Shown here: positions 1-64,000 of the stretch, piece after piece
How the letters are laid out: each line of letters begins with the position of its first letter
Position numbering within the stretch: position 1 is the first letter of the stretch
Origin: Dysgonomonas sp. 25
GTDB taxonomy: Bacteria; Bacteroidota; Bacteroidia; Bacteroidales; Dysgonomonadaceae
Direction of reading: 5' to 3'
Length of the DNA stretch: 64,000 bases
NCBI RefSeq assembly: GCF_010501075.1
Contig: NZ_QVMN01000001.1
Location: 186,001-250,000 of the forward strand
Notes under the pieces: generated by a model
Told to the model about the DNA's origin: nothing
The model's input: the letters and a program-made list of their open reading frames with translations, nothing else
The model's database searches: none
Position numbers and translations under genes: made by a program

Positions 1-67
1 AGGTGAAATACCTGCGATTAAAAAAGAAGATATTTTCCTCCAACTAATTGATTTGGACACTATATGA
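1..67 (+). CDS. 3' end of an upstream gene (partial)
   Basis: From base 2 the first frame is open and encodes about 21 residues ending in LQLIDLDTI before a TGA at 65-67. The stop overlaps the ATG of the next gene (64-66) in an ATGA arrangement, which is typical of translationally coupled operon genes, so this is probably the C-terminus of a gene cotranscribed with the deacetylase. Too little is visible to name it. Confidence 0.55.
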   Translation, partial: GEIPAIKKEDIFLQLIDLDTI

Positions 68-921
68 AAACAAAACAACTCAATATCCTTTCGTTTGACA
101 TCGAAGAGTGGTATCATTTCGATATTTTCTCTTCGGAGGAGACGTGGCTCGATTATCCGCCGCGTATCGACGAATATTTGCCCCGCATACTGGATATATT
201 AGACAAACACCAGACCAAAGCAACCTTTTTCTGCTTGGGATGGATTGCCCGTACTTATCCCGATGTGTTGAAACGGATACAGCAACGCGGACACGAACTG
301 GCATGCCACAGCGATAAGCATTTCTTTGTGCGTGAGATGACGCCCGAATCGTTCGACGAGGATTTAAGGGTATCCAAAGACAGCATAGAGCAAGTGACAG
401 GCGAAAAGATAACCTCGTTCCGTGCTCCCGCATTCAGTATTTCCGAAGATTCCCTTTGGGCATTCGAAGTATTGGCTAAAAATGGTATTGAGAACGATTG
501 TTCCATATTTCCTACCACCCGTAGCTTCGGTGGCTTCCCATCTTTTGGCGAGGCTACTCCGGCAATACTAAACTATAAAGGGCATCAGCTTCGCGAATTT
601 CCTATCAGCACAGGAAAGCTATTGGGCAAACAATTGGTTTTCGGTGGGGGAGGGTATTTCCGTTTGTTTCCGTATTGGTATATAAAAAAGGAAATGAAGA
701 AGCTCGATTATAACATGACTTATCTGCACATGCGCGACTTCGATTACGAGCAGCCTCGTTTTAATCACCTGTCGGCCATGCGCAAATTCAAATCCTATTA
801 CGGAATAAAAGGAGCTTATCCGAAATTCGAAAAGATGTTGCGCGATTTCAACTGGATGGACTTGTCACAAGCCATCGAAAGCATAGACTGGAATACAATC
901 AGAACCATAGAACTAAAATAA
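64..921 (+). CDS. Polysaccharide deacetylase family protein (NodB fold, DUF3473-like C-terminus)
   Basis: This 285-residue protein should remove acetyl groups from an N-acetylated polysaccharide with a metal-dependent NodB-fold active site. The motifs are visible in order: the metal-binding acid in SFDIEEW near residue 12, the HxxxH-type motif CHSDKH near residue 82, and RAPAF near residue 121. The C-terminal third has GGGYFRL and YLHMRDFDYEQPR, which resemble the GGGYFR and YLHPxExDxxQPR signatures of deacetylases found in exopolysaccharide loci. There is no signal peptide, so it probably acts in the cytoplasm. It overlaps the preceding gene by 4 bases and lies 8 bases before a DJ-1-like gene. 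The fold is clear but the substrate is not. Confidence 0.85.
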   Translation: MKTKQLNILSFDIEEWYHFDIFSSEETWLDYPPRIDEYLPRILDILDKHQTKATFFCLGWIARTYPDVLKRIQQRGHELACHSDKHFFVREMTPESFDEDLRVSKDSIEQVTGEKITSFRAPAFSISEDSLWAFEVLAKNGIENDCSIFPTTRSFGGFPSFGEATPAILNYKGHQLREFPISTGKLLGKQLVFGGGGYFRLFPYWYIKKEMKKLDYNMTYLHMRDFDYEQPRFNHLSAMRKFKSYYGIKGAYPKFEKMLRDFNWMDLSQAIESIDWNTIRTIELK

Positions 922-929
922 TAATATCA

Positions 930-1535
930 ATGAAGAAAGAAGTCATATTTGTCATACTCAACGAATTTGCCGAGTGGGAAGGTTCATTTCTTGGCACCTC
1001 GTTACGTGCAGGTGTAAAACCCGGAAATCCTATTAAATATGCCGTGAAAACGATGTCTGTAACAAAAGAACCGCTAATGTCTATCACCGGATTCAGGGTA
1101 ATGGCGGATTATGATATAAACTCGTTCCCTCAAGACTACACAGCATTAATATTAATCGGTGGAATGTCCTGGTTTACAGAAGAAGCGAAGCAACTTGTGC
1201 CTATCGTAGAAAAAGCGATAAGGGAAGGCAAAATAGTCGGAGGCATCTGCAATGCTTCGGTATTCCTGGGTTGTCATGGCTTCCTGAATAATGTGAAGCA
1301 TACGAGCAATACCGTCGAATATCTGAAACAATACGCAGGAGATAATTATACGAACGAAGCCGGTTATATCGAACGGCAGGCTGTTGCCGATAAGAATATC
1401 GTTACGGCAAACGGAACAGGTTATCTCGAGTTTATGAAAGAGGTGCTTCTTTTGCTCGATGCCGATACACCGGAAATCATAGACGAAGCATATCGGTTCT
1501 ATAAATACGGATTATACCCGGTAACAGAAAAATAA
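930..1535 (+). CDS. DJ-1/PfpI family protein (class I glutamine amidotransferase-like)
   Basis: A 201-residue protein of the DJ-1/PfpI/YajL superfamily. The nucleophile elbow is GGICNAS with Cys107 as the likely reactive residue. An upstream acidic residue in EWEG (near 15-17) matches the Glu that pairs with the Cys in this family. The LILIGG strand near 73-78 precedes the usual loop. Members include intracellular proteases, glyoxalases and general stress proteins, so the family name does not fix the activity here. It follows the deacetylase by 8 bases and precedes the oxidoreductase by 5, so the three are probably cotranscribed. Confidence 0.82.
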   Translation: MKKEVIFVILNEFAEWEGSFLGTSLRAGVKPGNPIKYAVKTMSVTKEPLMSITGFRVMADYDINSFPQDYTALILIGGMSWFTEEAKQLVPIVEKAIREGKIVGGICNASVFLGCHGFLNNVKHTSNTVEYLKQYAGDNYTNEAGYIERQAVADKNIVTANGTGYLEFMKEVLLLLDADTPEIIDEAYRFYKYGLYPVTEK

Positions 1536-1540
1536 CAGCT

Positions 1541-2548
1541 ATGAAAATTAATGTAGGACTTTTAGCATACGGCATGTCGGGAAAGATATTCCATGCGCCG
1601 TTTTTTGATAAACATGCAGGCTTCAACCTATATGCCATAACGGAACGTACCACCAAGAAGGCGCAAAAAGACTATCCTTCTTTGATAAGTTACGATTCGA
1701 TAGACGAACTGCTCAATGACGAATCCATCGGCTTGGTTGTTGTCAATACGCCTAATTATCTTCATTACGAGCATGTAGAAGCGGCTTTGAAAAAGGGCAA
1801 GCATGTTCTGGTCGAAAAGCCTTTCACGCCTACCGTAAAGCAGGCGCAGGAATTGTTCGATTTAGCCGATAAGGTAGGCAAAAAGATATTCTTTTATCAG
1901 AATCGCCGTTGGGACAGCGATTTCCTTTCCATCAAAAAAGTAATCGAAAGCGGGCAACTCGGCAAACTGAACGAACTGCATATCCGCTACGACAGATACC
2001 GCAGTGCCATAGGTGCCAAAGACTTTAAAGAGACGGCAATGCCTGCCAGTGGGCTGATATATGATTTGGCTCCGCATATGCTCGATCAGGTGATCAGTCT
2101 TTTCGGTAAGCCGTTATCCTATCGCAAAGTGTTAGGGAAGAATCGCGAAAATACCCAAGTCGACGACTATTTCTTTATTCAATTATCCTATCCCGATGAT
2201 CTGAATGTTACGGTTTGTTCCAGTCTGCTTGTTGCCAATCCGCAGAAAGCGTTTGTGTTGCACGCAAGGCAAGGAAGCTACATAAAGGATAGGGTAGATT
2301 CGCAGGAAGCACAACTCCAAAGCGGAATGAAACTGGGCGATCCTGCTTTCGGGATCGAGCCGGCAGGGGAGGAGGGCGTTTTGACCTTAATGGATAAGGA
2401 TGATAAGCGTATGGATTCGCTTGTGCCTTCGATAAGAGGTAGTTATCTGCCGCTTTTCGATGCCGTGTATGATTCCATTGTACATGACAAGCCTTATCCT
2501 GTCACCCGCGAAGATATTCTGACGCAGTTGGAAATATTAGAAAGTTAA
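1541..2548 (+). CDS. Gfo/Idh/MocA family NAD(P)-dependent oxidoreductase
   Basis: A 335-residue protein of usual length for the family. The N-terminal Rossmann domain starts NVGLLAYGMSG, with the degenerate glycine motif seen in YdgJ/IolX-type members. The family signature EKPF is at 92-95, where the lysine is catalytic. A later segment, YDLAPHMLDQ, supplies the conserved Asp and His. Such enzymes oxidise or reduce sugar or inositol hydroxyl groups with NAD(P). The gene lies 5 bases after the DJ-1 gene. The substrate cannot be told from sequence; inositol or a sugar derivative is the usual guess. Confidence 0.9.
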   Translation: MKINVGLLAYGMSGKIFHAPFFDKHAGFNLYAITERTTKKAQKDYPSLISYDSIDELLNDESIGLVVVNTPNYLHYEHVEAALKKGKHVLVEKPFTPTVKQAQELFDLADKVGKKIFFYQNRRWDSDFLSIKKVIESGQLGKLNELHIRYDRYRSAIGAKDFKETAMPASGLIYDLAPHMLDQVISLFGKPLSYRKVLGKNRENTQVDDYFFIQLSYPDDLNVTVCSSLLVANPQKAFVLHARQGSYIKDRVDSQEAQLQSGMKLGDPAFGIEPAGEEGVLTLMDKDDKRMDSLVPSIRGSYLPLFDAVYDSIVHDKPYPVTREDILTQLEILES

Positions 2549-2563
2549 TATTGCATCATCGGT

Positions 2564-2932
2564 ATGAAGGGCTTATATACGATTCTACTGTTAGTAGCAT
2601 CCAACATCTTTATGACATTTGCCTGGTATGGGCATCTCAAATTCAAAGAATACTCGTGGTTTTCCGCTTTGCCCCTGATTGGTATCATTGCAATCAGCTG
2701 GGGGATTGCTTTTTTCGAATATTGCTTCCAAGTCCCTGCGAATAGGATAGGCTTTCAAGGAAACAGCGGCCCATTCTCGCTTATTCAACTAAAAGTGATT
2801 CAGGAAGTTATCACATTAGTGGTGTTCGTCTTGTTTAGTACGCTACTTTTTAAGAACGAGGCACTTAAATGGAATCATTTTTTAGCCTTTGTCCTGTTAA
2901 TTATTTCCGTTTATTTGGTTTTTAGAGAATAA
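2564..2932 (+). CDS. DUF486 (DMT-superfamily) small membrane protein
   Basis: A 122-residue, very hydrophobic protein with four predicted membrane helices (about residues 4-22, 33-50, 73-96 and 100-120). The motif FAWYGHLK after the first helix and FEYCFQVPANRIG after the second are those of the DUF486 family, which looks like half of a drug/metabolite transporter. It may act as a dimer in the inner membrane. No substrate is known to me. It follows the oxidoreductase by 15 bases and is the last gene of this rightward group. Confidence 0.85.
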   Translation: MKGLYTILLLVASNIFMTFAWYGHLKFKEYSWFSALPLIGIIAISWGIAFFEYCFQVPANRIGFQGNSGPFSLIQLKVIQEVITLVVFVLFSTLLFKNEALKWNHFLAFVLLIISVYLVFRE

Positions 2933-2981
2933 CGTAATAGATTCTCCTGATGAATAATATCCATTCCTTTTAAAAACAAAA

Positions 2982-3037
2982 TACATTTCGACTTGTTGTA
3001 TTAAGTAACCAAAGTGTATAACAATAATACAACAAGT
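2982..3037 (+). promoter_or_regulatory. Near-consensus -7 element and 13-bp inverted repeat before aspT
   Basis: A perfect 13-base inverted repeat lies at 2991-3003 (ACTTGTTGTATTA) and 3025-3037, with a 21-base spacer, and ends two bases before the aspT ATG at 3040. A near-consensus -7 element TACATTTC is at 2982-2989, so the repeat would be at the 5' end of the mRNA. It could be a repressor operator or an mRNA hairpin masking the ribosome-binding region. The repeat is certain; its role is inferred. Confidence 0.55.
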
Positions 3038-3039
3038 TT

Positions 3040-4743
3040 ATGGATTGGATATTAAAAACGTTACAGGCTTCTCCCGAATTGGCTATATTTCTGACGTTAG
3101 CTGTCGGATTTGCCATAGGCCAGATCAAAATCAAAGGTTTTGGATTAGGGCCTGTGACAGGCGTATTGCTCGTAGGAGTACTTGTCGGACAATTAGACAT
3201 TGTCATCTCACCCACAGTAAAATCAACATTTTTTCTCATCTTCCTGTTTGCCGTAGGCTATAGCGTTGGTCCTCAATTCGTTCGTGGATTGAAAAAAGAC
3301 GGCCTTCCGCAAATAGCTTTTGCCGCATTGGTGTGTATTGCCTGTCTGCTCGTAGCTTGGGTAGCTGCTCTGATAGCAGGATTCGATATAGGTAACGCAG
3401 CAGGTTTATTAGCCGGAGGAAACACTATTTCGGCTGTGATCGGTGTTGCTACCGATACCATCAATCAGCTGGATATGGATGCCGCAACGAAGACGCAGAT
3501 GATCAACCAGATTCCTGTGGCTTATGCTGTTACCTATATTTTCGGTACTGCCGGAACGGCCTGGTTCTTGGCTTCGGTCGGCCCTAAACTATTGGGGAAA
3601 GATGTCGTAAAACAAACGAAAGAATATGAAGCCACATTAGGAGGCTCTATACATGAGGCCGATGCCAGCGAAGAAGCTGCCTACGACGGCACTACCTTCA
3701 GGGTAATAAAAGCGACCAGCGACTTCTTCAATCAGGAACGCACCGTTCAGGAAGTGGAAGAGATGCTTGTCGTGAAAGGCTGGCCGGTATATGTGGAGCG
3801 TATCAGATGCAAAAGCACAGGCGAAATAGTCTCCGATCCGCAGTTGGATACCAAAATCAACAAAGGGGATAATATTGTTCTCAACGGCCCGATTGATACG
3901 CTGATAGCAGACGAAAATTTTATCGGAGAAGAAGTTGCCGACGTGGAACTGCTCGATTTCAGTTCGGAAGCTTTGAGGGTTATCGTAGCCAACAAAGCCG
4001 TAGATGGTATGTCTTTGGGTGAATTGAAGCTGAAAAAGGAACGTCACGGCGTAATTATCAGAAAAGTACACCGGGGAAAAGCAACTTTACCATTGTTAAA
4101 GGAAGTTACACTTCAACGGGGTGATATTGTTGAAGTAGAAGGCCGCAAAACAGACGTCGACCGCTTTGCTGTCTACTTAGGTTATGCCGAGCGTCCTACG
4201 AATATAACAGATTTACTTTATGTAGGTGCGGGTATCTTCTTAGGAGGAATATTGGGTTCTCTGACTCTCCATACAGGCAATGTGCCGCTCAGCCTGAGTG
4301 CCAGTGGCGGTGTACTGATTATGGGTATCATCTTCGGATGGTTCCGCTCGCGTCGCCCGACTTTCGGAGCTATTCCCGAACCGGCTATCTGGCTGATGAA
4401 CAATCTGGGATTGAATGTTTTTATTGCAGTGGTCGGTATTTCCGCAGGGCCAGATTTTATTGCGGGACTGAAAGCGGCAGGAGTCAGCCTCTTTATTGCC
4501 GGTATCTTCGTCAGCTTAGTACCTATGCTGATAGGTATCCTGCTCGGACGCTTTGTCTTTAAATTCCATCCCGCCATTACACTCGGGGCATGTGCCGGAT
4601 CACGTACTACAACAGCTGCTTTGGGCGCACTGGAAGATTCATTGCAGAGCAAAGTTCCGGCTCTCTCCTATACAACAACATACGCGGTAGGCAATACACT
4701 CCTTATTATCTGGGGGGTAGTGATTGTGTTACTTATGAGTTAA
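3040..4743 (+). CDS. aspT: Aspartate:alanine exchanger (AAEx family transporter)
   Basis: A 567-residue membrane protein of the AspT/YidE family. Two hydrophobic halves (about residues 10-190 and 385-567) flank a hydrophilic centre of about 190 residues that holds two TrkA-C-like domains. This is the usual AAEx architecture. AspT takes up L-aspartate and releases L-alanine across the inner membrane. Combined with decarboxylation inside the cell this generates a proton motive force. The next gene, 29 bases downstream, is aspartate 4-decarboxylase, the classical partner, which makes the substrate assignment much firmer than family membership alone. An inverted repeat sits just before the start codon. 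Confidence 0.93.
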   Translation: MDWILKTLQASPELAIFLTLAVGFAIGQIKIKGFGLGPVTGVLLVGVLVGQLDIVISPTVKSTFFLIFLFAVGYSVGPQFVRGLKKDGLPQIAFAALVCIACLLVAWVAALIAGFDIGNAAGLLAGGNTISAVIGVATDTINQLDMDAATKTQMINQIPVAYAVTYIFGTAGTAWFLASVGPKLLGKDVVKQTKEYEATLGGSIHEADASEEAAYDGTTFRVIKATSDFFNQERTVQEVEEMLVVKGWPVYVERIRCKSTGEIVSDPQLDTKINKGDNIVLNGPIDTLIADENFIGEEVADVELLDFSSEALRVIVANKAVDGMSLGELKLKKERHGVIIRKVHRGKATLPLLKEVTLQRGDIVEVEGRKTDVDRFAVYLGYAERPTNITDLLYVGAGIFLGGILGSLTLHTGNVPLSLSASGGVLIMGIIFGWFRSRRPTFGAIPEPAIWLMNNLGLNVFIAVVGISAGPDFIAGLKAAGVSLFIAGIFVSLVPMLIGILLGRFVFKFHPAITLGACAGSRTTTAALGALEDSLQSKVPALSYTTTYAVGNTLLIIWGVVIVLLMS

Positions 4744-4772
4744 TTAGAATATTATAATAAATACAGGAAATC

Positions 4773-6416
4773 ATGGATATTGATAAATTGAAAACGTCGC
4801 GCAAACGCGAACAAGAATTAGAGCAATTAAGTCCTTTCGAACTGAAAGATAATCTTATAGCATTGGCTTCTGACCAGAAGACAAGATCTACACGTGCCAT
4901 GTTGAATGCCGGGCGTGGTAATCCCAACTGGACGGCAACCGTTCCCCGCGAAGCCTTTTTCACGTTAGGGCAATTTGCTGTGGCCGAATGTAAACGCCCG
5001 ATGGATAAGCCTACGGGTATCGGTGGCATACCGCAAAAAGCAGGTATAGCCAAGCGTTTCGAGGAGTTCTTGAAGAAGAATACACACCTTGGCGGAATAG
5101 ATCTGCTGAAAGGTGTCTTCGAATATGGTGTTAAAAAACATGGCTTCGACCCGGATGGCTGGGTATTCGAATTGGCCGAAGGTATTGCCGGAGACCAATA
5201 TCCAAGCCCTGACCGGATGTTGAAGCAGACTGAAAAGGTTGTACACGACTATCTTATACAGGAAATGTGCCAAAACAAGCCGCAACGCAGCGGCAGATAC
5301 GATTTGTTTGCTGTTGAAGGAGGAACTGCTGCGATGTGTTATATGTTCGACTCGCTGATGGAGAACTGCCTCTTGAAGAAAGGAGATAAAATCGCTTTGG
5401 GAGTTCCGGCATTTACTCCTTATCTCGAGATTCCTCATTTGGAGCGATACAATTTCAAAGTAGTATATGTGCATGGTTCCGAAAGGGATGCGGCAGGTAA
5501 TCCTACCTTTCAGTATCCCGATGAAGAATTGGATAAATTAGGCGACAAGTCTATCAAAGCATTCTTTATCACCAACCCGAGCAATCCTACGTCGGTCGAA
5601 ATGTCCGACCATAGCCGCAAATACCTGATTAAGGTGGTGAAGAATCTGAATCCGAACTTGATGATTCTGACAGACGATGTGTATGGCACTTTCGTCGACG
5701 GTTTCAATTCATTGATGAACGAATTGCCGCGCAATACCTTGTGTGTGTATTCATTCTCCAAATATTTCGGTGCTACAGGCTGGCGCTTGGGCGTTATTGC
5801 GCTGTACGAAGATAACATCTACGACGATATGCTTTCTGCTATCCCCGAGAAAGAGAAAGAACGCCTTGCAAGGTTGTATGAAAGCCTGACGCTTCACCCC
5901 GAGAAGCTCAAATTTATCGACCGTCTGGTAGCCGATAGCCGTCAGGTGGCTCTGAACCATACAGCGGGATTGTCTACTCCGCAACAGATACAAATGCTTC
6001 TGTTTGCTTCATTTGCGCTCCTCGATAAAGAGAATAAGTATAAACAGGATTGTATGCGCCTCATAAGGAAGCGATACGAGCTATTGATGGAAGGAATGGA
6101 TTTCCCTATATACCCTGACATAGACCGCGCGGCCTATTATTGTGTTATCGATATACAGGAATGGGCGCTCAAGAACTACGGTGAGGAGTTTATGGATTTC
6201 CTGAAGAAGAACTTCGAACCGGTAGATATGGTATTCCGTCTGGCCGAAAAGTCTTCGATTGTGTTGTTGAACGGTAGCGGATTTGCAGCGCCGGAATGGT
6301 CTGTTCGTGTTTCGCTCGCCAATCTGGAAGACGAAGATTATATGACTATAGGTAAAACCCTGCACGAAACCATGAATGAATATCTGGAAGCATGGGAGAG
6401 TACAAAAAAGAAATAA
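4773..6416 (+). CDS. aspD: Aspartate 4-decarboxylase (bifunctional with aspartate aminotransferase)
   Basis: A 547-residue PLP enzyme of fold type I. It converts L-aspartate to L-alanine and CO2, consuming a proton. The Schiff-base lysine is probably Lys330 in SFSKYFGATGWRLG. NPSNPTS (268-274) and TDDVYGTF (300-307) match the substrate- and cofactor-contact segments of aminotransferases, and ATGWRLG carries the conserved Arg region. Length and motifs fit bacterial AspD of about 530-550 residues. It lies between the aspartate:alanine antiporter and a secreted asparaginase, so the cluster forms a complete asparagine-to-alanine route. Confidence 0.95.
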   Translation: MDIDKLKTSRKREQELEQLSPFELKDNLIALASDQKTRSTRAMLNAGRGNPNWTATVPREAFFTLGQFAVAECKRPMDKPTGIGGIPQKAGIAKRFEEFLKKNTHLGGIDLLKGVFEYGVKKHGFDPDGWVFELAEGIAGDQYPSPDRMLKQTEKVVHDYLIQEMCQNKPQRSGRYDLFAVEGGTAAMCYMFDSLMENCLLKKGDKIALGVPAFTPYLEIPHLERYNFKVVYVHGSERDAAGNPTFQYPDEELDKLGDKSIKAFFITNPSNPTSVEMSDHSRKYLIKVVKNLNPNLMILTDDVYGTFVDGFNSLMNELPRNTLCVYSFSKYFGATGWRLGVIALYEDNIYDDMLSAIPEKEKERLARLYESLTLHPEKLKFIDRLVADSRQVALNHTAGLSTPQQIQMLLFASFALLDKENKYKQDCMRLIRKRYELLMEGMDFPIYPDIDRAAYYCVIDIQEWALKNYGEEFMDFLKKNFEPVDMVFRLAEKSSIVLLNGSGFAAPEWSVRVSLANLEDEDYMTIGKTLHETMNEYLEAWESTKKK

Positions 6417-6440
6417 AAACAATATAATTATACATGAATT

Positions 6441-7520
6441 ATGGAAACAAAGAGATTATTCAAAGTATTCGGCTTATTCGTAATGGCTCTCGCTATGAGC
6501 ATTACCGTAAACGCACAAAGCGGACAACGTAAGCCGACTGTGTATGTGTTGGCAACGGGTGGTACCATTGCCGGACAGGGAGCTACAGAGGTGGCAGCAG
6601 GTTACAAAGCCGGTTCTATCACTGTCGACCAATTATTGAGTGCAGTGCCCGAAATCAAGGATATAGCTAATATACAGGCCGAACAGGTTGCCAATATCGG
6701 TAGCCAGGATATGAATGATGAAGTATGGCTGAAACTGGCAAAACGTATCAACGAATTGTTTGCAGCCAACAATGCCGATGCTATCGTTATCACACACGGG
6801 ACAGATACACAGGAAGAAACAGCCTATTTTCTGAACCTGACAGTGAAATATAACAAGCCTGTTATTTTGGTAGGTTCCATGCGTCCATCTACGGCTATCA
6901 GTGCCGACGGGCCTCGTAATATTTATAATGCAGTGGCTACGGCAGTAGCTCCCGAATCGGTAGGAAAAGGCGTTATGGTAGTGATGGATGACAAAATCCT
7001 CGGAGCTGACGATTTGGCAAAAACAAATACGTTGAGTGTAGGGACATTCCAGAATCCTAATTATGGCGAACTGGGTATCGTTTATAATGGTAAACCTATC
7101 TATTCGCGCCAACCGATGAAACGGCATACGGTTAATTCGGAGTTTGATGTTACAAAATTAGATAAATTGCCAAGGGTAGAAATTATCCTTAGCTATTCCA
7201 ATGCTACATCCCTATTTGTCGATGCTGCCGTCAAAGCGCATGTGAAGGGCATTGTTACGGCCGGTGTAGGGAATGGTAATATCACAACCGACATGCAGAA
7301 TGCATTGGAAAAGGCTGTGAAGCATCACAAAATAGCTGTTGTGCGTTCGTCACGCATCATGACAGGCCCTACGGCTCAATGGGATGAAGTAGACGACGAC
7401 AAGCTGAACTTCTCGGCATCGTGGTTCAATAATCCGTACAGATCGCGCGTCTTGTTGATGCTTGCTTTGACAAAGACAACCGATTACAAGGAAATACAAC
7501 GTATGTTCTCGGAATATTAA
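6441..7520 (+). CDS. ansB: Type II (periplasmic) L-asparaginase
   Basis: A 359-residue protein with a cleavable signal peptide (residues 1-26, ending VNAQ). It hydrolyses L-asparagine to L-aspartate and ammonia, and possibly glutamine at a lower rate. Both catalytic threonine motifs are present: TGGTIAG with Thr42, and HGTDTQEE with Thr121 and Asp122. SQD at 88-90 is the usual substrate-binding triad segment. The signal peptide places the reaction in the periplasm, so the aspartate produced is positioned for uptake by AspT. The gene is 24 bases after aspD and in the same orientation. Confidence 0.94.
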   Translation: METKRLFKVFGLFVMALAMSITVNAQSGQRKPTVYVLATGGTIAGQGATEVAAGYKAGSITVDQLLSAVPEIKDIANIQAEQVANIGSQDMNDEVWLKLAKRINELFAANNADAIVITHGTDTQEETAYFLNLTVKYNKPVILVGSMRPSTAISADGPRNIYNAVATAVAPESVGKGVMVVMDDKILGADDLAKTNTLSVGTFQNPNYGELGIVYNGKPIYSRQPMKRHTVNSEFDVTKLDKLPRVEIILSYSNATSLFVDAAVKAHVKGIVTAGVGNGNITTDMQNALEKAVKHHKIAVVRSSRIMTGPTAQWDEVDDDKLNFSASWFNNPYRSRVLLMLALTKTTDYKEIQRMFSEY

Positions 7521-7553
7521 TTGTTCGCCTTTTCATCTAAAAAAACATGAGTT

Positions 7554-8642
7554 ATGAAAAAGTTATTTTTAATTATAGGGGCTTTATCATTCCTCTCTTT
7601 GGGCGCTTTTGCACAACATAAGGATTCCGAGAATATCTTGGAAAAACTGATATGGGATGATGAAATGCTGAATATTATGATCGACACCCGTGTCGATATG
7701 CAGGGAACGATGAATAACAGCGATCTGGACGAACTTAGTTTCGAAGGGCAAACCTTCAAGATATGGTTGGTAGGGGAGATTATTCCGGGCATTCGCTATC
7801 GGGTGAGGCATCGGCTGAATAAACCTCAAACGCCTCTGCGCGAAGGTTATTCGGGTGCAACCGACCAGGCATGGCTGGCATTTGACTTGGGTAAGGACTG
7901 GACAATCACCGCCGGTAAACAATCGGTGCAATTCGGTACATTCGAGTATGATTATAATCCCGCCGATATTTATTTGCCGACGATGGCTTTCAACGATTTG
8001 GATGCCTATAAAACGGGTGTCAATGTGGCATACCGTTTCAAAGGGCAGACAATGAACCTGCAGGTGGTTAATTCGGATGCTCCACAATTTGCAAGCGAAA
8101 AATATAAGAATAAAGCTTTGGCCATTAATGCTTTGTGGGAAGGCGCTTTGTTTAACAATGTGCTTAAAACCCGTTGGGGATATGGAGCGTTCCAGCATAA
8201 CAAAGGGAAATTCTATCACTGGTTTACACTTGGTACGCAGCTTAATATCAGTAAGTTTACGACAGAGTTAGACTACTATCTCGGCAACAGGGATATGGAT
8301 TATGGGGCTGACGTAGATGACGAAAATCTGGGAGCGAGATATGTGCGCGACCAATCGCTGGCATTGAATTTTAAATACAATTTCGGCAAGTGGCGGCCAT
8401 TTATCAAAGGGACATGGAATCAACGCCACGACAAGGATTTCGGCAGCAATGCCTACGAATCATTAGGCGTTCAGGCGGTGGTAGAATACTATCCTTTCAC
8501 CAATAAGTATGTGAAAGACTTACGTTTCCATGCGGCTTATGCTTATCAAAATATGAACTATCAAGGGGAGTTCAACGATTTGCATAACAAAGATATGCAT
8601 ATGCTGCTTGTGGGAACAAGATGGCTCTTTAAAGCGAAATAA
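7554..8642 (+). CDS. Outer-membrane porin-like beta-barrel protein
   Basis: A 362-residue protein with a signal peptide (residues 1-21, MKKLFLIIG to AFAQ). The mature part alternates short polar turns with amphipathic strands rich in Tyr, Trp and Phe and ends in WLFKAK, as in phosphate-selective porin O/P-like barrels of Bacteroidetes. The segment DWTITAGKQSVQFGTFEYD is typical of these porins. It is 33 bases after the asparaginase and before a terminator, so it is likely the outer-membrane entry path for asparagine or aspartate in this unit. That substrate role is inferred only from position. Confidence 0.75.
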   Translation: MKKLFLIIGALSFLSLGAFAQHKDSENILEKLIWDDEMLNIMIDTRVDMQGTMNNSDLDELSFEGQTFKIWLVGEIIPGIRYRVRHRLNKPQTPLREGYSGATDQAWLAFDLGKDWTITAGKQSVQFGTFEYDYNPADIYLPTMAFNDLDAYKTGVNVAYRFKGQTMNLQVVNSDAPQFASEKYKNKALAINALWEGALFNNVLKTRWGYGAFQHNKGKFYHWFTLGTQLNISKFTTELDYYLGNRDMDYGADVDDENLGARYVRDQSLALNFKYNFGKWRPFIKGTWNQRHDKDFGSNAYESLGVQAVVEYYPFTNKYVKDLRFHAAYAYQNMNYQGEFNDLHNKDMHMLLVGTRWLFKAK

Positions 8643-8671
8643 CAAATTGGATTTTATATGTTTTATAATAT

Positions 8672-8703
8672 AGAGATGGGCTTTTTGTCCATCTCTTTTT
8701 TGT
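8672..8703 (+). terminator. Rho-independent terminator after the aspT-porin unit
   Basis: AGAGATGG (8672-8679) pairs with CCATCTCT (8689-8696), and a run of six to seven T follows. It closes the 3040-8642 operon and separates it from pyrG. Confidence 0.88.
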
Positions 8704-8784
8704 AGCTAAAGGGTGATTGGTAATAAATTCTAATTTAGAAGTGATATACCTCTTTTGGCTGCCCAAAGTATGGATATTTTTTTA

Positions 8785-8792
8785 TACTTTTG
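8785..8792 (+). promoter_or_regulatory. -7 promoter element of pyrG
   Basis: TACTTTTG matches the Bacteroidetes TAnnTTTG element exactly. No well-spaced TTTG -33 element is obvious. Transcription would begin near 8799, which rules out the long open frame starting at 8717 and favours the start at 8831. Confidence 0.55.
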
Positions 8793-8830
8793 TGCTTTCA
8801 ATATTTATGACTATTATAAATCGGAATAAA

Positions 8831-10444
8831 GTGGCTAATACAAAGTACATTTTTGTTACAGGTGGTGTGATTTCTTCATTAGGAAAGGGAATCATCGCTG
8901 CATCGCTGGGTAAATTACTACAAGCCCGCGGATATAAAGTTACCATTCAGAAGCTCGACCCGTATATCAATGTCGATCCGGGAACACTCAACCCCTACGA
9001 ACATGGCGAATGCTATGTGACGGTCGACGGGCACGAGGCTGACCTCGATTTGGGGCACTACGAGCGTTTTCTGAATGCACCTACCCATAAAGATAATAAT
9101 ATAACGACCGGGCGTATCTATCAGAATGTGATAAACAAAGAGCGTCGCGGCGATTATCTGGGCAAGACCGTACAAATTGTGCCACATATTACGGACGAAA
9201 TAAAATGCAATATCAAGCAACTCGGCACCAAATACGATTACGACTTTGTGATTACCGAAATCGGCGGGACAGTCGGCGACATCGAATCGCTGCCTTATAT
9301 CGAGAGTGTACGCCAATTGCGCTGGGAGCTCGGAAAGAACTGTCTCTGTGTGCATTTGACTTATGTGCCGTATATTGCAGCAGCTCAAGAGGTGAAAACC
9401 AAACCGACACAGCACTCGGTGAAAGAATTGCAATCCGAAGGTATTCAACCAGATATATTGGTACTCCGCACTGAACATCCGTTGAATAAGGATATACTCC
9501 GCAAGGTGGCCTTGTTCTGTAATGTCGAGCCGGATGCCGTTGTTCAGTCTGTCGATGTTTCTACCATATACGAGGTGCCGTTGATGATGCAAGCGCAAAA
9601 TATGGACGAAATCGTATTGCGCAAACTGAATATGCCAATCGAAGATAAGCCTGTCATGCAAAACTGGCGCGATTTCTTGGATATGAAGAAGAATGCGACC
9701 GGAACAGTGCGTATCGGCTTGGTTGGCAAGTATGTAGAGTTGCCGGATGCCTATAAATCAATTAACGAATCACTGCTTCAGGCAGCTACTTATAACAACC
9801 GTAAACTCGATTTGCAATTTATCCAATCGGAAAAATTGACAGATGAGAATGTCGAATCTTTCCTTTCTTCGATGGATGGCATAGTTATTGCTCCGGGATT
9901 TGGACAACGAGGAATCGAAGGGAAGTTCAAAGCGTTGAAATTCGCCCGCGAAAAGGATATACCTACACTCGGTATTTGTCTTGGAATGCAATGCATGGTC
10001 ATTGAATATGCCCGTAACGTATTGGGATTGGAAGATGCCAATTCTACCGAAATGAATCCGCATACACCATTCAAGGTAATAGATTTGATGGAAGAGCAGA
10101 AAAATATTACCAATATGGGCGGAACAATGCGTTTGGGTGCATATAAGTGCGATCTGGCAAAAGATTCGCTGGTATATAAAGCATACAAGCAAGACCAGAT
10201 AGAAGAACGCCACCGTCATCGTTTCGAATTCAATAACGATTATAAGCAGGATTTCGAAAAGCATGGCATGAAATCGACCGGAATCAATCCCGATACAGGA
10301 TTGGTTGAAGTGGTTGAAGTTCCGGACAAGAAATGGTATCTGGGAGTGCAGTTCCATCCTGAGTATAACAGTACGGTCGTTTCGCCGAACCCTTTATTCC
10401 TGAGTTTTGTAAAAGCTGTAGTAGATAATAAACAACCAGAATAA
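8831..10444 (+). CDS. pyrG: CTP synthase
   Basis: This enzyme makes CTP from UTP, ATP and glutamine. The N-terminal synthetase domain begins with KYIFVTGG and continues SSLGKG, the ATP-binding loop. The C-terminal class I glutamine amidotransferase domain has the nucleophile Cys in GICLGMQCMV and the catalytic His and Glu in QFHPEY. The frame is open from 8717, but homologues start two to four residues before TKYIFVTGG. The -7 element at 8785 also lies inside the longer frame. I therefore use the GTG at 8831, giving 537 residues; an ATG at 8807 is the alternative. The gene is followed by yidC after 29 bases. Confidence 0.95.
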   Translation: MANTKYIFVTGGVISSLGKGIIAASLGKLLQARGYKVTIQKLDPYINVDPGTLNPYEHGECYVTVDGHEADLDLGHYERFLNAPTHKDNNITTGRIYQNVINKERRGDYLGKTVQIVPHITDEIKCNIKQLGTKYDYDFVITEIGGTVGDIESLPYIESVRQLRWELGKNCLCVHLTYVPYIAAAQEVKTKPTQHSVKELQSEGIQPDILVLRTEHPLNKDILRKVALFCNVEPDAVVQSVDVSTIYEVPLMMQAQNMDEIVLRKLNMPIEDKPVMQNWRDFLDMKKNATGTVRIGLVGKYVELPDAYKSINESLLQAATYNNRKLDLQFIQSEKLTDENVESFLSSMDGIVIAPGFGQRGIEGKFKALKFAREKDIPTLGICLGMQCMVIEYARNVLGLEDANSTEMNPHTPFKVIDLMEEQKNITNMGGTMRLGAYKCDLAKDSLVYKAYKQDQIEERHRHRFEFNNDYKQDFEKHGMKSTGINPDTGLVEVVEVPDKKWYLGVQFHPEYNSTVVSPNPLFLSFVKAVVDNKQPE

Positions 10445-10473
10445 AGAACAACAGATAATTCAATACGTAAAGA

Positions 10474-12423
10474 ATGAATAAGAATAACATTTTAATGTTT
10501 GTCTTGATAGCAGCTGTGGTTATCGGATTCACCTATTTCAGTAGTAAAAAGGAAGATAAAGAACAACAGCCGCCTATATCGTCGACTATCGAAGATGTAA
10601 GGATTCAGGATAATACAACAGAGCAACCGGCACCAACAGAACCCGAAAAGGCTAATACTCCGGCTCCTACTACAGCCGATGCTGATGCCCCCACTACCGA
10701 ACCTAAACAATTGACTCTTGCCGAGCAATTTTTCGGAACTCCAAGGACAGCCGTGAATGCCGGAGAATCACTCCACGAAGAGGCTGCTCCTCAAATAATA
10801 ACCCTCGAAAACGAGAAAATAAAGATAGACTTCACCACTTTGGGAGGTCAGATGCTATCGGCGAAGCTGAAAGATTATCACCGTTTCGATAACGATTCAC
10901 TTCCGCTTACCTTGTTCGAGAAGGATGCGAAGTTTGCTTTGCTACTCCGCAATCGTAGTGGCAGAGCCATAACGACTGATGCCTTGTTGTTTACACCTAT
11001 CTATCTGCAAGATGGTGACAAGCAATCCATTACCATGCGCTATGCTCACTCTGCCGATCAATATGTCGATTTCGTATATACTTTGTCTGCTGACGATTAT
11101 ATGATGAAATTCGATGTAGCCTTAGTCGGCATGGAAGAAATGCTTTACCGCGAAACGGTAGATTACCTCGAAATGTATTGGGCACAAGACCAACGCCGTC
11201 AGGAAAAGAGCCGCGAGAACGAACAGCGTCATTCTAAGTTGATATATAAATTCCAAGGGGACGATGTTGCCGAACTGGAAGCAGATAAAAATGAACGAAA
11301 AACAGTTACAGAAGCACCAACGAAATGGGTTGCTTTCAAAGACCAGTTTTTCGCAACGGTGTTGATTGCCGACAACCAATTCAAAGAAATAGATGTAGAA
11401 TCTAAAATATTGCTTAATAGCGATAAATATCTGAAAACATATGCCGCCAAAATGTATGCTCCTGTGGTTTATAATGCTAACAGCAATACATTGAAAGCCG
11501 GATTCCGTTATTATTTAGGACCATTGCAGTTCTCGAATCTTCAAAGCTATGACGATGGCATAAAAGATGCCAGCCAGCAATTAGATTTGGACAAACTGGT
11601 GTATTTGGGTTGGTCGCTATTCCGTATTGTAAACAAATACTTTGTAATTCCTATCTTCAACTTATTAGGCTCTACGGGCTTGTCTATGGGGCTTGTAATT
11701 CTCTTGTTGACGATTATAGTTAAACTGCTGGTTTCGCCATTGACTTATAAATCTTTTATGTCGTCTGCCAAAATGCGTGTCCTTCGACCGCAGGTAGAAG
11801 AATTGGCTGCTAAATATCCTAAGCAGGAGCAGGCGATGGAGAAACAACAGGCTACTATGGCACTGTATCGAAAGGCGGGAGTTAATCCGATGAGCGGATG
11901 TATTCCGATGCTGGCACAGATGCCGTTGCTTATTGCCTTGTTCCAGTTTTTCCCGTCGGCGATAGAACTACGTCAGCAAAGCTTCCTGTGGGCGACAGAT
12001 TTGTCTACCTATGATGCTATCATAGAGTGGGGGACAAGTATTCCGCTGATAGGCACACACATTAGTTTGTTCTGTATACTGATGACCGTGACGAATGTTA
12101 TTTACACGAAATTTAATATGCAGATGACCGATACCGGTTCGCAAATGCCGGGTATGAAATGGATGATGTATCTGATGCCGGTTATCTTCCTCTTTGTGCT
12201 GAATGATTATCCATCAGGATTGACATACTATTATTTCTTGTCGTTGCTTATCACCATCTTGCTGACTATCAGTTTCCGCTACTTTGTAGACGAGAAGAAG
12301 CTATTAGCCAAATTGGAGGCGAACAAAGCTAAACCTAAAAAGAAATCAGGTTTTATGGCTCGCTTGGAAGAAGCACAGCGCATGCAGCAACAGCAAATGA
12401 AAAACCAGAAGAAGAAAAAGTAA
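10474..12423 (+). CDS. yidC: Membrane protein insertase YidC
   Basis: A 649-residue inner-membrane protein that inserts and folds membrane proteins, alone or with SecYEG. It starts with a membrane anchor (residues 5-22) followed by a Pro/Thr/Glu-rich linker and a large periplasmic beta domain (about 95-365). The conserved 60KD_IMP insertase core comes next (about 385-610), with segments such as YRKAGVNPMSGCIPMLAQMP, and then a Lys-rich cytoplasmic tail (KNQKKKK). This is the long gram-negative form. It lies 29 bases after pyrG, as in many Bacteroidales, and ends shortly before a terminator. Confidence 0.97.
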   Translation: MNKNNILMFVLIAAVVIGFTYFSSKKEDKEQQPPISSTIEDVRIQDNTTEQPAPTEPEKANTPAPTTADADAPTTEPKQLTLAEQFFGTPRTAVNAGESLHEEAAPQIITLENEKIKIDFTTLGGQMLSAKLKDYHRFDNDSLPLTLFEKDAKFALLLRNRSGRAITTDALLFTPIYLQDGDKQSITMRYAHSADQYVDFVYTLSADDYMMKFDVALVGMEEMLYRETVDYLEMYWAQDQRRQEKSRENEQRHSKLIYKFQGDDVAELEADKNERKTVTEAPTKWVAFKDQFFATVLIADNQFKEIDVESKILLNSDKYLKTYAAKMYAPVVYNANSNTLKAGFRYYLGPLQFSNLQSYDDGIKDASQQLDLDKLVYLGWSLFRIVNKYFVIPIFNLLGSTGLSMGLVILLLTIIVKLLVSPLTYKSFMSSAKMRVLRPQVEELAAKYPKQEQAMEKQQATMALYRKAGVNPMSGCIPMLAQMPLLIALFQFFPSAIELRQQSFLWATDLSTYDAIIEWGTSIPLIGTHISLFCILMTVTNVIYTKFNMQMTDTGSQMPGMKWMMYLMPVIFLFVLNDYPSGLTYYYFLSLLITILLTISFRYFVDEKKLLAKLEANKAKPKKKSGFMARLEEAQRMQQQQMKNQKKKK

Positions 12424-12443
12424 AATCCGTTGATATAAAAGTA

Positions 12444-12485
12444 AACCCTGCCTTGATTCCAGTGATCAGGCAGGGTTCTTTATTT
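12444..12485 (+). terminator. Terminator after yidC
   Basis: AACCCTGCCT (12444-12453) and AGGCAGGGTT (12468-12477) form a perfect 10-bp stem followed by CTTTATTT. Confidence 0.88.
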
Positions 12486-12778
12486 GGTAGGCTATTCGTT
12501 AAAAATCGAAGTTGTCGGGATCGGCGCCTAACCGTAGATTCTTATTCAGCGCGTTGATACTTTGCATTTTCTGATATCTTTTTTTAATGGTTATATATTG
12601 GTCTTATTAGTAATGAAACGTAAAAATACGTCTTTTTGTTTGATTTTGAAGCTTTTTGTATAATTATATAGAATGAATCAAAACTGACTTTTTGATTATT
12701 TTTCATTTATAAAATATTTTTTAATCAAATATTAGTTGATTTTTATGACAAAAAGAAATTTTTTAAAACAAAAAACTT

Positions 12779-12786
12779 TATCTTTG
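12779..12786 (+). promoter_or_regulatory. -7 promoter element of gltB
   Basis: TATCTTTG matches the TAnnTTTG consensus and lies 60 bases before the gltB start. No clear TTTG lies at the usual -33 distance. Confidence 0.6.
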
Positions 12787-12846
12787 TAATCTATAAAAGC
12801 TAAAGGTAGTAAATAAAGATATCATACAACTTATCAACTGAAGAAT

Positions 12847-15800
12847 ATGCAAGATTTAAAATCAGCAGCACAATATGGATTATACGACCCCGCTTACGAG
12901 CACGATGCTTGTGGGGTGGGTATGGTCTTGCACATGAAAGGAGCCAAATCGCATGCAATTGTCGAAAACGGGCTTCGCGTACTGGAAAATATGATGCATC
13001 GCGGGGCGGAAAATGCCGATAACAAAACCGGAGACGGTGCAGGAATCATGATTCAGATTCCGCATGAATTCATATTGTTGCAAGGGATTGCCGTACCCGA
13101 AAAAGGTTATTATGGAACAGGGCTTGTCTTTCTTCCGAAAGGGGAAAAAGAAGCGGAGTCGTGCATGAAAGTGCTTTCAGAATATATCGATAAGGAGAGC
13201 CTGAAATTGCTGGCAGTCCGCGATGTGCCTGTCAATAGTGATATCTTGGGCGAAATGGCGTTGGCGAAAGAGCCGGATATCAAGCAACTATTCGTGGTAG
13301 GTGAAGAAGGGATGTCTCAGGACGAACTGGAGCATAGATTATACATTCTCCGCAAGAAGATAGAACGCGAAATCGTGCAATCCAAAGTTTTCTCTTCGGA
13401 CACAAAGAAAGCATTCTATATTGTCAGCTTGTCCACCAAACGCATTGTGTACAAAGGAATGTTGTCGTCCGAACAGCTTCGCCACTACTTTCCCGATTTA
13501 CTGCATCCCAATCTGACGAGTGCCATTGCATTGGTTCACTCACGTTTCAGTACCAATACATTCCCCACATGGGATTTGGCGCATCCGTTCCGCATGGTGG
13601 CTCATAATGGTGAAATCAATACCATCAAGGGAAACCGCCTCTGGATGGAAGCCCGCGAAAGTGTTTTGAAGTCTGACCAATTGGGTAAAATTGACAATAT
13701 ATGGCCGATAATCCAGCCATCGATGAGCGACAGTGCTTCGTTCGATAATGTATTGGAATTTCTGGTGATGTCAGGCAAATCACTGCCGCATGCTTTAGCT
13801 ATGATGGTGCCGGAATCGTGGAACGATAAAAACCCGATATCGACCGATTTGAAGGCATTTTACGAATACCATAGCATATTGATGGAGCCTTGGGATGGCC
13901 CTGCAACTATTCTCTTTACCGACGGACGTTATGCAGGCGGTTTGCTGGATAGGAATGGTTTGCGTCCGGCACGTTATCTGATGACAAATAACGACGTTAT
14001 GGTAGTTGCTTCCGAAATCGGTGTATTGCCTTTCGAACCGTCCGAAATCAAAGAGAAAGGTCGTTTGAGACCGGGCAAGATGCTGATGGTGGATACCGAG
14101 GAGGGGACAATACAATACGATGCCGAATTGAAAGAGAATCTGGCAAAAGCGTTTCCATACCGCGAATGGCTGGCTAAAAACCGTATTTCGTTAGATGATG
14201 TTTCTTCGGGTCGTACAACCAAATACAATGTAGGGAATTATACCAAGTTGCTGAAAACATTCGGCTACTACAAAGAAGATATAGAACGTATTATCCTGCC
14301 GATGGCTGCCGAAGGTAAAGAACCGACAGCTTCGATGGGGAACGATACGCCTGTGGCCATCTTGTCGGAAAAACCACAACGCTTATTCAACTATTTCCGT
14401 CAGTTGTTTGCGCAGGTGACCAATCCGCCTATAGACCCGATTCGCGAGGAGTTGGTGATGTCTTTGGCGGGATATATCGGTTCGTTGCACAAAAATATCC
14501 TCGAACCGATGCCCGAACATTGTAAGATGGTCGGTTTATCCAATCCTTTCCTGTCCAACAGGGAGCTGGATTTATTGGTACATTTGGGTTATAAAGGATT
14601 TAAGGCCGAAGTAATATCCATGCTTTTCGACCCGAAGAAAGGAGCCGAAGGCTTGGAGCAAGCAATTGACGAACTATGCAAAAAAGCAGAAGAAGCCGTC
14701 GACAACGGCAGTAACTACATCGTCATATCAGACAGGGGAGTGGATAAAGAGCATGTTGCTATCCCTTCTTTATTGGCTGTTTCGGCTGTACATCACTATC
14801 TGGTCGACCGCCGCAAACGTATGCAAATCGACATCATTGTAGAATCTGCCGAACCACGCGAAGTGATGCATTTTGCATTGTTGTTCGGTTATGGTGCGAA
14901 TGCTGTCAATCCATATCTGGCACTGGCTGTAATCGAAGATTTGGTGAAAGAAGGATATATTCAGCTCGACTTCCATACAGCGATGAAGAATTATGTAAAG
15001 TCTATCAATAAAGGTTTGTTGAAGACCTTCTCGAAGATGGGTATCTCAACACTGAAAAGCTATATAGGCGCGCAACAATTCGAGGCTATCGGAATCAGCA
15101 CCAACGTGATAGATAAATATTTCAAGGGTACTACTTCTAAAATCGAAGGTATTGACTTGGGCGATATTGCCAGCGATACTATCGAGGCATATTATGACGC
15201 CTTTGAAGAAGATTTCGACGATCCCCGGCTGGTTAGTCAGGGGGTATATGCCTGGCGCCGCAATGGCGAAAAGCATGCATGGAATCCTGATACGATTACC
15301 AAATTGCAGATGGCTACCCGTTTAGGAAGCTACAAGAAGTTTAAAGAATATACCGAAAGCATAGACAAAAAGCCGGAAAAGATATTCCTACGCGATTTTC
15401 TGGATTTCGATTTGTCGAAAAATCCGATTGATATATCCGAAGTAGAATCTGTCGAAAGCATTACCAAACGCTTTGTGACAGGGGCTATGTCGTTCGGTTC
15501 GATTAGTCGCGAAGCACACGAAGCAATGGCTATTGCCATGAATGCCATTGGTGGTAAAAGCAATACCGGTGAGGGTGGCGAATTGGCAGAACGATTCTCT
15601 ACGGATGCCCGTTCCAAAATCAAACAGGTGGCTTCGGGGCGTTTCGGGGTAACGACTGAATATCTCGTCAATGCAGATGAGATACAAATAAAAATAGCGC
15701 AAGGGGCTAAACCGGGCGAAGGCGGACAGCTTCCGGGCTTCAAAGTGGATAAGATTATCGCACAAACGCGTCATTCCATACCGGGTATCTCGTTGATTTC

Positions 15801-17364
15801 GCCGCCGCCACATCACGATATTTATTCTATCGAAGATTTGGCACAGTTGATATTCGACCTTAAAAACGTAAATCCTGCTGCCGAAATAAGCGTGAAACTT
15901 GTTTCCGAAAGCGGGGTAGGGACTGTTGCGGCGGGAGTGGCCAAAGCGAAAGCCGACCGTATTATCATCAGTGGTTGCGAAGGAGGTACGGGTGCAAGTC
16001 CGGCAAGCTCAATCAAGCATGCAGGTCTTCCGTTGGAAATCGGTTTGGCGGAAGTGCAACAAACCCTTGTCCTGAATAACCTTCGCGGACAAGTTTACCT
16101 TCAAACGGACGGACAGCTGAAAACAGGACACGATATTATTGTAGCCGCTATGCTTGGTGCAGAAGAATACGGTTTTGCGACGAGTGCGCTGATTGTATTG
16201 GGCTGTATTATGATGCGTAAATGCCATCTGAATACCTGTCCCGTAGGAGTTGCCACGCAAAATGAAGAATTGCGGAAGAAGTTTATCGGGCGCAGTGAGT
16301 ATCTGGTCAACTATTTCCATTTCTTAGCAGAAGAAGTTCGGGAATATCTGGCAGCTTTAGGTGTTAAGTCGTTGGACGACATCGTTGGACGTGCCGATAT
16401 GCTGAAATATATGAAGAGCGATGCCAATGAGAAGTTGAAGAAGATGGATCTATCCCGTTTGATTTACTTCCCGAAAGAAGCTAAAGAAAATGCTATTCAT
16501 CATGTAAAAGACCAAGAGCACAAATTGGATGGTATCTTGGATAAAGAGTTAATCAAAACCTCTAAGATGGCAATAGAAAAGGCTATGCCGGTGGAGTTGA
16601 CACGCCTCATAAAAAACACGGACCGTACCGTGGGTGCGATGCTTTCGGGCGAGATAGCCAAACTATACGGAGAAAAAGGGTTACCGACCGATACGATACA
16701 ATGTACATTCCAAGGTTCGGCAGGGCAGAGCTTTGGCGGATTTCTGGCGCATGGGGTGACTTTCCGTCTCGAAGGGGATGCTAATGACTATGTAGGAAAA
16801 GGCTTGTCGGGAGGTAAGATAATTATCGTTCCGCCTATTATATCCAACTTCAAGCCGGAAGCGAATATTATTGCAGGAAATACCTTGCTATATGGCGCTA
16901 CAGGAGGAGAAGTATATATCAACGGGCGGGTAGGAGAGCGTTTCTGTGTGCGTAATAGTGGTGCTATTGCCGTGGTGGAAGGCGCAGGCGACCATTGCTG
17001 CGAATATATGACAGGAGGACGGACAGTTGTGTTAGGAACAACAGGACGGAACTTTGCTGCGGGGATGAGTGGCGGTGTAGCTTATGTGTATAATCCGGAT
17101 GGGGATTTCGATTATTTCTGCAATATGCAGATGGTCGAACTGACACTCATAGAGGATATGTACGACAACCGCGAATTGAAAGGCCTGATTACTAACCACT
17201 ATAACCAGACGAATAGTCCGTTGGCTAAGCGTATTCTGGACAATTGGGATGTGGAAGTCGACAAGTTCATCAAAGTCACACCGATTGAGTATAAGAAAGT
17301 ATTGCAGCAAGAGAAGCTGGATGCTATCGATAAAAAAATAGCAGAAGTAGAATTTGATTACTAA
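12847..17364 (+). CDS. gltB: Glutamate synthase large subunit
   Basis: A 1505-residue enzyme that transfers the amide of glutamine to 2-oxoglutarate, giving two glutamates. The N-terminal class II amidotransferase domain has DACGVG, in which Cys22 would become the N-terminal nucleophile after removal of a short propeptide. The central and FMN-binding synthase domains follow, with the [3Fe-4S] cysteines in CIMMRKCHLNTCPVGVATQ. The C-terminal right-handed beta-helix (GXGXG domain) contains GGEVYINGRVGERFCVRNSG. Length is normal. It is the first gene of a gltB-gltD unit, with a -7 element 60 bases upstream. Confidence 0.98.
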   Translation: MQDLKSAAQYGLYDPAYEHDACGVGMVLHMKGAKSHAIVENGLRVLENMMHRGAENADNKTGDGAGIMIQIPHEFILLQGIAVPEKGYYGTGLVFLPKGEKEAESCMKVLSEYIDKESLKLLAVRDVPVNSDILGEMALAKEPDIKQLFVVGEEGMSQDELEHRLYILRKKIEREIVQSKVFSSDTKKAFYIVSLSTKRIVYKGMLSSEQLRHYFPDLLHPNLTSAIALVHSRFSTNTFPTWDLAHPFRMVAHNGEINTIKGNRLWMEARESVLKSDQLGKIDNIWPIIQPSMSDSASFDNVLEFLVMSGKSLPHALAMMVPESWNDKNPISTDLKAFYEYHSILMEPWDGPATILFTDGRYAGGLLDRNGLRPARYLMTNNDVMVVASEIGVLPFEPSEIKEKGRLRPGKMLMVDTEEGTIQYDAELKENLAKAFPYREWLAKNRISLDDVSSGRTTKYNVGNYTKLLKTFGYYKEDIERIILPMAAEGKEPTASMGNDTPVAILSEKPQRLFNYFRQLFAQVTNPPIDPIREELVMSLAGYIGSLHKNILEPMPEHCKMVGLSNPFLSNRELDLLVHLGYKGFKAEVISMLFDPKKGAEGLEQAIDELCKKAEEAVDNGSNYIVISDRGVDKEHVAIPSLLAVSAVHHYLVDRRKRMQIDIIVESAEPREVMHFALLFGYGANAVNPYLALAVIEDLVKEGYIQLDFHTAMKNYVKSINKGLLKTFSKMGISTLKSYIGAQQFEAIGISTNVIDKYFKGTTSKIEGIDLGDIASDTIEAYYDAFEEDFDDPRLVSQGVYAWRRNGEKHAWNPDTITKLQMATRLGSYKKFKEYTESIDKKPEKIFLRDFLDFDLSKNPIDISEVESVESITKRFVTGAMSFGSISREAHEAMAIAMNAIGGKSNTGEGGELAERFSTDARSKIKQVASGRFGVTTEYLVNADEIQIKIAQGAKPGEGGQLPGFKVDKIIAQTRHSIPGISLISPPPHHDIYSIEDLAQLIFDLKNVNPAAEISVKLVSESGVGTVAAGVAKAKADRIIISGCEGGTGASPASSIKHAGLPLEIGLAEVQQTLVLNNLRGQVYLQTDGQLKTGHDIIVAAMLGAEEYGFATSALIVLGCIMMRKCHLNTCPVGVATQNEELRKKFIGRSEYLVNYFHFLAEEVREYLAALGVKSLDDIVGRADMLKYMKSDANEKLKKMDLSRLIYFPKEAKENAIHHVKDQEHKLDGILDKELIKTSKMAIEKAMPVELTRLIKNTDRTVGAMLSGEIAKLYGEKGLPTDTIQCTFQGSAGQSFGGFLAHGVTFRLEGDANDYVGKGLSGGKIIIVPPIISNFKPEANIIAGNTLLYGATGGEVYINGRVGERFCVRNSGAIAVVEGAGDHCCEYMTGGRTVVLGTTGRNFAAGMSGGVAYVYNPDGDFDYFCNMQMVELTLIEDMYDNRELKGLITNHYNQTNSPLAKRILDNWDVEVDKFIKVTPIEYKKVLQQEKLDAIDKKIAEVEFDY

Positions 17365-17445
17365 TTTGACAATTAGCAGATTCGTAAATTAGAAAATGTA
17401 CTGTATTTGCTAATTTGCTAATATCCGAATTTTCATATTGACATT

Positions 17446-18870
17446 ATGGGTAACCCAAAAGCATTTTTAACCGTAAAGAGAAAAGAAGCCGGCTATCGTC
17501 CGGTACAAGATAGAGTGGCCGACTTTGGCGAAGTAGAACAAACGCTGAATACGGACGACCGTCGCGAACAGGCTTCGCGCTGTATGGATTGCGGCGTGCC
17601 GTTTTGTCATTGGGCTTGTCCGTTGGGGAATAAGATGCCCGAATGGCAGGAATATATCTACAAAGGTGATTGGCGTTTAGCTGCCGAAGTGTTGCAGCAA
17701 ACAAATGATTTTCCGGAATTTACGGGACGTGTCTGTCCTGCACCTTGCGAACGCTCGTGTGTGCTTTCGTTGCACCGCTCTCCTGTTACAATCAGGGAGA
17801 ATGAGGCTGCTACCTTGGAGCAGGCTTATGAATTAGGCTATATCGTTCCGCAAATACCCGAAGTAAGGACGGGGAAAACAGTTGCCGTTATCGGTTCTGG
17901 GCCTTCGGGATTAGCCGTAGCCAACCAATTGAACCGAAAAGGGCATGAAGTTACCGTCTATGAAAAGAGTAACAGTATCGGCGGGCTGCTTCGCTATGGT
18001 ATCCCCGATTTCAAACTGAATAAGAGCGTCGTAGAGCGCCGCGTGAAACTGATGGAAGCCGAAGGAGTGAAATTTGTTACCAGTGTAGAAGTGGGTAAAG
18101 ACATTAAAGGTAAAGACCTGCTTCAACAATACGATGCCGTTTGCGTGGCTATCGGTTCGCAGATTCCGCGCGATTTGCCTGTCGAAGGACGTGACCTGAA
18201 AGGCGTCTATTTTGCCATGGAATACCTTTCGATGCAAAATAAGTTAGTAGCGAAAGAGACAGTTCCGGCAAAAGAATTAATAGATGCCAAAGGAAAAAAT
18301 GTACTGGTTATCGGTGGTGGCGATACGGGTTCGGACTGTATCGGAACGGCCAACCGTCAGGGGGCTGCCAATATTCTGCAAATAGAGATTATGCCGAAGC
18401 CGCCTAAACTGGAAGATATAGAGAATCCTTGGCCTGTGCCTTTTCCTGTGGTGTTGAAAACATCTTCTTCGCACCTCGAAGGTTGCGGACGCCGTTGGTC
18501 GGTAAATACCAAACGCTTTATCGGCGAAAATGGGATATTGACGGGCGTCGAACTGGTTGAAATCGAATGGGTAAAGGATGATTCGGGTAAAATGACACTG
18601 AAAGAGGTTGGGAAACCAGAAATATTCAAAGTCGATTTAGTTTTTCTTGCCTTAGGTTTCCTACATCCGACGCAGGATGGTTTATTAGCCGAGATGGGCT
18701 TGAAAGTCGACGACATCCGTCATAATGTGCAGACCGACGACAAACGCCGGACAAATGTCAGCAAGGTTTTTGCTGCGGGCGACTGTGTCAGCGGTCAGTC
18801 CTTGGTTGTGAGGTGTATAGCCTCGGGGCGTGAGACGGCTAAACATATAGATGAATTTTTGAAGAAATAG
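17446..18870 (+). CDS. gltD: Glutamate synthase small subunit
   Basis: A 474-residue flavoprotein that passes electrons from NADPH to the large subunit. The N-terminal ferredoxin-like part has cysteine clusters CMDCGVPFCHWACP and CPAPCERSC. A GxGxxG FAD site (VIGSGPSG, near residue 150) and a second nucleotide-binding loop (VIGGGDTGSD, near residue 290) follow, and an FAD C-terminal segment AAGDCVSGQSLVV closes the fold. It lies 81 bases downstream of gltB with no terminator between, so the two are probably one transcript. Confidence 0.97.
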   Translation: MGNPKAFLTVKRKEAGYRPVQDRVADFGEVEQTLNTDDRREQASRCMDCGVPFCHWACPLGNKMPEWQEYIYKGDWRLAAEVLQQTNDFPEFTGRVCPAPCERSCVLSLHRSPVTIRENEAATLEQAYELGYIVPQIPEVRTGKTVAVIGSGPSGLAVANQLNRKGHEVTVYEKSNSIGGLLRYGIPDFKLNKSVVERRVKLMEAEGVKFVTSVEVGKDIKGKDLLQQYDAVCVAIGSQIPRDLPVEGRDLKGVYFAMEYLSMQNKLVAKETVPAKELIDAKGKNVLVIGGGDTGSDCIGTANRQGAANILQIEIMPKPPKLEDIENPWPVPFPVVLKTSSSHLEGCGRRWSVNTKRFIGENGILTGVELVEIEWVKDDSGKMTLKEVGKPEIFKVDLVFLALGFLHPTQDGLLAEMGLKVDDIRHNVQTDDKRRTNVSKVFAAGDCVSGQSLVVRCIASGRETAKHIDEFLKK

Positions 18871-18888
18871 TTAGTATGTGTATGATGA

Positions 18889-18922
18889 TGAAGGCTCTTG
18901 AGATTTTTCTCAGGGGCTTTTA
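18889..18922 (+). terminator. Terminator after gltD
   Basis: AAGGCTCTTGAG (18890-18901) pairs with CTCAGGGGCTTT, allowing several G-U pairs, around a short T-rich loop, and is followed by a TTATTT tail. Confidence 0.7.
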
Positions 18923-18983
18923 TTTGCACATTGGGAAGATGCTGTTATCGGACGAGGGAGTACAATATAATCGGGATAATCAA

Positions 18984-19334
18984 TCACCGCTTTTTCCATG
19001 CCGGATTTTTTATTTTCAAGAATATGGAAACCAATAATAGTAAGGTGAAAAGGTAGATAGGTAATGAGATTTTGAAAATATGTTCTATAGTATCCTGTCC
19101 TATAAACATCATTTCGTCTTTACAGATTCGTAGAGGGCTTTTCATATCATCAGTATAGCTGTCTTCTTGAACAAAATTTTCTCCGAGTGGATTGAGTTTA
19201 AACAAGAGAGTTACCCCATCCCCTTTATATTCCGGATAAGTATGAATCGCCAAAAAAGACTTTGCAAACAGGCATACTGCACAAATGGCAATAGCGGTAA
19301 TTAGGATTATTTTCAAAAATTTACTTTTGTGCAT
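18984..19334 (-). CDS. Hypothetical small membrane protein
   Basis: A 116-residue protein not recognised. It has two membrane helices (about residues 8-28 and 88-108) with a roughly 60-residue polar loop between them, which would lie outside the cytoplasm, and it ends with a basic tail (KIKNPAWKKR). A minus-strand -7 element, TATCTTTG (plus-strand 19376-19383), lies 42 bases before the ATG and supports expression as a single gene between two rightward units. Confidence 0.6.
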   Translation of the reverse strand: MHKSKFLKIILITAIAICAVCLFAKSFLAIHTYPEYKGDGVTLLFKLNPLGENFVQEDSYTDDMKSPLRICKDEMMFIGQDTIEHIFKISLPIYLFTLLLLVSIFLKIKNPAWKKR

Positions 19335-19375
19335 GATATAGCTATATACCCTTAGTGTGTTTGTTTCTTATAATT

Positions 19376-19383
19376 CAAAGATA
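19376..19383 (-). promoter_or_regulatory. -7 element for the 18984-19334 gene
   Basis: The minus strand reads TATCTTTG, a full TAnnTTTG match, 42 bases before the start codon. Confidence 0.5.
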
Positions 19384-19496
19384 GTAAATGTTTGATAAAC
19401 AGAGATAATTATCTCTTAATTCTTTTATTTTTGTTTTAACTGAAAAATCCCGATAGAGATGTTTGTTTTATAATACCTCTATATTTTAGAAAGTCG

Positions 19497-19504
19497 TATA
19501 TTTG
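19497..19504 (+). promoter_or_regulatory. -7 element for the cation:proton antiporter gene
   Basis: TATATTTG matches TAnnTTTG and lies 50 bases before the ATG at 19555. Confidence 0.5.
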
Positions 19505-19554
19505 TATTGGAAAAGTAGCTGTTCAAATAGTTTTCGGGTAAAATACACGAGTAT

Positions 19555-21831
19555 ATGAGAAAGCATAAAAATCTGATTTTCTACTCTGTTTTAGTAGGGG
19601 TGTCTTTTATCCTGATTTATCTGCTGGTGCGCTTCGGACAAATCAACCTCGAGCCTGTACAGGTGGATTCGTTAGGGGTAGACGGGCAATCTTCGTGGGT
19701 AAGCTTTATTTCCAATATGCTCGACAACCTATTTGATCCTGTTTCCATCCTCCTCCTGCAAATTATTGTCATTCTTATTGCTGTCAGGCTTTTCGGTTGG
19801 ATTTGCCAGAAAATAGGACAGCCTACAGTCGTCGGGGAGATTCTGGCCGGAGTGTTGTTAGGCCCTTCTTTGTTAGGTCATTACTTCCCCGAAATATATG
19901 ATTATGTTTTCCCTGCCTCTTCGTTGGGGAATATTAATTTTCTGAGCCAGATAGGCCTTATCCTGTTCATGTTTATCGTGGGGCTCGAATTGGATATACG
20001 TACCATCAAAAGCAAGGCAAACGATGCCATCATCATCAGCCATAGCAGTATTGCCGTTACGTTTACGTTCGGGGTGCTTTTAGCTTACTTGCTGTATGAC
20101 GGTTTTACGTATGAGAATACACCCTTCCTGCCTTTTGCCCTGTTTATGGGTATTGCGTTGAGTATCGCCGCATTCCCTGTAATGGCGCGTATAATCCACG
20201 AGCGGGGGATAAATAAGACACCTCTGGGTTCGACCATCATAACTACCGCAGCTATCGATGATATTACCGCCTGGTGTCTGCTGGCAGTGGTTATTGCTAT
20301 CAGCAAAGCGGGTTCGTTTCTTAGTGCTCTGTATGTCATATTGTTGTCGGTGGTTTATATTCTTTTCATGTTTAAGGTCGTACGTCCTTTTCTCAAGCGG
20401 GTTGCGAGCCAACAATCGTCGAAAAGGATATTGAGCAAAGCCGTTATCGCTCTCTTTTTCGTGGTATTGTTTTTCTCCTCTTATGCTACCGAAGTAATTG
20501 GCATCCATGCGCTGTTCGGGGCGTTTATAGCGGGTGTTATTATGCCGTCGAGCGTTAACTTCCGCAACCTGATAACCGAAAAAATAGAAGATGTAACACT
20601 TGTATTGCTTCTCCCTTTGTTCTTTGTATATACCGGCTTGCGCACGCAGATAGGATTGCTGAATGAGCCGCGTCTATGGGCAATCTGCGGAGCGATTGTT
20701 TTACTGGCGATTGTGGGTAAGCTTTTCAGTAGTGCATTGGCTGCCCGTTTTCTGGGGAAGAGCTGGAAAGACAGCCTGATTATCGGTTCGCTGATGAATA
20801 CACGCGGATTGATGCAGTTGGTCGTGCTGACTATCGGCTTCGATTTGGGCTTCCTTACGCCCGAAGTGTTTGCCATGATGGTGGTAGTGGCATTGGCAAC
20901 AACCTTCCTCACCTCGCCGCTGCTCGACTTGATAGAAAAGATATACAGCAAAAAGAAATCGCAGAAAACAGCCAAAGAGAAGAAATATCGCATCGTGGTA
21001 TCGTTCGACAATACCGAAATGGGACGAAAACTCCTTTTCCTTGCCAATAGTTTTATCCGTAAGCGACAGTCGCAGTCGGAGCTGACAATGATTCACCTGA
21101 CAGAGGGGCATGCTTTGTATCAATATGGAATGGACGAAGAGGAAGAAAGTATATTCAAACCGGTACTGGACGAAGCTTCTATACTGAACCAGAATATTGT
21201 GCCGTCCTTCGAGGTGGTGAACGATATCCCTTCGAGTGTGGCAAAAATAGCGAACAAAGGCGAATATAACCTCCTGTTGGTTGCTGCACGCGGTTCGTTA
21301 TTCGGGTCTAACCTTTTCAGCCGGGCATTGCATCATACCAATCGTATTATCCGTATTCCCCGTTTCGTATTGAAGCGGCTGAAAGGATATAAGCGATGGC
21401 GGCACGCAGTAGGCGCACCTATCGATATGGCTACGCGTACCATCATCACCAAGACGCATATTCCGATTGGCATATTTATTGATAAGGGTATGGTAGGTAT
21501 CCGCAACATATTTGTGCCGATACTCGACGAAGAAGATATCTTTATGGGTGAATTTATGGAACGTTTAGCCGAAAACTCCTATGTGCGTATTACTTTGTGG
21601 GACGCTATAGGGCTGTCGGATAATTCTATCCAATTCATCCAGTCCATCAGGGCTATAAAGGCTGTAAATCCTTATCTGTTCCAATTGTGGAACAAGCATA
21701 TACCTATCGACGGTTCTATCCTGAAAAAGCAGGATTTGATGATGATAAGCCTCGATAGCTGGAAGCGGCTGGACGATACAAATACCAAATGGCTGAAAGA
21801 TATCCCTTCGACGCTTGTTCTGAATAAATAA
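19555..21831 (+). CDS. CPA2-family cation:proton antiporter with a C-terminal UspA-like region
   Basis: A 758-residue inner-membrane protein. An N-terminal anchor (about 9-26) precedes a Na+/H+ exchanger domain with about twelve helices (about 60-465). Recognisable segments are QIGLILFMFIVGLELD in the early helices and TTAAIDDITAWCLLAVV, whose DD pair matches the ion-binding aspartate region of CPA2 exchangers. The C-terminal roughly 280 residues are soluble and resemble tandem universal-stress-protein domains, for example YRIVVSFDNTEMGRKLL and NLLLVAARGS. Such proteins exchange K+ or Na+ for H+. It is 22 bases from a TPR gene and likely cotranscribed with it. Confidence 0.88.
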   Translation: MRKHKNLIFYSVLVGVSFILIYLLVRFGQINLEPVQVDSLGVDGQSSWVSFISNMLDNLFDPVSILLLQIIVILIAVRLFGWICQKIGQPTVVGEILAGVLLGPSLLGHYFPEIYDYVFPASSLGNINFLSQIGLILFMFIVGLELDIRTIKSKANDAIIISHSSIAVTFTFGVLLAYLLYDGFTYENTPFLPFALFMGIALSIAAFPVMARIIHERGINKTPLGSTIITTAAIDDITAWCLLAVVIAISKAGSFLSALYVILLSVVYILFMFKVVRPFLKRVASQQSSKRILSKAVIALFFVVLFFSSYATEVIGIHALFGAFIAGVIMPSSVNFRNLITEKIEDVTLVLLLPLFFVYTGLRTQIGLLNEPRLWAICGAIVLLAIVGKLFSSALAARFLGKSWKDSLIIGSLMNTRGLMQLVVLTIGFDLGFLTPEVFAMMVVVALATTFLTSPLLDLIEKIYSKKKSQKTAKEKKYRIVVSFDNTEMGRKLLFLANSFIRKRQSQSELTMIHLTEGHALYQYGMDEEEESIFKPVLDEASILNQNIVPSFEVVNDIPSSVAKIANKGEYNLLLVAARGSLFGSNLFSRALHHTNRIIRIPRFVLKRLKGYKRWRHAVGAPIDMATRTIITKTHIPIGIFIDKGMVGIRNIFVPILDEEDIFMGEFMERLAENSYVRITLWDAIGLSDNSIQFIQSIRAIKAVNPYLFQLWNKHIPIDGSILKKQDLMMISLDSWKRLDDTNTKWLKDIPSTLVLNK

Positions 21832-21853
21832 CACACATAGCTAAATAAAACGA

Positions 21854-24076
21854 ATGAATATAAAAGACATTATAAGCAAAAAGAAAGATATATTGCAATA
21901 CCTGTCAAAAAGGCAGTTGCGCAACGCATTCAAATCGTTGAATACGGTGGCGGCCAACAGTCAGGATTGGCGGGTTCTGGAGACGTTGAGCGAACTCGAA
22001 ACCAATTATAAATTCATGCTTCACTATTTCTTCGAAAAGACGGAAGATGCTGAACGCGAAAAGGTTTATAACAATTTACTACGCTCGTTATACGAATTGA
22101 CAGACGATATTACCGACGAATTGCTGAAGATAGAATCCTCCAATATTTTCTTCGAAAGGTTGCGGATAAATGAGGTCAATGCACCTCTATCCGTCAATGA
22201 TTGCCGTGCACAGTTGAAAGACATAACTGCTAATTTGTCATTGTTGGAGCTGATAGAAAACGAGGAGGAAAAGAAACGGAAGGCAAAAGATACCGCTATC
22301 CGCCGCGAACGTATCGGTTCGGAGATGTTCAATGCGATATTCGTTTCACCTCGCGCAAAAGAAGAAGATTTAGCAAGCTACAAAGCTTTCTTGGAAAGTA
22401 TAGACATCCATACGCGCGAGAAATGCCTGTTAGTATCGGCAATCACACTCAATTTACTGCATCGGTTCGATTTTCGCAAAATCCAATTGTTGATGTATGC
22501 GGCAGCAGAGGAAGAAATGCAGGTTCGCGCGCGCGCTACAGTAGCATTGATTATCATTATGCAAATGTATGATGTGCGCTGGCAATATTATCCCGAACTG
22601 CAAAATCAGCTGGATACATTGAGCGAAAACCCCGATTTCCGAAAGTCAGTCCGAACGGTTATCATCCAATTGATACGTTCGCGCGAGACGGAACGTATAA
22701 GTAAGAAGATTACCGAAGAAATACTGCCTGAAATGATGCGTTTCAACAATTTGGCAGGGCGTAAACTCAATATGGAAGAACTATTGAGCGACTCGGATTT
22801 TTCGGGCAAAAATCCCGAATGGAAAAAGGAACTCGAAGAATCGGGCTTGGCCGATAAATTGCAGGAATATTCGAACCTGCAAATGGAGGGGGCGGATGTC
22901 TTTCATTCCACCTTCTCGAGTCTGAAGAATTTTCCTTTCTTTTCGGAGATGGGCAATTGGTTTATGCCTTTTGATACATCTTATTCCGAAATATCCGACA
23001 TATTCAATACAGGAGATAGTTCCTTATTGTTGAAGGCTGCTATTATCGATTCAAATCATATGTGCAATTCGGATAAGTATTCGTTTTGCCTGAGCCTGTT
23101 GCAAATTCCTCAGGCACAGCGCGAAATCATGTTGCACCGGATGGGCGCCGAATCGGAAGAAATGAAGCAGATGCAACGCGAAGCCTTGGAAATGAACAAA
23201 AAAGCGACGGAAGAAACCGTTTCGAACCAGTATATTCAGGATTTATATCGCTTCTTCAAGCTGAATCCGTACAGGGGCAATTTCTTCGATATATTTAAGT
23301 TACGTCTGAACTTCTATGATAAAAAAACGATTGCTCCGCTTATTTCCGATGCCGAAAGCATCAGGCAGATAGCGCTTTACTGCTTCGATAAGGACAATTT
23401 CAAAGAAGCACTCGATATATTCGAAATCCTGATAAAACGAGGCGAAGACAACGGCGATGTATGGCAAAAGATAGGTTATTGCAAGCAGATGCTCGACGAC
23501 CTCGACGGGGCGCTGGAAGCTTATTTGCAGGCCGATTTGATTACGCCGTCCAATTCGTGGATACTCCGCCGTATAGCGCACATCTACCGTTCGAAGAAAG
23601 AATATACCCGCGCCATAGAATATTATCTGAAGGCATTGGCTATCACGCCGGAGAATATGAGCCTGGAAATGGCTATCGGTCATTGTTATCTGGAACTGAA
23701 GGATTACGAGAAAGCGCTGAACAGCTATTTTAAAGTAGAATTTTCGGAATCGAAAGAAAGCCCTAAAGCCTTGCGTCCGATTGCATGGACGGCATTCTTG
23801 TCCGGAAAGTTCGAACTGGCGCAGAAATACTATGCGCAGATTTCAGGAAAGAACCCGACTGTGCATGATTTTCTCAATGCAGGGCATGTAGAATTATGCC
23901 AGGGAAACCTGTCGAAAGCGATAGAGTATTATAAACGTTCGGCGCAGATGTCAGAAAATTATGATTCTTTTGTCGAATTATTTGAGGCGGATAAAGAAAT
24001 TTTAGTAGTTTTAGGTCAAGATAAACTAATATTCGCGTATTTACTCGACCAAATACAATATTTGACCAATATGTAA
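21854..24076 (+). CDS. Tetratricopeptide-repeat protein of unknown function
   Basis: A 740-residue cytoplasmic protein without signal peptide or membrane segments. The first 480 residues are helical and charged and not recognised. Residues about 510-735 contain TPR units, visible as repeats of W/Y-x-x-I/L-G-x-C with DYEKALNSYFKVE and EYTRAIEYYLKAL. TPRs mediate protein-protein contacts. The gene follows the antiporter by 22 bases, so a partnership is possible but unproven. Confidence 0.75.
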   Translation: MNIKDIISKKKDILQYLSKRQLRNAFKSLNTVAANSQDWRVLETLSELETNYKFMLHYFFEKTEDAEREKVYNNLLRSLYELTDDITDELLKIESSNIFFERLRINEVNAPLSVNDCRAQLKDITANLSLLELIENEEEKKRKAKDTAIRRERIGSEMFNAIFVSPRAKEEDLASYKAFLESIDIHTREKCLLVSAITLNLLHRFDFRKIQLLMYAAAEEEMQVRARATVALIIIMQMYDVRWQYYPELQNQLDTLSENPDFRKSVRTVIIQLIRSRETERISKKITEEILPEMMRFNNLAGRKLNMEELLSDSDFSGKNPEWKKELEESGLADKLQEYSNLQMEGADVFHSTFSSLKNFPFFSEMGNWFMPFDTSYSEISDIFNTGDSSLLLKAAIIDSNHMCNSDKYSFCLSLLQIPQAQREIMLHRMGAESEEMKQMQREALEMNKKATEETVSNQYIQDLYRFFKLNPYRGNFFDIFKLRLNFYDKKTIAPLISDAESIRQIALYCFDKDNFKEALDIFEILIKRGEDNGDVWQKIGYCKQMLDDLDGALEAYLQADLITPSNSWILRRIAHIYRSKKEYTRAIEYYLKALAITPENMSLEMAIGHCYLELKDYEKALNSYFKVEFSESKESPKALRPIAWTAFLSGKFELAQKYYAQISGKNPTVHDFLNAGHVELCQGNLSKAIEYYKRSAQMSENYDSFVELFEADKEILVVLGQDKLIFAYLLDQIQYLTNM

Positions 24077-24142
24077 TGTTTTTTGGCCGATTTAATGCCC
24101 AAAGAGCCCCGGATTTTATACAAGACTCGATGAAGTTTTTAT

Positions 24143-24216
24143 TATATTTGCAGACTATAAGATGCACCCCGGCAATTACAAGCAAGCTTGATTGTGCCCG
24201 GCTTTCATTATATTTG
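24143..24216 (+). promoter_or_regulatory. Two -7 elements upstream of the phosphohexomutase gene
   Basis: TATATTTG occurs twice, at 24143-24150 and 24209-24216, both full TAnnTTTG matches. The second has a TTG about 18 bases upstream (24188-24190), close to the usual -33 spacing. Transcription from it would start near 24223, about 73 bases before the ATG at 24296. Confidence 0.5.
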
Positions 24217-24295
24217 CCTCTCCCCCAAAAGAGAGAATCACAATTTGATATAAAACTATAGAAATAAATATCTAAAAAATAATAACTGCTGAGAA

Positions 24296-26041
24296 ATGGA
24301 AAATAACGAATTACTGGAACAGGTTATAGCAAAAGCAAAGACATGGCTTTCGGATAAATATGATGCCGAAACACGGAAAGAAGTACAGGCGCTGCTGGAT
24401 AATCCTGATAAAAACCCGCTTATCGATGCTTTCTACAAAGAGCTCGAATTCGGTACGGGTGGGCTTCGCGGAGTGATGGGAGCCGGTTGTAACCGCGTGA
24501 ATATATATACTGTAGGTGCTGCAACACAAGGATTGGCTAACTATCTGTTGAAAGAATTTGCCGGACTTGACCAGATAAAAGTGGTTATTGGCTACGACTG
24601 CCGCCACAATAGCAAGTTTTTTGCCGACACGGTTGCTGGAATTTTCTCGGCTAACGGTATCAAGGCTTATGTCTTTGAAGATTTGAGGCCTACACCCGAA
24701 ATCTCCTATGCTATCCGCAAATTGGGTTGCCAGAGCGGGGTGATGATTACAGCATCCCACAACCCACCGAAATATAACGGTTATAAGGTTTACTTCAACG
24801 ATGGGGCGCAGGTTGTTCCTCCGCACGACAGGAACATTATTGCCGAAGTTGGCCGCGTGAAGGTCGATGAAATCAAATTCGCGAAGAATGAGAAGCTTAT
24901 CGAGGTGATAGGAGAGAAGATAGACAATGCCTTCATTGAGGAGTTGAAAACCATCCTGCTCTCGCCTGATTGCATTAAAAAATATGCCGATTTGCCGATT
25001 GTTTACACGCCAATTCACGGTACAGGGGTGAAAATCGTTCCGATGGCATTGAAGGCTGCCGGATTCAACAATATCATCAACGTGCCGGAGCAGGACGTTG
25101 TAGACGGTAACTTCCCTACGGTAAAATCGCCAAACCCCGAAGAGCCTGCTGCCATGGCAATGGGACTTCAACGGGCAATAGAGACGAATGCCGAATTGGT
25201 ATTTGCGACCGACCCCGATGCCGACCGCTTCGGTGCGGGCATCCGTAACGATAAAGGCGAATTTATCCTGCTCAATGGTAATCAGACCATGCTGATGCTG
25301 GTGTATTATATTATTACCCGAAAAAGAGAGTTAGGACAACTCACAGGAAAAGAATATACCGTCCGTACCATTGTATCGAGTACGTTGACGCAAACCATTT
25401 CGGAAAAGAATGGCGTGGAGATGTTCGAGTGTTACACCGGCTTCAAGTGGATTGCCAAAGTGATGCGCGAATTGGAAGGAAAACGTATCTACATCGGAGG
25501 GGGAGAGGAAAGCTACGGTTTCCTTGCCGAAGATTTTGTACGCGATAAAGATTCTGTTTCGGCTGCTATGTTGTTCGGCGAGATGGCTGCATGGGCGAAG
25601 GATAATGGTAAAACATTATACGAATTGCTGCAGGATATCTATGTGGAATACGGCTTCTCGAAAGAGAAAGGTATCTCCGTTGTGCGCGAAGGTATGAAAG
25701 GCGCCGAAGAAATAGAAGCAATGATGAAGAACTTCCGCGATAACCCGATGAAAGAAATTGCCGGTTCGAAGGTCATATTGATGAAAGACTTCTCTACACT
25801 CAAAGCACAGGATTTGAATCTGAATGAGACGTTTACGTTAGAGATGCCGACGACATCGAACGTATTGCAATACTTTGCTGCCGACAAGACTAAAATATCT
25901 ATCCGTCCGTCGGGTACAGAGCCTAAAATCAAGTTCTATATCGAGGTACACGATAAATTGAATTCGCGTGCCGATTATAATGCTCTGAACGAAAGAACAG
26001 AACAGAAGATTGCACAGATTATGAAAGAATTGGGTGTATAA
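24296..26041 (+). CDS. Phosphoglucomutase/phosphomannomutase (alpha-D-phosphohexomutase)
   Basis: A 581-residue enzyme that moves phosphate between the 1 and 6 positions of glucose or mannose. All four superfamily loops are visible: the phosphoserine loop TASHNPPKYNGYKVYF, the Mg-binding loop DPDADRFG, the sugar-binding loop GGGEESYGF, and the phosphate-binding loop RPSGTEPKIKFY near the C-terminus. The extended length fits the PgcA-like long form common in Bacteroidetes and Firmicutes. It is probably a single-gene unit with promoters upstream and a terminator downstream. It would feed hexose-1-phosphates to pathways such as the rfbA reaction downstream. Confidence 0.95.
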   Translation: MENNELLEQVIAKAKTWLSDKYDAETRKEVQALLDNPDKNPLIDAFYKELEFGTGGLRGVMGAGCNRVNIYTVGAATQGLANYLLKEFAGLDQIKVVIGYDCRHNSKFFADTVAGIFSANGIKAYVFEDLRPTPEISYAIRKLGCQSGVMITASHNPPKYNGYKVYFNDGAQVVPPHDRNIIAEVGRVKVDEIKFAKNEKLIEVIGEKIDNAFIEELKTILLSPDCIKKYADLPIVYTPIHGTGVKIVPMALKAAGFNNIINVPEQDVVDGNFPTVKSPNPEEPAAMAMGLQRAIETNAELVFATDPDADRFGAGIRNDKGEFILLNGNQTMLMLVYYIITRKRELGQLTGKEYTVRTIVSSTLTQTISEKNGVEMFECYTGFKWIAKVMRELEGKRIYIGGGEESYGFLAEDFVRDKDSVSAAMLFGEMAAWAKDNGKTLYELLQDIYVEYGFSKEKGISVVREGMKGAEEIEAMMKNFRDNPMKEIAGSKVILMKDFSTLKAQDLNLNETFTLEMPTTSNVLQYFAADKTKISIRPSGTEPKIKFYIEVHDKLNSRADYNALNERTEQKIAQIMKELGV

Positions 26042-26063
26042 CACCTATTCTATAAATATGATA

Positions 26064-26093
26064 AAGGCTCATCGCTAAGATGGGCCTTTTTAT
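26064..26093 (+). terminator. Terminator after the phosphohexomutase gene
   Basis: AAGGCTCATC (26064-26073) pairs with GATGGGCCTT (26079-26088) around GCTAA, with one G-U pair, followed by TTTTTA. Confidence 0.87.
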
Positions 26094-26128
26094 TACCTTT
26101 ACAGAAACAACTATAAAAATAACAGCAC

Positions 26129-26500
26129 ATGAAGAAAGTTTTGTTTGTATTATTAATCGCTTTATTTACGATGAGTTGCACAACAAATAAGCCCGACAAT
26201 TCCAAAGAGCAAGGACATATCCATTTAGTGGTGTCGCTGACGATAAAACCCGAATGTAAAGACGAGTTAATGTCGGCACTGAAAACGATGGTTGCCGAAA
26301 CCCGCAAAGAAAAAGGCTGTATAGCCTATTATCTGCTGGAAAAAGAAGGTGAGTCAAACGAGTATGTGCTGATAGAGGAATGGGCATCGCAGGAGGATTT
26401 GGATAATCATGGAGCTTCCGCTCACTATGCCCAATATAAGAAGGCGACAGAAGGAAGGTTTGAATCTTCTACACTCGAACGGGCGACGTTAGTGTATTAA
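26129..26500 (+). CDS. Lipoprotein with an antibiotic-biosynthesis-monooxygenase (ABM) domain
   Basis: A 123-residue protein. The N-terminus is a lipoprotein signal (hydrophobic stretch to TMSC, lipidated Cys17). The mature part is one ABM domain: HLVVSLTIKPECKDEL starts the ferredoxin-like fold, GCIAYYLLEKEG forms the central hairpin, and VLIEEWASQEDLDNH with SAHYAQY carries the usual E-W and H residues. ABM proteins include quinol monooxygenases that work without metal or flavin. A membrane-anchored version outside the cytoplasm is less usual, so the substrate and activity remain open. Confidence 0.82.
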   Translation: MKKVLFVLLIALFTMSCTTNKPDNSKEQGHIHLVVSLTIKPECKDELMSALKTMVAETRKEKGCIAYYLLEKEGESNEYVLIEEWASQEDLDNHGASAHYAQYKKATEGRFESSTLERATLVY

Positions 26501-26528
26501 TCATTATAGCATTTCCCGAAAAAGATAC

Positions 26529-26536
26529 TATCTTTG
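26529..26536 (+). promoter_or_regulatory. -7 promoter element of rfbA
   Basis: TATCTTTG matches TAnnTTTG and overlaps the ATG at 26534 that would give a longer reading frame. This favours the ATG at 26561 as the real start. A TTTC about 14 bases upstream is a poor -33 match. Confidence 0.6.
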
Positions 26537-26560
26537 CCATATAATATAAAAATATCGTCC

Positions 26561-27427
26561 ATGAAAGGAATTATTCTTGCAGGAGGAAGCGCAACACGAC
26601 TTTACCCTTTGTCGAAGGCTATATCGAAACAGATTATGCCGGTATACGACAAACCAATGATTTATTATCCCTTATCCACATTGATGTTGGCGGGAATACG
26701 CGAAGTGTTAGTCATTTCCACACCCCGTGATTTACCTATGTTCCGCGACTTGCTCGGAACAGGCGAAGGCTTGGGGATGAAATTCGAGTATATTATTCAG
26801 GAGACGCCCAACGGGCTGGCACAGGCATTCGTGTTGGGTGCCGATTTCCTTGCCGGAGAGCCGGGATGCCTTATTCTGGGAGACAATATGTTTTACGGGC
26901 AAGGATTCTCCAAGATGCTGCGCGAAGCGGCTTCGATTGAAGGCGGTGCATGTATATTCGGCTATTACGTCAAAGATCCGCGCGCTTATGGTGTGGTGGA
27001 ATTTGATGAGTCGGGTAGGGTGATCTCATTGGAAGAGAAGCCCGAGAAACCGAAATCGAATTATGCTGTTCCGGGATTGTATTTCTATGACAAAACGGTG
27101 GTGGAAAAGGCTAAAGCCCTAAAACCTTCGGTTCGTGGGGAATATGAAATAACCGACCTGAATAAATGTTATTTGGAAGAAGGAAGCCTTCAGGTAAAAC
27201 TCTTCGGGCGTGGTTTTGCATGGCTCGATACGGGCAACTGCGACAGCTTGCTTGAAGCCGGAAACTTTGTGGAAACGATTCAGAACCGACAAGGTTTTTA
27301 TGTTTCCTGTATCGAAGAAATTGCATGGCGCAATAAATGGATTGGTGACGAACAGCTACGCCAGTTAGGACAACGATTAGATAAAACCGCATACGGAAAA
27401 TATATACTCAGTCTATTAGACCAATAA
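26561..27427 (+). CDS. rfbA: Glucose-1-phosphate thymidylyltransferase
   Basis: A 288-residue enzyme joining glucose-1-phosphate and dTTP to give dTDP-glucose and pyrophosphate, the first step of dTDP-rhamnose synthesis. The N-terminus [16 protein letters not shown] is the nucleotidyltransferase signature. [19 protein letters not shown] and [13 protein letters not shown] are RfbA-specific segments. The frame also opens at 26534, but that ATG lies in the promoter element and homologues begin with MKGI, so I use 26561. It is followed after 6 bases by rfbC; rfbB and rfbD are not in this window. Confidence 0.96.
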
Positions 27428-27433
27428 ACAACA

Positions 27434-27982
27434 ATGAAGTTTACAGAACAAAAGATAAAAGGTGTTTGGGTTATCGAACCCAAGGTATTTGCTGACGACA
27501 GAGGCTATTTTATGGAGTCGTACAAAAAGGCTCTTTTCGAACAACATGTCGGAAAAGTAGAATTTCTACAGGATAACGAATCCAAATCAACCAAAGGAGT
27601 ATTGCGCGGATTGCATTACCAGAGAGGCGAACATTCGCAGGCAAAGCTGGTAAGGGCTTTACAAGGCACTGTGCTCGATGTAGTGGTGGATATCCGCAAA
27701 TCGTCGCCGACATTCGGGCAGCATGTAGCGGTGGAATTGTCGGACGAGAATAAAAAACAGCTTTTTGTGCCTCGCGGTTTTGCGCACGGGTTCCTCGTAT
27801 TGAGCGATACAGCTGTATTTTCTTATAAAGTGGATAATCTGTATTCGCCGGAGCATGATGCTTCTATCTTCTGGAATGACGAGACATTGAATATAGACTG
27901 GGGAAAACACGAATCGGAACTAATCCTTTCCGCTAAAGACAAAGCTGCTAAAACACTTGCCGAAGCAATTCTATTCGACTAA
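27434..27982 (+). CDS. rfbC: dTDP-4-dehydrorhamnose 3,5-epimerase
   Basis: A 182-residue cupin enzyme, of typical length, that epimerises dTDP-4-keto-6-deoxyglucose at C3 and C5. The catalytic His lies in GVLRGLHYQ (near residue 58), and the second active-site region FSYKVDNLYSPEHD carries the general-acid Tyr. FVPRGFAHGFLVLSD is the cupin core. It lies in the rfbA unit, 6 bases behind it and 5 bases before the lysozyme gene. Confidence 0.96.
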   Translation: MKFTEQKIKGVWVIEPKVFADDRGYFMESYKKALFEQHVGKVEFLQDNESKSTKGVLRGLHYQRGEHSQAKLVRALQGTVLDVVVDIRKSSPTFGQHVAVELSDENKKQLFVPRGFAHGFLVLSDTAVFSYKVDNLYSPEHDASIFWNDETLNIDWGKHESELILSAKDKAAKTLAEAILFD

Positions 27983-27987
27983 ACAGC

Positions 27988-28791
27988 ATGGCTAAGAAAC
28001 GCAGGAAAGCATCTCCGAAAAAGCGTGTCCGCCGGAAACGTACCGATAAGGAAAGTGTACGGATAAAGCGGTTGGCTATCGGGTTGTTGATTCTTGCTTT
28101 TCTGGGAGCAGCACTCACTTTTGCCTATTTCAAATACTGGAAAACCGAACCGAACAAATTCGATTCGGACAAATATGTCGTGCGGGGTATCGATGTCTCG
28201 CATCATCAGCCTGTATTGGATTGGTCTGTCGTTGCAGGTAAGAATAATATAACCTTCGCATACATCAAAGCAACCGAAGGGTTGACGCATACCGACCGGA
28301 ATTATGCCGAGAATTATGTTGGTGCTCAAAAAGCGGGTGTTCTTATCGGCGCATATCATTTCTATACCTTTGGCGTATCGGGTAAGGAACAGGCAAAGCA
28401 TTTCATCAAACATGCCAAAAGCGGGTCGGGCGACTTGATCCCCGTCATCGATGTAGAGCATTCCAAATCGAATCCGCATAGTAAAGACAGCACGTTCAAT
28501 GCTTCGGTAAAGAATGAGTTGAAGCATCTGGAAATGGCTCTCTACGAACATTATGGCGTGCGGCCGATGATTTATACCAATAAAGAATGCTACAAGTTGT
28601 ATGTAAAAGATGTGCTTCCCAATAATTATATCTGGATATGTGATTTGCACAGGGAACCGGGCGATGATATTAAGAACTGGCGTATCTGGCAGTTTTCGCA
28701 TACGGGAAAACTCTCCGGAGTGGGCGAAAAAATAGATTTAAACTATTACAGGTATTCTTTCCGCGAGTTCAGGGAATTGTTATTGCCCTGA
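27988..28791 (+). CDS. GH25-family lysozyme with an N-terminal membrane anchor
   Basis: A 267-residue protein. Its N-terminus is highly basic (KKRRKASPKKRVRRKRTDK) followed by one membrane helix (about 27-46), so it is probably anchored in the inner membrane with the enzyme outside. The GH25 muramidase domain (about 60-265) shows RGIDVSHHQ with the first catalytic acid, YIKATEG, GAYHFYTFG and PVIDVE with the acidic pair. It should cleave the MurNAc-GlcNAc bond of peptidoglycan. It is 5 bases after rfbC, an unexpected operon partner that may link it to envelope or O-antigen assembly. Confidence 0.9.
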   Translation: MAKKRRKASPKKRVRRKRTDKESVRIKRLAIGLLILAFLGAALTFAYFKYWKTEPNKFDSDKYVVRGIDVSHHQPVLDWSVVAGKNNITFAYIKATEGLTHTDRNYAENYVGAQKAGVLIGAYHFYTFGVSGKEQAKHFIKHAKSGSGDLIPVIDVEHSKSNPHSKDSTFNASVKNELKHLEMALYEHYGVRPMIYTNKECYKLYVKDVLPNNYIWICDLHREPGDDIKNWRIWQFSHTGKLSGVGEKIDLNYYRYSFREFRELLLP

Positions 28792-28797
28792 AAAGTT

Positions 28798-28805
28798 TAT
28801 CTTTG
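28798..28805 (+). promoter_or_regulatory. -7 element of the S41 protease gene
   Basis: TATCTTTG, a full TAnnTTTG match, 33 bases before the ATG at 28838. Its start lies just after the stop codon of the lysozyme gene. Confidence 0.55.
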
Positions 28806-28837
28806 TCATACAGAATATTGAAAAATAAAATTGAACT

Positions 28838-29866
28838 ATGTCACGACTATTCCGATATATACCATTTGCCTTTTTGTCCGTAATTTGTCTGTTTACATCG
28901 TGCTTTCACGAAGACAATTATTCGAATACGAATAAAGGAAACTTCGAAATGCTATGGAAAGTATTGGACGAACGTTATTGCTTCTTCGAATATAAAAATG
29001 TCGATTGGGACGAAGTACACGATCGTTATGCTGCCCAAGTGACCGACGATATGAATCAGTATGATTTTTTCTACCTGATGCGCGATATGCTTGCCGAACT
29101 GAAGGATGGACACGTCAATCTGGTTTCCCGGTTCGACAATGCGCGCTATTGGGCTTGGTTCGAGGATTATCCATACAATTTTGACAAAAACCTGCTGGAA
29201 TTGAAGTATCTGGGTAAAAGTGACGAATATAGTATTGCCGGAGGGTTGAAATACAAAATGCTGCCCGATAGTGTAGGGTATATCTATTGCGAAAGCTTCT
29301 CTGACGGTTTTAGCGAGACGAATCTCGATTATATTTTGTATCGCCTGCGTGGGGCGCATGGCTTGATAGTGGATGTCCGCAACAATGGCGGTGGCATGCT
29401 GACACAGAGCGAGCGGCTGGCAGCCCGTTTCTTTGACGGAAAAACGCAGGTAGGCTATATTTCTCACAAGACAGGAAAAGGGCACGACAGCTTTTCTAAG
29501 CCTTATAAACGCGAGGTAGAAGCGCCTAAAGGCAGAATCATGTGGACGCTAAAACCTGTTGTGGTACTCACAAACCGCCGTAGTTACAGCGCAACGAACG
29601 ATTTTATCAATACGGTTTCGTATGCTCCCAATGTAATCACGATGGGCGACCGTTCGGGCGGCGGAAGCGGATTGCCTTTCTCGTCGGAGATACCGAATGG
29701 ATGGTCTATTCGTTTCTCGGCCTCGCCTATGTATAATCTCGACATGGAACATCTCGAATTCGGAATAGACCCGGATGTGCCGGTCAATATGGACGACACA
29801 GACAAGCAAAACGGAAAAGACACCATCATCGAAAGGGCTCGGGCGTATATTTTAAGTAATCCTTGA
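28838..29866 (+). CDS. S41-family serine protease, lipoprotein
   Basis: A 342-residue protein with a lipoprotein signal (hydrophobic residues to FTSC, lipidated near Cys23). An N-terminal helical region (about 35-90, containing LDERYCFFEYKNVDWDEV and LAELKDGHVNLVS) is that of C-terminal-processing peptidases. The protease core has DVRNNGGG near residue 180, and the serine lies in NRRSYSATND. The basic residue expected after it is not obvious. No clear PDZ domain is present, as in several Bacteroidetes S41 lipoproteins. It probably processes periplasmic or outer-membrane proteins and appears monocistronic. Confidence 0.88.
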   Translation: MSRLFRYIPFAFLSVICLFTSCFHEDNYSNTNKGNFEMLWKVLDERYCFFEYKNVDWDEVHDRYAAQVTDDMNQYDFFYLMRDMLAELKDGHVNLVSRFDNARYWAWFEDYPYNFDKNLLELKYLGKSDEYSIAGGLKYKMLPDSVGYIYCESFSDGFSETNLDYILYRLRGAHGLIVDVRNNGGGMLTQSERLAARFFDGKTQVGYISHKTGKGHDSFSKPYKREVEAPKGRIMWTLKPVVVLTNRRSYSATNDFINTVSYAPNVITMGDRSGGGSGLPFSSEIPNGWSIRFSASPMYNLDMEHLEFGIDPDVPVNMDDTDKQNGKDTIIERARAYILSNP

Positions 29867-29934
29867 TTATAATTTTCTTGTAAGTTTATCTATATTTATT
29901 TATAAGTAGACAGGTATACGAGTAAACAAGTAGA

Positions 29935-29960
29935 CGGGTTTATTAGCAATGAGTTTACAA
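29935..29960 (+). repeat. 26-base direct repeat preceding palindromic unit 1 (second copy 30261-30286)
   Basis: CGGGTTTATTAG, four variable bases and GAGTTTACAA occur here and again at 30261-30286, with two differences. Each copy lies just before a palindromic unit, so the duplicated module is at least 90 bases long. Confidence 0.7.
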
Positions 29961-29970
29961 AACGAAAAAG

Positions 29971-30022
29971 AAAAGTAACCTGTCAAAAATACTCGAAATG
30001 AGTAGAGAAATGTTACTTTTTT
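29971..30022. repeat. Palindromic repeat unit, copy 1
   Basis: AAAAGTAAC at the left (29971-29979) and GTTACTTTTTT at the right (30012-30022) are inverted repeats. The interior contains AATACTCGAAATGAGTA, shared closely with copy 3. Confidence 0.7.
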
Positions 30023-30061
30023 CCTCTGTATTACTCTGTGAAAAACTCTGTGGTTAAAAAG

Positions 30062-30114
30062 AAAAAGTAACTCGATAAAAAACGTCGAAAATAAGTACAC
30101 TTGTGTTACTTTTT
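30062..30114. repeat. Palindromic repeat unit, copy 2
   Basis: AAAAAGTAAC (30062-30071) and GTTACTTTTT (30105-30114) flank a diverged interior containing GTCGAAAATAAGTA. Confidence 0.65.
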
Positions 30115-30295
30115 ATTGTCACTTCGAACGGATGTGAGAAGTCTCTATCCAAAAGCGCGAAAGAGATGCCTCCTATTGTCGGCATGACAAGCGTGTCTGC
30201 TCTTTGTGAACTTAGTGTAGAACCTTTGTGTTCTTCGTGGTTTAGTAATTATTGAGTGAACGGGTTTATTAGTTATGAGTTTACAAGAGGGAAAG

Positions 30296-30350
30296 AAAAG
30301 TAACATGATGAGAAAAATACTCGAAATAAGTATAGGTTTGTTACTTTTTT
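30296..30350. repeat. Palindromic repeat unit, copy 3
   Basis: AAAAGTAAC (30296-30304) and GTTACTTTTTT (30340-30350) flank AATACTCGAAATAAGTA, nearly identical to copy 1. Confidence 0.7.
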
Positions 30351-30382
30351 AAGGGAAAGAGGTTGGACGCAGGGGCAAAAGC

Positions 30383-30410
30383 AAAAGGAGCAACCCGAAG
30401 GCTACTCCTT
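30383..30410 (-). terminator. Terminator of the leftward lipoprotein gene
   Basis: On the minus strand AAGGAGTAGCC and GGTTGCTCCTT form an 11-bp stem with a TTCG loop, followed by TTTGC. It lies 29 bases past the stop codon at 30439. Confidence 0.7.
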
Positions 30411-30438
30411 AGATATTATAAAAATTGAGGATCGGTTT

Positions 30439-31311
30439 TTAATCAACCTGAACAATCAAGAAACGGCTAATACTCCAGAATCGTTGATAGTCGGAGATAC
30501 GAATAACAGCATTTCCCGTTGCATCTGTGCCTATTCCATACGAGCCTTTCGGGTGATCCGATAGTATCTTTGCCTTTTTGGCATATACAGGTATCTCTTC
30601 TACATTGCGAATGTCGATAGTGATAAACTTATCTTTTTCTATACCTTCATTCAATACCTTTGTAGAAGCCAGGAATCCACCTGTTATCACCTTAGCCTCT
30701 TTCAGTTCGTTCTTGGTTCCGAACATGTAATAAGCTGTATTGAGCTCGACTTCCTGCTCTTTTATTTTATCTGCTTGCAATTCATTCTTCTCTGCCAATA
30801 TTTGCACATTGTCGGACAAGTCCTGCACATCTGTTTGCAGTTGGAGAATCTGGGCGTCGCGTTTCTGCAAAGCCTCCTGCAATTCGTTAATAGCCAAGGC
30901 TCTTTCGGCGAGCTGTTCATTCAGCCTTTTGATTGTAGCCTGTAGGCCGCTGGAATTGTTTTTCGAGTTTTTGAGCTGGGAATTGAGCTTTGCGATATCT
31001 TCCTTGTTCTTCTTGAGGATTTCGTTTATCATAGTGATATTGCTATTTATCTCAGCCCGCTTGTCCTGCGATAGTTTTCCGCTTTCCTTACTTTGTACAG
31101 CAAGGTAGTTTTCAGCAGTCCTGATCTGGTCAAATCCTTCTTCTACATCGCTGATGATTGCCATCATCTCTTTCAGTTCGGTCGCTCCTTCGGCATTCAT
31201 TTGAGCCAAGGAATCGCGTTCAGCTTCTAAACGTTTATACTCTTCCGAGTTCTTTACATTACATGAGGCCAATAGCCCAATACATATGCATCCGATAAGT
31301 ACTTTTTTCAT
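30439..31311 (-). CDS. Coiled-coil lipoprotein of unknown function
   Basis: A 290-residue protein with a lipoprotein signal (hydrophobic residues to LLASC, lipidated near Cys16). Residues about 24-195 form a long coiled coil rich in Glu, Lys, Leu and Gln. A C-terminal beta-rich domain follows (about 200-290, with KFITIDIRNVEEIPVYAKKAKILSD). This architecture is common in Bacteroidales, but I know of no assigned role; a structural role in the periplasm is plausible. It lies 7 bases downstream of rsmI and is probably cotranscribed with it. Confidence 0.75.
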   Translation of the reverse strand: MKKVLIGCICIGLLASCNVKNSEEYKRLEAERDSLAQMNAEGATELKEMMAIISDVEEGFDQIRTAENYLAVQSKESGKLSQDKRAEINSNITMINEILKKNKEDIAKLNSQLKNSKNNSSGLQATIKRLNEQLAERALAINELQEALQKRDAQILQLQTDVQDLSDNVQILAEKNELQADKIKEQEVELNTAYYMFGTKNELKEAKVITGGFLASTKVLNEGIEKDKFITIDIRNVEEIPVYAKKAKILSDHPKGSYGIGTDATGNAVIRISDYQRFWSISRFLIVQVD

Positions 31312-31318
31312 ATCTGTT

Positions 31319-32029
31319 CTAATTAGTTTCTGTTTCTTCTTGTATTGTTGTTGAATCTTTGTCTTTACCTGTAACTACTATAACAAACTCACCTCTTGGT
31401 TCGTTTATGACAAAATGGGAAATTAGTTCTTTTAACGTTCCACGCTGAATCTCCTCGAACTTCTTCGATATCTCACGGCAGACCACCGCTTTCCGCGATT
31501 CACCCATATATTCGGCCAATTGGGTAAGGGTTTTGATTATCCTGTAAGGAGATTCGTATATGATCATTGTACGATCTTCTTCTGCCAGTTCCTTTAGGCG
31601 GGTCATACGCCCTTTCTTCTGAGGGAGGAAGCCTTCGAAGCAAAATCGATCGGATGGGATGCCGGATACAACCAGCGCCGGCACAAATGCCGTCGCCCCC
31701 GGTAAGCATTCGACCTCTATTCCTTCCCGAACGCATTCTCGAATAATCAGGAAGCCGGGGTCGGAGATGCCGGGCGTACCGGCATCGGAAATCAATGCGA
31801 TGTCTTGTCCGGCATGCAACCTGTCCATAATATAGGAGACAACCTTATGCTCGTTAAACTTATGGTAGGATTGTAATCGGTTCTCGATCTGATAGTGCTT
31901 CAGCAGCACGCTGCTTGTCCGGGTATCTTCCGCCAAAATCAAATCTACTTCATTCAGCAGGCGTATTGCCCTGAATGTAATGTCTTCCAGATTCCCTATC
32001 GGAGTAGGTATTATATAAAGTTTAGCCAT
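31319..32029 (-). CDS. rsmI: 16S rRNA (cytidine(1402)-2'-O)-methyltransferase
   Basis: A 236-residue SAM-dependent methyltransferase of the tetrapyrrole-methylase fold. It modifies C1402 in the ribosomal decoding centre. The N-terminus LYIIPTPIGNLEDIT and the segment LILAEDTRTSSVLLKHY are the RsmI signatures. LISDAGTPGISDPG binds the cofactor, and SDRFCFEGFLPQKKGRM and YESPYRI continue the usual order. Length is slightly short because the C-terminal extension of some homologues is lacking. It is the first gene of a leftward unit with a good promoter at 32052-32080. Confidence 0.96.
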   Translation of the reverse strand: MAKLYIIPTPIGNLEDITFRAIRLLNEVDLILAEDTRTSSVLLKHYQIENRLQSYHKFNEHKVVSYIMDRLHAGQDIALISDAGTPGISDPGFLIIRECVREGIEVECLPGATAFVPALVVSGIPSDRFCFEGFLPQKKGRMTRLKELAEEDRTMIIYESPYRIIKTLTQLAEYMGESRKAVVCREISKKFEEIQRGTLKELISHFVINEPRGEFVIVVTGKDKDSTTIQEETETN

Positions 32030-32051
32030 GGCTTTATTGATATTGTAAGGA

Positions 32052-32080
32052 CAAATATACGAAAAATATAAAGGCGCAAA
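32052..32080 (-). promoter_or_regulatory. Promoter of rsmI
   Basis: On the minus strand TTTG (plus 32077-32080) and TATATTTG (plus 32052-32059) are separated by 17 bases, close to the Bacteroidetes -33/-7 arrangement. Transcription would start near 32045, about 16 bases before the ATG. Confidence 0.65.
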
Positions 32081-32245
32081 CAGAATAGGCCGTCTTCTTA
32101 TTAGAATAGATGTATTGAAGCATTTTATATGTACTCAAAGCTAAAGATAGAATCAATAACGGCTTAGAATGTTAAATTTATTTGATTTTTTAACTTTAGG
32201 GCGTATTTTTATTCCATAAATATTTTTTTGTATGAGTTTAGTCCT

Positions 32246-32253
32246 TACCTTTG
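32246..32253 (+). promoter_or_regulatory. -7 element before a possible small RNA
   Basis: TACCTTTG matches TAnnTTTG. A TTTG lies at 32227-32230, but the spacing of 15 is shorter than usual. Confidence 0.45.
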
Positions 32254-32257
32254 CATT

Positions 32258-32412
32258 GTACATATCAATATGTACGATTATTAAGCTATTATTCCTATCT
32301 TTTGAGATAGTTATTTTATTCTAAAATAAATAATAGTTTTAATAGTTTTGTGTGTTTGTAAATGAAAAAAAAGGACAGCTGACTATGTGATATAGTAGGC
32401 TGTTCGTTTTTT
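32258..32412 (+). ncRNA. Candidate small RNA
   Basis: No open frame of useful size is present, but the stretch has the layout of a structured transcript of about 155 bases. It holds an 18-base palindrome GTACATATCAATATGTAC (32258-32275), a hairpin CTATCT/AGATAG (32295-32310), a hairpin TTATTTTA/TAAAATAA (32311-32329), and outer pairing CTATTATT (32286-32293) with AATAATAG (32329-32336). It ends in a stem GGACAGC/GCTGTTC plus ACTAT/ATAGT (32373-32405) followed by six T, a good terminator. A -7 element lies just upstream. I do not recognise an RNA family. Confidence 0.45.
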
Positions 32413-32413
32413 A

Positions 32414-32422
32414 GGGGGGGGG
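32414..32422 (+). repeat. Run of nine G
   Basis: An uninterrupted G9 tract in otherwise A/T-rich sequence, two bases after the candidate sRNA terminator and 70-80 bases before the tRNA promoter. Confidence 0.8.
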
Positions 32423-32489
32423 AGATATTACATTTATATATTATATAGAGAGAATTTATATTTTTCAGCATAAAAAGTCATCATTTTAT

Positions 32490-32519
32490 TTTGAAGTTAA
32501 AAAAAAGTACATATCTTTG
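32490..32519 (+). promoter_or_regulatory. Promoter of tRNA-Ser
   Basis: TTTG (32490-32493) and TATCTTTG (32512-32519) are separated by 18 bases, the best -33/-7 pair in the window. Transcription would begin about 32 bases before the tRNA. Confidence 0.75.
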
Positions 32520-32558
32520 CATCGCTTTTGAAGAAAAGTACGGTGTTCGAACAACACT

Positions 32559-32643
32559 GGAGAGATGGCAGAGTGGTCGATTGCGGCGGTCTTGAAAACC
32601 GTTGAAGTGAGAGCTTCCGGGGGTTCGAATCCCTCTCTCTCCG
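32559..32643 (+). tRNA. tRNA-Ser (anticodon UGA)
   Basis: Acceptor GGAGAGA (32559-32565) pairs with TCTCTCC (32636-32642), with G as discriminator. The anticodon loop CTTGAAA gives TGA. A long variable arm (GTTGAAGTGAGAGCTTC region) is typical of serine tRNA. The T arm is GGGGG-TTCGAAT-CCCTC (32619-32635). CCA is not encoded. Its 3' end is the left boundary of the integrated element. Confidence 0.95.
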
Positions 32644-32675
32644 CTGAAACCGGCAGACCACGCCGGACAGTAACT

Positions 32676-32854
32676 GGACAAAAGCCTACAAGTCAATGAT
32701 TTGTAGGCTTTTTTGTTTGTATTTTGTCCAGCATAAAAGACACCAAAAAGACCTCAAAAGACACAAATCTGTGCCTAAATCGTTACCGATTCCATACCGG
32801 ACAAAAACGGTAACGATTTGTCCAAAAATGACCTCTCGCTGTCCAAATTTGTAC
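32676..32854. promoter_or_regulatory. Cluster of TTTGTCC and GTTACC repeats upstream of the integrase
   Basis: TTTGTCC or its complement occurs at 32676-32682, 32723-32729, 32799-32805 and 32817-32823, with a partial copy at 32839-32847. A perfect 12-base inverted repeat AAATCGTTACCG (32777-32788) and CGGTAACGATTT (32808-32819) overlaps two of them. Sites like these near the attachment end are candidates for arm-type binding of the integrase or an excisionase. Confidence 0.55.
32680..32714 (+). terminator. Terminator between tRNA-Ser and the integrase gene
   Basis: AAAAGCCTACAA (32680-32691) pairs with TTTGTAGGCTTTT around GTCAATGA, followed by a run of T. Confidence 0.85.
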
Positions 32855-32917
32855 AGCCTGTATATATCTCACAATTAATACATTAAAAGTAATTTTGTAA
32901 CATTAAAAAGTGAGATT

Positions 32918-34147
32918 ATGAAGAGTACATTCAAAGTCCTTTTCTACCTTAAAAAAGGGTCAGAAAAACGTAATGGAGAGGTAACAATTATGGCAAGAAT
33001 TACCGTTGATGGAAAAATTTGCCAGTTTAGTACAAAACAAAGCATCCATCCCGATAATTGGAGTGTGAAAGCTGGTAAAGCGACCGGGAAATCTTGCGCA
33101 CAGCTTAATAAGTTGCTTGAAGATATAAAAGCATCATTACATCAAATCTACCATGAACAGCAACGGCGTGAAAACTACGTTACTGCCGAACAAATCAAGA
33201 ATGAATTTTTAGGGCATACGGAGAACCACGAAACGTTACTGAATTTATTTCAGAAGCATAATGATGATGTAAAGCAGCTTATAGGTCTATCTAAATCTGC
33301 ATCTACCTATCAAAAGTATGAAGTAACCCGCAAGCATCTTGCGAATTTCATCCAAGCTAAGTACAACCTTTCTGATATAGCTTTGAAGTCTATTAACAAT
33401 ATGTTTATCAATGACTTTGAAGTATATCTTATGACAGTTGGCAGATGTAACCATAACACGACTGCCAAGTTTATGCAATTCTTCAAGCGCATTGTTTTGA
33501 TTGCCCGTAATAATGGGTTAATTGTCGGCGACCCTTTTGCTAACTATAAAATACGCCTACAAAGGGTTGATAGAGGTTATCTTACAGAAGAAGAAATAAA
33601 GAAAATCCTTGAACTAAACCTTGTTTCCGAAAGGCTGGAACACGTTCGGGATTTATTTCTCTTTTCCTGTTTTTGTGGTTTGGCTTACATAGATGTAGCA
33701 GGGCTTAGAAAAGAACATATCCGCAAATCGTTTGACGGTAACCTTTGGATTATGACTAAGCGTGTAAAGACCGGAATAGATGTAAATGTACCGTTACTGG
33801 ACATCCCCAAAATGATTTTGGATAAGTATAAGGATAAGTTACCTAACGGAAAAATCCTTCCTGTAATCAGCAATCAAAAACTTAATTCCTATTTGAAGGA
33901 GATTGCCGACCTTGCCGGAATCAATAAAAACCTTACGTTTCATCTTGCCCGCCATACCTTCGCTACCACAACGACACTGGGTAAAGGAGTTCCCATTGAA
34001 ACCGTTTCTAAAATGCTGGGGCATACCAATATTGAAACGACCCAAATCTACGCCCGCATTACTAATAGCAAGATTAGTAGCGATATGAAAGGACTTTCCG
34101 AACAGTTTACTGGTATTGAGAAAATCTATAAAAAAGCGGCTCAATAG
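32918..34147 (+). CDS. int: Tyrosine-type site-specific recombinase (ICE integrase)
   Basis: A 409-residue recombinase of the Bacteroidetes type. An N-terminal arm-binding segment (1-95) and a SAM-like core-binding domain (about 105-205) precede the catalytic domain (about 215-400). Visible catalytic residues are His342 and Arg345 in FHLARHTF, His369 in MLGHTN, and the nucleophile Tyr378 in TTQIYARI, plus the beta-hairpin Lys in TKRVKTG. The first Arg of the usual RKHRHY set is not where expected (CGLAYID instead of GLRxxE), as in IntDOT. It should integrate and excise the element at tRNA-Ser. Confidence 0.93.
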   Translation: MKSTFKVLFYLKKGSEKRNGEVTIMARITVDGKICQFSTKQSIHPDNWSVKAGKATGKSCAQLNKLLEDIKASLHQIYHEQQRRENYVTAEQIKNEFLGHTENHETLLNLFQKHNDDVKQLIGLSKSASTYQKYEVTRKHLANFIQAKYNLSDIALKSINNMFINDFEVYLMTVGRCNHNTTAKFMQFFKRIVLIARNNGLIVGDPFANYKIRLQRVDRGYLTEEEIKKILELNLVSERLEHVRDLFLFSCFCGLAYIDVAGLRKEHIRKSFDGNLWIMTKRVKTGIDVNVPLLDIPKMILDKYKDKLPNGKILPVISNQKLNSYLKEIADLAGINKNLTFHLARHTFATTTTLGKGVPIETVSKMLGHTNIETTQIYARITNSKISSDMKGLSEQFTGIEKIYKKAAQ

Positions 34148-34197
34148 TTACCTATTTTCAGTAGTTAACCAATGGGTAACGAATTAGGTAACGATTT
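34145..34197. repeat. GTTACC/GGTAACGA repeats after the integrase gene
   Basis: GTTACC at 34147-34152, GGTAACGAATT at 34175-34185 and GGTAACGATTT at 34187-34197 repeat the 32808-32819 motif on the other side of the integrase gene. They may be binding sites of the integrase or an accessory factor. Confidence 0.5.
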
Positions 34198-34227
34198 TCA
34201 ATGTAAAACACTAAAGTATAAATAGAT

Positions 34228-34740
34228 ATGGAATTACAAGTTATTCAAAACAAAATTTTTGAAGTCCGGGGATACAGGGTAATGCTGGACTTCCATTTAG
34301 CAGAGTTATATAATGTAAAGACAAAAGTTCTCAAACAGGCTGTCAAACGTAATATTCAGCGATTTCCTTCTGACTTTATGTTTGAACTGGATAAAGAGGA
34401 GTTTCACCAACTGGTCACAATTTGTGACCAGTTCCCCGAAACCCTAAAACATAGTTCTGTCAGCCCAATGGTTTTCACGGAACAGGGTGTAGCAATGCTT
34501 TCTACGGTGTTGAGAAGCCAAACAGCAATAGATGTAAACATATCTATTATGCGGGCATTTGTCCTGATGCGACAAATGGTTATCGGATATGATGAACTTC
34601 TTAAACGTATCGAGGAACTGGAAGAAAGTACAGATGCACAATTCAGTGAAATATACCAAGCTTTAACCCAGTTATTAAGTAAACCTGACCCCGAACCAAG
34701 AAAACCCATAGGATACAGAATACCTGATGAAGAAAAATAA
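34228..34740 (+). CDS. ORF6N domain-containing protein
   Basis: A 170-residue protein. Residues 5-95 form an ORF6N domain, a DNA-binding-type domain of phages and mobile elements, with EVRGYRVMLDFHLAELYNVKTKVLKQAVKRN and PMVFTEQGVAMLSTVL. The C-terminal part is a predicted coiled coil (LLKRIEELEESTDAQFSEIYQALTQL) that may dimerise. It is probably a regulator of the element. The coding sequence contains a 21-base palindrome with core TCACAATTTGTGA (34415-34427). A second palindrome with the same core follows the stop codon. Confidence 0.85.
   Translation: MELQVIQNKIFEVRGYRVMLDFHLAELYNVKTKVLKQAVKRNIQRFPSDFMFELDKEEFHQLVTICDQFPETLKHSSVSPMVFTEQGVAMLSTVLRSQTAIDVNISIMRAFVLMRQMVIGYDELLKRIEELEESTDAQFSEIYQALTQLLSKPDPEPRKPIGYRIPDEEK
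34411..34431. promoter_or_regulatory. Palindrome inside the ORF6N gene
   Basis: Ten bases on each side of a central T are perfectly inverted, with core TCACAATTTGTGA at 34415-34427. The same 13-base core recurs at 34745-34757. Confidence 0.55.
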
Positions 34741-34741
34741 C

Positions 34742-34760
34742 TTATCACAATTTGTGATAA
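34742..34760. promoter_or_regulatory. Palindrome immediately after the ORF6N gene
   Basis: TTATCACAATTTGTGATAA is a perfect 9-base inverted repeat around a central T, two bases after the stop codon, and shares the core of the internal palindrome at 34415-34427. Confidence 0.55.
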
Positions 34761-34767
34761 CCTAATG

Positions 34768-34797
34768 ATGGCGAGCCGACAAAGCCCGCCATTTTTT
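34768..34797. terminator. Terminator between the ORF6N and CDF transporter genes
   Basis: ATGGCGAGC (34768-34776) pairs with GCCCGCCAT (34784-34792), with one mismatch, followed by TTTTT. It serves the ORF6N gene and overlaps the end of the convergent transporter gene. Confidence 0.75.
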
Positions 34798-35590
34798 ATT
34801 TAGCCAGCTTCAAAATTCGGATTGCACCACGAATAACAACAAGAAAAACTACTATGCCTATTATCAAATCAGGAATATTGCTTTCAAGCCACCAAACAAA
34901 TAAGGCTGCTATAATAACTCCAATATTTATAATAACATCGTTTGCCGAAAATATTACGCTTGCTCTAATGTGTGCATCCTTACTTTTAGTACGTTGGAGC
35001 AACCATAGACAGATGGAGTTAGCAAGTAAGGCAAGTAAGCTAATGACAATCATAGTCTTAAATTCGGGCATAACCTCAAATCCTAAGAAACGCCTTATAA
35101 CCTCTGACAGCCCTAATGCTGCAAGTAAAATTTGCAGGTAGCCACTTATAAGTGCCACTCGCTTTTTCTTTGCAATAACAGCCCCCACAGCCATAAGGCT
35201 CATACCATAAACAAGAGCATCTGCCAGCATATCAAGGCTATCTGCTACTAATCCCATTGAACCTGAAATAAGCCCTGTCGTAATTTCAATCAAGAAGAAA
35301 GCGAAATTGATTGCGAGTACAATCCATAGAACCCTTCGCTGTCGGGCTGGATTATCGGTAGAATCATTACCATCTGTTGCCACTGTTTCTTGAAGCTTTG
35401 CACCAAGATTAAGTGATTCAAGTTCTGTAATAAAATTACTGCTGTCGCCACTATGTGTTACAACTAATATCCGTTTTGCAAGGTCAAAATCAAGATGCTT
35501 GATAAATTTATTATCCTGTAATTTCATGCGAATAAGGCTTTCTTCACAGGGGCAATCCATTTTTGGAATATGAAATACTGATTTATACAT
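34796..35590 (-). CDS. Cation diffusion facilitator family transporter with an N-terminal metal-binding-like domain
   Basis: The protein of 264 residues (from the ATG at 35590) begins with a ferredoxin-like domain (1-65) containing MDCPCEESL, a degenerate form of the MxCxxC heavy-metal site. Six membrane helices follow (about 85-260). The sequence GLVADSLDMLADALVYGMSL is the CDF signature with the metal-binding Asp pattern, and NDVIINIGVIIAALFVWW is the second half-site. It probably exports Zn, Co or a related metal in exchange for protons. An in-frame upstream start at 35671 adds 27 residues but overlaps the -7 element at 35615-35622, so 35590 is preferred. It is cargo of the ICE. Confidence 0.85.
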   Translation of the reverse strand: MYKSVFHIPKMDCPCEESLIRMKLQDNKFIKHLDFDLAKRILVVTHSGDSSNFITELESLNLGAKLQETVATDGNDSTDNPARQRRVLWIVLAINFAFFLIEITTGLISGSMGLVADSLDMLADALVYGMSLMAVGAVIAKKKRVALISGYLQILLAALGLSEVIRRFLGFEVMPEFKTMIVISLLALLANSICLWLLQRTKSKDAHIRASVIFSANDVIINIGVIIAALFVWWLESNIPDLIIGIVVFLVVIRGAIRILKLAK

Positions 35591-35992
35591 AATTAGAACC
35601 TTTATTATACGATACAAAAGTAATGCTTTTAATGCTTTTTTTCCTACTTCTCTGATGTAAACCACTCCCATAGGCAGTCATTCCATCGGGGCGGTTAATC
35701 ATTTCCATTTCTATATGCAAAAGTATTTACGGCTTCTTAACGTCTTTGAAAGTTCAAGCCCTAAAGGGTTTGATGCAAAAATCTTCCTGCTGCGCTTTGC
35801 TTGAGAGTATTTTTCCACAAAAACTTGCAAAGACTAAAGCCTACACTTTCCGGCATATATGAAACGAAAACGACCGACCCGACGGAAAGACGCATATAAA
35901 AAAAGTCGGATTTACGAGAAGCAGGAAAAAAAGGTTATGAAACTCAACTCCCTCACCTCAAGAATCCGCATATATCTAAAAAATCAGAAGTT
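35591..35992. other. Intergenic region between the CDF transporter and ardA
   Basis: It holds the two minus-strand TACTTTTG elements and, at the right, a short basic open frame. Apart from these I see no gene, and no consensus promoter for the ardA operon. Confidence 0.5.
35615..35622 (-). promoter_or_regulatory. -7 element of the CDF transporter gene
   Basis: The minus strand reads TACTTTTG, 25 bases before the ATG at 35590. A second identical element lies at 35718-35725. Confidence 0.5.
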
Positions 35993-36011
35993 ATGGAAGC
36001 AACAAGTTTAA
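35859..36011 (+). CDS. Possible small basic protein overlapping ardA
   Basis: ATG at 35859 opens a 50-codon frame ending at 36011, overlapping the ardA start by 19 bases. The product is very basic, beginning MKRKRPTRRKDAYKK, with about one third Lys and Arg. The overlap could couple it to ardA translation. No clear ribosome-binding site is seen and it may be chance, because the stretch is A-rich. Confidence 0.25.
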   Translation: MKRKRPTRRKDAYKKSRIYEKQEKKVMKLNSLTSRIRIYLKNQKLWKQQV

Positions 36012-36526
36012 GCGAAGCAAGGATTTATGTAGGTACATATGCAAAGTACAACGATGGCTCAATCGAGGGCAAGTGGTTTGACCTTTCCGACTTTTCGGAC
36101 AAAGACGAGTTTTACGAAGCTTGTAAGGAGTTACACGCAGACGAAGAAGACCCGGAATATATGTTTCAGGACTGGGAAAATATACCGGAAAATTTAATCG
36201 GTGAAAGTTGGTTGTCTGATAACTTTTTCGACATCCGGGATGCGATGGACGATTTAAGCGAAGACGAGCAGGAAGCGTTTTTAGTATGGTGTAATCACGG
36301 TTCTCACGACCTATCGACCGAAGATGCAAACGACCTTATTTCTTCTTTCAGGGACAATTTTCAGGGCAAATATAACGATGAAGAAGATTATGCCTATGAA
36401 ATTGTAGAAGAGTTATACGAACTGCCGGAGTTCGCAAAAACATACTTTGATTACGAAAAGTTTGCCCGCGACCTATTTATGGGTGATTATTGGTTTGAAG
36501 ATAGTTTTGTTTTTCGGGCTTCCTGA
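35993..36526 (+). CDS. ardA: Antirestriction protein ArdA
   Basis: A 177-residue, strongly acidic protein of the ArdA family. The start SEARIYVGTYAKYNDGSIEGKWFDLSDF is the family's N-terminal domain. WCNHG and the following acidic helices match the rest of the fold. ArdA is an elongated dimer that mimics bent DNA and blocks type I restriction and modification enzymes, protecting incoming element DNA after conjugation. It heads a group of small genes to 37172. Notably the same ICE also carries its own restriction-modification system at 54246-58643. Confidence 0.93.
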   Translation: MEATSLSEARIYVGTYAKYNDGSIEGKWFDLSDFSDKDEFYEACKELHADEEDPEYMFQDWENIPENLIGESWLSDNFFDIRDAMDDLSEDEQEAFLVWCNHGSHDLSTEDANDLISSFRDNFQGKYNDEEDYAYEIVEELYELPEFAKTYFDYEKFARDLFMGDYWFEDSFVFRAS

Positions 36527-36533
36527 TTATTTA

Positions 36534-36554
36534 CCGGGCGGGGAAACCCGCCCA
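36534..36554 (+). promoter_or_regulatory. Intercistronic GC-rich hairpin after ardA
   Basis: GGGCGGG (36536-36542) pairs with CCCGCCC (36547-36553) around GAAA. There is no T-run, so it may stabilise or partly attenuate the transcript. A similar hairpin follows the 36993-37172 gene. Confidence 0.5.
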
Positions 36555-36568
36555 CAAAACAAATTATA

Positions 36569-36778
36569 ATGAAAGCAAGCGGTTTATTCAGGTTATTGTT
36601 CCGGGTGGGGTTACTGGCTTCAGTAATTTATTTTCTGTCCACTTCGGCGGGTATATGGGCGGTATTGATAATAGCGTTTTTCGTTATCCGCTTTATCCTA
36701 CGGTTATTTGTATCTGTATTGTATAGCCTTTTGATAGCTGTGGTTTTCATCGCCTTATTACTCACTTTATTAATGTAA
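36569..36778 (+). CDS. Small hydrophobic membrane protein
   Basis: A 69-residue protein, almost entirely hydrophobic after a short basic start (MKASGLFRLLFR), with two membrane helices (about 13-45 and 47-69). It is not recognised. It lies between ardA and a DUF3873 gene in a block that is conserved in this kind of ICE. Confidence 0.6.
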   Translation: MKASGLFRLLFRVGLLASVIYFLSTSAGIWAVLIIAFFVIRFILRLFVSVLYSLLIAVVFIALLLTLLM

Positions 36779-36782
36779 ATAT

Positions 36783-36989
36783 ATGGAATCACTAAATAAA
36801 AACGGAGTGTCCACGACCCAAGAGCCGGGACAAGAAAAATATGTAACGTTCATTGCAGGAGCGTTCAGGGGGACAGAATATTTCCAATATGATTACCGCC
36901 ATACGGATGGGGAACTTTTCTCTACGGTAGCCAAAACGTTGGAAGAGTGCCGGAAACGGCGGGATGAATGGTTAAACAAAAAACAGTAA
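36783..36989 (+). CDS. DUF3873 family protein
   Basis: A 68-residue protein matching the DUF3873 family of Bacteroidetes mobile elements (YVTFIAGAFRGTEYFQYDYRHTDGELFSTVAKTLEECRKRRDEW). Function unknown. It starts 4 bases after the preceding gene and ends 3 bases before the next, so it is part of the ardA operon. Confidence 0.75.
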   Translation: MESLNKNGVSTTQEPGQEKYVTFIAGAFRGTEYFQYDYRHTDGELFSTVAKTLEECRKRRDEWLNKKQ

Positions 36990-36992
36990 ATA

Positions 36993-37172
36993 ATGAAGGC
37001 ATATATTTTATTTCAAACGGACGTACACAAAACAAAGTCGAGCCGTGTTTGCTTTGGTGTTTTTTCTACGGAAGAAAAAGCCATCATAGCAGCAAAAGAA
37101 AACGATTTATACAGTTGTCAGTCGGAAGTTGTAATCATCGAATGTGATATAGATAAATTTGAAGAATTATAA
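36993..37172 (+). CDS. Hypothetical 59-residue protein of the ardA operon
   Basis: ATG at 36993 opens a 59-codon frame starting MKAYILFQTDVHKTKSSRVC and ending IDKFEEL. It begins 3 bases after the DUF3873 gene and in the same direction, which supports coding. The length is below the usual 60-residue cut-off, so it could be missed. No family is recognised. Confidence 0.6.
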   Translation: MKAYILFQTDVHKTKSSRVCFGVFSTEEKAIIAAKENDLYSCQSEVVIIECDIDKFEEL

Positions 37173-37177
37173 ACCAA

Positions 37178-37196
37178 CGGGCGGAAACTCCGCCCG
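37178..37196 (+). terminator. GC hairpin after the ardA operon
   Basis: CGGGCGGA (37178-37185) pairs perfectly with TCCGCCCG (37189-37196) around AAC, followed by CTACTTTCTTTC, a weak T-tail. It resembles the 36536-36553 hairpin. Confidence 0.55.
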
Positions 37197-37270
37197 CTAC
37201 TTTCTTTCGTGAAGTGTTCTGAAAAAGAAAGTAGCAAAGAAACCGCTTTCCAAACTTTTGATTTTTATTG

Positions 37271-37308
37271 ATGAAAGGATCCACCGCTAACCCGGTGGAT
37301 CCTTTCAT
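37271..37308. terminator. Bidirectional 16-bp inverted repeat
   Basis: Sixteen bases (37271-37286, containing GGATCCACC) are repeated in perfect inversion at 37293-37308 around CTAACC. It lies between the ardA operon and the convergent cargo gene. The T-tails are poor, so it may be a strong hairpin that blocks read-through or protects 3' ends. Confidence 0.65.
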
Positions 37309-37328
37309 ATAAATAAGCTGAAATTATG

Positions 37329-37898
37329 TTAGAAATCAATACTTTCGTTGTTCAATAATTGTTCATTATAGTACAGCATATTTTGAGAAATCTTATCGAA
37401 TATTTTGGGTATAAGATTCTCTATTGATTCAATAGTTAGATTATTTTCAATCGGGAAACCATGATATTGATGTAGATAAAACTTAATATCAATTTGTTCG
37501 TTCAATTTTAATTTCCCAAATGGATTCTCGTTTTGGTAATTATGAAAGTTGGACAAATGAATAAAACCACATCCAAATTTATAAAGGTATTGAACATATC
37601 CTTTAACTTCGGAAGCAATATCTACCATGTCTTTATCTGTAATTATTTTCATTTTGCTATTTACAGTTAAAGTGTTCCATTTTTCATCATTAAAAGTTAG
37701 ACTTATAAGCCTTTCTCTCTCCTGAACAGAATTAAGACGACCTAAGTAGATAATCCGTATGAATGTATCTACTTCCTGTCTTAGTATTGATATGCAGTTA
37801 CCGAATAGACGATTTTCGTAAAGCTTATTTAGAGAAAGCTTATTTTCTTCACTTCTCCTTTTTACTAATTCGATGAATTGAAAGACTATTTGGCTCAT
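37329..37898 (-). CDS. Cargo protein of unknown function (helical)
   Basis: Using the ATG at 37898 the product has 189 residues. The longer frame from 37982 crosses a -7 element and a terminator hairpin and is unlikely. The protein is predicted mostly helical, rich in Asn, Lys, Ile and Leu. The segment YKFGCGFIHLSNFHNY vaguely recalls the (S/G)xxxH motif of HEPN-like helical-bundle families, but I cannot confirm that. It differs in composition from the tra genes and is isolated between two hairpins, so it is probably an independently expressed accessory gene, perhaps for defence. Confidence 0.6.
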   Translation of the reverse strand: MSQIVFQFIELVKRRSEENKLSLNKLYENRLFGNCISILRQEVDTFIRIIYLGRLNSVQERERLISLTFNDEKWNTLTVNSKMKIITDKDMVDIASEVKGYVQYLYKFGCGFIHLSNFHNYQNENPFGKLKLNEQIDIKFYLHQYHGFPIENNLTIESIENLIPKIFDKISQNMLYYNEQLLNNESIDF

Positions 37899-37915
37899 AA
37901 ATATTTTTATTTCTG

Positions 37916-37923
37916 CAAAAATA
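37916..37923 (-). promoter_or_regulatory. -7 element of the 37329-37898 cargo gene
   Basis: The minus strand reads TATTTTTG, matching TAnnTTTG, 18 bases before the ATG at 37898. This decides the start codon. Confidence 0.5.
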
Positions 37924-37931
37924 CTCATAAT

Positions 37932-37964
37932 AAAAAGTCGAGTAATTATTTTACTCGACTTTTT
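37932..37964. terminator. Bidirectional terminator between the tra operon and the cargo gene
   Basis: AAAAAGTCGAGTAA (37932-37945) and its exact complement (37951-37964) surround TTATT, giving a 14-bp stem with T-runs on both strands. It ends the long leftward tra transcript and insulates the cargo gene. Confidence 0.88.
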
Positions 37965-38091
37965 CAACATATTTAAATTCAATCTATTTCTTCACCCCAC
38001 AACTCTATATCTGTGGGTGCGTTCTTAATACTTATAGATATCCAGCACCATGATAGGAACTGATAGACAGCTATACATACATATATTGTAT

Positions 38092-38535
38092 TCATTCCTT
38101 CTGCTCTTCTTTCTCATTCTCATTATTGAAAGCAAACGTTAGCTGTACCACCTGTCCGAAGCTGTCTTCAATGTATACGTCAATTTGTTGCTGGTCGGTG
38201 GAAGCGGAAGTATAGTATAGCCGGAACGTTTCGCCCGGAAGCGGGTACAAATCATTCGGAAGAAATAATGTTCCGTCCGCCATCCGCAGCGTACCTTTAC
38301 CATCCGGCTGGAAATACCTGATGAAATACTTCGTTTCTTCATAATAGCCTTCCCTTTGAAGTTGAAAACGGATTTCTGCCGTTTCACCCATCTTAATCCG
38401 TTTTTGTACGGGCATCGTTGTTACCGTGAACGGGTAAACCTGCTGGACATCCAGCTTATCATCACAAGAAAACACCAGCAGCATTGCTCCCAGCAAGTAC
38501 ACCCCCATTAATATGTTTCTGATTATCTTTTTCAT
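38092..38535 (-). CDS. traQ: Conjugative transposon protein TraQ (DUF3872)
   Basis: A 147-residue lipoprotein (signal to VFSC, Cys near 24) with a beta-rich DUF3872 domain: KIRMGETAEIRFQLQREG-like start, FIRYFQPDGKGTLRM, and FRLYYTSASTDQQQIDVYIEDSFGQ. TraQ is the last gene of the transfer operon here and presumably acts in the periplasm with the type IV channel. It follows traO directly. The usual traP primase-like gene between traO and traQ is missing. Confidence 0.85.
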   Translation of the reverse strand: MKKIIRNILMGVYLLGAMLLVFSCDDKLDVQQVYPFTVTTMPVQKRIKMGETAEIRFQLQREGYYEETKYFIRYFQPDGKGTLRMADGTLFLPNDLYPLPGETFRLYYTSASTDQQQIDVYIEDSFGQVVQLTFAFNNENEKEEQKE

Positions 38536-38541
38536 ATCGCA

Positions 38542-39123
38542 TTAATTTATTATAAACTTGAATCCTATTCCGAACTGTGTGTGAAACTTTCCGATGGAAG
38601 AGCCGAACAGCGCACGTTCACGGGCATTGATAAGGAAAACCACCCTGTCCGTCAGGTAAGTTTCCAATTCAAGCGTAGCAGCCCCGCCATAAATAAAGGC
38701 ATCCTTATTGGTAAGAGTAGAGCCATCGTATAGTTCCTTATCTCCCCAGTTACTTGTTTCGTATCCGGCAAGAGCCGACAACCCGAAGGACAGGAAGAAC
38801 GTTTTCCGGCGGTCGGAAAGGATTTTGATATAATACCCGCCTTCGCCCGTAAACTGGCTTACAGGCACGGTTACATTCTTATATTCATACTCCTTATTGA
38901 AGTATTCCGCACCGACCACCCAACGGTTTCCGTTTTTGGTATAAGTGGCAAGCGCAGCACCGAAATAATATGCCGATTCCGGTTTACCGGGCTTCTTAAA
39001 GCCGTCCGCCATTCCGCCCGTAAGTTGGATTCCCTTTTGTCCGGGCAGGTAACGTTGTGCGTGTGCCAGGTTAAAAGTCTGGCACAAACACAACACTGCT
39101 ATAACACAGATTAACTTCTTCAT
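38542..39123 (-). CDS. traO: Conjugative transposon protein TraO
   Basis: A 193-residue protein with a signal peptide (1-22, ending AHAQ) and an outer-membrane beta-barrel-like mature part. QKGIQLTGGMADGF and RWVVGAEYFNKEY strands are seen, and the end GIGFKFIIN is an aromatic barrel C-terminus. TraO family members belong to the outer part of the Bacteroidetes mating channel. It starts one base after traN ends, so the two are translationally linked. Confidence 0.88.
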   Translation of the reverse strand: MKKLICVIAVLCLCQTFNLAHAQRYLPGQKGIQLTGGMADGFKKPGKPESAYYFGAALATYTKNGNRWVVGAEYFNKEYEYKNVTVPVSQFTGEGGYYIKILSDRRKTFFLSFGLSALAGYETSNWGDKELYDGSTLTNKDAFIYGGAATLELETYLTDRVVFLINARERALFGSSIGKFHTQFGIGFKFIIN

Positions 39124-39124
39124 T

Positions 39125-40033
39125 TTACTTGATTTTAAGTTCGTTAATTACTCTGGCGTTCACAATATCTGAACTTTCGATACGGATATTTTGGTGACGG
39201 CCACCGTTCTTTTCGACCAGCTCTACCACCAGTATTTTATCATCCGGAATCGTGAACTTCGGTAAGGTATAGACTGTGCGGACTGTGGACTTCCCGCCTA
39301 TGGTAATCACTTCGTTAAAACTGCGGACAGGATACAAAACTGATTCCTGAATGGCGGTACGCTTTGCCACCTTCTTATCAACAACCTTAAATTTGATAAA
39401 GTCCGTGTCAAACGGAACATTGGAAGAGTTCTTCGCCTGTGTATGGAAATAAAACATCCCATTATGCACATAAATACCTTTGATTAAGAACTGTATTCCA
39501 AAACGCTTGCATCCCAAGTGGCGTATCTCCCGGTCATTGTTTTTATAGATGGACTGCATTATCAGTTTCACCAGCAACGGCGATTCGTTCCCCAGTTCAC
39601 GGAAGTAAATGTTCATCCGGGTATGGGAATAATCGGTTATGCTTTCATTCTCAAGGAAATCTTTCATTTCGATGTTCAGCATTTCCGGTTCATTGGCGTA
39701 TTTGGCGTTGAAGGAATAAAAACTGCCGTCCTCACAGATAACCGAAAAGTTAGTTTCTCCCGGAAATCCTTCGGTAGAAGCTTTGACACGGATAACATTT
39801 TCTGCCCCATCCGCTTTTCCTGCGATAAGATGGGTTGAACCCAAATCCACGTATTTGACTGTGGAAGGGAAAATAATGTGTACCGTTTTGGCAAACGTTA
39901 CCTGAACACCGTAAGGCGTAACCATCTGCCCGTAAGGAAATTTTTGGGTAATACCCTGAAACAAATCGTTGCTTTGCGCTTTGACCGTTACTGCACCGAT
40001 AACCAGTGCGAACATGATAAATAACTTTTTCAT
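39125..40033 (-). CDS. traN: Conjugative transposon protein TraN (DUF4138, VirB9-like)
   Basis: The mature protein follows a signal peptide (MKKLFIMFALVIGAVTVKAQ). I take the ATG at 40033, giving 302 residues, because the longer frame (40057) would put eight polar residues before the signal. TKYVDLGS-type beta strands (TVKYVDLGSTHLIAGKADGAENVIRVKA) and FYFHTQAKNSSNVPFDTDFIKFKV are those of DUF4138. By analogy with VirB9, it is a periplasmic component contacting TraM in the channel's outer complex. Upstream lies a repeated intergenic element at 40060-40114. Confidence 0.88.
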   Translation of the reverse strand: MKKLFIMFALVIGAVTVKAQSNDLFQGITQKFPYGQMVTPYGVQVTFAKTVHIIFPSTVKYVDLGSTHLIAGKADGAENVIRVKASTEGFPGETNFSVICEDGSFYSFNAKYANEPEMLNIEMKDFLENESITDYSHTRMNIYFRELGNESPLLVKLIMQSIYKNNDREIRHLGCKRFGIQFLIKGIYVHNGMFYFHTQAKNSSNVPFDTDFIKFKVVDKKVAKRTAIQESVLYPVRSFNEVITIGGKSTVRTVYTLPKFTIPDDKILVVELVEKNGGRHQNIRIESSDIVNARVINELKIK

Positions 40034-40059
40034 TACAAATTGATTTTTAGTTGCCATTG

Positions 40060-40114
40060 GCGGGTGGATAGCCCGCTTCCCGGCGGATTAATAATTGAGA
40101 AATTTTTGTGGTTG
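40060..40114. repeat. Dispersed tra-operon repeat, copy 1
   Basis: This 55-base sequence between traN and traM is nearly identical to 47536-47591: both have GCGGGTGGATAG, CCGGCGG, ATTAATAATTGAGAA and TTTTTGTGGTTG in the same order. It contains a GCGGG/CCCGC hairpin. Confidence 0.8.
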
Positions 40115-40117
40115 TTA

Positions 40118-41452
40118 TTACTGTTTTGTGAATAGCATTACTTTGTAATCGGCTTTCAGGTTCACTTTTACTGTCCTGAACTTCTTTGACAGGTATTGCG
40201 ACCCGCCTTGCAGAACACCCCTTGTCAAATCCGAAACGATGGCAGCCCCCGCATTTTGATTGACGGTAAAGCTTGAGCCAAGCCCAGCACCGATATTTGC
40301 CATACCTTCGTTCAGGGCTTGCATTTCCAGCGAGGACGGAACGGATAAACCTTTCTGCCCGTCCGAATCATAGACTACCAATTCAACCGGAATGATATTA
40401 CCTTCATATTCCAATGAAGAGATATTAATATCCATGCGCTCACCCTGAACCCGTGCCGTTCCTGATAACAAGCTGTTTTTCGGCATCCTGATATGACCCG
40501 CCTGTAACGGCTCTAACAGGCGAAGGCGGACATTCTGCCCGTCCATCACCGACTGGTCTTCATGGATACAGGCAAGAATCGTATTCTTTCCCATTAACGA
40601 CCCAGTTCCGACCGCCGTATTAAATCCATAATTCCGGGGCTGGCTGTATGCTGCAATAAACTCCGCATCACTCATAGGTACTTGAAGTCCCGAAACGGTT
40701 TGTTCTGTTACGGCTTGCACAGGCAACGCCTGAACCTTTCCCTGTATGGATGCAGTTGGCGTTACCTGCTTTACTGCCTGTTCCTGCCCGCCGTTCATGT
40801 ATTTGGCTGCCAGTTCATAGGATTTTTCAAGTAGTGCCAGTTGTTCATCCGCCGTACTTTGGGTATTTTCCCGTTCATACAGCCGGGATTCCAGTTCTTC
40901 AATCTTCCGTGCCAGTTCTTCTTTTTCCGGGTCTTCTTTGGGCGTTTCGTAAAAACTTCCCAACTGTCGGTTTATATCCTGATAGGCATAAGCCGAAGAT
41001 TGGACATAAGAACCATTGCGGGAAGAACCGCCGTAATAACTCCGGCTGTTACTTGATGGTTGTTCTTCCGGCAGGTCGGCGGTCAGGCTCAAGTTATCCG
41101 TAACCTTATTTTCTTCACCCAATGTAAAGCCGAAGTCCTGCAAAGAACGCATCCGGTCTTCCTGTTTCGACTTCATGGATTCCTGTTCGTAAGCCGTCTT
41201 TTTATCGCCATATATCCCGTCTTCTTTGGGTAAGGGTATATCGGCATTAAAACCGCCGATTTCGTCCGGCTTTACTTCGTCTTTTGAGGACGGGGCAAAT
41301 ATCAGCCACATACATCCGGCAAAAGCAAGGAACATCAACGGGAAGATGATAAGTTTCTTCCGTTTCTGTAATTCCTGCGGGGAAAGTTGCTTTTTCTCTT
41401 TCCCTTCTTTGTTGTTACTCGTTTCCTGATTCAAATTCTGATTCTGTTCCAT
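40118..41452 (-). CDS. traM: Conjugative transposon protein TraM (VirB10-like)
   Basis: A 444-residue bitopic protein. A cytoplasmic Gln/Asn/Lys-rich start (1-33) precedes a membrane helix (about 34-50). A long Pro/Glu/Ser-rich periplasmic linker with a coiled-coil stretch (about 175-215) follows. The C-terminal beta domain (about 265-444) is the VirB10-like part (LMGKNTILACIHEDQSVMDGQNVRLRLLEPLQAG). Such proteins span the periplasm and link the ATPases to the outer channel. Its start overlaps the end of traL by 38 bases. Confidence 0.9.
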   Translation of the reverse strand: MEQNQNLNQETSNNKEGKEKKQLSPQELQKRKKLIIFPLMFLAFAGCMWLIFAPSSKDEVKPDEIGGFNADIPLPKEDGIYGDKKTAYEQESMKSKQEDRMRSLQDFGFTLGEENKVTDNLSLTADLPEEQPSSNSRSYYGGSSRNGSYVQSSAYAYQDINRQLGSFYETPKEDPEKEELARKIEELESRLYERENTQSTADEQLALLEKSYELAAKYMNGGQEQAVKQVTPTASIQGKVQALPVQAVTEQTVSGLQVPMSDAEFIAAYSQPRNYGFNTAVGTGSLMGKNTILACIHEDQSVMDGQNVRLRLLEPLQAGHIRMPKNSLLSGTARVQGERMDINISSLEYEGNIIPVELVVYDSDGQKGLSVPSSLEMQALNEGMANIGAGLGSSFTVNQNAGAAIVSDLTRGVLQGGSQYLSKKFRTVKVNLKADYKVMLFTKQ

Positions 41453-41717
41453 ATTTTTGTAATTGATAATGGTTTATACTGTCTTTCCGTTCCAGTTCCA
41501 AGCGTTCAATATGCCTTATCTCCAAAAATTCTTTTTCCGCACTTTTCTTTCCTATATTATATATGGAAGAAACCGTCCAGTAAATAGATAGGATACTACC
41601 GCCGAGAATAAAGGTTATGATAATGATTATCCGGGCATCTTTCGACAGGCTTCCGCAAGCGTAACGCAGCTTATCATCTACCCAGTCCCGCAGGTTTGTT
41701 AATGATTTCTTTACCAT
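41415..41717 (-). CDS. traL: Conjugative transposon protein TraL (DUF3989)
   Basis: A 100-residue inner-membrane protein with one helix (about 28-50) between a basic N-terminal segment (KSLTNLRDWVDDKLR) and a charged C-terminal tail. This matches the short TraL/DUF3989 proteins of CTnDOT-like elements. It lies 4 bases after traK and overlaps the traM start. Confidence 0.82.
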   Translation of the reverse strand: MVKKSLTNLRDWVDDKLRYACGSLSKDARIIIIITFILGGSILSIYWTVSSIYNIGKKSAEKEFLEIRHIERLELERKDSINHYQLQKYGTESEFESGNE

Positions 41718-41721
41718 AGCC

Positions 41722-42345
41722 TTACCGTTTTAATACCTGTAAATCTTTATTTTCCGTAATCTCAAAAGCTTCAATGGTAAAGCCATGCGGGTTGTTATCA
41801 CTCCTTACGGAGTTCAGCAACCGGCATCGGGTGATAAGGCTTCTTTCGGTAACACTACTTTCCCTGATAATCATTTGCCGGGCATAGGTCGCCACTTGAT
41901 AGGGATAGTGGTCGAAGTTGCATATTACACTGTCCACCTGTACCGACTGGTTGATATTCCCGGAAATGATACGGTTATAATACCCCTTTTCGGATAAGTC
42001 CTTATAATAGTTGAAAGCACTTTTATCCGTTAGGTACAATGAACGCTGTATGTTTGATTCAATGGCGTTCTTATCCGGTGAAAGGGTGAAAAAGAGTTCG
42101 TGGAAACGCCGAACGTGTTCCTTTGCTTCTACGGGACGGTTCTGTGATAAGTCCTGCGAAAGTGCCAGCATAAGGGATTTCCCCCCATCGAGAACGTAAA
42201 TCTTTTCACGCTGTTTTTCTGCAAAACTGTACGAGTTCCAAAGGGCATAACCTACAATCCCGGCACACAGGCATACAAATACAATCCCGAACAGGCGTAT
42301 TTGCTTGAAACTGGTTTCTATATTTTTTAAACTTTTAAACTCCAT
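41722..42345 (-). CDS. traK: Conjugative transposon protein TraK (VirB8-position)
   Basis: A 207-residue protein with one N-terminal membrane helix (about 18-38) and a periplasmic domain. The start MEFKSLKNIETSFKQIRLFG and the segment VRRFHELFFTLSPDKNAIESNI are those of TraK. Its topology (cytoplasmic tip, one helix, periplasmic domain) is that of VirB8-like assembly factors, and I infer an analogous role. It lies 11 bases after traJ. Confidence 0.9.
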   Translation of the reverse strand: MEFKSLKNIETSFKQIRLFGIVFVCLCAGIVGYALWNSYSFAEKQREKIYVLDGGKSLMLALSQDLSQNRPVEAKEHVRRFHELFFTLSPDKNAIESNIQRSLYLTDKSAFNYYKDLSEKGYYNRIISGNINQSVQVDSVICNFDHYPYQVATYARQMIIRESSVTERSLITRCRLLNSVRSDNNPHGFTIEAFEITENKDLQVLKR

Positions 42346-42356
42346 ATTTTTACTGT

Positions 42357-43367
42357 TTATTTTTTAATTAATTTTCCGGCGATGTTTCCACCTACTGCCC
42401 CGGCTGCTGCACCCGCAAGGTTTCCGCCACCACTTGCTGTTTTAGAAAGATTTCGGTTCATACCACCCAATCCGCCAGCCTGAATAATCCAGTTGGATAC
42501 TGTTGGGATGGTGAAGTATCCCACAATTCCGATAATCATAAAAATGATGTAAACCGTATTGGAACTGTCGGGTATAAAACTGGGGTCGTCCAATAACTGT
42601 AAATCACGTTCCAGCATTAAGACCTGAATCCGGGCAAGGATGGAACTGAATAAATCTGATACGGGAAGCCACAGGTACACGCTTACATAGCGTGTTATCC
42701 ATTGCGTTAAGGTTGATTGGAAGCCATCATAGACCGATATTGCAAAAGCAATCGGGCCAAGTATGGCTAATACAATCAAATAGAACGTCCGTATCGTGTC
42801 AATGACAAGGGCAGCAGCCTGAAAGAGTATTTCCAGCAGTTCCCTGAACCAGTCCCGGACTGCTTTCTTTATATTGTAAGAAGCCCGTTCCATATACATC
42901 CCCATCGTTGTAATCAAATCCGAAGGCGACCAGCCCAGTTCATCCAGTTGCTTGTCAAACTCTTCATCGGAAACGAGGTAAGCGGTTTCAGGATTCCGAA
43001 GCATAGCTTCATATTCCTTTTTATCTTTCAGTTCCCGGTACTTATTCATATCGAAGGTTTGTCCTTCCAGAATTTGATTCGTTCCTTTTACTACCGGGGA
43101 TAGTACACTGTTTATCGTTCCCAAAACGATAGTCGGAAAGAACATAATGCACAGACCAATGGCGAAAGGTCGCAAAAGCGGGTACACATCTATCGGTTCG
43201 GCTCTCGATAGGGCTTGCCATACCTTTGCAGCCACATAGAATAATGCACCCAATCCCGCCACACCTTTGGCTACCCCTGTCATGTTACTGCACAAGGGCA
43301 TCATATCCACATAAAGATTTTTCAGAATCTCATGCAGGTTTCCCCAATCAACGGCTAACAATGTCAT
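42357..43367 (-). CDS. traJ: Conjugative transposon protein TraJ (VirB6-like)
   Basis: A 336-residue polytopic membrane protein with about six helices (notably around 35-55, 70-100, 180-210, 265-290) and a Gly/Ala-rich C-terminus (GGGNLAGAAAGAVGGNIAG). The start with WGNLHEILKNLYVDMMPLCSNMTGVAKGVAG is characteristic of TraJ. VirB6-like proteins form the inner-membrane pore region of type IV secretion systems. It begins 2 bases after traI. Confidence 0.9.
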   Translation of the reverse strand: MTLLAVDWGNLHEILKNLYVDMMPLCSNMTGVAKGVAGLGALFYVAAKVWQALSRAEPIDVYPLLRPFAIGLCIMFFPTIVLGTINSVLSPVVKGTNQILEGQTFDMNKYRELKDKKEYEAMLRNPETAYLVSDEEFDKQLDELGWSPSDLITTMGMYMERASYNIKKAVRDWFRELLEILFQAAALVIDTIRTFYLIVLAILGPIAFAISVYDGFQSTLTQWITRYVSVYLWLPVSDLFSSILARIQVLMLERDLQLLDDPSFIPDSSNTVYIIFMIIGIVGYFTIPTVSNWIIQAGGLGGMNRNLSKTASGGGNLAGAAAGAVGGNIAGKLIKK

Positions 43368-43369
43368 AA

Positions 43370-43999
43370 TTACCAGTATCTATCGTTAGCAGTTCCATAC
43401 AGAGCCATTACACGGTCGGTATCGCTGATTTTCTTTGCCCGCAGGTAAGACACGGATATATTCTTACGGGTATAATAAGAAACCAAGTTCCGGTAATTTA
43501 ATACGGAATTATATGCTTTGTCTATCCGTTCCATACGTTCGGCATCTGTCATGGACAGCCCGTTGATATTCACTACATTTTTCAGTTCCGTAAGTACATC
43601 CGAACTTTCTTCCAACAGTTTGGAATATCCGAACGCAATGGCATTGAGTTCTTCCGGTCGGAAGTTCTTATCCGATAACATTAGCTGGAAGTTGGTAACA
43701 TATATATCCGTAATCTCACCGAGTAGAAGCACGGTTTTTTGTACTTTCCGGGCATCTTTCACCAAATTGTTTACCGATTTCAAGGCATCATAATATTGCT
43801 TGCCTTGGTCGTACAATTTTTTAGTTTCCTTGAAAGTATCCAGTGTATTACTGACAGTCTTTGAAGTCTGTGCAATTTCTTTGGTGGTATTGACAATACC
43901 TTGAGCCAAATTTGTCGGGTCGATTACCGCCCATTGTGCGCTGGCGTTACCTACAAACAGGCAGAGTGCCACAGCTAACATCATTATTTTTGTTTTCAT
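43370..43999 (-). CDS. traI: Conjugative transposon protein TraI (DUF4141)
   Basis: A 209-residue secreted protein with a signal peptide (1-21, ending NASAQ), followed by a helical mature domain that starts WAVIDPTNLAQGIVNTTKEIAQT. The domain is DUF4141. The helical make-up and gene position suggest a VirB5-like role as a minor pilus or periplasmic component, which is an inference. It follows the DUF3876 lipoprotein gene by 4 bases. Confidence 0.88.
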   Translation of the reverse strand: MKTKIMMLAVALCLFVGNASAQWAVIDPTNLAQGIVNTTKEIAQTSKTVSNTLDTFKETKKLYDQGKQYYDALKSVNNLVKDARKVQKTVLLLGEITDIYVTNFQLMLSDKNFRPEELNAIAFGYSKLLEESSDVLTELKNVVNINGLSMTDAERMERIDKAYNSVLNYRNLVSYYTRKNISVSYLRAKKISDTDRVMALYGTANDRYW

Positions 44000-44003
44000 T
44001 GCT

Positions 44004-44360
44004 TTAATTTTTTGATTGTTTCTTACTTCTTACATACTCACCGCCGGAGGATAGCAGTATCCTGTCGGTTTCGCTATCATAGCTTATCAATATCGAAAAT
44101 CCCGTTTCGATAAACAGGTATCCGTCTTTTTCTATGATTTGGTAGGTTTCCGCACGGGTTTCGCCCCTGCGGGTTCTTCGTTGCATGGTTACTTTATAGC
44201 CATCCGCACTTTCAAAGACCGTGAACGATGGTCGGTTCGTAACGCTTTCCCAATGTCCACACATGGCTTTCAGTCGGTCGGCGTTGGTTTCCTTACAGGA
44301 AGACAAAGCCAGCAGGACAGCACACAGAAGCATCGGGAAGATGAATCTTATTTGTTTCAT
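44004..44360 (-). CDS. DUF3876 lipoprotein of the tra operon
   Basis: A 118-residue lipoprotein (signal to LSSC, Cys near 22) with a small beta-rich domain (MCGHWESVTNRPSFTVFESADGYKVTMQRR, then YQIIEKDGYLFIETGFSILISYD), the DUF3876 pattern. It occupies the traH position between traG and traI. Function unknown; a lipid-anchored component of the mating channel is likely from its place. Confidence 0.78.
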   Translation of the reverse strand: MKQIRFIFPMLLCAVLLALSSCKETNADRLKAMCGHWESVTNRPSFTVFESADGYKVTMQRRTRRGETRAETYQIIEKDGYLFIETGFSILISYDSETDRILLSSGGEYVRSKKQSKN

Positions 44361-44372
44361 ATTGATTTGATT

Positions 44373-46874
44373 TTAATTAGGATTACGCTTGCTTTCGGCA
44401 AGCTGTTTAATAGCCAGTTCAAGGTCGCCATCCAGTCTTTCGGCGAGTTTGAACAGTTCGAGTTTTTCGGTTTCTTCCGTTGTAAATGCGTAATATTCTT
44501 CTAAACTTACTTCTGTGGCATACACAGCCGATTGTACGCCACCCAGTCCTATCCATACTTCTTTGTATTTCCGTCCCGGATGGTTCGCCATGTTGATGGA
44601 AAGTATTTGCGCCTTTTCTTTGTCGGTCAAACCCAGCATCGCTTGTATGCTATCGAACTTGTTCATGTATTTGCGCTGGTCGAGCAGGATTTTACAGTCG
44701 GAGTTCGTAATGATGGATTCTTTCACAATGGGAGAATGGACAATGTCGTCCACTTCTTGTGTTACTACCACCGCTTCGCCGAAGTATTTACGCACTGTTT
44801 TGAACAGATATTTCAGGTAATGTGCCATGCTGTCTTTGGCGATAGCCTTCCACGCTTCTTCCAAAAGCAACATCTTACGAATACCCTTTAACCGCCTCAT
44901 TTTGTTGATGAAAACTTCCATCAAAATGATTGTAACCACAGGGAAAAGCACGGGGTTATCTTTGATGGCATCCACCTCAAAAACGATGAAGCGTTTGTTC
45001 AACAAGTCCAGTTCTTTATCCGAGTTCAGCAGATAATCGTATTCACCACCTTTATAAAAAGGTTGCAACACGAATAGGAAATTATCAATATCGAAATCCT
45101 TTTCCCGAACGTTCTGTTCGTTCAGGTTATTCCGGTATTCATTTTTAATAAACTCGTAAAAGGAATTGAAGCTGGGTACAATGGATTTATCCTGTGTTAT
45201 CAGGTTGATAAAGTCGCTTACAGCATTGGACAAGGCAACGCTTTCCGCCCCGGTGGGCTTTTCATGTTCCTGTTTCCACAAGGTCAGGATAAGCGTTTTA
45301 ATGGATTCCCGCTTCTCAATATCGAAGATGTTATCTTCGGTATAGAATGGATTAAATGAAATTGGGTTATCTTCGGTATATGTAAAATACACGCCATCTT
45401 TCCCGCCAGTTTTCCGGTGGATTAATTCGCATAATCCCTGATAGGAATTTCCGGTATCCACTAACAGGACGTGTGTACCCTGTTCGTAATACTGGCGTAC
45501 CATGTGGTTGGTGAAGAAGGATTTTCCACTTCCGCTTGGCCCAAGAATGAATTTATTACGGTTCGTAATAATTCCTTTTTTCATGGGCAAATCGGAAATA
45601 TCAATGTGAAGCGGTTTTCCGGTGAGCCTGTCCACCATCTTAATCCCGAAAGGACTGGGTGATGATTGGTAGTTCGTTTCTTCCGTAAAGAAGCACAAAG
45701 CCTGTTCAATGAAGGTAAAGAAGGATTCTTCCGCCGGAAAATCGGCTTCATTGCCGGGGATACCCGCCCAGTAAAGGGTCGGGGTATCCGTTGTATTGTG
45801 GCGGGGCTTGCACTCCATCAAGGCAAGCTGGCTTCCCACGTCATTCTTGATATGCTTTAATTCTTCCTTATCATCCGCCCATGCCATTACGTTGCAATGG
45901 CAGCGAACAGAGGTCAAACCCTGACTGTGCGCTTCGTTTAGGTACTCTTCTATCCACTCTTTATTCACCTGATTGGAACGGCTGTATTTAGACAGCGAGT
46001 GCATATTGCGGGCTTGCTTCTCAAAGCGTTTCAGGTTTTCCGCATGGTCGTCTATAAAGATATACTGATTATAGATATGGTTACAGGAAAGCAATACGCC
46101 CACAGGTGAAGCGAACGACAAACGGCAGTCGCTACGGTCAGTGGACAGCTTTTCGTAACGTGAATCAGTAGTAACCGCACCCGGCAGGTCTTCTACATCC
46201 GAAAGCGTATGTAAACACAAGGTATTGTCGCCGATACGCATATCTTCGAGATTCAGTTGCATATCCAGTAAGGTAGTCGTATCGCTTTGCGACAGGGAAA
46301 AGTATTTTTCGATAATCCCAGCTTTTTCCGGCGTTCCGGTAATCTCATCCGAGTTCAGGCGGGTAAGGGTGATAAATCCCGAATCGTTCATAATCCGTTC
46401 AAACTGCCCGACCGATTCCAAAAATTTCGTTACTGTTTCCTTATCCTGAATTTCCTTTGGAATGATGAAGCCCCGGCAAAGCGTATTAAAATTACTTTGG
46501 GTACGGCTTCTTTCCTTTGTGGTTTTTGTCAGGAACAGGTAACAGGTATGATTCAGGAACGGTCTTTCATTGAAATGCCGTTCAAAACTGCGGGACAGGA
46601 AACTTAACCCATCCTTTTGGATTTCAGGGGTATAGTTTTCTTTGATAAACCAGTCCTGTTTATGTACAATACTGTAATCGGGTAATACTTTGATTGCCTT
46701 ATGCCAAGCAGAATGTATCGCTTCGTATTCAACCCCGGTAACAGTGAATAGTTCGGGTAGCTCTACCCGGAACGCCACTGTAACATCGGCATCCTTACTG
46801 ATGATACAATCGTGTTCGGCTGCCAACAGGGGAAATTTGCTTTCCAACGTGGCTGCTTTTAATATATTCCTCAT
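44373..46874 (-). CDS. traG: Conjugation ATPase TraG (VirB4-like)
   Basis: An 833-residue cytoplasmic ATPase that powers the type IV secretion channel. The N-terminal VirB4-like region (about 20-400) precedes the P-loop domain, with Walker A GPSGSGKS at 445-452 and a Walker B-like stretch KMLLLEEAWKAI about 210 residues later. TQEVDD and ILLDQRKYM follow as in VirB4. It overlaps traF by 4 bases and precedes the DUF3876 gene by 12. The gene is intact and of family length. Confidence 0.95.
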   Translation of the reverse strand: MRNILKAATLESKFPLLAAEHDCIISKDADVTVAFRVELPELFTVTGVEYEAIHSAWHKAIKVLPDYSIVHKQDWFIKENYTPEIQKDGLSFLSRSFERHFNERPFLNHTCYLFLTKTTKERSRTQSNFNTLCRGFIIPKEIQDKETVTKFLESVGQFERIMNDSGFITLTRLNSDEITGTPEKAGIIEKYFSLSQSDTTTLLDMQLNLEDMRIGDNTLCLHTLSDVEDLPGAVTTDSRYEKLSTDRSDCRLSFASPVGVLLSCNHIYNQYIFIDDHAENLKRFEKQARNMHSLSKYSRSNQVNKEWIEEYLNEAHSQGLTSVRCHCNVMAWADDKEELKHIKNDVGSQLALMECKPRHNTTDTPTLYWAGIPGNEADFPAEESFFTFIEQALCFFTEETNYQSSPSPFGIKMVDRLTGKPLHIDISDLPMKKGIITNRNKFILGPSGSGKSFFTNHMVRQYYEQGTHVLLVDTGNSYQGLCELIHRKTGGKDGVYFTYTEDNPISFNPFYTEDNIFDIEKRESIKTLILTLWKQEHEKPTGAESVALSNAVSDFINLITQDKSIVPSFNSFYEFIKNEYRNNLNEQNVREKDFDIDNFLFVLQPFYKGGEYDYLLNSDKELDLLNKRFIVFEVDAIKDNPVLFPVVTIILMEVFINKMRRLKGIRKMLLLEEAWKAIAKDSMAHYLKYLFKTVRKYFGEAVVVTQEVDDIVHSPIVKESIITNSDCKILLDQRKYMNKFDSIQAMLGLTDKEKAQILSINMANHPGRKYKEVWIGLGGVQSAVYATEVSLEEYYAFTTEETEKLELFKLAERLDGDLELAIKQLAESKRNPN

Positions 46875-47200
46875 GCGTTCTTCTGTCTTTTATAGGTGAA
46901 TAATCGGGGGATAGCCCGGCGGTTGATGATATACCGGGGATGGCTTCTGCGGGCGGTTACTTTCATAAGACCGTGTGTGCCGTATTTGTCATTTAGCATA
47001 AAAGTGAAGTACACAAGAGCCGAAGCCGCTACGACCCCGAACCCAATGCAGACCCACTGGTTTATACCTATCATATACAGAATGATGAACAATACGAAGA
47101 CGGCAAGTAGCCCGCCTGCAAAAATGAACAGGTATTGGCTGCGAAGCCCTTTGAACTCCGCAGGTTTTCCAATCCCCCTGTTAATTGAATAGCTAATCAT
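46871..47200 (-). CDS. traF: Conjugative transposon protein TraF (DUF4133)
   Basis: A 109-residue inner-membrane protein with two adjacent helices (about 27-50 and 54-74), YSINRGIGKPAEFKGLRSQYLF at the N-terminus and the DUF4133 pattern. It is VirB3-like in size and position, preceding the VirB4-like ATPase and overlapping it by 4 bases. Confidence 0.9.
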   Translation of the reverse strand: MISYSINRGIGKPAEFKGLRSQYLFIFAGGLLAVFVLFIILYMIGINQWVCIGFGVVAASALVYFTFMLNDKYGTHGLMKVTARRSHPRYIINRRAIPRLFTYKRQKNA

Positions 47201-47210
47201 ACTCCTATGA

Positions 47211-47507
47211 TTACAGGAAGAATGAACGAAGAATGGTGGCAGCTACAATCAGGAAGATACAAGCCCCGAACCAGCTTGCAGCAGTTTTGCTTGTATCCGG
47301 GTCGCCTGAACTAAACTTGTTATATACTTTTACGCCCCCAATCAAACCAACGACAGCACCAATAGCGTACACCAATTTTGTCGCCGGGTCGAAATAACTG
47401 GTAACCATGTTGGTGGCTTCTGTAATACCACCTACGCCGTTGCCCTGCGCAAATGCGGAAGTAGCAGCCAAGACGATGGCTGCGGAAAGAAATATTTTCT
47501 TTTTCAT
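47211..47507 (-). CDS. traE: Conjugative transposon protein TraE (DUF4134)
   Basis: A 98-residue protein with a signal-like N-terminus (1-20, ending AFAQ) and two hydrophobic helices (about 42-60 and 78-97), matching DUF4134. By size, signal and place it resembles VirB2-type pilins, which is an inference. It lies 10 bases before traF; the upstream 160 bases contain the second dispersed tra repeat. Confidence 0.9.
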   Translation of the reverse strand: MKKKIFLSAAIVLAATSAFAQGNGVGGITEATNMVTSYFDPATKLVYAIGAVVGLIGGVKVYNKFSSGDPDTSKTAASWFGACIFLIVAATILRSFFL

Positions 47508-47535
47508 TATAAACTTGATTTTATGATGCCGGAAA

Positions 47536-47591
47536 GCGGGTGGATAGTCCGCTATTCCGGCGGGATTAATAATTGAGAATTTTTGTGGTTG
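47536..47591. repeat. Dispersed tra-operon repeat, copy 2
   Basis: A near copy of 40060-40114, here between traE and traD. It is extended to the left by CCGGAA, which pairs with TTCCGG (47555-47560), giving a stronger stem than in copy 1. Confidence 0.8.
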
Positions 47592-47669
47592 GTCTTTCGA
47601 CCTTTTGGAATGATTAAGTCCAGCTAACCGTAATCTTTTTCTTTCATACCTGATTTGTTTTTAAAGGTT

Positions 47670-48287
47670 CTACATATAGTCGCTCATATCGAACGCCTGT
47701 AAATCTTCGGGGTTGGTTTCGTTTGGCGGGGCGATAAATACTGCATCGTATTTACCCAGCATTTCCGCCACCCGTACCATGCCCCCGTTTATCTGTTCCA
47801 TCATTGTATTATACAGGCTGGTTTGTTGCATAACTGACAGTGTTTGCAGGGCTTTTCGTTCCTCTTCTTCCGGGACTTCCTGCTGCCTGACGACCTGTAC
47901 CGCCTGTGCCATTTCTTCAAAGGAGATACCCCGTGCCGACTGACCTTCACCGCCTGTGATAAGTGCGATTTCTTCCGATTCCAGTTCATCTTCCGGTACT
48001 TCATCTTCATACTTCATTTCAAATTCAACATCCATCGGCTGTGGGGTATCTTCCGTGTCAGCCGGGGCAAATATAGAAGCATTATCAACCCCTTTAGAAA
48101 ACTGGCTTTCAGTGTCTTTAGATGGCGTTACTTGTCTTAACCGGAAGGTTGTTTTTCCAACGACAGCCCTTTCGGTCTTATGATTTCTGGAACTATCGGA
48201 AGGGGGGCTGTTCGTTTTCTTCCTGAACCGACACAGCAGGACGAGGTAATAAAGGACAACCCCTGCTATCATTAATTTTAGTATCAT
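47670..48287 (-). CDS. traD: Conjugative transposon protein TraD (DUF4122)
   Basis: A 205-residue protein with an N-terminal membrane anchor (about 3-20) and an acidic cytoplasmic domain. The C-terminal half (ARGISFEEMAQAVQVV and MMEQINGGMVRVAEMLGKYDAVF) carries the DUF4122/TraD pattern. Role unknown. It overlaps the DUF3408 gene by 4 bases. Confidence 0.78.
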   Translation of the reverse strand: MILKLMIAGVVLYYLVLLCRFRKKTNSPPSDSSRNHKTERAVVGKTTFRLRQVTPSKDTESQFSKGVDNASIFAPADTEDTPQPMDVEFEMKYEDEVPEDELESEEIALITGGEGQSARGISFEEMAQAVQVVRQQEVPEEEERKALQTLSVMQQTSLYNTMMEQINGGMVRVAEMLGKYDAVFIAPPNETNPEDLQAFDMSDYM

Positions 48288-48736
48288 ATCGGGCTTTCAA
48301 AAGTTTTCTTATACAGTTCGTTGATTTCGTCCTGATACTGGTCGAAGTGATTCAGGATAATTGTTTCCACATAGCTGCTTACAGTCGCTTTGCGTTCACC
48401 GATAACCATTACTATTTTCATAAGCTTTTCATGGGTGGAACGGCTTACATATATCGGCTGGCGGTCGGGAAGTTCCATTTTTTGAAAATAAGTTTCCCGG
48501 TAATCGGCAGGGGTACTTTTCTTCCGGCGGGTAGTTTCCCTGATGGGTTTTGCTTCCGGTTGCCGGACTGGTTCTTCCACAGTTTCCTGTATTATTTCCG
48601 GTTCTGCGGGGATTTCCGGTGTATCCGGTTCTTTACTTACTGTTTTAGGTGGGATTTCCTGTTTCATGGGTAAACCCTGTGAAATGATTTCTTTCATAAA
48701 ATCTTCATCCACCTGTACTTTTTCCTGCTTTGCCAT
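48284..48736 (-). CDS. DUF3408 protein of the tra operon (TraB/TraC position)
   Basis: A 150-residue cytoplasmic protein. A Pro/Glu-rich N-terminal half precedes a DUF3408 domain (TYFQKMELPDRQPIYVSRSTHEKLMKIVMVIGERKATVSSYVETIILNHFDQ), which looks like a ribbon-helix-helix-type DNA-binding fold. It begins one base after the ParA-like gene ends. A partition or relaxosome role next to ParA is plausible. Confidence 0.8.
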   Translation of the reverse strand: MAKQEKVQVDEDFMKEIISQGLPMKQEIPPKTVSKEPDTPEIPAEPEIIQETVEEPVRQPEAKPIRETTRRKKSTPADYRETYFQKMELPDRQPIYVSRSTHEKLMKIVMVIGERKATVSSYVETIILNHFDQYQDEINELYKKTFESPI

Positions 48737-48737
48737 A

Positions 48738-49502
48738 TTAGTATAGTTTTATAATGTATCCGATTTCAGCGACCAATTCTTCAAGGTTGCTGCCTTTTAT
48801 CATTCGCTTATCCGCAGGGAACAGTGTGGAACGGAAGACAGAAGTCTTATCACCGGACAGTTCCTTTTTGTAGCGTTTGGTATCCGGGATAAAAGTTTTC
48901 ATAAGGGGTAATTTCAGTTCACCGATAGTATTTTCATAAATTCCATACAGGTCGGTTTTCTCCCTGCCATCGACCTGATTCCAAAACAGGTGCAAGCCTT
49001 GTATCCGGTAAGCTTCATTCTGTACCAGCAGGTTGTTTACCGTCATGGCGAATGAAAGGCTGCTTTCCAGTACCACCCGGTCGGCGGTAATCGGTGTAAA
49101 GATGTAGTCCATAGAAGCCAGCGAACTGATAATACCTTCGCTGTTCACCGTTCCCGGCAAGTCGAAAAAGACCACATCCATTTCTATCGGTTCTGTTTTC
49201 AGGAACTCTTCGGCTGTACTGATGGCAGCTTCGGGAGTGCTGCATAAGACCGGATAGGCTTTCTTTCCCAATGCTTTGAACTGGTTAAAGGCAAGTACCT
49301 TGTAATTGGCATCGTTGTTTACCTGTTCACCGTCCCGTTTACGCATGGCACTGATACTGTGCTGCGGGTAGTCGCAATCGACAACTGCTACATTGTAGCC
49401 TTTCAGGTAATAGAGATAGCTTGCTACCAATACTGTGAAAGTGGTTTTGCCGACCCCGCCCTTTTGGGTGGAGAAGGCAACGAATAATGTTTCTTTCTTC
49501 AT
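48738..49502 (-). CDS. traA: ParA-family ATPase (TraA)
   Basis: A 254-residue ATPase with the deviant Walker A KGGVGKTTF at residues 14-22, switch I-like DCDYPQHS and switch II FFDLPGT. It is the ParA/MinD-like protein at the head of CTnDOT-type tra operons and may position or segregate the element or its transfer complex. It lies 11 bases after a small upstream gene and one base before the DUF3408 gene. Confidence 0.9.
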   Translation of the reverse strand: MKKETLFVAFSTQKGGVGKTTFTVLVASYLYYLKGYNVAVVDCDYPQHSISAMRKRDGEQVNNDANYKVLAFNQFKALGKKAYPVLCSTPEAAISTAEEFLKTEPIEMDVVFFDLPGTVNSEGIISSLASMDYIFTPITADRVVLESSLSFAMTVNNLLVQNEAYRIQGLHLFWNQVDGREKTDLYGIYENTIGELKLPLMKTFIPDTKRYKKELSGDKTSVFRSTLFPADKRMIKGSNLEELVAEIGYIIKLY

Positions 49503-49513
49503 TTCTTTGATTT

Positions 49514-49807
49514 TTAATTTGTTAATTCAGGTTCGTGTTGTAAATCCAAACAGACCGATGATTCCCCGTTCTTTCGAGAAAAATTTCTTCCAACGACCTT
49601 AAACCGAAAACCAGACGTTTCACCTTCTGGCAGGTGCAGAAGGCAAACAAAGTTCAGGTATGATGTTTGGTCATTTTTTGTGATGTTGTTTTCATCGTCA
49701 ATAACCACGTAATCTCCAATGTGAGGTATTTCACACATGGCAACCATAATAGCTTCGGGTATTGAATCCCCGTTTTCATTTTTAATAACTACAAAAAATT
49801 CCTTCAT
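49514..49807 (-). CDS. Hypothetical 97-residue protein heading the tra operon
   Basis: An unrecognised protein predicted mainly of beta strands (KEFFVVIKNENGDSIPEAIM, GDYVVIDDENNIT, GFRFKVVGRNF, SVCLDLQHEPELTN). No signal or membrane segment. It is the first gene of the leftward operon, 11 bases before traA, and adjoins the likely oriT, so a role in the start of transfer or its control is possible. Confidence 0.6.
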   Translation of the reverse strand: MKEFFVVIKNENGDSIPEAIMVAMCEIPHIGDYVVIDDENNITKNDQTSYLNFVCLLHLPEGETSGFRFKVVGRNFSRKNGESSVCLDLQHEPELTN

Positions 49808-50110
49808 GACTTCATTGTTTAATTAGTTCTACATTTCTATATCTAAATCTTTCTTTATTCAAATAATCCTATCAACCTGCCAATAATTCAATCTGTATTT
49901 CAGTCTTGAGATATGGAAGTATTTACTTCCTGACAGATTGTTTTATTGATAGCTTGAAATATTGATTTCAGTATTTCTTGCTTTCCTGAAATCAGTAAAC
50001 CAGTCTTTATTCATTCCGATATTTCAATCGGCATTTATCGCTTTACTTATCTATTTCAATGCTGATTCTGACCGCAAATAAATGGAGAAAAACCGTCCGT
50101 TTTTGAAAGT

Positions 50111-50140
50111 GGCTTCGGATGGCTTTAGATGGCTTCGCTT
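50111..50140 (+). repeat. Three tandem 10-base repeats (GGCTTYRGAT)
   Basis: GGCTTCGGAT, GGCTTTAGAT and the partial GGCTTCGCTT follow one another at a 10-base period, one turn of the DNA helix, within the candidate oriT. Confidence 0.75.
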
Positions 50141-50348
50141 GTCCTATAATGTGCTATGGCACAGCATAATTAATCCCTGTTACTTTGCACCGGAATCTTA
50201 TCTGAACCGATAAAAAGGTATTTGTTCAATAGCTTCCCGGAGTTCATTTATCTTATGGCTAACTGCTAATCCGTCCTATGACGGATTTTATTTGCGCCGT
50301 GCAAATAGCAAGGTGTGTCCTCAGCAGCTTGAAATTCTTTCAGCAGCT

Positions 50349-50385
50349 TACAACCCCTTGCCCGGACAAGCCGGGATGGGTTGTA
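50349..50385. repeat. Nested inverted repeat upstream of mobA
   Basis: Outer arms TACAACCC (50349-50356) and GGGTTGTA (50378-50385) enclose inner arms CCCGG (50361-50365) and CCGGG (50371-50375). It lies 34 bases before the mobA start, and the left arm overlaps the second TCAGCAGCTT copy. Confidence 0.75.
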
Positions 50386-50419
50386 CTCCGAAGTCGTAAA
50401 CCCTTTAAAGAATAATGGT

Positions 50420-50857
50420 ATGGGAAAAGAAAAAACGAATGTGCCACAATCCGGTGGCAAAGGACGAAAGCCAAAGGCAGACCCGGCAATTTTCCGGTAT
50501 TCGGTCAGCTTCAATGCGACCGACCATGCCCGTTTTTTGGCTCTCTTTGAACAGTCCGGTATGCGGACGAAAGCGCATTTTATCACAGAAAGAATCTTTG
50601 GCGGTTCATTCAAGGTGATAAAAATTGATAAGGCAGCAGTCGATTATTACACACGCCTGACAACTTTTTACGCTCAATTCCGGGCAATAGGCGTGAACTA
50701 TAATCAGATTGTGAAGGCTCTGAATACCAATTTTACCGAAAAGAAAGCCCTTTCTTTTCTCTATAAATTGGAAAAAGCGACCGAAGAGCTGGTGGTATTA
50801 AGCCGGAAAATTATCGAACTCACACAGGAATTTGAACAGCGATGGTTGCAAAAATAA
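50420..50857 (+). CDS. mobA: Mobilization accessory protein MobA (ribbon-helix-helix)
   Basis: A 145-residue basic protein. I take the ATG at 50420, giving MGKEKTNVPQSGGKGRKPK, since the frame from 50381 runs into the inverted repeat. The central part (FRYSVSFNATDHARFLALFEQSGMRTKAHFITERIFG) is a ribbon-helix-helix-type domain that would bind oriT. The C-terminal part is helical. It overlaps the relaxase gene by 16 bases, as in MobA-MobB pairs, and should help load the relaxase. Confidence 0.85.
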   Translation: MGKEKTNVPQSGGKGRKPKADPAIFRYSVSFNATDHARFLALFEQSGMRTKAHFITERIFGGSFKVIKIDKAAVDYYTRLTTFYAQFRAIGVNYNQIVKALNTNFTEKKALSFLYKLEKATEELVVLSRKIIELTQEFEQRWLQK

Positions 50858-52104
50858 ATGTGGGAAGTTCGCTTTTCGGTGCGCTGGCATACAATCAGAA
50901 TAAGGTTGATGAAGAACAAGGCAAGGTGCTTTTCAGCAACCGGATGTTTGAAAGTGAAGACGGTAATTTCAACATCCAGCGTTGCATGGAAAGTTTTGAA
51001 ATGCACCTGCCCCAAGACATCAAAACCGAAAAGCCCATAATCCATATATCCCTGAATCCGCACCCAGACGATAAACTTTCGGATGAACAGTTATCGGAGA
51101 TTGCACAGGAGTATATGGAGAAGCTGGGTTATGGCAATCAGCCTTATATGGTCTATAAGCATGAAGACATCGACCGCCACCACCTGCATATCGTATCTCT
51201 ACGGGTGGACGAGAACGGCAAAAAACTGAATGATAAGTTTGAACACCGCCGGAGCAAGGATATTACACGGGAACTGGAAGCAAAATATGGTCTGCATCCT
51301 GCCGAAAAGAAACAACAGCAGGAACACTACCAGTTCCGAAAGGTCGATTATGCTGCGGGTGATGTAAAACACCAGCTTTCCAATACGGTTAAAGGCGTAG
51401 TAAACACTTACCAGTTCCAAAGCATCGGGGAACTGAATACCCTTTTATCATTATATAATGTACGGGCGGAAGAAGTCAAAGGTGAAGTTCGGGGCAAGGC
51501 GTATAATGGTATTGTTTATTCCGCAACCGATGATAAAGGCGAAAAGCTGGGTAATCCCATCAAGTCTTCCCGGCTGGGTAAGTCGGTCGGTTATGAAGCA
51601 TTGGAACGCAGGATAGGACAATCAGCAACCAAATGGAAAGACGGCAAACTGAAAGCCAATATCAAAGGTCGGGTAAGCGAAGCGTTGAAAGCTTCCGGCT
51701 CAAAGGAACAATTTGAAAAGAACCTGAAAGATAAAGGAATTGAAGTCGTATTCCGGCAGAACCCGGAAGGGCGCATATATGGTGCAACCTTTATCGACCA
51801 CGAAAACAAAGCCGTCCTGAACGGCTCTCGTTTAGGAAAAGAATTTTCAGCCAATGTATTTAATGACCTGTTTAGAGAATCCCATGTAAACGAGGGACAC
51901 ACAAAACAGGCTGTTCCAAAAGAACCGTTCACACCTTCGGCAGAACCGTTCGTGCCGTCAGAACGGCAATCCGAAAGCGGAGAAGCTACAATCGGAAGTC
52001 TTTTCAGCATCCTGCCCGGTGGCAGCGATTCATCGGCTGGGAATGATAAAACCCCGCCAACTCCCAAGAAAAAGAAAAAACGCCGTTACGGACGGCAGAT
52101 GTAA
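50842..52104 (+). CDS. mobB: Relaxase MobB
   Basis: A 420-residue relaxase/mobilization nuclease. The metal site motif DRHHLHIVSLRVD has His113, His114 and His116; HISLNPHPDD (68-77) is the preceding conserved strand. The nicking residue is probably Tyr17 in ALAYNQNKV, as in MOBP-type enzymes. It would cut one strand at oriT, stay attached to the 5' end and be led through the channel. The C-terminus is low-complexity and basic (KKKKKRRYGRQM). It overlaps mobA by 16 bases and precedes mobC by 24. Confidence 0.92.
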   Translation: MVAKINVGSSLFGALAYNQNKVDEEQGKVLFSNRMFESEDGNFNIQRCMESFEMHLPQDIKTEKPIIHISLNPHPDDKLSDEQLSEIAQEYMEKLGYGNQPYMVYKHEDIDRHHLHIVSLRVDENGKKLNDKFEHRRSKDITRELEAKYGLHPAEKKQQQEHYQFRKVDYAAGDVKHQLSNTVKGVVNTYQFQSIGELNTLLSLYNVRAEEVKGEVRGKAYNGIVYSATDDKGEKLGNPIKSSRLGKSVGYEALERRIGQSATKWKDGKLKANIKGRVSEALKASGSKEQFEKNLKDKGIEVVFRQNPEGRIYGATFIDHENKAVLNGSRLGKEFSANVFNDLFRESHVNEGHTKQAVPKEPFTPSAEPFVPSERQSESGEATIGSLFSILPGGSDSSAGNDKTPPTPKKKKKRRYGRQM

Positions 52105-52128
52105 TAACAATCTAAAAAATAATCAATT

Positions 52129-54138
52129 ATGCAAAATGAAGATGATTTAAGAGGACTTGCCAAAGTCATGGACTTTATGCGGGCAATCAGTATTTTATTT
52201 GTGGTAATCAATATCTACTGGTTTTGTTACCAGTCGATAGTAAACTGGGGTATCAATATCGGCGTACTCGATAAGATACTATTAAACTTTCAGCGAACCG
52301 CAGGGCTGTTCAGCCATATCCTGATAACGAAAGTATTTGCAGTGATATTTCTTGCTTTGAGTTGTTTGGGGACAAAAGGAGTGAAGGAAGAAAAGGTAAC
52401 ATGGACAAAGATTTACGTTTTCCTTGTTATCGGTTTTATCCTGTTTTTCCTGAACTGGTGGATGCTGTATTTGCCATTACCACTTTCGGCAAACGCTACA
52501 TTTTATATCCTGTCAATGGCGGGCGGATATTTATGTTTATTGGTTGCAGGGGTATGGATGTCCCGGCTACTCAAAAACAATATGATGGACGATGTTTTCA
52601 ATTTGGAGAATGAAAGCTTCATGCAGGAAACCCGCCTGATGGAGAATGAATATTCAATAAATCTTCCATCTCGTTTTTGGTATAAGAAAAAACAGCATAA
52701 AGGATGGATAAACGTAGTGAACCCGTTCCGGGCTACCATTGTGCTGGGTACTCCCGGTAGTGGTAAATCTTATGCTGTGGTGAATAACTACATTAAACAG
52801 CAGATAGAGAAGGGTTTTGCACTTTACTGTTATGATTATAAGTTCCCGGACTTATCGGAAATCGCTTACAATCATCTGATGAACCATTCGGATGCTTATA
52901 AGGTAAAGCCCACATTCTATGTGATAAATTTTGACGACCCACGCCGAAGCCACCGATGTAACCCTATCAATCCGGCTTTTATGACAGATATATCGGATGC
53001 TTATGAATCGGCATACACCATTATGCTGAACCTGAACAGAAGCTGGATTCAGAAGCAAGGCGACTTCTTTGTGGAATCCCCGATTATCCTGCTGGCTGCG
53101 ATTATTTGGTTTCTCAAGATATATAAGGGTGGAAAGTATTGCACATTCCCGCACGCCATCGAGTTCCTGAACCGGAAGTATGCAGACACATTCGTTATTC
53201 TGACTTCCTACCCGGAACTTGAGAATTATTTAAGCCCTTTCATGGATGCGTGGGAATCTCAAGCCCAAGACCAGTTACAGGGGCAAATCGCATCGGCTAA
53301 GATACCGCTATCGAGAATGATAAGCCCAGCATTATACTGGGTAATGACTGGCGATGATTTTACACTGGATATAAACAACCCAGACGAACCAAAGATACTT
53401 TGTGTGGGTAACAATCCCGATAGGCAGAATATTTATTCCGCCGCTTTGGGACTGTACAACAGCCGTATAGTGAAGTTGATTAACAAGAAGGGACAGCTTA
53501 AAAGTTCGGTTATAATTGACGAATTGCCCACGATTTACTTTAGGGGGTTAGATAATCTGATAGCTACCGCCCGTTCTAATAAAGTGGCAGTCTGTTTGGG
53601 TTTTCAGGATTACAGCCAGCTAACAAGGGATTATGGCGATAAGGAAAGTAAAGTAATCCAAAATACAGTTGGAAATATTTTTAGCGGTCAGGTTGTAGGA
53701 GAAACAGCAAAAACATTGTCAGACCGTTTCGGGAAAGTTTTGCAGAAACGTCAGTCTATGACAATCAACCGTCAGGATAAATCAACCTCAATCAGTACGC
53801 AGATGGATAGTTTGATACCTGCCAGTAAAATATCGAATCTTACGCAGGGAATGTTTGTGGGTGCGGTCAGTGATAATTTCGATGAACGAATAGACCAAAA
53901 GATTTTCCATGCTGAAATCGTAGTGGACAACGAGAAGGTAAAGCGTGAAACAGCCCGCTATGAAAAGATACCGGAGATTATCGACTTCCGGGATGCAGAT
54001 GGCAACGACCTGATGAAAGAGCAAATCCAGCTTAATTACGAGCGGATAAAGCAGGATGTTAAGCAGATTGTGATTGATGAAATGGAGCGTATCAAGAATG
54101 ACCCGGATTTACAGCATTTGGTGAAGAGTGAAGAATAA
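52129..54138 (+). CDS. mobC: Type IV coupling protein MobC (VirD4/TraG-like)
   Basis: A 669-residue inner-membrane ATPase that delivers the relaxase-DNA complex to the channel. About four membrane helices occupy residues 18-145. The cytoplasmic P-loop domain has Walker A GTPGSGKS at 207-214. The Walker B-like segment SSVIIDELPTIYF is followed by NKVAVCLGFQDYSQL, typical of T4CPs. It is the last gene of mobABC; the next gene is that of the inserted restriction-modification island. Confidence 0.93.
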   Translation: MQNEDDLRGLAKVMDFMRAISILFVVINIYWFCYQSIVNWGINIGVLDKILLNFQRTAGLFSHILITKVFAVIFLALSCLGTKGVKEEKVTWTKIYVFLVIGFILFFLNWWMLYLPLPLSANATFYILSMAGGYLCLLVAGVWMSRLLKNNMMDDVFNLENESFMQETRLMENEYSINLPSRFWYKKKQHKGWINVVNPFRATIVLGTPGSGKSYAVVNNYIKQQIEKGFALYCYDYKFPDLSEIAYNHLMNHSDAYKVKPTFYVINFDDPRRSHRCNPINPAFMTDISDAYESAYTIMLNLNRSWIQKQGDFFVESPIILLAAIIWFLKIYKGGKYCTFPHAIEFLNRKYADTFVILTSYPELENYLSPFMDAWESQAQDQLQGQIASAKIPLSRMISPALYWVMTGDDFTLDINNPDEPKILCVGNNPDRQNIYSAALGLYNSRIVKLINKKGQLKSSVIIDELPTIYFRGLDNLIATARSNKVAVCLGFQDYSQLTRDYGDKESKVIQNTVGNIFSGQVVGETAKTLSDRFGKVLQKRQSMTINRQDKSTSISTQMDSLIPASKISNLTQGMFVGAVSDNFDERIDQKIFHAEIVVDNEKVKRETARYEKIPEIIDFRDADGNDLMKEQIQLNYERIKQDVKQIVIDEMERIKNDPDLQHLVKSEE

Positions 54139-54184
54139 TATTAAATATTGATTCACTAATACTTATAATATAAATGGTACTTAT

Positions 54185-54221
54185 AGTCCGTAGACTTATA
54201 TTCATCTGTTTGGTACTTTTG
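54185..54221 (+). promoter_or_regulatory. Candidate C-box operator and promoter of the restriction operon
   Basis: A -7 element TACTTTTG (54214-54221) lies 25 bases before the C-protein ATG. The -33 position holds no TTTG but an inverted repeat AGTC-CGTA-GACT (54185-54196), which is the type of GACT/AGTC half-site bound by restriction-modification C proteins. A second related segment, GGTACTT, occurs at 54177-54183 and 54212-54218. An operator over the -33 region fits autoregulation by the C protein. Confidence 0.6.
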
Positions 54222-54245
54222 ACCACAACATAAATTATATAACAT

Positions 54246-54476
54246 ATGAGTAAAACAATATATTCTGATGAAGAAAAAGAATTCCTTAAGCAGATTGGGA
54301 ACAGAATCAGAGAACTTCGATTGAACGCAGAATTATCGCAAGAGAAATTAGCTTTTGAATCTGATTTAGATAGAACATATATTGGATCAGTTGAAAGAGG
54401 TGAGAGAAATGTTGCAATAATTAATCTAAGAAAAATAGCTAGGGCACTAAATGTAGAAATAAAAAGCATATTCTAA
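54246..54476 (+). CDS. XRE-family regulator, C-protein-like
   Basis: A 76-residue helix-turn-helix protein (IGNRIRELRLNAELSQEKLAFESDLDRTYIGSVERGERNVAIINLRKIARALNV), with size and sequence pattern of the controller (C) proteins that time expression of restriction enzymes. Its stop codon overlaps the ATG of the endonuclease gene (TAATGG), giving tight coupling. It should activate or repress its own promoter through the operator at 54185-54196. Confidence 0.85.
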   Translation: MSKTIYSDEEKEFLKQIGNRIRELRLNAELSQEKLAFESDLDRTYIGSVERGERNVAIINLRKIARALNVEIKSIF

Positions 54477-55528
54477 TGGAAAAAAGAGTAGTTAGTATAG
54501 TTTTTCGCAGAATGACTTATGCCGATTTTAGGCATATAAATAAAGTTGGTGGAGAAGAGCAAGGCGGTGGAGGACAATCATATATTGATTTTCCGATTAA
54601 AGACGTATCTCTCGATAAATGGCATCAGTTATTAGGGAGTCCAACGGGTTTTGGTGCAGGAGATAGACCTTATTGGAATTTTGAAATAAATAGTTTAGGA
54701 ATTACACATCCTATAACACTTAAAATATATCAGCGAAGACCTGCTTCCGTGAGCATTGCTTCTCAAAAAATTCACAGTAGAGAATCAAATCGTGTGCCAT
54801 CATGGCATCCCGATAATGGCTTTCCTGACGACTATAATCCGGACTTGCAGAATCTTGTTATATATATAGTTAAGACCATTGAAGGTGAATATTGGGCTGG
54901 TTGGTTTTTGCAAGATTCGATACCTTCTACTTGGGTTGGAAATACTACACTGGGTAGAATGTTTAATGAGCCCGCTGGATATTTAACCTTTAAAAAGAAA
55001 GTGTTCATTGATACTGCAAATTCTCTATGGCCATTTCATTTTAATGCAACGGAAATTGAGAATGAGATTCCAACAGAAGAAGATAAAGAATTGGAATTAG
55101 AATTGGAAGATACATCTCCGAAACTTCAAGAAAATATAAGTCAAAACAAGAAACCTGAATTGACTGAACGTGTTATCCGAATAAGACAGCGTAACAATAA
55201 GATTGTAAAAGAACTAAAAAAACTATATGGGGGTAAATGTCAGATTACAGGTGAAGAACTTACATTTAAAAAAATAAATGGAGAATTTTACTGTGAATTA
55301 CATCATTTGGTTCCATTAGGAGAAGACGGCTCTGATTCTTATGCGAATGCAATCATTGTTAGCCCGCTTATACATAGAATGTTGCACTATGCAAATGTTT
55401 CGGAAATCGATTTAAGCAAAATAGAAAATAATCAGCTTTCCATTGAAATAAATGGAGTCGAATATAAAATAACGTGGCATCCAGAACATCTAAGAATAGT
55501 TGAAGAAGCTGTGAATTCAAAAGACTAG
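54476..55528 (+). CDS. HNH-family restriction endonuclease
   Basis: A 350-residue protein. The C-terminal HNH nuclease domain (about 235-345) has Cys255 in GKCQITG, then the motif with His276-His277 (ELHHLVPLGEDG), Asn291 and His300/His304. The N-terminal 190 residues are not recognised and should recognise DNA. A Glu-rich linker (196-215) joins the two. It is coupled to the C protein and converges with the methyltransferase operon, two bases from its end. The recognition sequence cannot be predicted. The name rests on the nuclease motif and the context of two methyltransferases. Confidence 0.82.
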   Translation: MEKRVVSIVFRRMTYADFRHINKVGGEEQGGGGQSYIDFPIKDVSLDKWHQLLGSPTGFGAGDRPYWNFEINSLGITHPITLKIYQRRPASVSIASQKIHSRESNRVPSWHPDNGFPDDYNPDLQNLVIYIVKTIEGEYWAGWFLQDSIPSTWVGNTTLGRMFNEPAGYLTFKKKVFIDTANSLWPFHFNATEIENEIPTEEDKELELELEDTSPKLQENISQNKKPELTERVIRIRQRNNKIVKELKKLYGGKCQITGEELTFKKINGEFYCELHHLVPLGEDGSDSYANAIIVSPLIHRMLHYANVSEIDLSKIENNQLSIEINGVEYKITWHPEHLRIVEEAVNSKD

Positions 55529-55530
55529 GT

Positions 55531-56607
55531 TTAGATTGTTTTCCTAAGATGAATAAGATATTCGTTTAAGAATGCTTTCTTTTTACTGTCATTACTTTTG
55601 AATCGTTTATATTTAATGTTCTTTTTTGTCACAGTACCATATTGTGACAAAAAAGATATTAAATCCTCAATATCAAGCAAACCATCTTCGCTATAGCTTA
55701 TGAGAAAATCTTGACAATTAGTGTTTTTTATTATCAAGTCAAAAGAATCTCGAATTTTCAATTTCGAACAAAAATTAGAGTATTGATCTCTCCATGGTCT
55801 TAATCCGCTTTCTCCAATAGCTTCCGGCTCATCTTCTCGGGCAATCGTTTCTAGTATATGATAGTTTGCCGCATATTGTCTTTTTATATAGGGAGGGTCA
55901 ATATAACAAATATCGCCATTTAACATAGGAGCAATATCTTCAGCATATCCTTTGTGAATTTTATGTCCAACAGTATTTCCTTTATTTGAAAACAATGTAG
56001 GATGAAGTATTATGTTATCCTCGGCTCTTTTGACGAATTTTGATAAATAGTGCCCGTAAGTTCCCGCGATATTTGCTATGTCATTTACAGCCATTATTAA
56101 ATCATGCAACAATAGAGAATGCTCTTGCTCGGTTATTGCGCCAATGGCTTTAATTCTTTTTATTTCCGCTCTTATGGCATCTATTTTTTTTGCATTTTCG
56201 CTTGTAAAGTATCTCCTTGGTCTCTCCGTATTTTTCGGAGACCCATCTGGACTAAACTCAGTATAAAAATAACCCTCGACAGGATTTAAATCATTCAAAT
56301 ATTTCAATAAATTCTCATAATTGCTTTTTTGATTTTGGCTATAATATTTATCGAAACCATCTATGTTTTTTATATTTTCAAATTTAGGAGGTTTATCCAT
56401 AAAAAGAAATACAGTCAAGTGATGAAATGAATAAGTCATTACATCGACAGCTGAAACTGTGAAGTTGTTTTCTTTTAATGCTAAAGAGAATAAGCCCGTT
56501 CCTGCCATTAAGTCAATAACGTGTGTGGCGTTATTATTTATATTTCGGATTTCTGATATTATAATATCAGAAAGTTTATCTTTTGAACCAATATATCTAA
56601 ATCCCAT
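55531..56607 (-). CDS. D12-class N6-adenine DNA methyltransferase
   Basis: A 358-residue alpha/D12-type adenine methyltransferase: YIGSKDKL at the N-terminus, the SAM-binding loop DLMAGTG (32-38) and the catalytic DPPY (237-240), in the order typical of the class. It protects the restriction site by methylating an adenine. It is the second methyltransferase of a leftward operon, overlapping the preceding gene by 11 bases. Two methyltransferases suggest an asymmetric recognition sequence with one for each strand. Confidence 0.9.
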   Translation of the reverse strand: MGFRYIGSKDKLSDIIISEIRNINNNATHVIDLMAGTGLFSLALKENNFTVSAVDVMTYSFHHLTVFLFMDKPPKFENIKNIDGFDKYYSQNQKSNYENLLKYLNDLNPVEGYFYTEFSPDGSPKNTERPRRYFTSENAKKIDAIRAEIKRIKAIGAITEQEHSLLLHDLIMAVNDIANIAGTYGHYLSKFVKRAEDNIILHPTLFSNKGNTVGHKIHKGYAEDIAPMLNGDICYIDPPYIKRQYAANYHILETIAREDEPEAIGESGLRPWRDQYSNFCSKLKIRDSFDLIIKNTNCQDFLISYSEDGLLDIEDLISFLSQYGTVTKKNIKYKRFKSNDSKKKAFLNEYLIHLRKTI

Positions 56608-58345
56608 CTTTTGAAAATATCTCGTTTGCAGTGCAATTTGTTAAACGTTTTATTGGAATTAACTGTTCTGATGAATTTAGAGTGTCAAATATCTCTAAAT
56701 AGTCTTTGAGCTTTAGCCCATATAGACTTGCTACAAATTGCTCAATAATAATATCTGTTTTCTTAGAAATATTCTTTTCGTTAGAATCTACTATTTCTTT
56801 TTTTATTAATTCTGTAATATCATTGATTTTTTTTCTTAGAATGTCTGAAGAATAATCAATTTCAGGAAAAGGTAAGCTTATCAACATTTTTTGAGTTAAA
56901 TAAGGATGTGTTCTCCATTCATTTTCTCCATATTTCTTAATGAGATAATATGTGATAATTCTAGAGTTGAGAACAGAAAGAACAAATTCTAAAGTTAAAA
57001 ACTTCTTTAACTCTGGTTTTAATTTCAATATATACACAACTTGATTAGTATAAGAGTTATCGTAATCAATGCTTGCTGTAATACCAACCCCAGTTTTCCT
57101 TACAAGAATTTTTTCGCCTTTATATATACTTGGATTCTTATAATTTATTCCATCTTTTGAAATATCCATCCAGCACTTATATCTACTAGTATATCTATAT
57201 AAATCTTCTCCCACTTTGAGTTTCGCACATCCCTTTTCTTCATGTGGATGAATTATCTTTTCAGATTTTATTTGAGCTATATTAATAGATTTATTACAGT
57301 GCTTACATTTAAATATTTCAGATTTAGGATATGGCATCCATTTGCCACATATAGGACATTTACATACAACTCCCTTTTTAGATAATTCTGCCCCTCTCGT
57401 ATTTGTTACTATACGACTAAGAGAAATAGAAGATGTTTCAATTCTTTTTAAAGTACCTTCTTCACTGTTTCTTAAGTCTATGTCAAATAAATAGTTCTCA
57501 TTGGTTGAAAAACGCTGCTGAACAACTTTGTGTAACAATTCATTTTCAACATCTTCTAATGATATTTCTTTTGATAGAATCTTTTTTCTGAAATTTACTG
57601 GAAGTCGCATACAGTCTACTTTGTGAATCTCAGTGGGTTTATTGTTACTTCCAATAACTAATGAACAAGCTCTATTAATTTCGGGAAAGATTTTTTCTCC
57701 CAATCTAGCGATATAGTAAATTGTTGTTTTTTGAGTTAAGTATTTTCTTAGGTTGGTTTGCTCATGATTGAAAATAGAATCAGGTATTATCAACCCATAG
57801 ACTCCGTTTGCCGATAAATTCCTTAAAATTAGCTCTATGAATAATGCATAAATGTCAAATTGTCCTTTTGCAAGAGAATAATTACTACTTAATAAATCAT
57901 TGTCATATTCTTTTAAACTAGCTCCCCATGGTGGATTACTTATTATTACATCAAACTTTCTTTTGTGGTTATATTTATTTCTCAATTTTTTCCATCCTTC
58001 ATTAGATAGTTTTGATTTAAATGGAAATAGACTATCTGTATTAAGTAATTGAATATTAATAGTTGGACTGACTTTACCAAATTCTGAAGAATTATTTATC
58101 GCAACAATATCTTTGTCAATTCCTATAACGTTTTCAATTGTAATATTACTTATTGTTGCTTGACTTATGAAGCTACTTAATAGCATATTATCACCGCATG
58201 CCGGATCTAATAAAGATATATTTTCCTTATTTTTTAAGTATTGGCTTATTTTTTTTGCTAGATAATCAGAAAGGAATTTAGGCGTATAAAAGATTCCGTT
58301 CGATTTTCTTTCATCTATTGTATATAATTCAGTAGCTGTCATCAT
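56597..58345 (-). CDS. N6-adenine DNA methyltransferase with NPPW motif and internal zinc ribbon
   Basis: A 582-residue gamma-class-like enzyme, with the SAM-binding segment DPACGD (47-52) and the catalytic NPPW (137-140). The C-terminal half has a TaqI/Eco57I-like specificity region. Between the two lies a Cys4 zinc ribbon (Cys330, Cys333, Cys347, Cys350 in CPICG and CKHC), a less usual insertion that may help DNA recognition. No endonuclease motif is visible, so it is not a type IIG fusion. It overlaps the regulator gene by 17 bases and the D12 gene by 11. Confidence 0.85.
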   Translation of the reverse strand: MMTATELYTIDERKSNGIFYTPKFLSDYLAKKISQYLKNKENISLLDPACGDNMLLSSFISQATISNITIENVIGIDKDIVAINNSSEFGKVSPTINIQLLNTDSLFPFKSKLSNEGWKKLRNKYNHKRKFDVIISNPPWGASLKEYDNDLLSSNYSLAKGQFDIYALFIELILRNLSANGVYGLIIPDSIFNHEQTNLRKYLTQKTTIYYIARLGEKIFPEINRACSLVIGSNNKPTEIHKVDCMRLPVNFRKKILSKEISLEDVENELLHKVVQQRFSTNENYLFDIDLRNSEEGTLKRIETSSISLSRIVTNTRGAELSKKGVVCKCPICGKWMPYPKSEIFKCKHCNKSINIAQIKSEKIIHPHEEKGCAKLKVGEDLYRYTSRYKCWMDISKDGINYKNPSIYKGEKILVRKTGVGITASIDYDNSYTNQVVYILKLKPELKKFLTLEFVLSVLNSRIITYYLIKKYGENEWRTHPYLTQKMLISLPFPEIDYSSDILRKKINDITELIKKEIVDSNEKNISKKTDIIIEQFVASLYGLKLKDYLEIFDTLNSSEQLIPIKRLTNCTANEIFSKDGI

Positions 58346-58643
58346 TTGCCCTTTCTTTCAGTCCAAAATACTCTTTTTCTATTCTTTTAATTGCCAAATA
58401 AGTAATTTGGTTTATTCCAAATTCTTTTATTATTCTTTCAGAAACTAACATTGTATTCAATTCTATCTCTGATAGAGAAAAATAAGAAGAGATTCTCTTT
58501 ATTTGAGCGGTAGTTGGCAAACGACTACCTCTTTCTATTTTGCTCAATAGAGGAGAATCAATATCCACACCTTTAGCTACCTGATGCAATGTTTCACCTC
58601 TATAACTTCTTATTTCTCTTAAAAAAACTCCAATACTGTTCAT
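58329..58643 (-). CDS. XRE-family regulator of the methyltransferase operon
   Basis: A 104-residue protein (from the ATG at 58643) with an N-terminal helix-turn-helix (GVFLREIRSYRGETLHQVAKGVDIDSPLLSKIERGSRLPTTAQIKRISSYFSL), followed by an unassigned tail (about 65-104). The longer TTG start at 58676 falls in the -7 element at 58674-58681 and is rejected. It heads the methyltransferase operon and should control it. It is not the same kind of protein as the C protein at the other end. Confidence 0.85.
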   Translation of the reverse strand: MNSIGVFLREIRSYRGETLHQVAKGVDIDSPLLSKIERGSRLPTTAQIKRISSYFSLSEIELNTMLVSERIIKEFGINQITYLAIKRIEKEYFGLKERANDDSY

Positions 58644-58673
58644 ATTGTACGATTGTGACTTGTCAACGGGTGG

Positions 58674-58681
58674 CAAAATTA
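58674..58681 (-). promoter_or_regulatory. -7 element of the methyltransferase operon
   Basis: The minus strand reads TAATTTTG, matching TAnnTTTG, 31 bases before the ATG at 58643. Confidence 0.55.
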
Positions 58682-58768
58682 CAAAATATTATCTTATTTG
58701 AGAGGAATTGAGGGGAAAGAATCTGAAAAGTCGTCATAGAAGACATTTAACGCCATTCATAGACATCT

Positions 58769-58805
58769 GCTGCCACCTTCCTAAAAACAGGGTGGCAGCT
58801 TTTTT
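58769..58805 (+). terminator. Terminator right of the restriction-modification island
   Basis: GCTGCCACC (58769-58777) and GGTGGCAGC (58791-58799) form a perfect 9-bp stem followed by six T. No rightward gene ends here. It probably terminated the mob operon before the island was inserted. Confidence 0.88.
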
Positions 58806-58813
58806 ATATCCTA

Positions 58814-58821
58814 TACTTTTG
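58814..58821 (+). promoter_or_regulatory. -7 element of the DUF3945-topB unit
   Basis: TACTTTTG, a full TAnnTTTG match, 42 bases before the ATG at 58863, with ATTTG/CAAAT half-sites (58822-58837) just downstream. Confidence 0.55.
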
Positions 58822-58862
58822 ATTTGACAATCAAATATTTATTCATTTAAAAATCAAAAGTT

Positions 58863-60347
58863 ATGGATGTAAATTCAAACAACAAGTCCGGCTCTGATGA
58901 ACAGATGATGGACATTCTTCTTGTCTTTGACAAGGAAAAGAAAACGATTAATGCCGTAAAAGGTATTGATGAAAACGGGGAACTGCAAACCGTTCCGCCA
59001 AAGCAGGAACACAACAACGATTTCCTGAAAGTGGATAAGCAGGGTAACGCACTTGAGAATTTCTTGAAGAACTTTTTCAGCCAACTAAAAGACCCGACCC
59101 GTTTCAGTTTCTTCAAAGTAGCCCCCGAAGACACCGAACGGACAGTCAAAATCATTCAGGAGAATATCAAGAACCCGACACCTGCTGCCGATGAAATGCT
59201 TGATAAAATCCGTATCGAGCCTAAAGACCTGAAAGTGGAAAATCCGAAAGAATCCACAACACAGGAACAGAAGCCCGATACGAATAAGTATTTCATCGAC
59301 CCTAACAAAATCAACTGGGACGACCTGAAAAATCTGGGTATCACCAAAGAGCAGCTTGAAAAGTCAAAGGCTTTAGAACCTATGCTGCGGGGGTATAAGT
59401 CGCCTTCTACCTTTCCGATTGAAGCCAACTTCGGGTCAATGGTAATGAAAACGGATGCCCGTCTTTCGTTCCGTCCGGACAGTGAAGGAAATGTGGTTTT
59501 GGCAATTCATGGTATCCGTAAAGAACCGGAACTTGACCGTCCGTTCTTTGGACACCAGTTTACCGATGAAGACAAAAAGAATCTCCGGGAAACTGGAAAC
59601 ATGGGTCGGATTGTTGATGTGAAAAACTACCGTACAGGTGAACTTGTACCTTCTTTTATCAGCATCGACAAACAGACCAACGAACTGGTATCCATGAAGG
59701 CTTCGTCCCTCAAACTCCCTGATGAAATAAAAGGCGTTAAGCTGGATGAAAAACAAAAAGCTGCCCTGATGGAAGGTAAAGCGGTATTTCTTGAAAATAT
59801 GATTTCCGCCAAGAACAAGCCCTTTTCTGCCTTTGTTCAGGTCAATGCGGAAAAACGCAGCCTTGAATTTATCTTTCCCGAAAAAGAGCAAAAGCAAACC
59901 CAGCAACAGGGACAACAGCAAAGAAACGACCAGCCCGAAGGGGTGCGTATTCCCAAATCCCTTGCAGGAGTGGAATTATCCGACAAACAGCAAGCTGATT
60001 TGCGGGCGGATAAAACCATTTATGTAAAAGGACTGAAAGATAAAGAAGGTCAGGAATATAACGCCTATGTAAAGGTAAACCATGAAAAAGGGAAGCTGGA
60101 TTTCTACAAATTCAATCCTGATAAAGCGAAAGAGAAAGCCAAAGAAATAACCCCTGCCAACGAACATAAAACACAGGTAGCGGTCAATTCCGAAGGCAAA
60201 ACGAACGAAGCGACCAAGCATACGAAAGAACCTTTGAAGCCCGGACAGGCTACACCTACCGGGGAACAGAAGAAAAAGTGGGAAGAAAAGAAAGAAGAGC
60301 AAAAAACAGACAAACCTAAAAAGTCGCAAGGTCGCAAAATGAAATAA
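58863..60347 (+). CDS. DUF4099/DUF3945 protein
   Basis: A 494-residue, highly charged cytoplasmic protein with a Gln/Lys-rich C-terminal tail. The central part (DPNKINWDDLKNLGITKEQLEKSKALEPMLRGYKSP) is a DUF4099 domain. It is followed by two similar DUF3945-type repeats, each starting with PxxxxGVxL and ending FxQVNAEK or YVKVNHEK (about 275-345 and 370-425). This pair of domains is common next to topB in Bacteroidetes conjugative elements, with no established function. A role in DNA processing is possible. topB begins 28 bases downstream. Confidence 0.85.
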   Translation: MDVNSNNKSGSDEQMMDILLVFDKEKKTINAVKGIDENGELQTVPPKQEHNNDFLKVDKQGNALENFLKNFFSQLKDPTRFSFFKVAPEDTERTVKIIQENIKNPTPAADEMLDKIRIEPKDLKVENPKESTTQEQKPDTNKYFIDPNKINWDDLKNLGITKEQLEKSKALEPMLRGYKSPSTFPIEANFGSMVMKTDARLSFRPDSEGNVVLAIHGIRKEPELDRPFFGHQFTDEDKKNLRETGNMGRIVDVKNYRTGELVPSFISIDKQTNELVSMKASSLKLPDEIKGVKLDEKQKAALMEGKAVFLENMISAKNKPFSAFVQVNAEKRSLEFIFPEKEQKQTQQQGQQQRNDQPEGVRIPKSLAGVELSDKQQADLRADKTIYVKGLKDKEGQEYNAYVKVNHEKGKLDFYKFNPDKAKEKAKEITPANEHKTQVAVNSEGKTNEATKHTKEPLKPGQATPTGEQKKKWEEKKEEQKTDKPKKSQGRKMK

Positions 60348-60352
60348 TTATT

Positions 60353-60371
60353 AACCACAAAAATCCAATTA
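60353..60371 (-). repeat. Short dispersed motif, copy before topB
   Basis: AACCACAAAAATCCAATTA on the plus strand is the inverse of the right half of the tra repeats (TAATTG..ATTTTTGTGGTT). Here it lies 5 to 23 bases before the topB ATG. Confidence 0.6.
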
Positions 60372-60375
60372 TATA

Positions 60376-62457
60376 ATGATAGCAGTAATAGCAGAAAAAC
60401 CCAGTGTGGCAAGGGATATAGCCACCGTACTGGGTGCAACGCAAAAGAATGATGGGAACATTTCAGGTAACGGATACATCGTTACCTGGGCGTTCGGTCA
60501 TTTGGTAGGACTTGCCATGCCTGATGCCTACGGAATCGAAAACTTCAGGCGGGAAAATTTACCCATACTACCGCAGTCGTTCCAGCTTATTCCCCGTCAG
60601 GTAAAAACCGACAAAGGATATAAGCCTGATAGCGGAACGGTTAAGCAACTCAAGGTTATCAAAGAAGTATTCGACCAGTGCGATAAGATTATCGTTGCGA
60701 CTGATGCCGGAAGGGAAGGTGAACTGATATTTAGGTATATCTACCAATATCTTGAGTGCCGGAAACCTTTCGTCCGCTTATGGATAAGCAGCCTGACGGA
60801 TAAAGCCATTCGGGACGGATTGCAGAATCTCAAGAACGGGACAATGTACGATAACCTTTTCCGGTCGGCAAAGGCAAGAAGCGAAGCAGATTGGCTTATC
60901 GGTATTAATGCTTCCCAAGCGTTAAGTATAGCTGCCGGAAGGGGGACATATTCTTTGGGACGGGTACAGACACCCACGCTGGCGATGATATGTTCCCGTT
61001 ATCTTGAGAACAAGAACTTCGTTCCACAGAAATATTGGCAACTGAAATTACAAACCGGGAAAGACAGCATCGAGTTGTCAGCCCTTTCAGAAGAAAAATT
61101 CGGTAGCCAGCAACCTGCCATCGACAAGCTGCAAATAATAAAGGATAGCGGTCAGGTGCAGGTTAAATCGGTGGAATGTAAGGAAGTGAACCAAGAACCA
61201 CCGCTTTTGTATGACCTTACCACCTTGCAGAAGGAAGCCAATACAAAACTTAATTTCTCCGCAGATAAAACGCTGTCTATTGCACAAAAACTGTATGAAG
61301 GTAAGCTGATTTCATACCCCCGAACCGGAAGCCGTTATATATCACAGGACGTTTTCGATGAAATACTGGAACGTATTTCCCTGCTGGAAACTTACGACCG
61401 GTTTGCCGGCTATGCAAAGTCAATGAAAGGTAGCAGCCTGAACCGCCGAACAGTAGATAATAAAAAAGTTACAGACCATCACGCTTTGATTATAACCGAG
61501 AATAAGCCGGGCAGTTTACAGGCGGACGAACAGGCTATATACGAACTGATTGCCGGAAGGATGCTGGAAGCTTTTTCGGAAAAGTGTGTCAAGGAAGTTA
61601 CTTCAATTTCTCTCACCAGTGGCGAGAGTATTTTTGCAGTGAAAGGAACAGTAATAAAGTCTGCTGGATGGCGGGCTGTTTTCAACGCCCAAGAAGAAGG
61701 CGAAGAAAATACCGTTTTGCCAGCACTAAAAGAAAATGAGAATTTACCCCTCTCCGATATTGAGTTGCTGGAAAAGCAGACTAAGCCTAAACCGTTACAT
61801 ACGGAAAGTTCGTTGCTATCGGCTATGGAGAACGCTGGGAAAGAACTGGAAGATGCCGAACTGAAAGCCAGTATGAAGGATTCCGGTATCGGTACGCCAG
61901 CGACACGGGCTGCGATTATTGAAACTCTCTTTACCCGCCAGTATATTATCCGGGAGAAAAAAGCCCTTGTACCGACCGAAAAGGGACTGGCGGTTTACGA
62001 TATAGTCCGGGACAAAAAAATCGCAGACGTGGAAATGACTGGTATGTGGGAAAACGCACTATCCAAGATTGAAAGCGGGGAAATGAATCCCGACACCTTC
62101 CATAAAAGCACAGAAGTTCATGCTTCACAGATAACCAGCGAACTTTTAGGGGTACAGCTCACCTTATCAACGCAGCAGGATTTAATCTGCCCGAAATGCG
62201 GGACAGGTCGGATCCTGCTGTATCCGAAAGTGGCAAAGTGTGATAATATTGATTGCGGGCTGGTTATCTTCCGAAACAAAAGCGATAAGCAATTAACGGA
62301 TAAGCAGGTAACGGAACTGGTAACAGCGAAGAAAACAGGAGTGATAAAAGGTTTTAAGAGCAAAGCCGGAAAGCCCTTCGATGCTTCACTGGCTTTTGAC
62401 GACCAGTTCAATGTGGTATTCGTTTTCCCTGAAAAGAAAGGGAAATCAAGGAAATAA
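60376..62457 (+). CDS. topB: DNA topoisomerase III
   Basis: A 693-residue type IA topoisomerase of the element-borne TopB group. The Toprim domain begins MIAVIAEKPSVARDIA and holds ATDAGREGEL (108-117) with the metal-binding acids. The active-site Tyr is Tyr314 in LISYPRTGSRYIS. A C-terminal zinc finger has CPKCG and CDNIDCG (about residues 600-635). It relaxes and decatenates single-stranded DNA and probably helps processing of the transferred strand or excision intermediates. It follows the DUF3945 gene closely and ends in a terminator. Confidence 0.96.
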   Translation: MIAVIAEKPSVARDIATVLGATQKNDGNISGNGYIVTWAFGHLVGLAMPDAYGIENFRRENLPILPQSFQLIPRQVKTDKGYKPDSGTVKQLKVIKEVFDQCDKIIVATDAGREGELIFRYIYQYLECRKPFVRLWISSLTDKAIRDGLQNLKNGTMYDNLFRSAKARSEADWLIGINASQALSIAAGRGTYSLGRVQTPTLAMICSRYLENKNFVPQKYWQLKLQTGKDSIELSALSEEKFGSQQPAIDKLQIIKDSGQVQVKSVECKEVNQEPPLLYDLTTLQKEANTKLNFSADKTLSIAQKLYEGKLISYPRTGSRYISQDVFDEILERISLLETYDRFAGYAKSMKGSSLNRRTVDNKKVTDHHALIITENKPGSLQADEQAIYELIAGRMLEAFSEKCVKEVTSISLTSGESIFAVKGTVIKSAGWRAVFNAQEEGEENTVLPALKENENLPLSDIELLEKQTKPKPLHTESSLLSAMENAGKELEDAELKASMKDSGIGTPATRAAIIETLFTRQYIIREKKALVPTEKGLAVYDIVRDKKIADVEMTGMWENALSKIESGEMNPDTFHKSTEVHASQITSELLGVQLTLSTQQDLICPKCGTGRILLYPKVAKCDNIDCGLVIFRNKSDKQLTDKQVTELVTAKKTGVIKGFKSKAGKPFDASLAFDDQFNVVFVFPEKKGKSRK

Positions 62458-62517
62458 TCTGAAATTCCGTATCTTTACCACAGAAAATTCCATTATGAAT
62501 AGATTTTATGCTATCCG

Positions 62518-62538
62518 TAATTGAGGATTTTTGTGGTT
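62518..62538 (+). repeat. Short dispersed motif, copy after topB
   Basis: TAATTGAGGATTTTTGTGGTT repeats the right half of the tra-operon repeats. An inverted, degenerate copy lies at 62477-62497, so the two could form a stem. Confidence 0.6.
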
Positions 62539-62539
62539 A

Positions 62540-62567
62540 GCACCCGGTGGGGACACTGGGTGCTTTT
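62540..62567 (+). terminator. Terminator after topB
   Basis: GCACCCGGTG (62540-62549) pairs with CACTGGGTGC (62554-62563), with one G-U pair, followed by TTTTC. Confidence 0.8.
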
Positions 62568-63094
62568 CAATTTAATTCATGCCTAAAATGATATGTCGCA
62601 CATAATATCCCACCATCCAGTGAATGACAATCTGATAATTCCCATTCTGAACCGATTGTTCTTCCGATAAAAGAAACACCTTCGCCCAACATGATAGGAA
62701 CAGTGTAAATTGTCAATTCATCCAGCAGTTGAGTATTGATTAAAGATGTGATAAGTTTACCGCCCCCAATAACTACCAAATTGGATTCTGTTTCTTTTTT
62801 TAGTCCCTGAATAACATCAAAAGGATTGTCGGTTATGAAAGATAAATACTCTTCCTGAATAGTATTTATGGGAGTATTTGCGACAACAAAAGTCTTTTTA
62901 CTTTTGTATGGCCAACCACCCCACCGTTCAAAAATAAAATTATAGGTATTTGTGCCGGAAATCAGCATTTCTGCGGAACTATATACTTTGCTGATAGATT
63001 CTTTTACTTCTTTTGTAATCCAGTCAATTTCACCATCCTTACGAGCAATAAACCCGTCAAGAGATACAACTATTTGCGCTTTTAAAATTCCCAT
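62567..63094 (-). CDS. Dihydrofolate-reductase-fold protein (RibD C-terminal family)
   Basis: A 175-residue protein with the DHFR-like fold of the RibD C-terminal domain family: AQIVVSLDGFIARKDGEIDW at the start, GTNTYNFIFERWGGWPY, and VIGGGKLITSLINTQLLDELTIYTVPIMLGEG near the nucleotide-binding site. Such proteins reduce various substrates with NADPH. Similarity to true folate enzymes is low, so I do not infer trimethoprim resistance. It is accessory cargo between topB and a helix-turn-helix gene, with a -7 element on its strand at 63362-63369. Confidence 0.82.
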   Translation of the reverse strand: MGILKAQIVVSLDGFIARKDGEIDWITKEVKESISKVYSSAEMLISGTNTYNFIFERWGGWPYKSKKTFVVANTPINTIQEEYLSFITDNPFDVIQGLKKETESNLVVIGGGKLITSLINTQLLDELTIYTVPIMLGEGVSFIGRTIGSEWELSDCHSLDGGILCATYHFRHELN

Positions 63095-63399
63095 ATCAAT
63101 AGGTATTAAACAGTTATTAAACTGTTCGCCAGCCCATCAAAAAGAAGCGTGGAACTCACACTGCTCCGATACGAGGTACTGGCATACCTAAGAATAGAAG
63201 ACAGGCAAGCCCACGCTATACAACGATAGCATAGACATTGCACAGTAGTCCCTATTCTTTTGAAAATTGCCAGTTTTCGTATCGAGACGTTCTGCGAACG
63301 TTATGTTATATATCAATACTGAAAGATTAACTTTCAGCTTTTTATCTCAAATTTTCCTCTGCAAAGATACTGAAAGTCGGTGATATAAGCTATTATTTT
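63095..63399. other. Structured intergenic region without genes
   Basis: No open frame is convincing. On the plus strand CTGAAAG (63319-63325) pairs with CTTTCAG (63331-63337), followed by CTTTTTA, a terminator-like hairpin. An inverted repeat ACGTTC/GAACGT flanks GCA near 63290. The minus strand has a -7 element at 63362-63369. The 260-base leader this gives to the DHFR-fold gene is unusually long and may carry an unrecognised regulatory structure. Confidence 0.5.
63362..63369 (-). promoter_or_regulatory. -7 element upstream of the DHFR-fold gene
   Basis: The minus strand reads TATCTTTG, a full consensus match, about 270 bases before the start codon at 63094. Confidence 0.5.
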
Positions 63400-63678
63400 T
63401 TACAGTTTCTCCCGAATCAACTTATGTACATCGGTGGCTTTATAATAGCATCGACCATCATCCAGTTTTATATAGGGCAGGATACCTTTTTTCCGATAAC
63501 GCTGGAGTGTGCGAAGGCTAACTTTCAAGAGAAACATCAAATCCTGATTATCCAAAAGCTGTTCACCATCCAAACAATTACGCTGGGTTGTCAATCGGTC
63601 GATTTTCTTTTCGGTCATATCGAACCTATCCATTATACGTTCCATCCAAGCGATGAATGTTTCTCTATCTATATTCAT
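63400..63678 (-). CDS. Helix-turn-helix (excisionase-like) DNA-binding protein
   Basis: A 92-residue protein with an N-terminal coiled-coil-like stretch (FIAWMERIMDRFDMTEKKIDRL) and a C-terminal winged-helix domain. The segment LLDNQDLMFLLKVSLRTLQRYRKKGILPYIKLDDGRCYYKATDV has the pattern of MerR/excisionase-like domains found in many Bacteroidetes elements. It may act in excision or transcription control. It is 12 bases downstream of the partial gene on the same strand. Confidence 0.82.
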   Translation of the reverse strand: MNIDRETFIAWMERIMDRFDMTEKKIDRLTTQRNCLDGEQLLDNQDLMFLLKVSLRTLQRYRKKGILPYIKLDDGRCYYKATDVHKLIREKL

Positions 63679-63690
63679 AACAATAACCGA

Positions 63691-64000
63691 TTAAAAATGA
63701 CCTTTGATAAAATAACTCTGATTTGAAGGGTCTTTAATGATAATTTCCTTCTCCCGCATAAAGCGTATATAACTTTTCGCCGTGCGTTCCTTTACATCCA
63801 TAATCTGCTGTATCTGTTCGCACAGGTCTATATAAGTGATAAATGTTTGCTGGTCGAACACTTCACGGGCTACGCTTACCAGTTCTTTTTCTTTCCGCTT
63901 CTCTTTTTCTTCACGGGGCTTTTCACCACGATATAGGTGCATCCCGGTTTCCTTATCCCAAGAAAAAAGCATTAATGGAACATCCAACGGGCTGCCTTCC
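63691..64000 (-). CDS. 3' part of a gene that continues beyond the window
   Basis: The minus-strand frame stays open from 63691 to the right edge, reading EGSPLDVPLMLFSWDKETG at its left-most visible part. The TTG at 63987 is not a convincing start, so the gene is truncated by the window. The visible 100 residues contain a charged linker (GEKPREEKEKRKEKEL) and a helical end (TYIDLCEQIQQIMDVKERTAKSYIRFMREKEIIIKD) resembling a winged helix. Its position suggests a replication or helicase-type protein of the element, but I do not recognise it with certainty. Confidence 0.5.
   Translation of the reverse strand, partial: EGSPLDVPLMLFSWDKETGMHLYRGEKPREEKEKRKEKELVSVAREVFDQQTFITYIDLCEQIQQIMDVKERTAKSYIRFMREKEIIIKDPSNQSYFIKGHF

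Follow-up and report, generated by a model that had tools for sequence, protein, structure and literature searches.

When a restriction-modification (R-M) system enters a new cell, cutting has to be held off until protection is done, and how this is achieved is a standing question. Among the solutions described are a C protein, a methyltransferase with a fused repressor and an antisense RNA (PMC12707154, PMC3874152). A 64,000-nucleotide stretch of the Dysgonomonas sp. 25 genome (the window) carries an R-M island with a different small regulator at the head of each of its two convergent operons, raising the question of how the two halves are switched. We consider it about 75% probable that the island is a Type II R-M system with a B3-HNH endonuclease (R) and two methyltransferases (M1 and M2), the halves of which are switched separately by a C protein (C) and an unrelated regulator (X). 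The island is a good model for how R-M systems stay safe for the host, and it is a rare defence system on a mobile element.

Gene layout and conservation of the island

The five genes of the island (Table 1) are flanked by a conjugation coupling-protein gene on one side and a DUF3945 gene on the other, and a related element carries a different 2.9-kb cargo between equivalent flanks (94.4% and 94.7%). The island has a G+C content of 30.9%, compared with 41.6% for the coupling-protein gene and 44.1% for positions 58740-62457. The C and R genes share one base (TAATG), M1 and M2 overlap by 11 bp, X and M2 overlap by 17 bp, and the stop codons of the convergent R and M1 genes are two bases apart. 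All five frames are open, and the genes, strands and R/M1 stop spacing claimed in the initial annotation were confirmed. None of the five genes gave a helicase or ATPase match in Pfam, NCBIfam or PADLOC. Scans for sigma-70 promoters (30 versus 26.8 in shuffles) and terminators (1 versus 1.7 in shuffles; none at the R/M1 junction) did not rise above chance.

Table 1. Positions of the island and its features in the window
Feature	Positions	Strand	Description and evidence
Whole cargo island	54139..58739	.	Limits: coupling-protein stop codon and start of right-flank homology
C-box	54178..54203	+	Predicted C protein site; two half-operators, TACTTATAGTC-CGTA-GACTTATATTC
-7 promoter match	54214..54221	+	TACTTTTG; putative, for C-R transcription, from sequence
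C	54246..54476	+	76 aa XRE controller of endonuclease; PADLOC Control_protein 1.1e-22; C.AhdI 1y7y 3.7e-17
R	54476..55528	+	350 aa endonuclease; predicted B3-like domain ~1-190, low-confidence linker, HNH ~230-340
M1	55531..56607	-	358 aa D12 (alpha-class) N6-adenine methyltransferase; PF02086 (MethyltransfD12) 2e-29; PADLOC MTase_II 1.1e-65
M2	56597..58345	-	582 aa gamma-type N6-adenine methyltransferase; TaqI-type target-recognition region, Cys4 zinc ribbon
X	58329..58643	-	104 aa XRE regulator heading X-M2-M1 operon; HTH_31 3.2e-8; alternative TTG start 58676
X operator	58659..58677	-	TTTGCC-N7-GACAAG; predicted autorepressor site
-7-like promoter element	58674..58681	-	TAATTTTG; candidate, by the -7 consensus; its TTTG is common to it and the X operator

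Homologous loci number 22 with the window included and span Bacteroidota to archaea. R, M1 and M2 are all complete in 17 of them, or in 16 distinct loci, since L036 seems to duplicate L023. The three are separate genes in the order R> <M1 <M2 in 17/17 complete loci, and M1, whole or partial, faces R in all 20 loci with DNA past the end of R (L034 and L035 stop there). Some relatives are broken, with M1 and M2 in pieces in L017 and M2 in two frames in L032. The distances of R, M1 and M2 correlate over 16 loci (rho 0.72-0.86, each value reached by 0 of 2000 permutations); thus, the three co-diverge. The recurrence of the gene order speaks against chance. The earlier view of a self-contained R-M unit is supported, and the island is a Type II-like convergent R-M unit carried as cargo of a mobile element.

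The family is rare: alignment searches with R returned the own genome alone among 345 genomes of the class, and the own genome with one other, apparently that of the L021 locus, among 395 genomes of the phylum. Single-sequence searches with R gave a full-length match only in the own genome among 295 genomes of the order (ten others were partial, on the HNH side), 24 plasmid records (three full length), one phage match on the HNH side and no relative in viral_contigs.

The endonuclease and the two methyltransferases

The predicted architecture of R joins a DNA-binding domain of B3-like fold to an HNH nuclease. The Pfam match to HNH is weak (1.2e-3, under the gathering score), but the call is firm against the PDB, where EcoKMcrA is the best sequence match (E 3.2e-10). 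H276, H277, N291 and H300 are invariant among 17 aligned sequences, the C-terminus of the structure model has an HNH fold (TagI, Z 8.5), and the closest relatives of this domain are the modification-dependent EcoKMcrA and TagI. The N-terminus had been called unfamiliar, which holds in that no Pfam, NCBIfam or PADLOC model found covers it, but not for its fold, as structure prediction gives a B3-like domain, a known theme. Among the matches listed, B3 folds lead for residues 1-190 of the model (one model, mean pLDDT 80, pTM 0.54), with Z of 8.6 for the N-domain of LlaJI.R1, 8.4 for BfiI, 8.0 for LEC2 and 7.9 for UbaLAI, values near the level reachable by unrelated folds and accompanied by low whole-chain TM-scores (0.30 for BfiI). 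In Foldseek, BfiI ranks first (E 6.5e-4, probability 1.00). As modelled, R would fit the known B3 theme (BfiI, EcoRII, LlaJI and UbaLAI) with a different nuclease, which would extend the B3 endonucleases by one nuclease type, and its cutting specificity may be useful.

BfiI is a Type IIS enzyme with an asymmetric site and a B3 recognition domain in the R polypeptide (PMC4081073, PMC4267653). NgoAVII and CglI are likewise described with such a domain, as is predicted for R, but the nuclease of all three is PLD whereas that of R is HNH. Additionally, the B3 domain is C-terminal in BfiI and N-terminal in R, and CglI and NgoAVII are described as requiring an ATPase partner whereas the island genes gave no ATPase match. 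Enzymes of the NgoAVII group read the quasi-symmetric GCSGC (PMC4081073), so a B3 domain alone does not imply an asymmetric site. LlaJI, in which B3 recognition of an asymmetric site is combined with two methyltransferases (PMC12707154), is like the island on both counts but cuts by an McrB-related NTPase and an McrC-related nuclease, whereas the island encodes one HNH protein and lacks an NTPase gene. The HNH Type IIS enzymes MnlI, HpyAV and MboII, compared with R by description, share HNH catalysis and have asymmetric sites; however, no B3 domain appears in the part of that description drawn on here (PMC4081073), and R matches no PADLOC Type II endonuclease model.

M1 and M2 are methyltransferases of different class, both conserved across the complete loci, and the target site is perhaps asymmetric; an asymmetric site would make two methyltransferases necessary. 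The DPPY motif of M1 (237-240) is invariant in 17/17. M1 matches the first half of PADLOC model PDLC03287 (646 positions) at 6.7e-65, a model that may represent the fused M.FokI. A single-sequence search of the PDB gave no relative of M1 at E 0.1 and a profile search only one marginal match (3sm3, 0.0095), so its target cannot be inferred from structure relatives. M2 matches N6_Mtase (3.3e-19), Eco57I and TaqI_C (1.4e-11) in Pfam. The Cys4 zinc ribbon noticed earlier inside this gamma-class enzyme is real, its cysteines C330, C333, C347 and C350 being invariant in 16/16 M2 homologs.

Regulators and candidate operators at the two operon heads

By its sequence, the product of the gene preceding R is a typical C protein: a short XRE protein encoded directly upstream of R, overlapping it, with a canonical C-box. 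It matches HTH_3 in Pfam (1.4e-13), and its closest structure is C.AhdI. The consensus of the Bacteroidota -7 promoter element is TAnnTTTG, and the downstream -7 match of the C-R promoter lies 10 bases from the end of the C-box. The C-box has 2 mismatches to GACTTATAGTCNGTNGACTTATAGTC, and no other site in the window matches when up to 3 mismatches are allowed (100 shuffles gave 0); the form fitted to the window site has one match in the own 3.74-Mb assembly at up to 2 mismatches. The same form is seen in published C-boxes, GACT-tat-AGTC with a central GT (PMC4824078, PMC3758141). C resembles C.AhdI and C.Esp1396I in size, HTH_3 domain, overlap with R and C-box form, but the island differs from their systems in that a second, unrelated regulator is present and no C operator was detected at the promoter of the M genes. 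At the X-M2-M1 promoter no C-box match was found, either as a double site (64 kb and genome) or as half-sites (53001-60000, + strand); a weaker site is possible.

The second regulator, X, was considered as another C protein and rejected, as it matches Control_protein at 1.7e-3 at best and has no C-box at its promoter. It has a candidate operator of another class, an inverted repeat. The family pattern TTTGMC-N7-GWCAAR, the degenerate letters of which (window site 12/12) were chosen after the window site was seen, is present at 10/12 or better in 42 of 55 X-family loci (dinucleotide shuffles: mean 1.07, maximum 5) and perfect in 26 (0 in shuffles). The 55 are 59 loci minus L059, L063 and L074, with mis-inferred starts, and L089, with 13 bases upstream; the 13 that score below 10/12 are L045, L062, L065, L071, L073, L077, L079, L083, L084, L085, L088, L092 and L094. 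By a strict consensus, likewise fixed after inspection of all loci, 16 of the 28 loci that the script kept separate reach 10/12 (shuffles 0.17) and the window site scores 9/12. The left half of the pattern overlaps TAnnTTTG in 24 of the 42 matching loci, and the half-sites of the window operator are identical in L020. Operator and -7-like box together have a single exact match in the own genome, as does a reversed control pattern. TTGACAAGTC alone (1 window match versus 0.10 expected) was dropped as an operator, being part of the longer inverted repeat. From these sequences we infer that X is an autorepressor acting on an inverted repeat that overlaps the -7-like box of its promoter.

Of 344 genomes from the order, 48 have X matches, the own genome counted, and the family heads many R-M and HepT-type operons. 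All 53 available proteins downstream of X homologs were scanned, the domain tallies coming from 25 of 28 families listed and possibly overlapping: at least 12 are HepT-like and the remainder mixed, with at least 9 N6_Mtase, 7 N6_N4_Mtase, 4 D12, 2 C5 and 7 ResIII. The X operator offers a searchable mark for defence operons in the phylum of the host. By description, RptR and XRE.MhoVI are like X in being small regulators that head modification operons; unlike X, RptR is associated with Type I systems and recognises TAGCTA repeats, and XRE.MhoVI stands at the front of a single operon that encodes two methyltransferases together with the endonuclease.

The initial annotation had proposed two unlike regulators, one per operon head, with separate control of each half. 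Both points are supported for the window: C and X belong to different XRE families, and each half has its own candidate operator, each pattern being matched once in the 3.74-Mb assembly. The pairing is not fixed in the R-M family, however, since window-like regulation at both ends is found in 2/17 complete loci (the window and one relative), and only one of the regulators is a C protein.

Proposed control and competing explanations

The proposed mechanism is that of a Type II R-M system, with a probably asymmetric target site, which a conjugative element carries as cargo for defence. The B3-like domain of R would bind unmethylated target DNA and the HNH domain would cut it, and M1 and M2 would each methylate adenine in one strand of the same site. 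The two halves would be transcribed convergently under separate control. The X-M2-M1 operon would start from its own promoter at entry, so that protection comes first; X would then accumulate and bind the inverted repeat over the -7 box, capping methyltransferase output. The C-R operon would start slowly until C, at the C-box just upstream of the -7 element, switches it on, after which C would limit this operon as well.

Instead, R could belong with EcoKMcrA and TagI among the modification-dependent (Type IV) nucleases and lie by chance beside methyltransferases that are solitary or otherwise employed. PADLOC mREase_IV is matched by 17/17 R homologs, and the matches listed include none to a PADLOC model for a Type II endonuclease, which together with the PDB match to EcoKMcrA speaks for such an origin; yet the Type IV-like matches of the window R are confined to the HNH side (residues 182-310). 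Its N-terminal half matches B3 folds, which read unmodified sequence in LlaJI and BfiI, whereas the N-terminal NEco domain of EcoKMcrA reads modified cytosine and TagI is an SRA-HNH protein (PMC7145662), and the island has two adenine methyltransferases. The list of N-terminal folds is incomplete, so missing modified-base readers (SRA, NEco, EVE) prove nothing. The constant position of M1 facing R and the co-divergence of the three proteins also argue against a chance neighbourhood, making this explanation decidedly unlikely. That the island is a decayed or inactive remnant, as some of its relatives are, is highly improbable given five open frames and the invariant motif residues kept in the window proteins.

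Two further explanations concern X. It may be a passenger, a regulator or antitoxin-like protein for other genes, in which case the two-switch picture fails; the mixture of operons headed by its homologs and its presence in so few complete loci are consistent with this. However, in both loci that have it, X immediately precedes M2 and overlaps it, its candidate operator lies in the X-M2-M1 promoter with no other exact genome match when joined to the -7-like box, and methyltransferase and ResIII domains are common downstream of its homologs, so we regard a passenger role as unlikely. Alternatively, C alone may govern both halves with X inert, as C.Esp1396I binds the operators of both the C-R and M genes (PMC3758141). 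The X-M2-M1 promoter has no C-box and the only single half-operators in 53001-60000 (up to 2 mismatches, + strand) are at 54178 and 54193, which leaves this very little probability.

Separate switching by C and X remains the preferred reading. The suggestion that the system is undescribed had to be narrowed, since the core also occurs outside this genome (22 loci, the window included) and B3 recognition is a known theme. We give slightly better than even odds to a combination of three points: that the switches are two, independent and unrelated, that the B3-HNH family is undescribed, and that X comes from a large, unnamed family of Bacteroidota autorepressors, which act on TTTGAC-N7-GTCAAA repeats placed over the -7 box in front of toxin-antitoxin and defence operons. 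The literature searched, partly in excerpt and with REBASE and most subscription papers outside its scope, contained neither a B3-HNH endonuclease nor a Type II system that pairs a C protein with a second XRE repressor.

Regulators vary among the relatives, which have C only, another HTH or none found. X and C appear dispensable for the R-M core, because most complete loci are without X and a close C. With separate regulators on the halves, exchanging these natural variants can show what each switch contributes. A search with the 11-base half-operator (+ strand, up to 2 mismatches) found no match at the promoters of the regulators in L019, L020, L021, L028 or L033. By eye, L020 and L021 have a different repeat in common (GCTAACTATAGTATG...GCATAyTATA), located upstream of C, and in L028 GACTATAGTC precedes a C-like gene at the head of M2.

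Gene layout and the conserved core

The restriction-modification (R-M) island is best explained, with a probability of roughly 0.75, as a Type II system in which C would control the half carrying the endonuclease R and X the half carrying the methyltransferases M1 and M2. All five genes that the initial annotation had placed in the island are present as described. C and R overlap by 1 base, X and M2 by 17 bp and M2 and M1 by 11 bp, while two bases lie between the stop codons of R and M1. A scan of the island proteins against NCBIfam gave no match above the curated cut-off.

Genes and predicted control sites of the R-M island (window coordinates; gene assignments from Pfam and PADLOC)
Feature	Position	Strand	Length	Assignment
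C-box	54178-54203	+		predicted C operator
C	54246-54476	+	76 aa	HTH_3 controller
R	54476-55528	+	350 aa	HNH protein only
M1	55531-56607	-	358 aa	D12 methyltransferase
M2	56597-58345	-	582 aa	N6/Eco57I methyltransferase, TaqI-type C-terminal specificity region
X	58329-58643	-	104 aa	XRE protein
X operator	58659-58677	-		predicted site
-7-like box	58674-58681			shares TTTG with X operator

The 22 loci compared comprise the window, three alphaproteobacterial plasmids (R relatives 40-43% identical), 17 loci from a species-level genome collection (best-segment identity 37-64%; two are fragments, with the source title Acidobacteriaceae) and one viral contig. Source titles, many of them metagenome bins, include Bacteroidota, Ignavibacteria, Deferribacteraceae, Dehalococcoidia, Alphaproteobacteria, Pseudoalteromonas, Micrarchaeota and Bathyarchaeota; the nearest relatives of R are from Bacteroidota and an Ignavibacteria bin (L021). 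The three core genes are complete in 17 of the 22 loci and stand in the order R> <M1 <M2 in all 17. In the others, the sequence stops just past an R broken across two frames (L034, L035) or within M1 (L030), or the methyltransferase genes are fragmented (L017, L032). Pairwise distances of R, M1 and M2 correlate (rho 0.72, 0.78 and 0.86 over 16 loci, some near-identical), values reached by none of 2000 permutations. Judged from these sequences, the core is a conserved module. The R family is rare: full-length R occurs in the host genome only among 295 genomes of the order (single-sequence search) and 345 of the class (alignment search), and in 2 of 395 genomes of the phylum (alignment search), these being the host and the place of L021.

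The R relative on the IMG/VR viral contig (L036) has the same scores and lengths as that of a Bathyarchaeota bin (L023), and the two cores are apparently copies of one another; an archaeal virus may be the vehicle of this core, or a contig may have been misbinned. The three alphaproteobacterial plasmids (L015, L016, L017) have an annotated recombinase gene immediately upstream of R, frames upstream of R in L024 and L027 look like those recombinase frames, and several loci carry a ParA gene past M2. In L017, R is open and the adjoining M1 and M2 are in pieces.

Endonuclease, methyltransferases and target

R was modeled with AlphaFold2 from 15 sequences (mean pLDDT 80, pTM 0.54), with a low-confidence linker around residues 191-227. 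The N-terminal part of the model resembles B3-like DNA-binding domains, namely those of LlaJI.R1 (Z 8.6, 122 residues, 3.3 A), BfiI (Z 8.4, 141 residues, 3.8 A), plant LEC2 (Z 8.0), UbaLAI (Z 7.9) and EcoRII (Z 6.4). Foldseek placed BfiI at the top (E 6.5e-4, probability 1.00, TM-score 0.30) as the sole match below E 0.001. Chance can produce Z scores near 8, but that the top matches converge on one fold would be hard to explain if the modeled N-terminus were not B3-like. For the C-terminal part, the matches are to HNH domains, those of TagI (Z 8.5) and EcoKMcrA (Z 6.4), and Pfam found nothing but HNH families on R. Across 17 sequences, residues H276, H277, N291 and H300 do not vary, and the most conserved ten-residue block is GGGQSYIDFP (31-40).

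DPPY and other motifs of M1 are kept in 17 of 17 sequences. The predicted model of M2 (pLDDT 88) resembles M.BseCI (Z 28.5) and CamA (Z 28.1) over most of its length. The Cys4 cluster previously pointed out in M2 holds across the family, with C330, C333, C347 and C350 invariant in 16 of 16 sequences, a pattern consistent with a structural zinc ribbon.

LlaJI is reported to read an asymmetric site through its B3 domain, hence its two methyltransferases (PMC12707154); the site read by the NgoAVII group of B3 enzymes is quasi-symmetric (PMC4081073). LlaJI and the window system have two methyltransferases and a B3 domain, predicted in R, in common. By this analogy, we infer that the window system also has an asymmetric target, which would call for both M1 and M2. 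R could instead be a Type IV, modification-dependent nuclease, since PADLOC mREase_IV matches all 17 R homologs, the positions of the match being seen in one of the 17 (residues 182-309 of the window protein), and quasi-symmetric recognition occurs among B3 enzymes. We consider this identity improbable and prefer a Type II endonuclease, encoded opposite M1 and M2 in every complete locus.

Proposed control of the two halves

The initial annotation had proposed two regulators; two unlike proteins are indeed present, but X gets weak scores against C-protein models and C alone is C-like. The nearest PDB relative of C is C.AhdI (E 3.7e-17), followed by other C proteins. Its promoter carries TACTTATAGTC-CGTA-GACTTATATTC, with 2 mismatches to the canonical double C-box; the search gave one match in 64 kb and 0 in 100 shuffles, and the form fitted to the window site has one match in the host genome. 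Ten bases separate the C-box from TACTTTTG, which matches the Bacteroidota -7 element, and thus C would occupy the expected place of a -33 element.

A search of 344 genomes of the order at E 1e-8 found homologs of X (29-43% identity) in 48, the host among them. Among 53 proteins encoded downstream of the family, 12 are HepT-like; other domains, some co-occurring on one protein, are N6_Mtase (9), Eco57I (8), N6_N4_Mtase (7), ResIII (7), D12 (4) and C5 methylase (2). Upstream DNA was usable at 55 of 59 loci. An inverted repeat, TTTGMC-N7-GWCAAR, whose degenerate letters were chosen once the sites had been seen, matches at least 10 of 12 positions in 42 of the 55 (shuffles 1.07, maximum 5) and is perfect in 26 (shuffles 0). 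In 24 of the 42, the left half supplies the TTTG of TAnnTTTG, TA dinucleotides making up 9.4% of that DNA. A strict consensus applied to L067-L094, the window and L020 (an R-M locus of another genome) scores at least 10 in 16 of 28 (shuffles 0.17) and 9 at both the window and L020; having been fixed after all loci were viewed, it checks the degenerate letters and is no blind test. The X proteins of the window and L020 are 46% identical in alignment, their sites share the half-sites TTTGCC and GACAAG, and they alone among 55 aligned X proteins carry the helix variant IDSP, IDQA being common elsewhere. The operator with the -7-like box occurs once in the host genome, as does the reversed control pattern. 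The site predicts that X is an autorepressor of the methyltransferase operon.

Proteins of 195-198 aa that combine an X-like HTH with an additional domain precede HepT-like genes at twelve loci (L038, L039, L042, L044, L047, L051, L057, L060, L064, L070, L072, L082), with an X-type operator matching at 11 or 12 of 12 positions. A variant, TTGGAC-N7-GTCCAA, lies upstream of X-family genes with both halves in L054 and L069 and the left half in L041 and L078, all four being included in the 42 matching loci; this variant possibly represents a second class of operator.

In the preferred two-switch system, the methyltransferases would be made first from their own promoter, X would cap their output and R would come later, via C. 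A terminator scan between the convergent halves found none, so the C-R and X-M2-M1 transcripts may also interfere.

Both ends are regulated as in the window in 2 of the 17 complete loci (the window and L020). L021 has C only, and L019 and L033 have, upstream of R and separated by a gap, an HTH_3 protein of looser similarity to C (2e-8 and 2e-11). In L022 (Micrarchaeota bin), an HFX_2341/Csa3-like regulator (PF19810, DUF6293_C; 7213-7941) lies just upstream of R, and a 52-aa protein without a Pfam match overlaps M2. Small genes upstream of M2 encode 85 aa in L023/L036 and 68 aa in L026; Pfam scans of those in L023 and L026 gave one weak match and no match, respectively. A protein search found no nearby C- or X-like gene in the alphaproteobacterial loci, some of which have small genes upstream of M2. 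Since regulators vary among complete loci, we see the two switches as probable additions to an older core. In L028 (Pseudoalteromonas bin), a C-like protein (11975-12220) heads M2 rather than R, and GACTATAGTC lies upstream of its gene.

The cargo site

The island is flanked on the left by MobC_2, a MobA/VirD2 relaxase and a TraG-like coupling protein and on the right by a DUF4099/DUF3945 protein and a topoisomerase, and its G+C content is 30.9% versus 41.6% and 44.1% alongside. In a related element from another genome, the flanks are 94.4% and 94.7% identical and the cargo is different (2.9 kb); homology stops on the left at the coupling-protein stop (54138) and resumes at 58740. DNA downstream of similar coupling-protein genes was collected in twelve cases, one of them in the host genome; the cargo was read in six, and ten proteins of four were scanned. 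The contents of the gap between the coupling-protein and DUF3945 genes differ among the window and related elements (L115-L118, L120, L123). Nine of the ten scanned proteins (L115, L116, L117, L123) were matched, defense and AbiE-type genes among them: a cytosine methyltransferase accompanied by an NsnA-like protein, Type III R-M together with an HEC-01A ATPase, AbiEi/AbiEii, and PDC-S02 next to SIR2 in the same cargo. The tenth, of 667 aa, was left without a match. This spot looks like a defense-cargo site. The only other D12 methyltransferase of the host genome (G000:C58:20512-21255) has a second coupling-protein-like match some 6 kb away.
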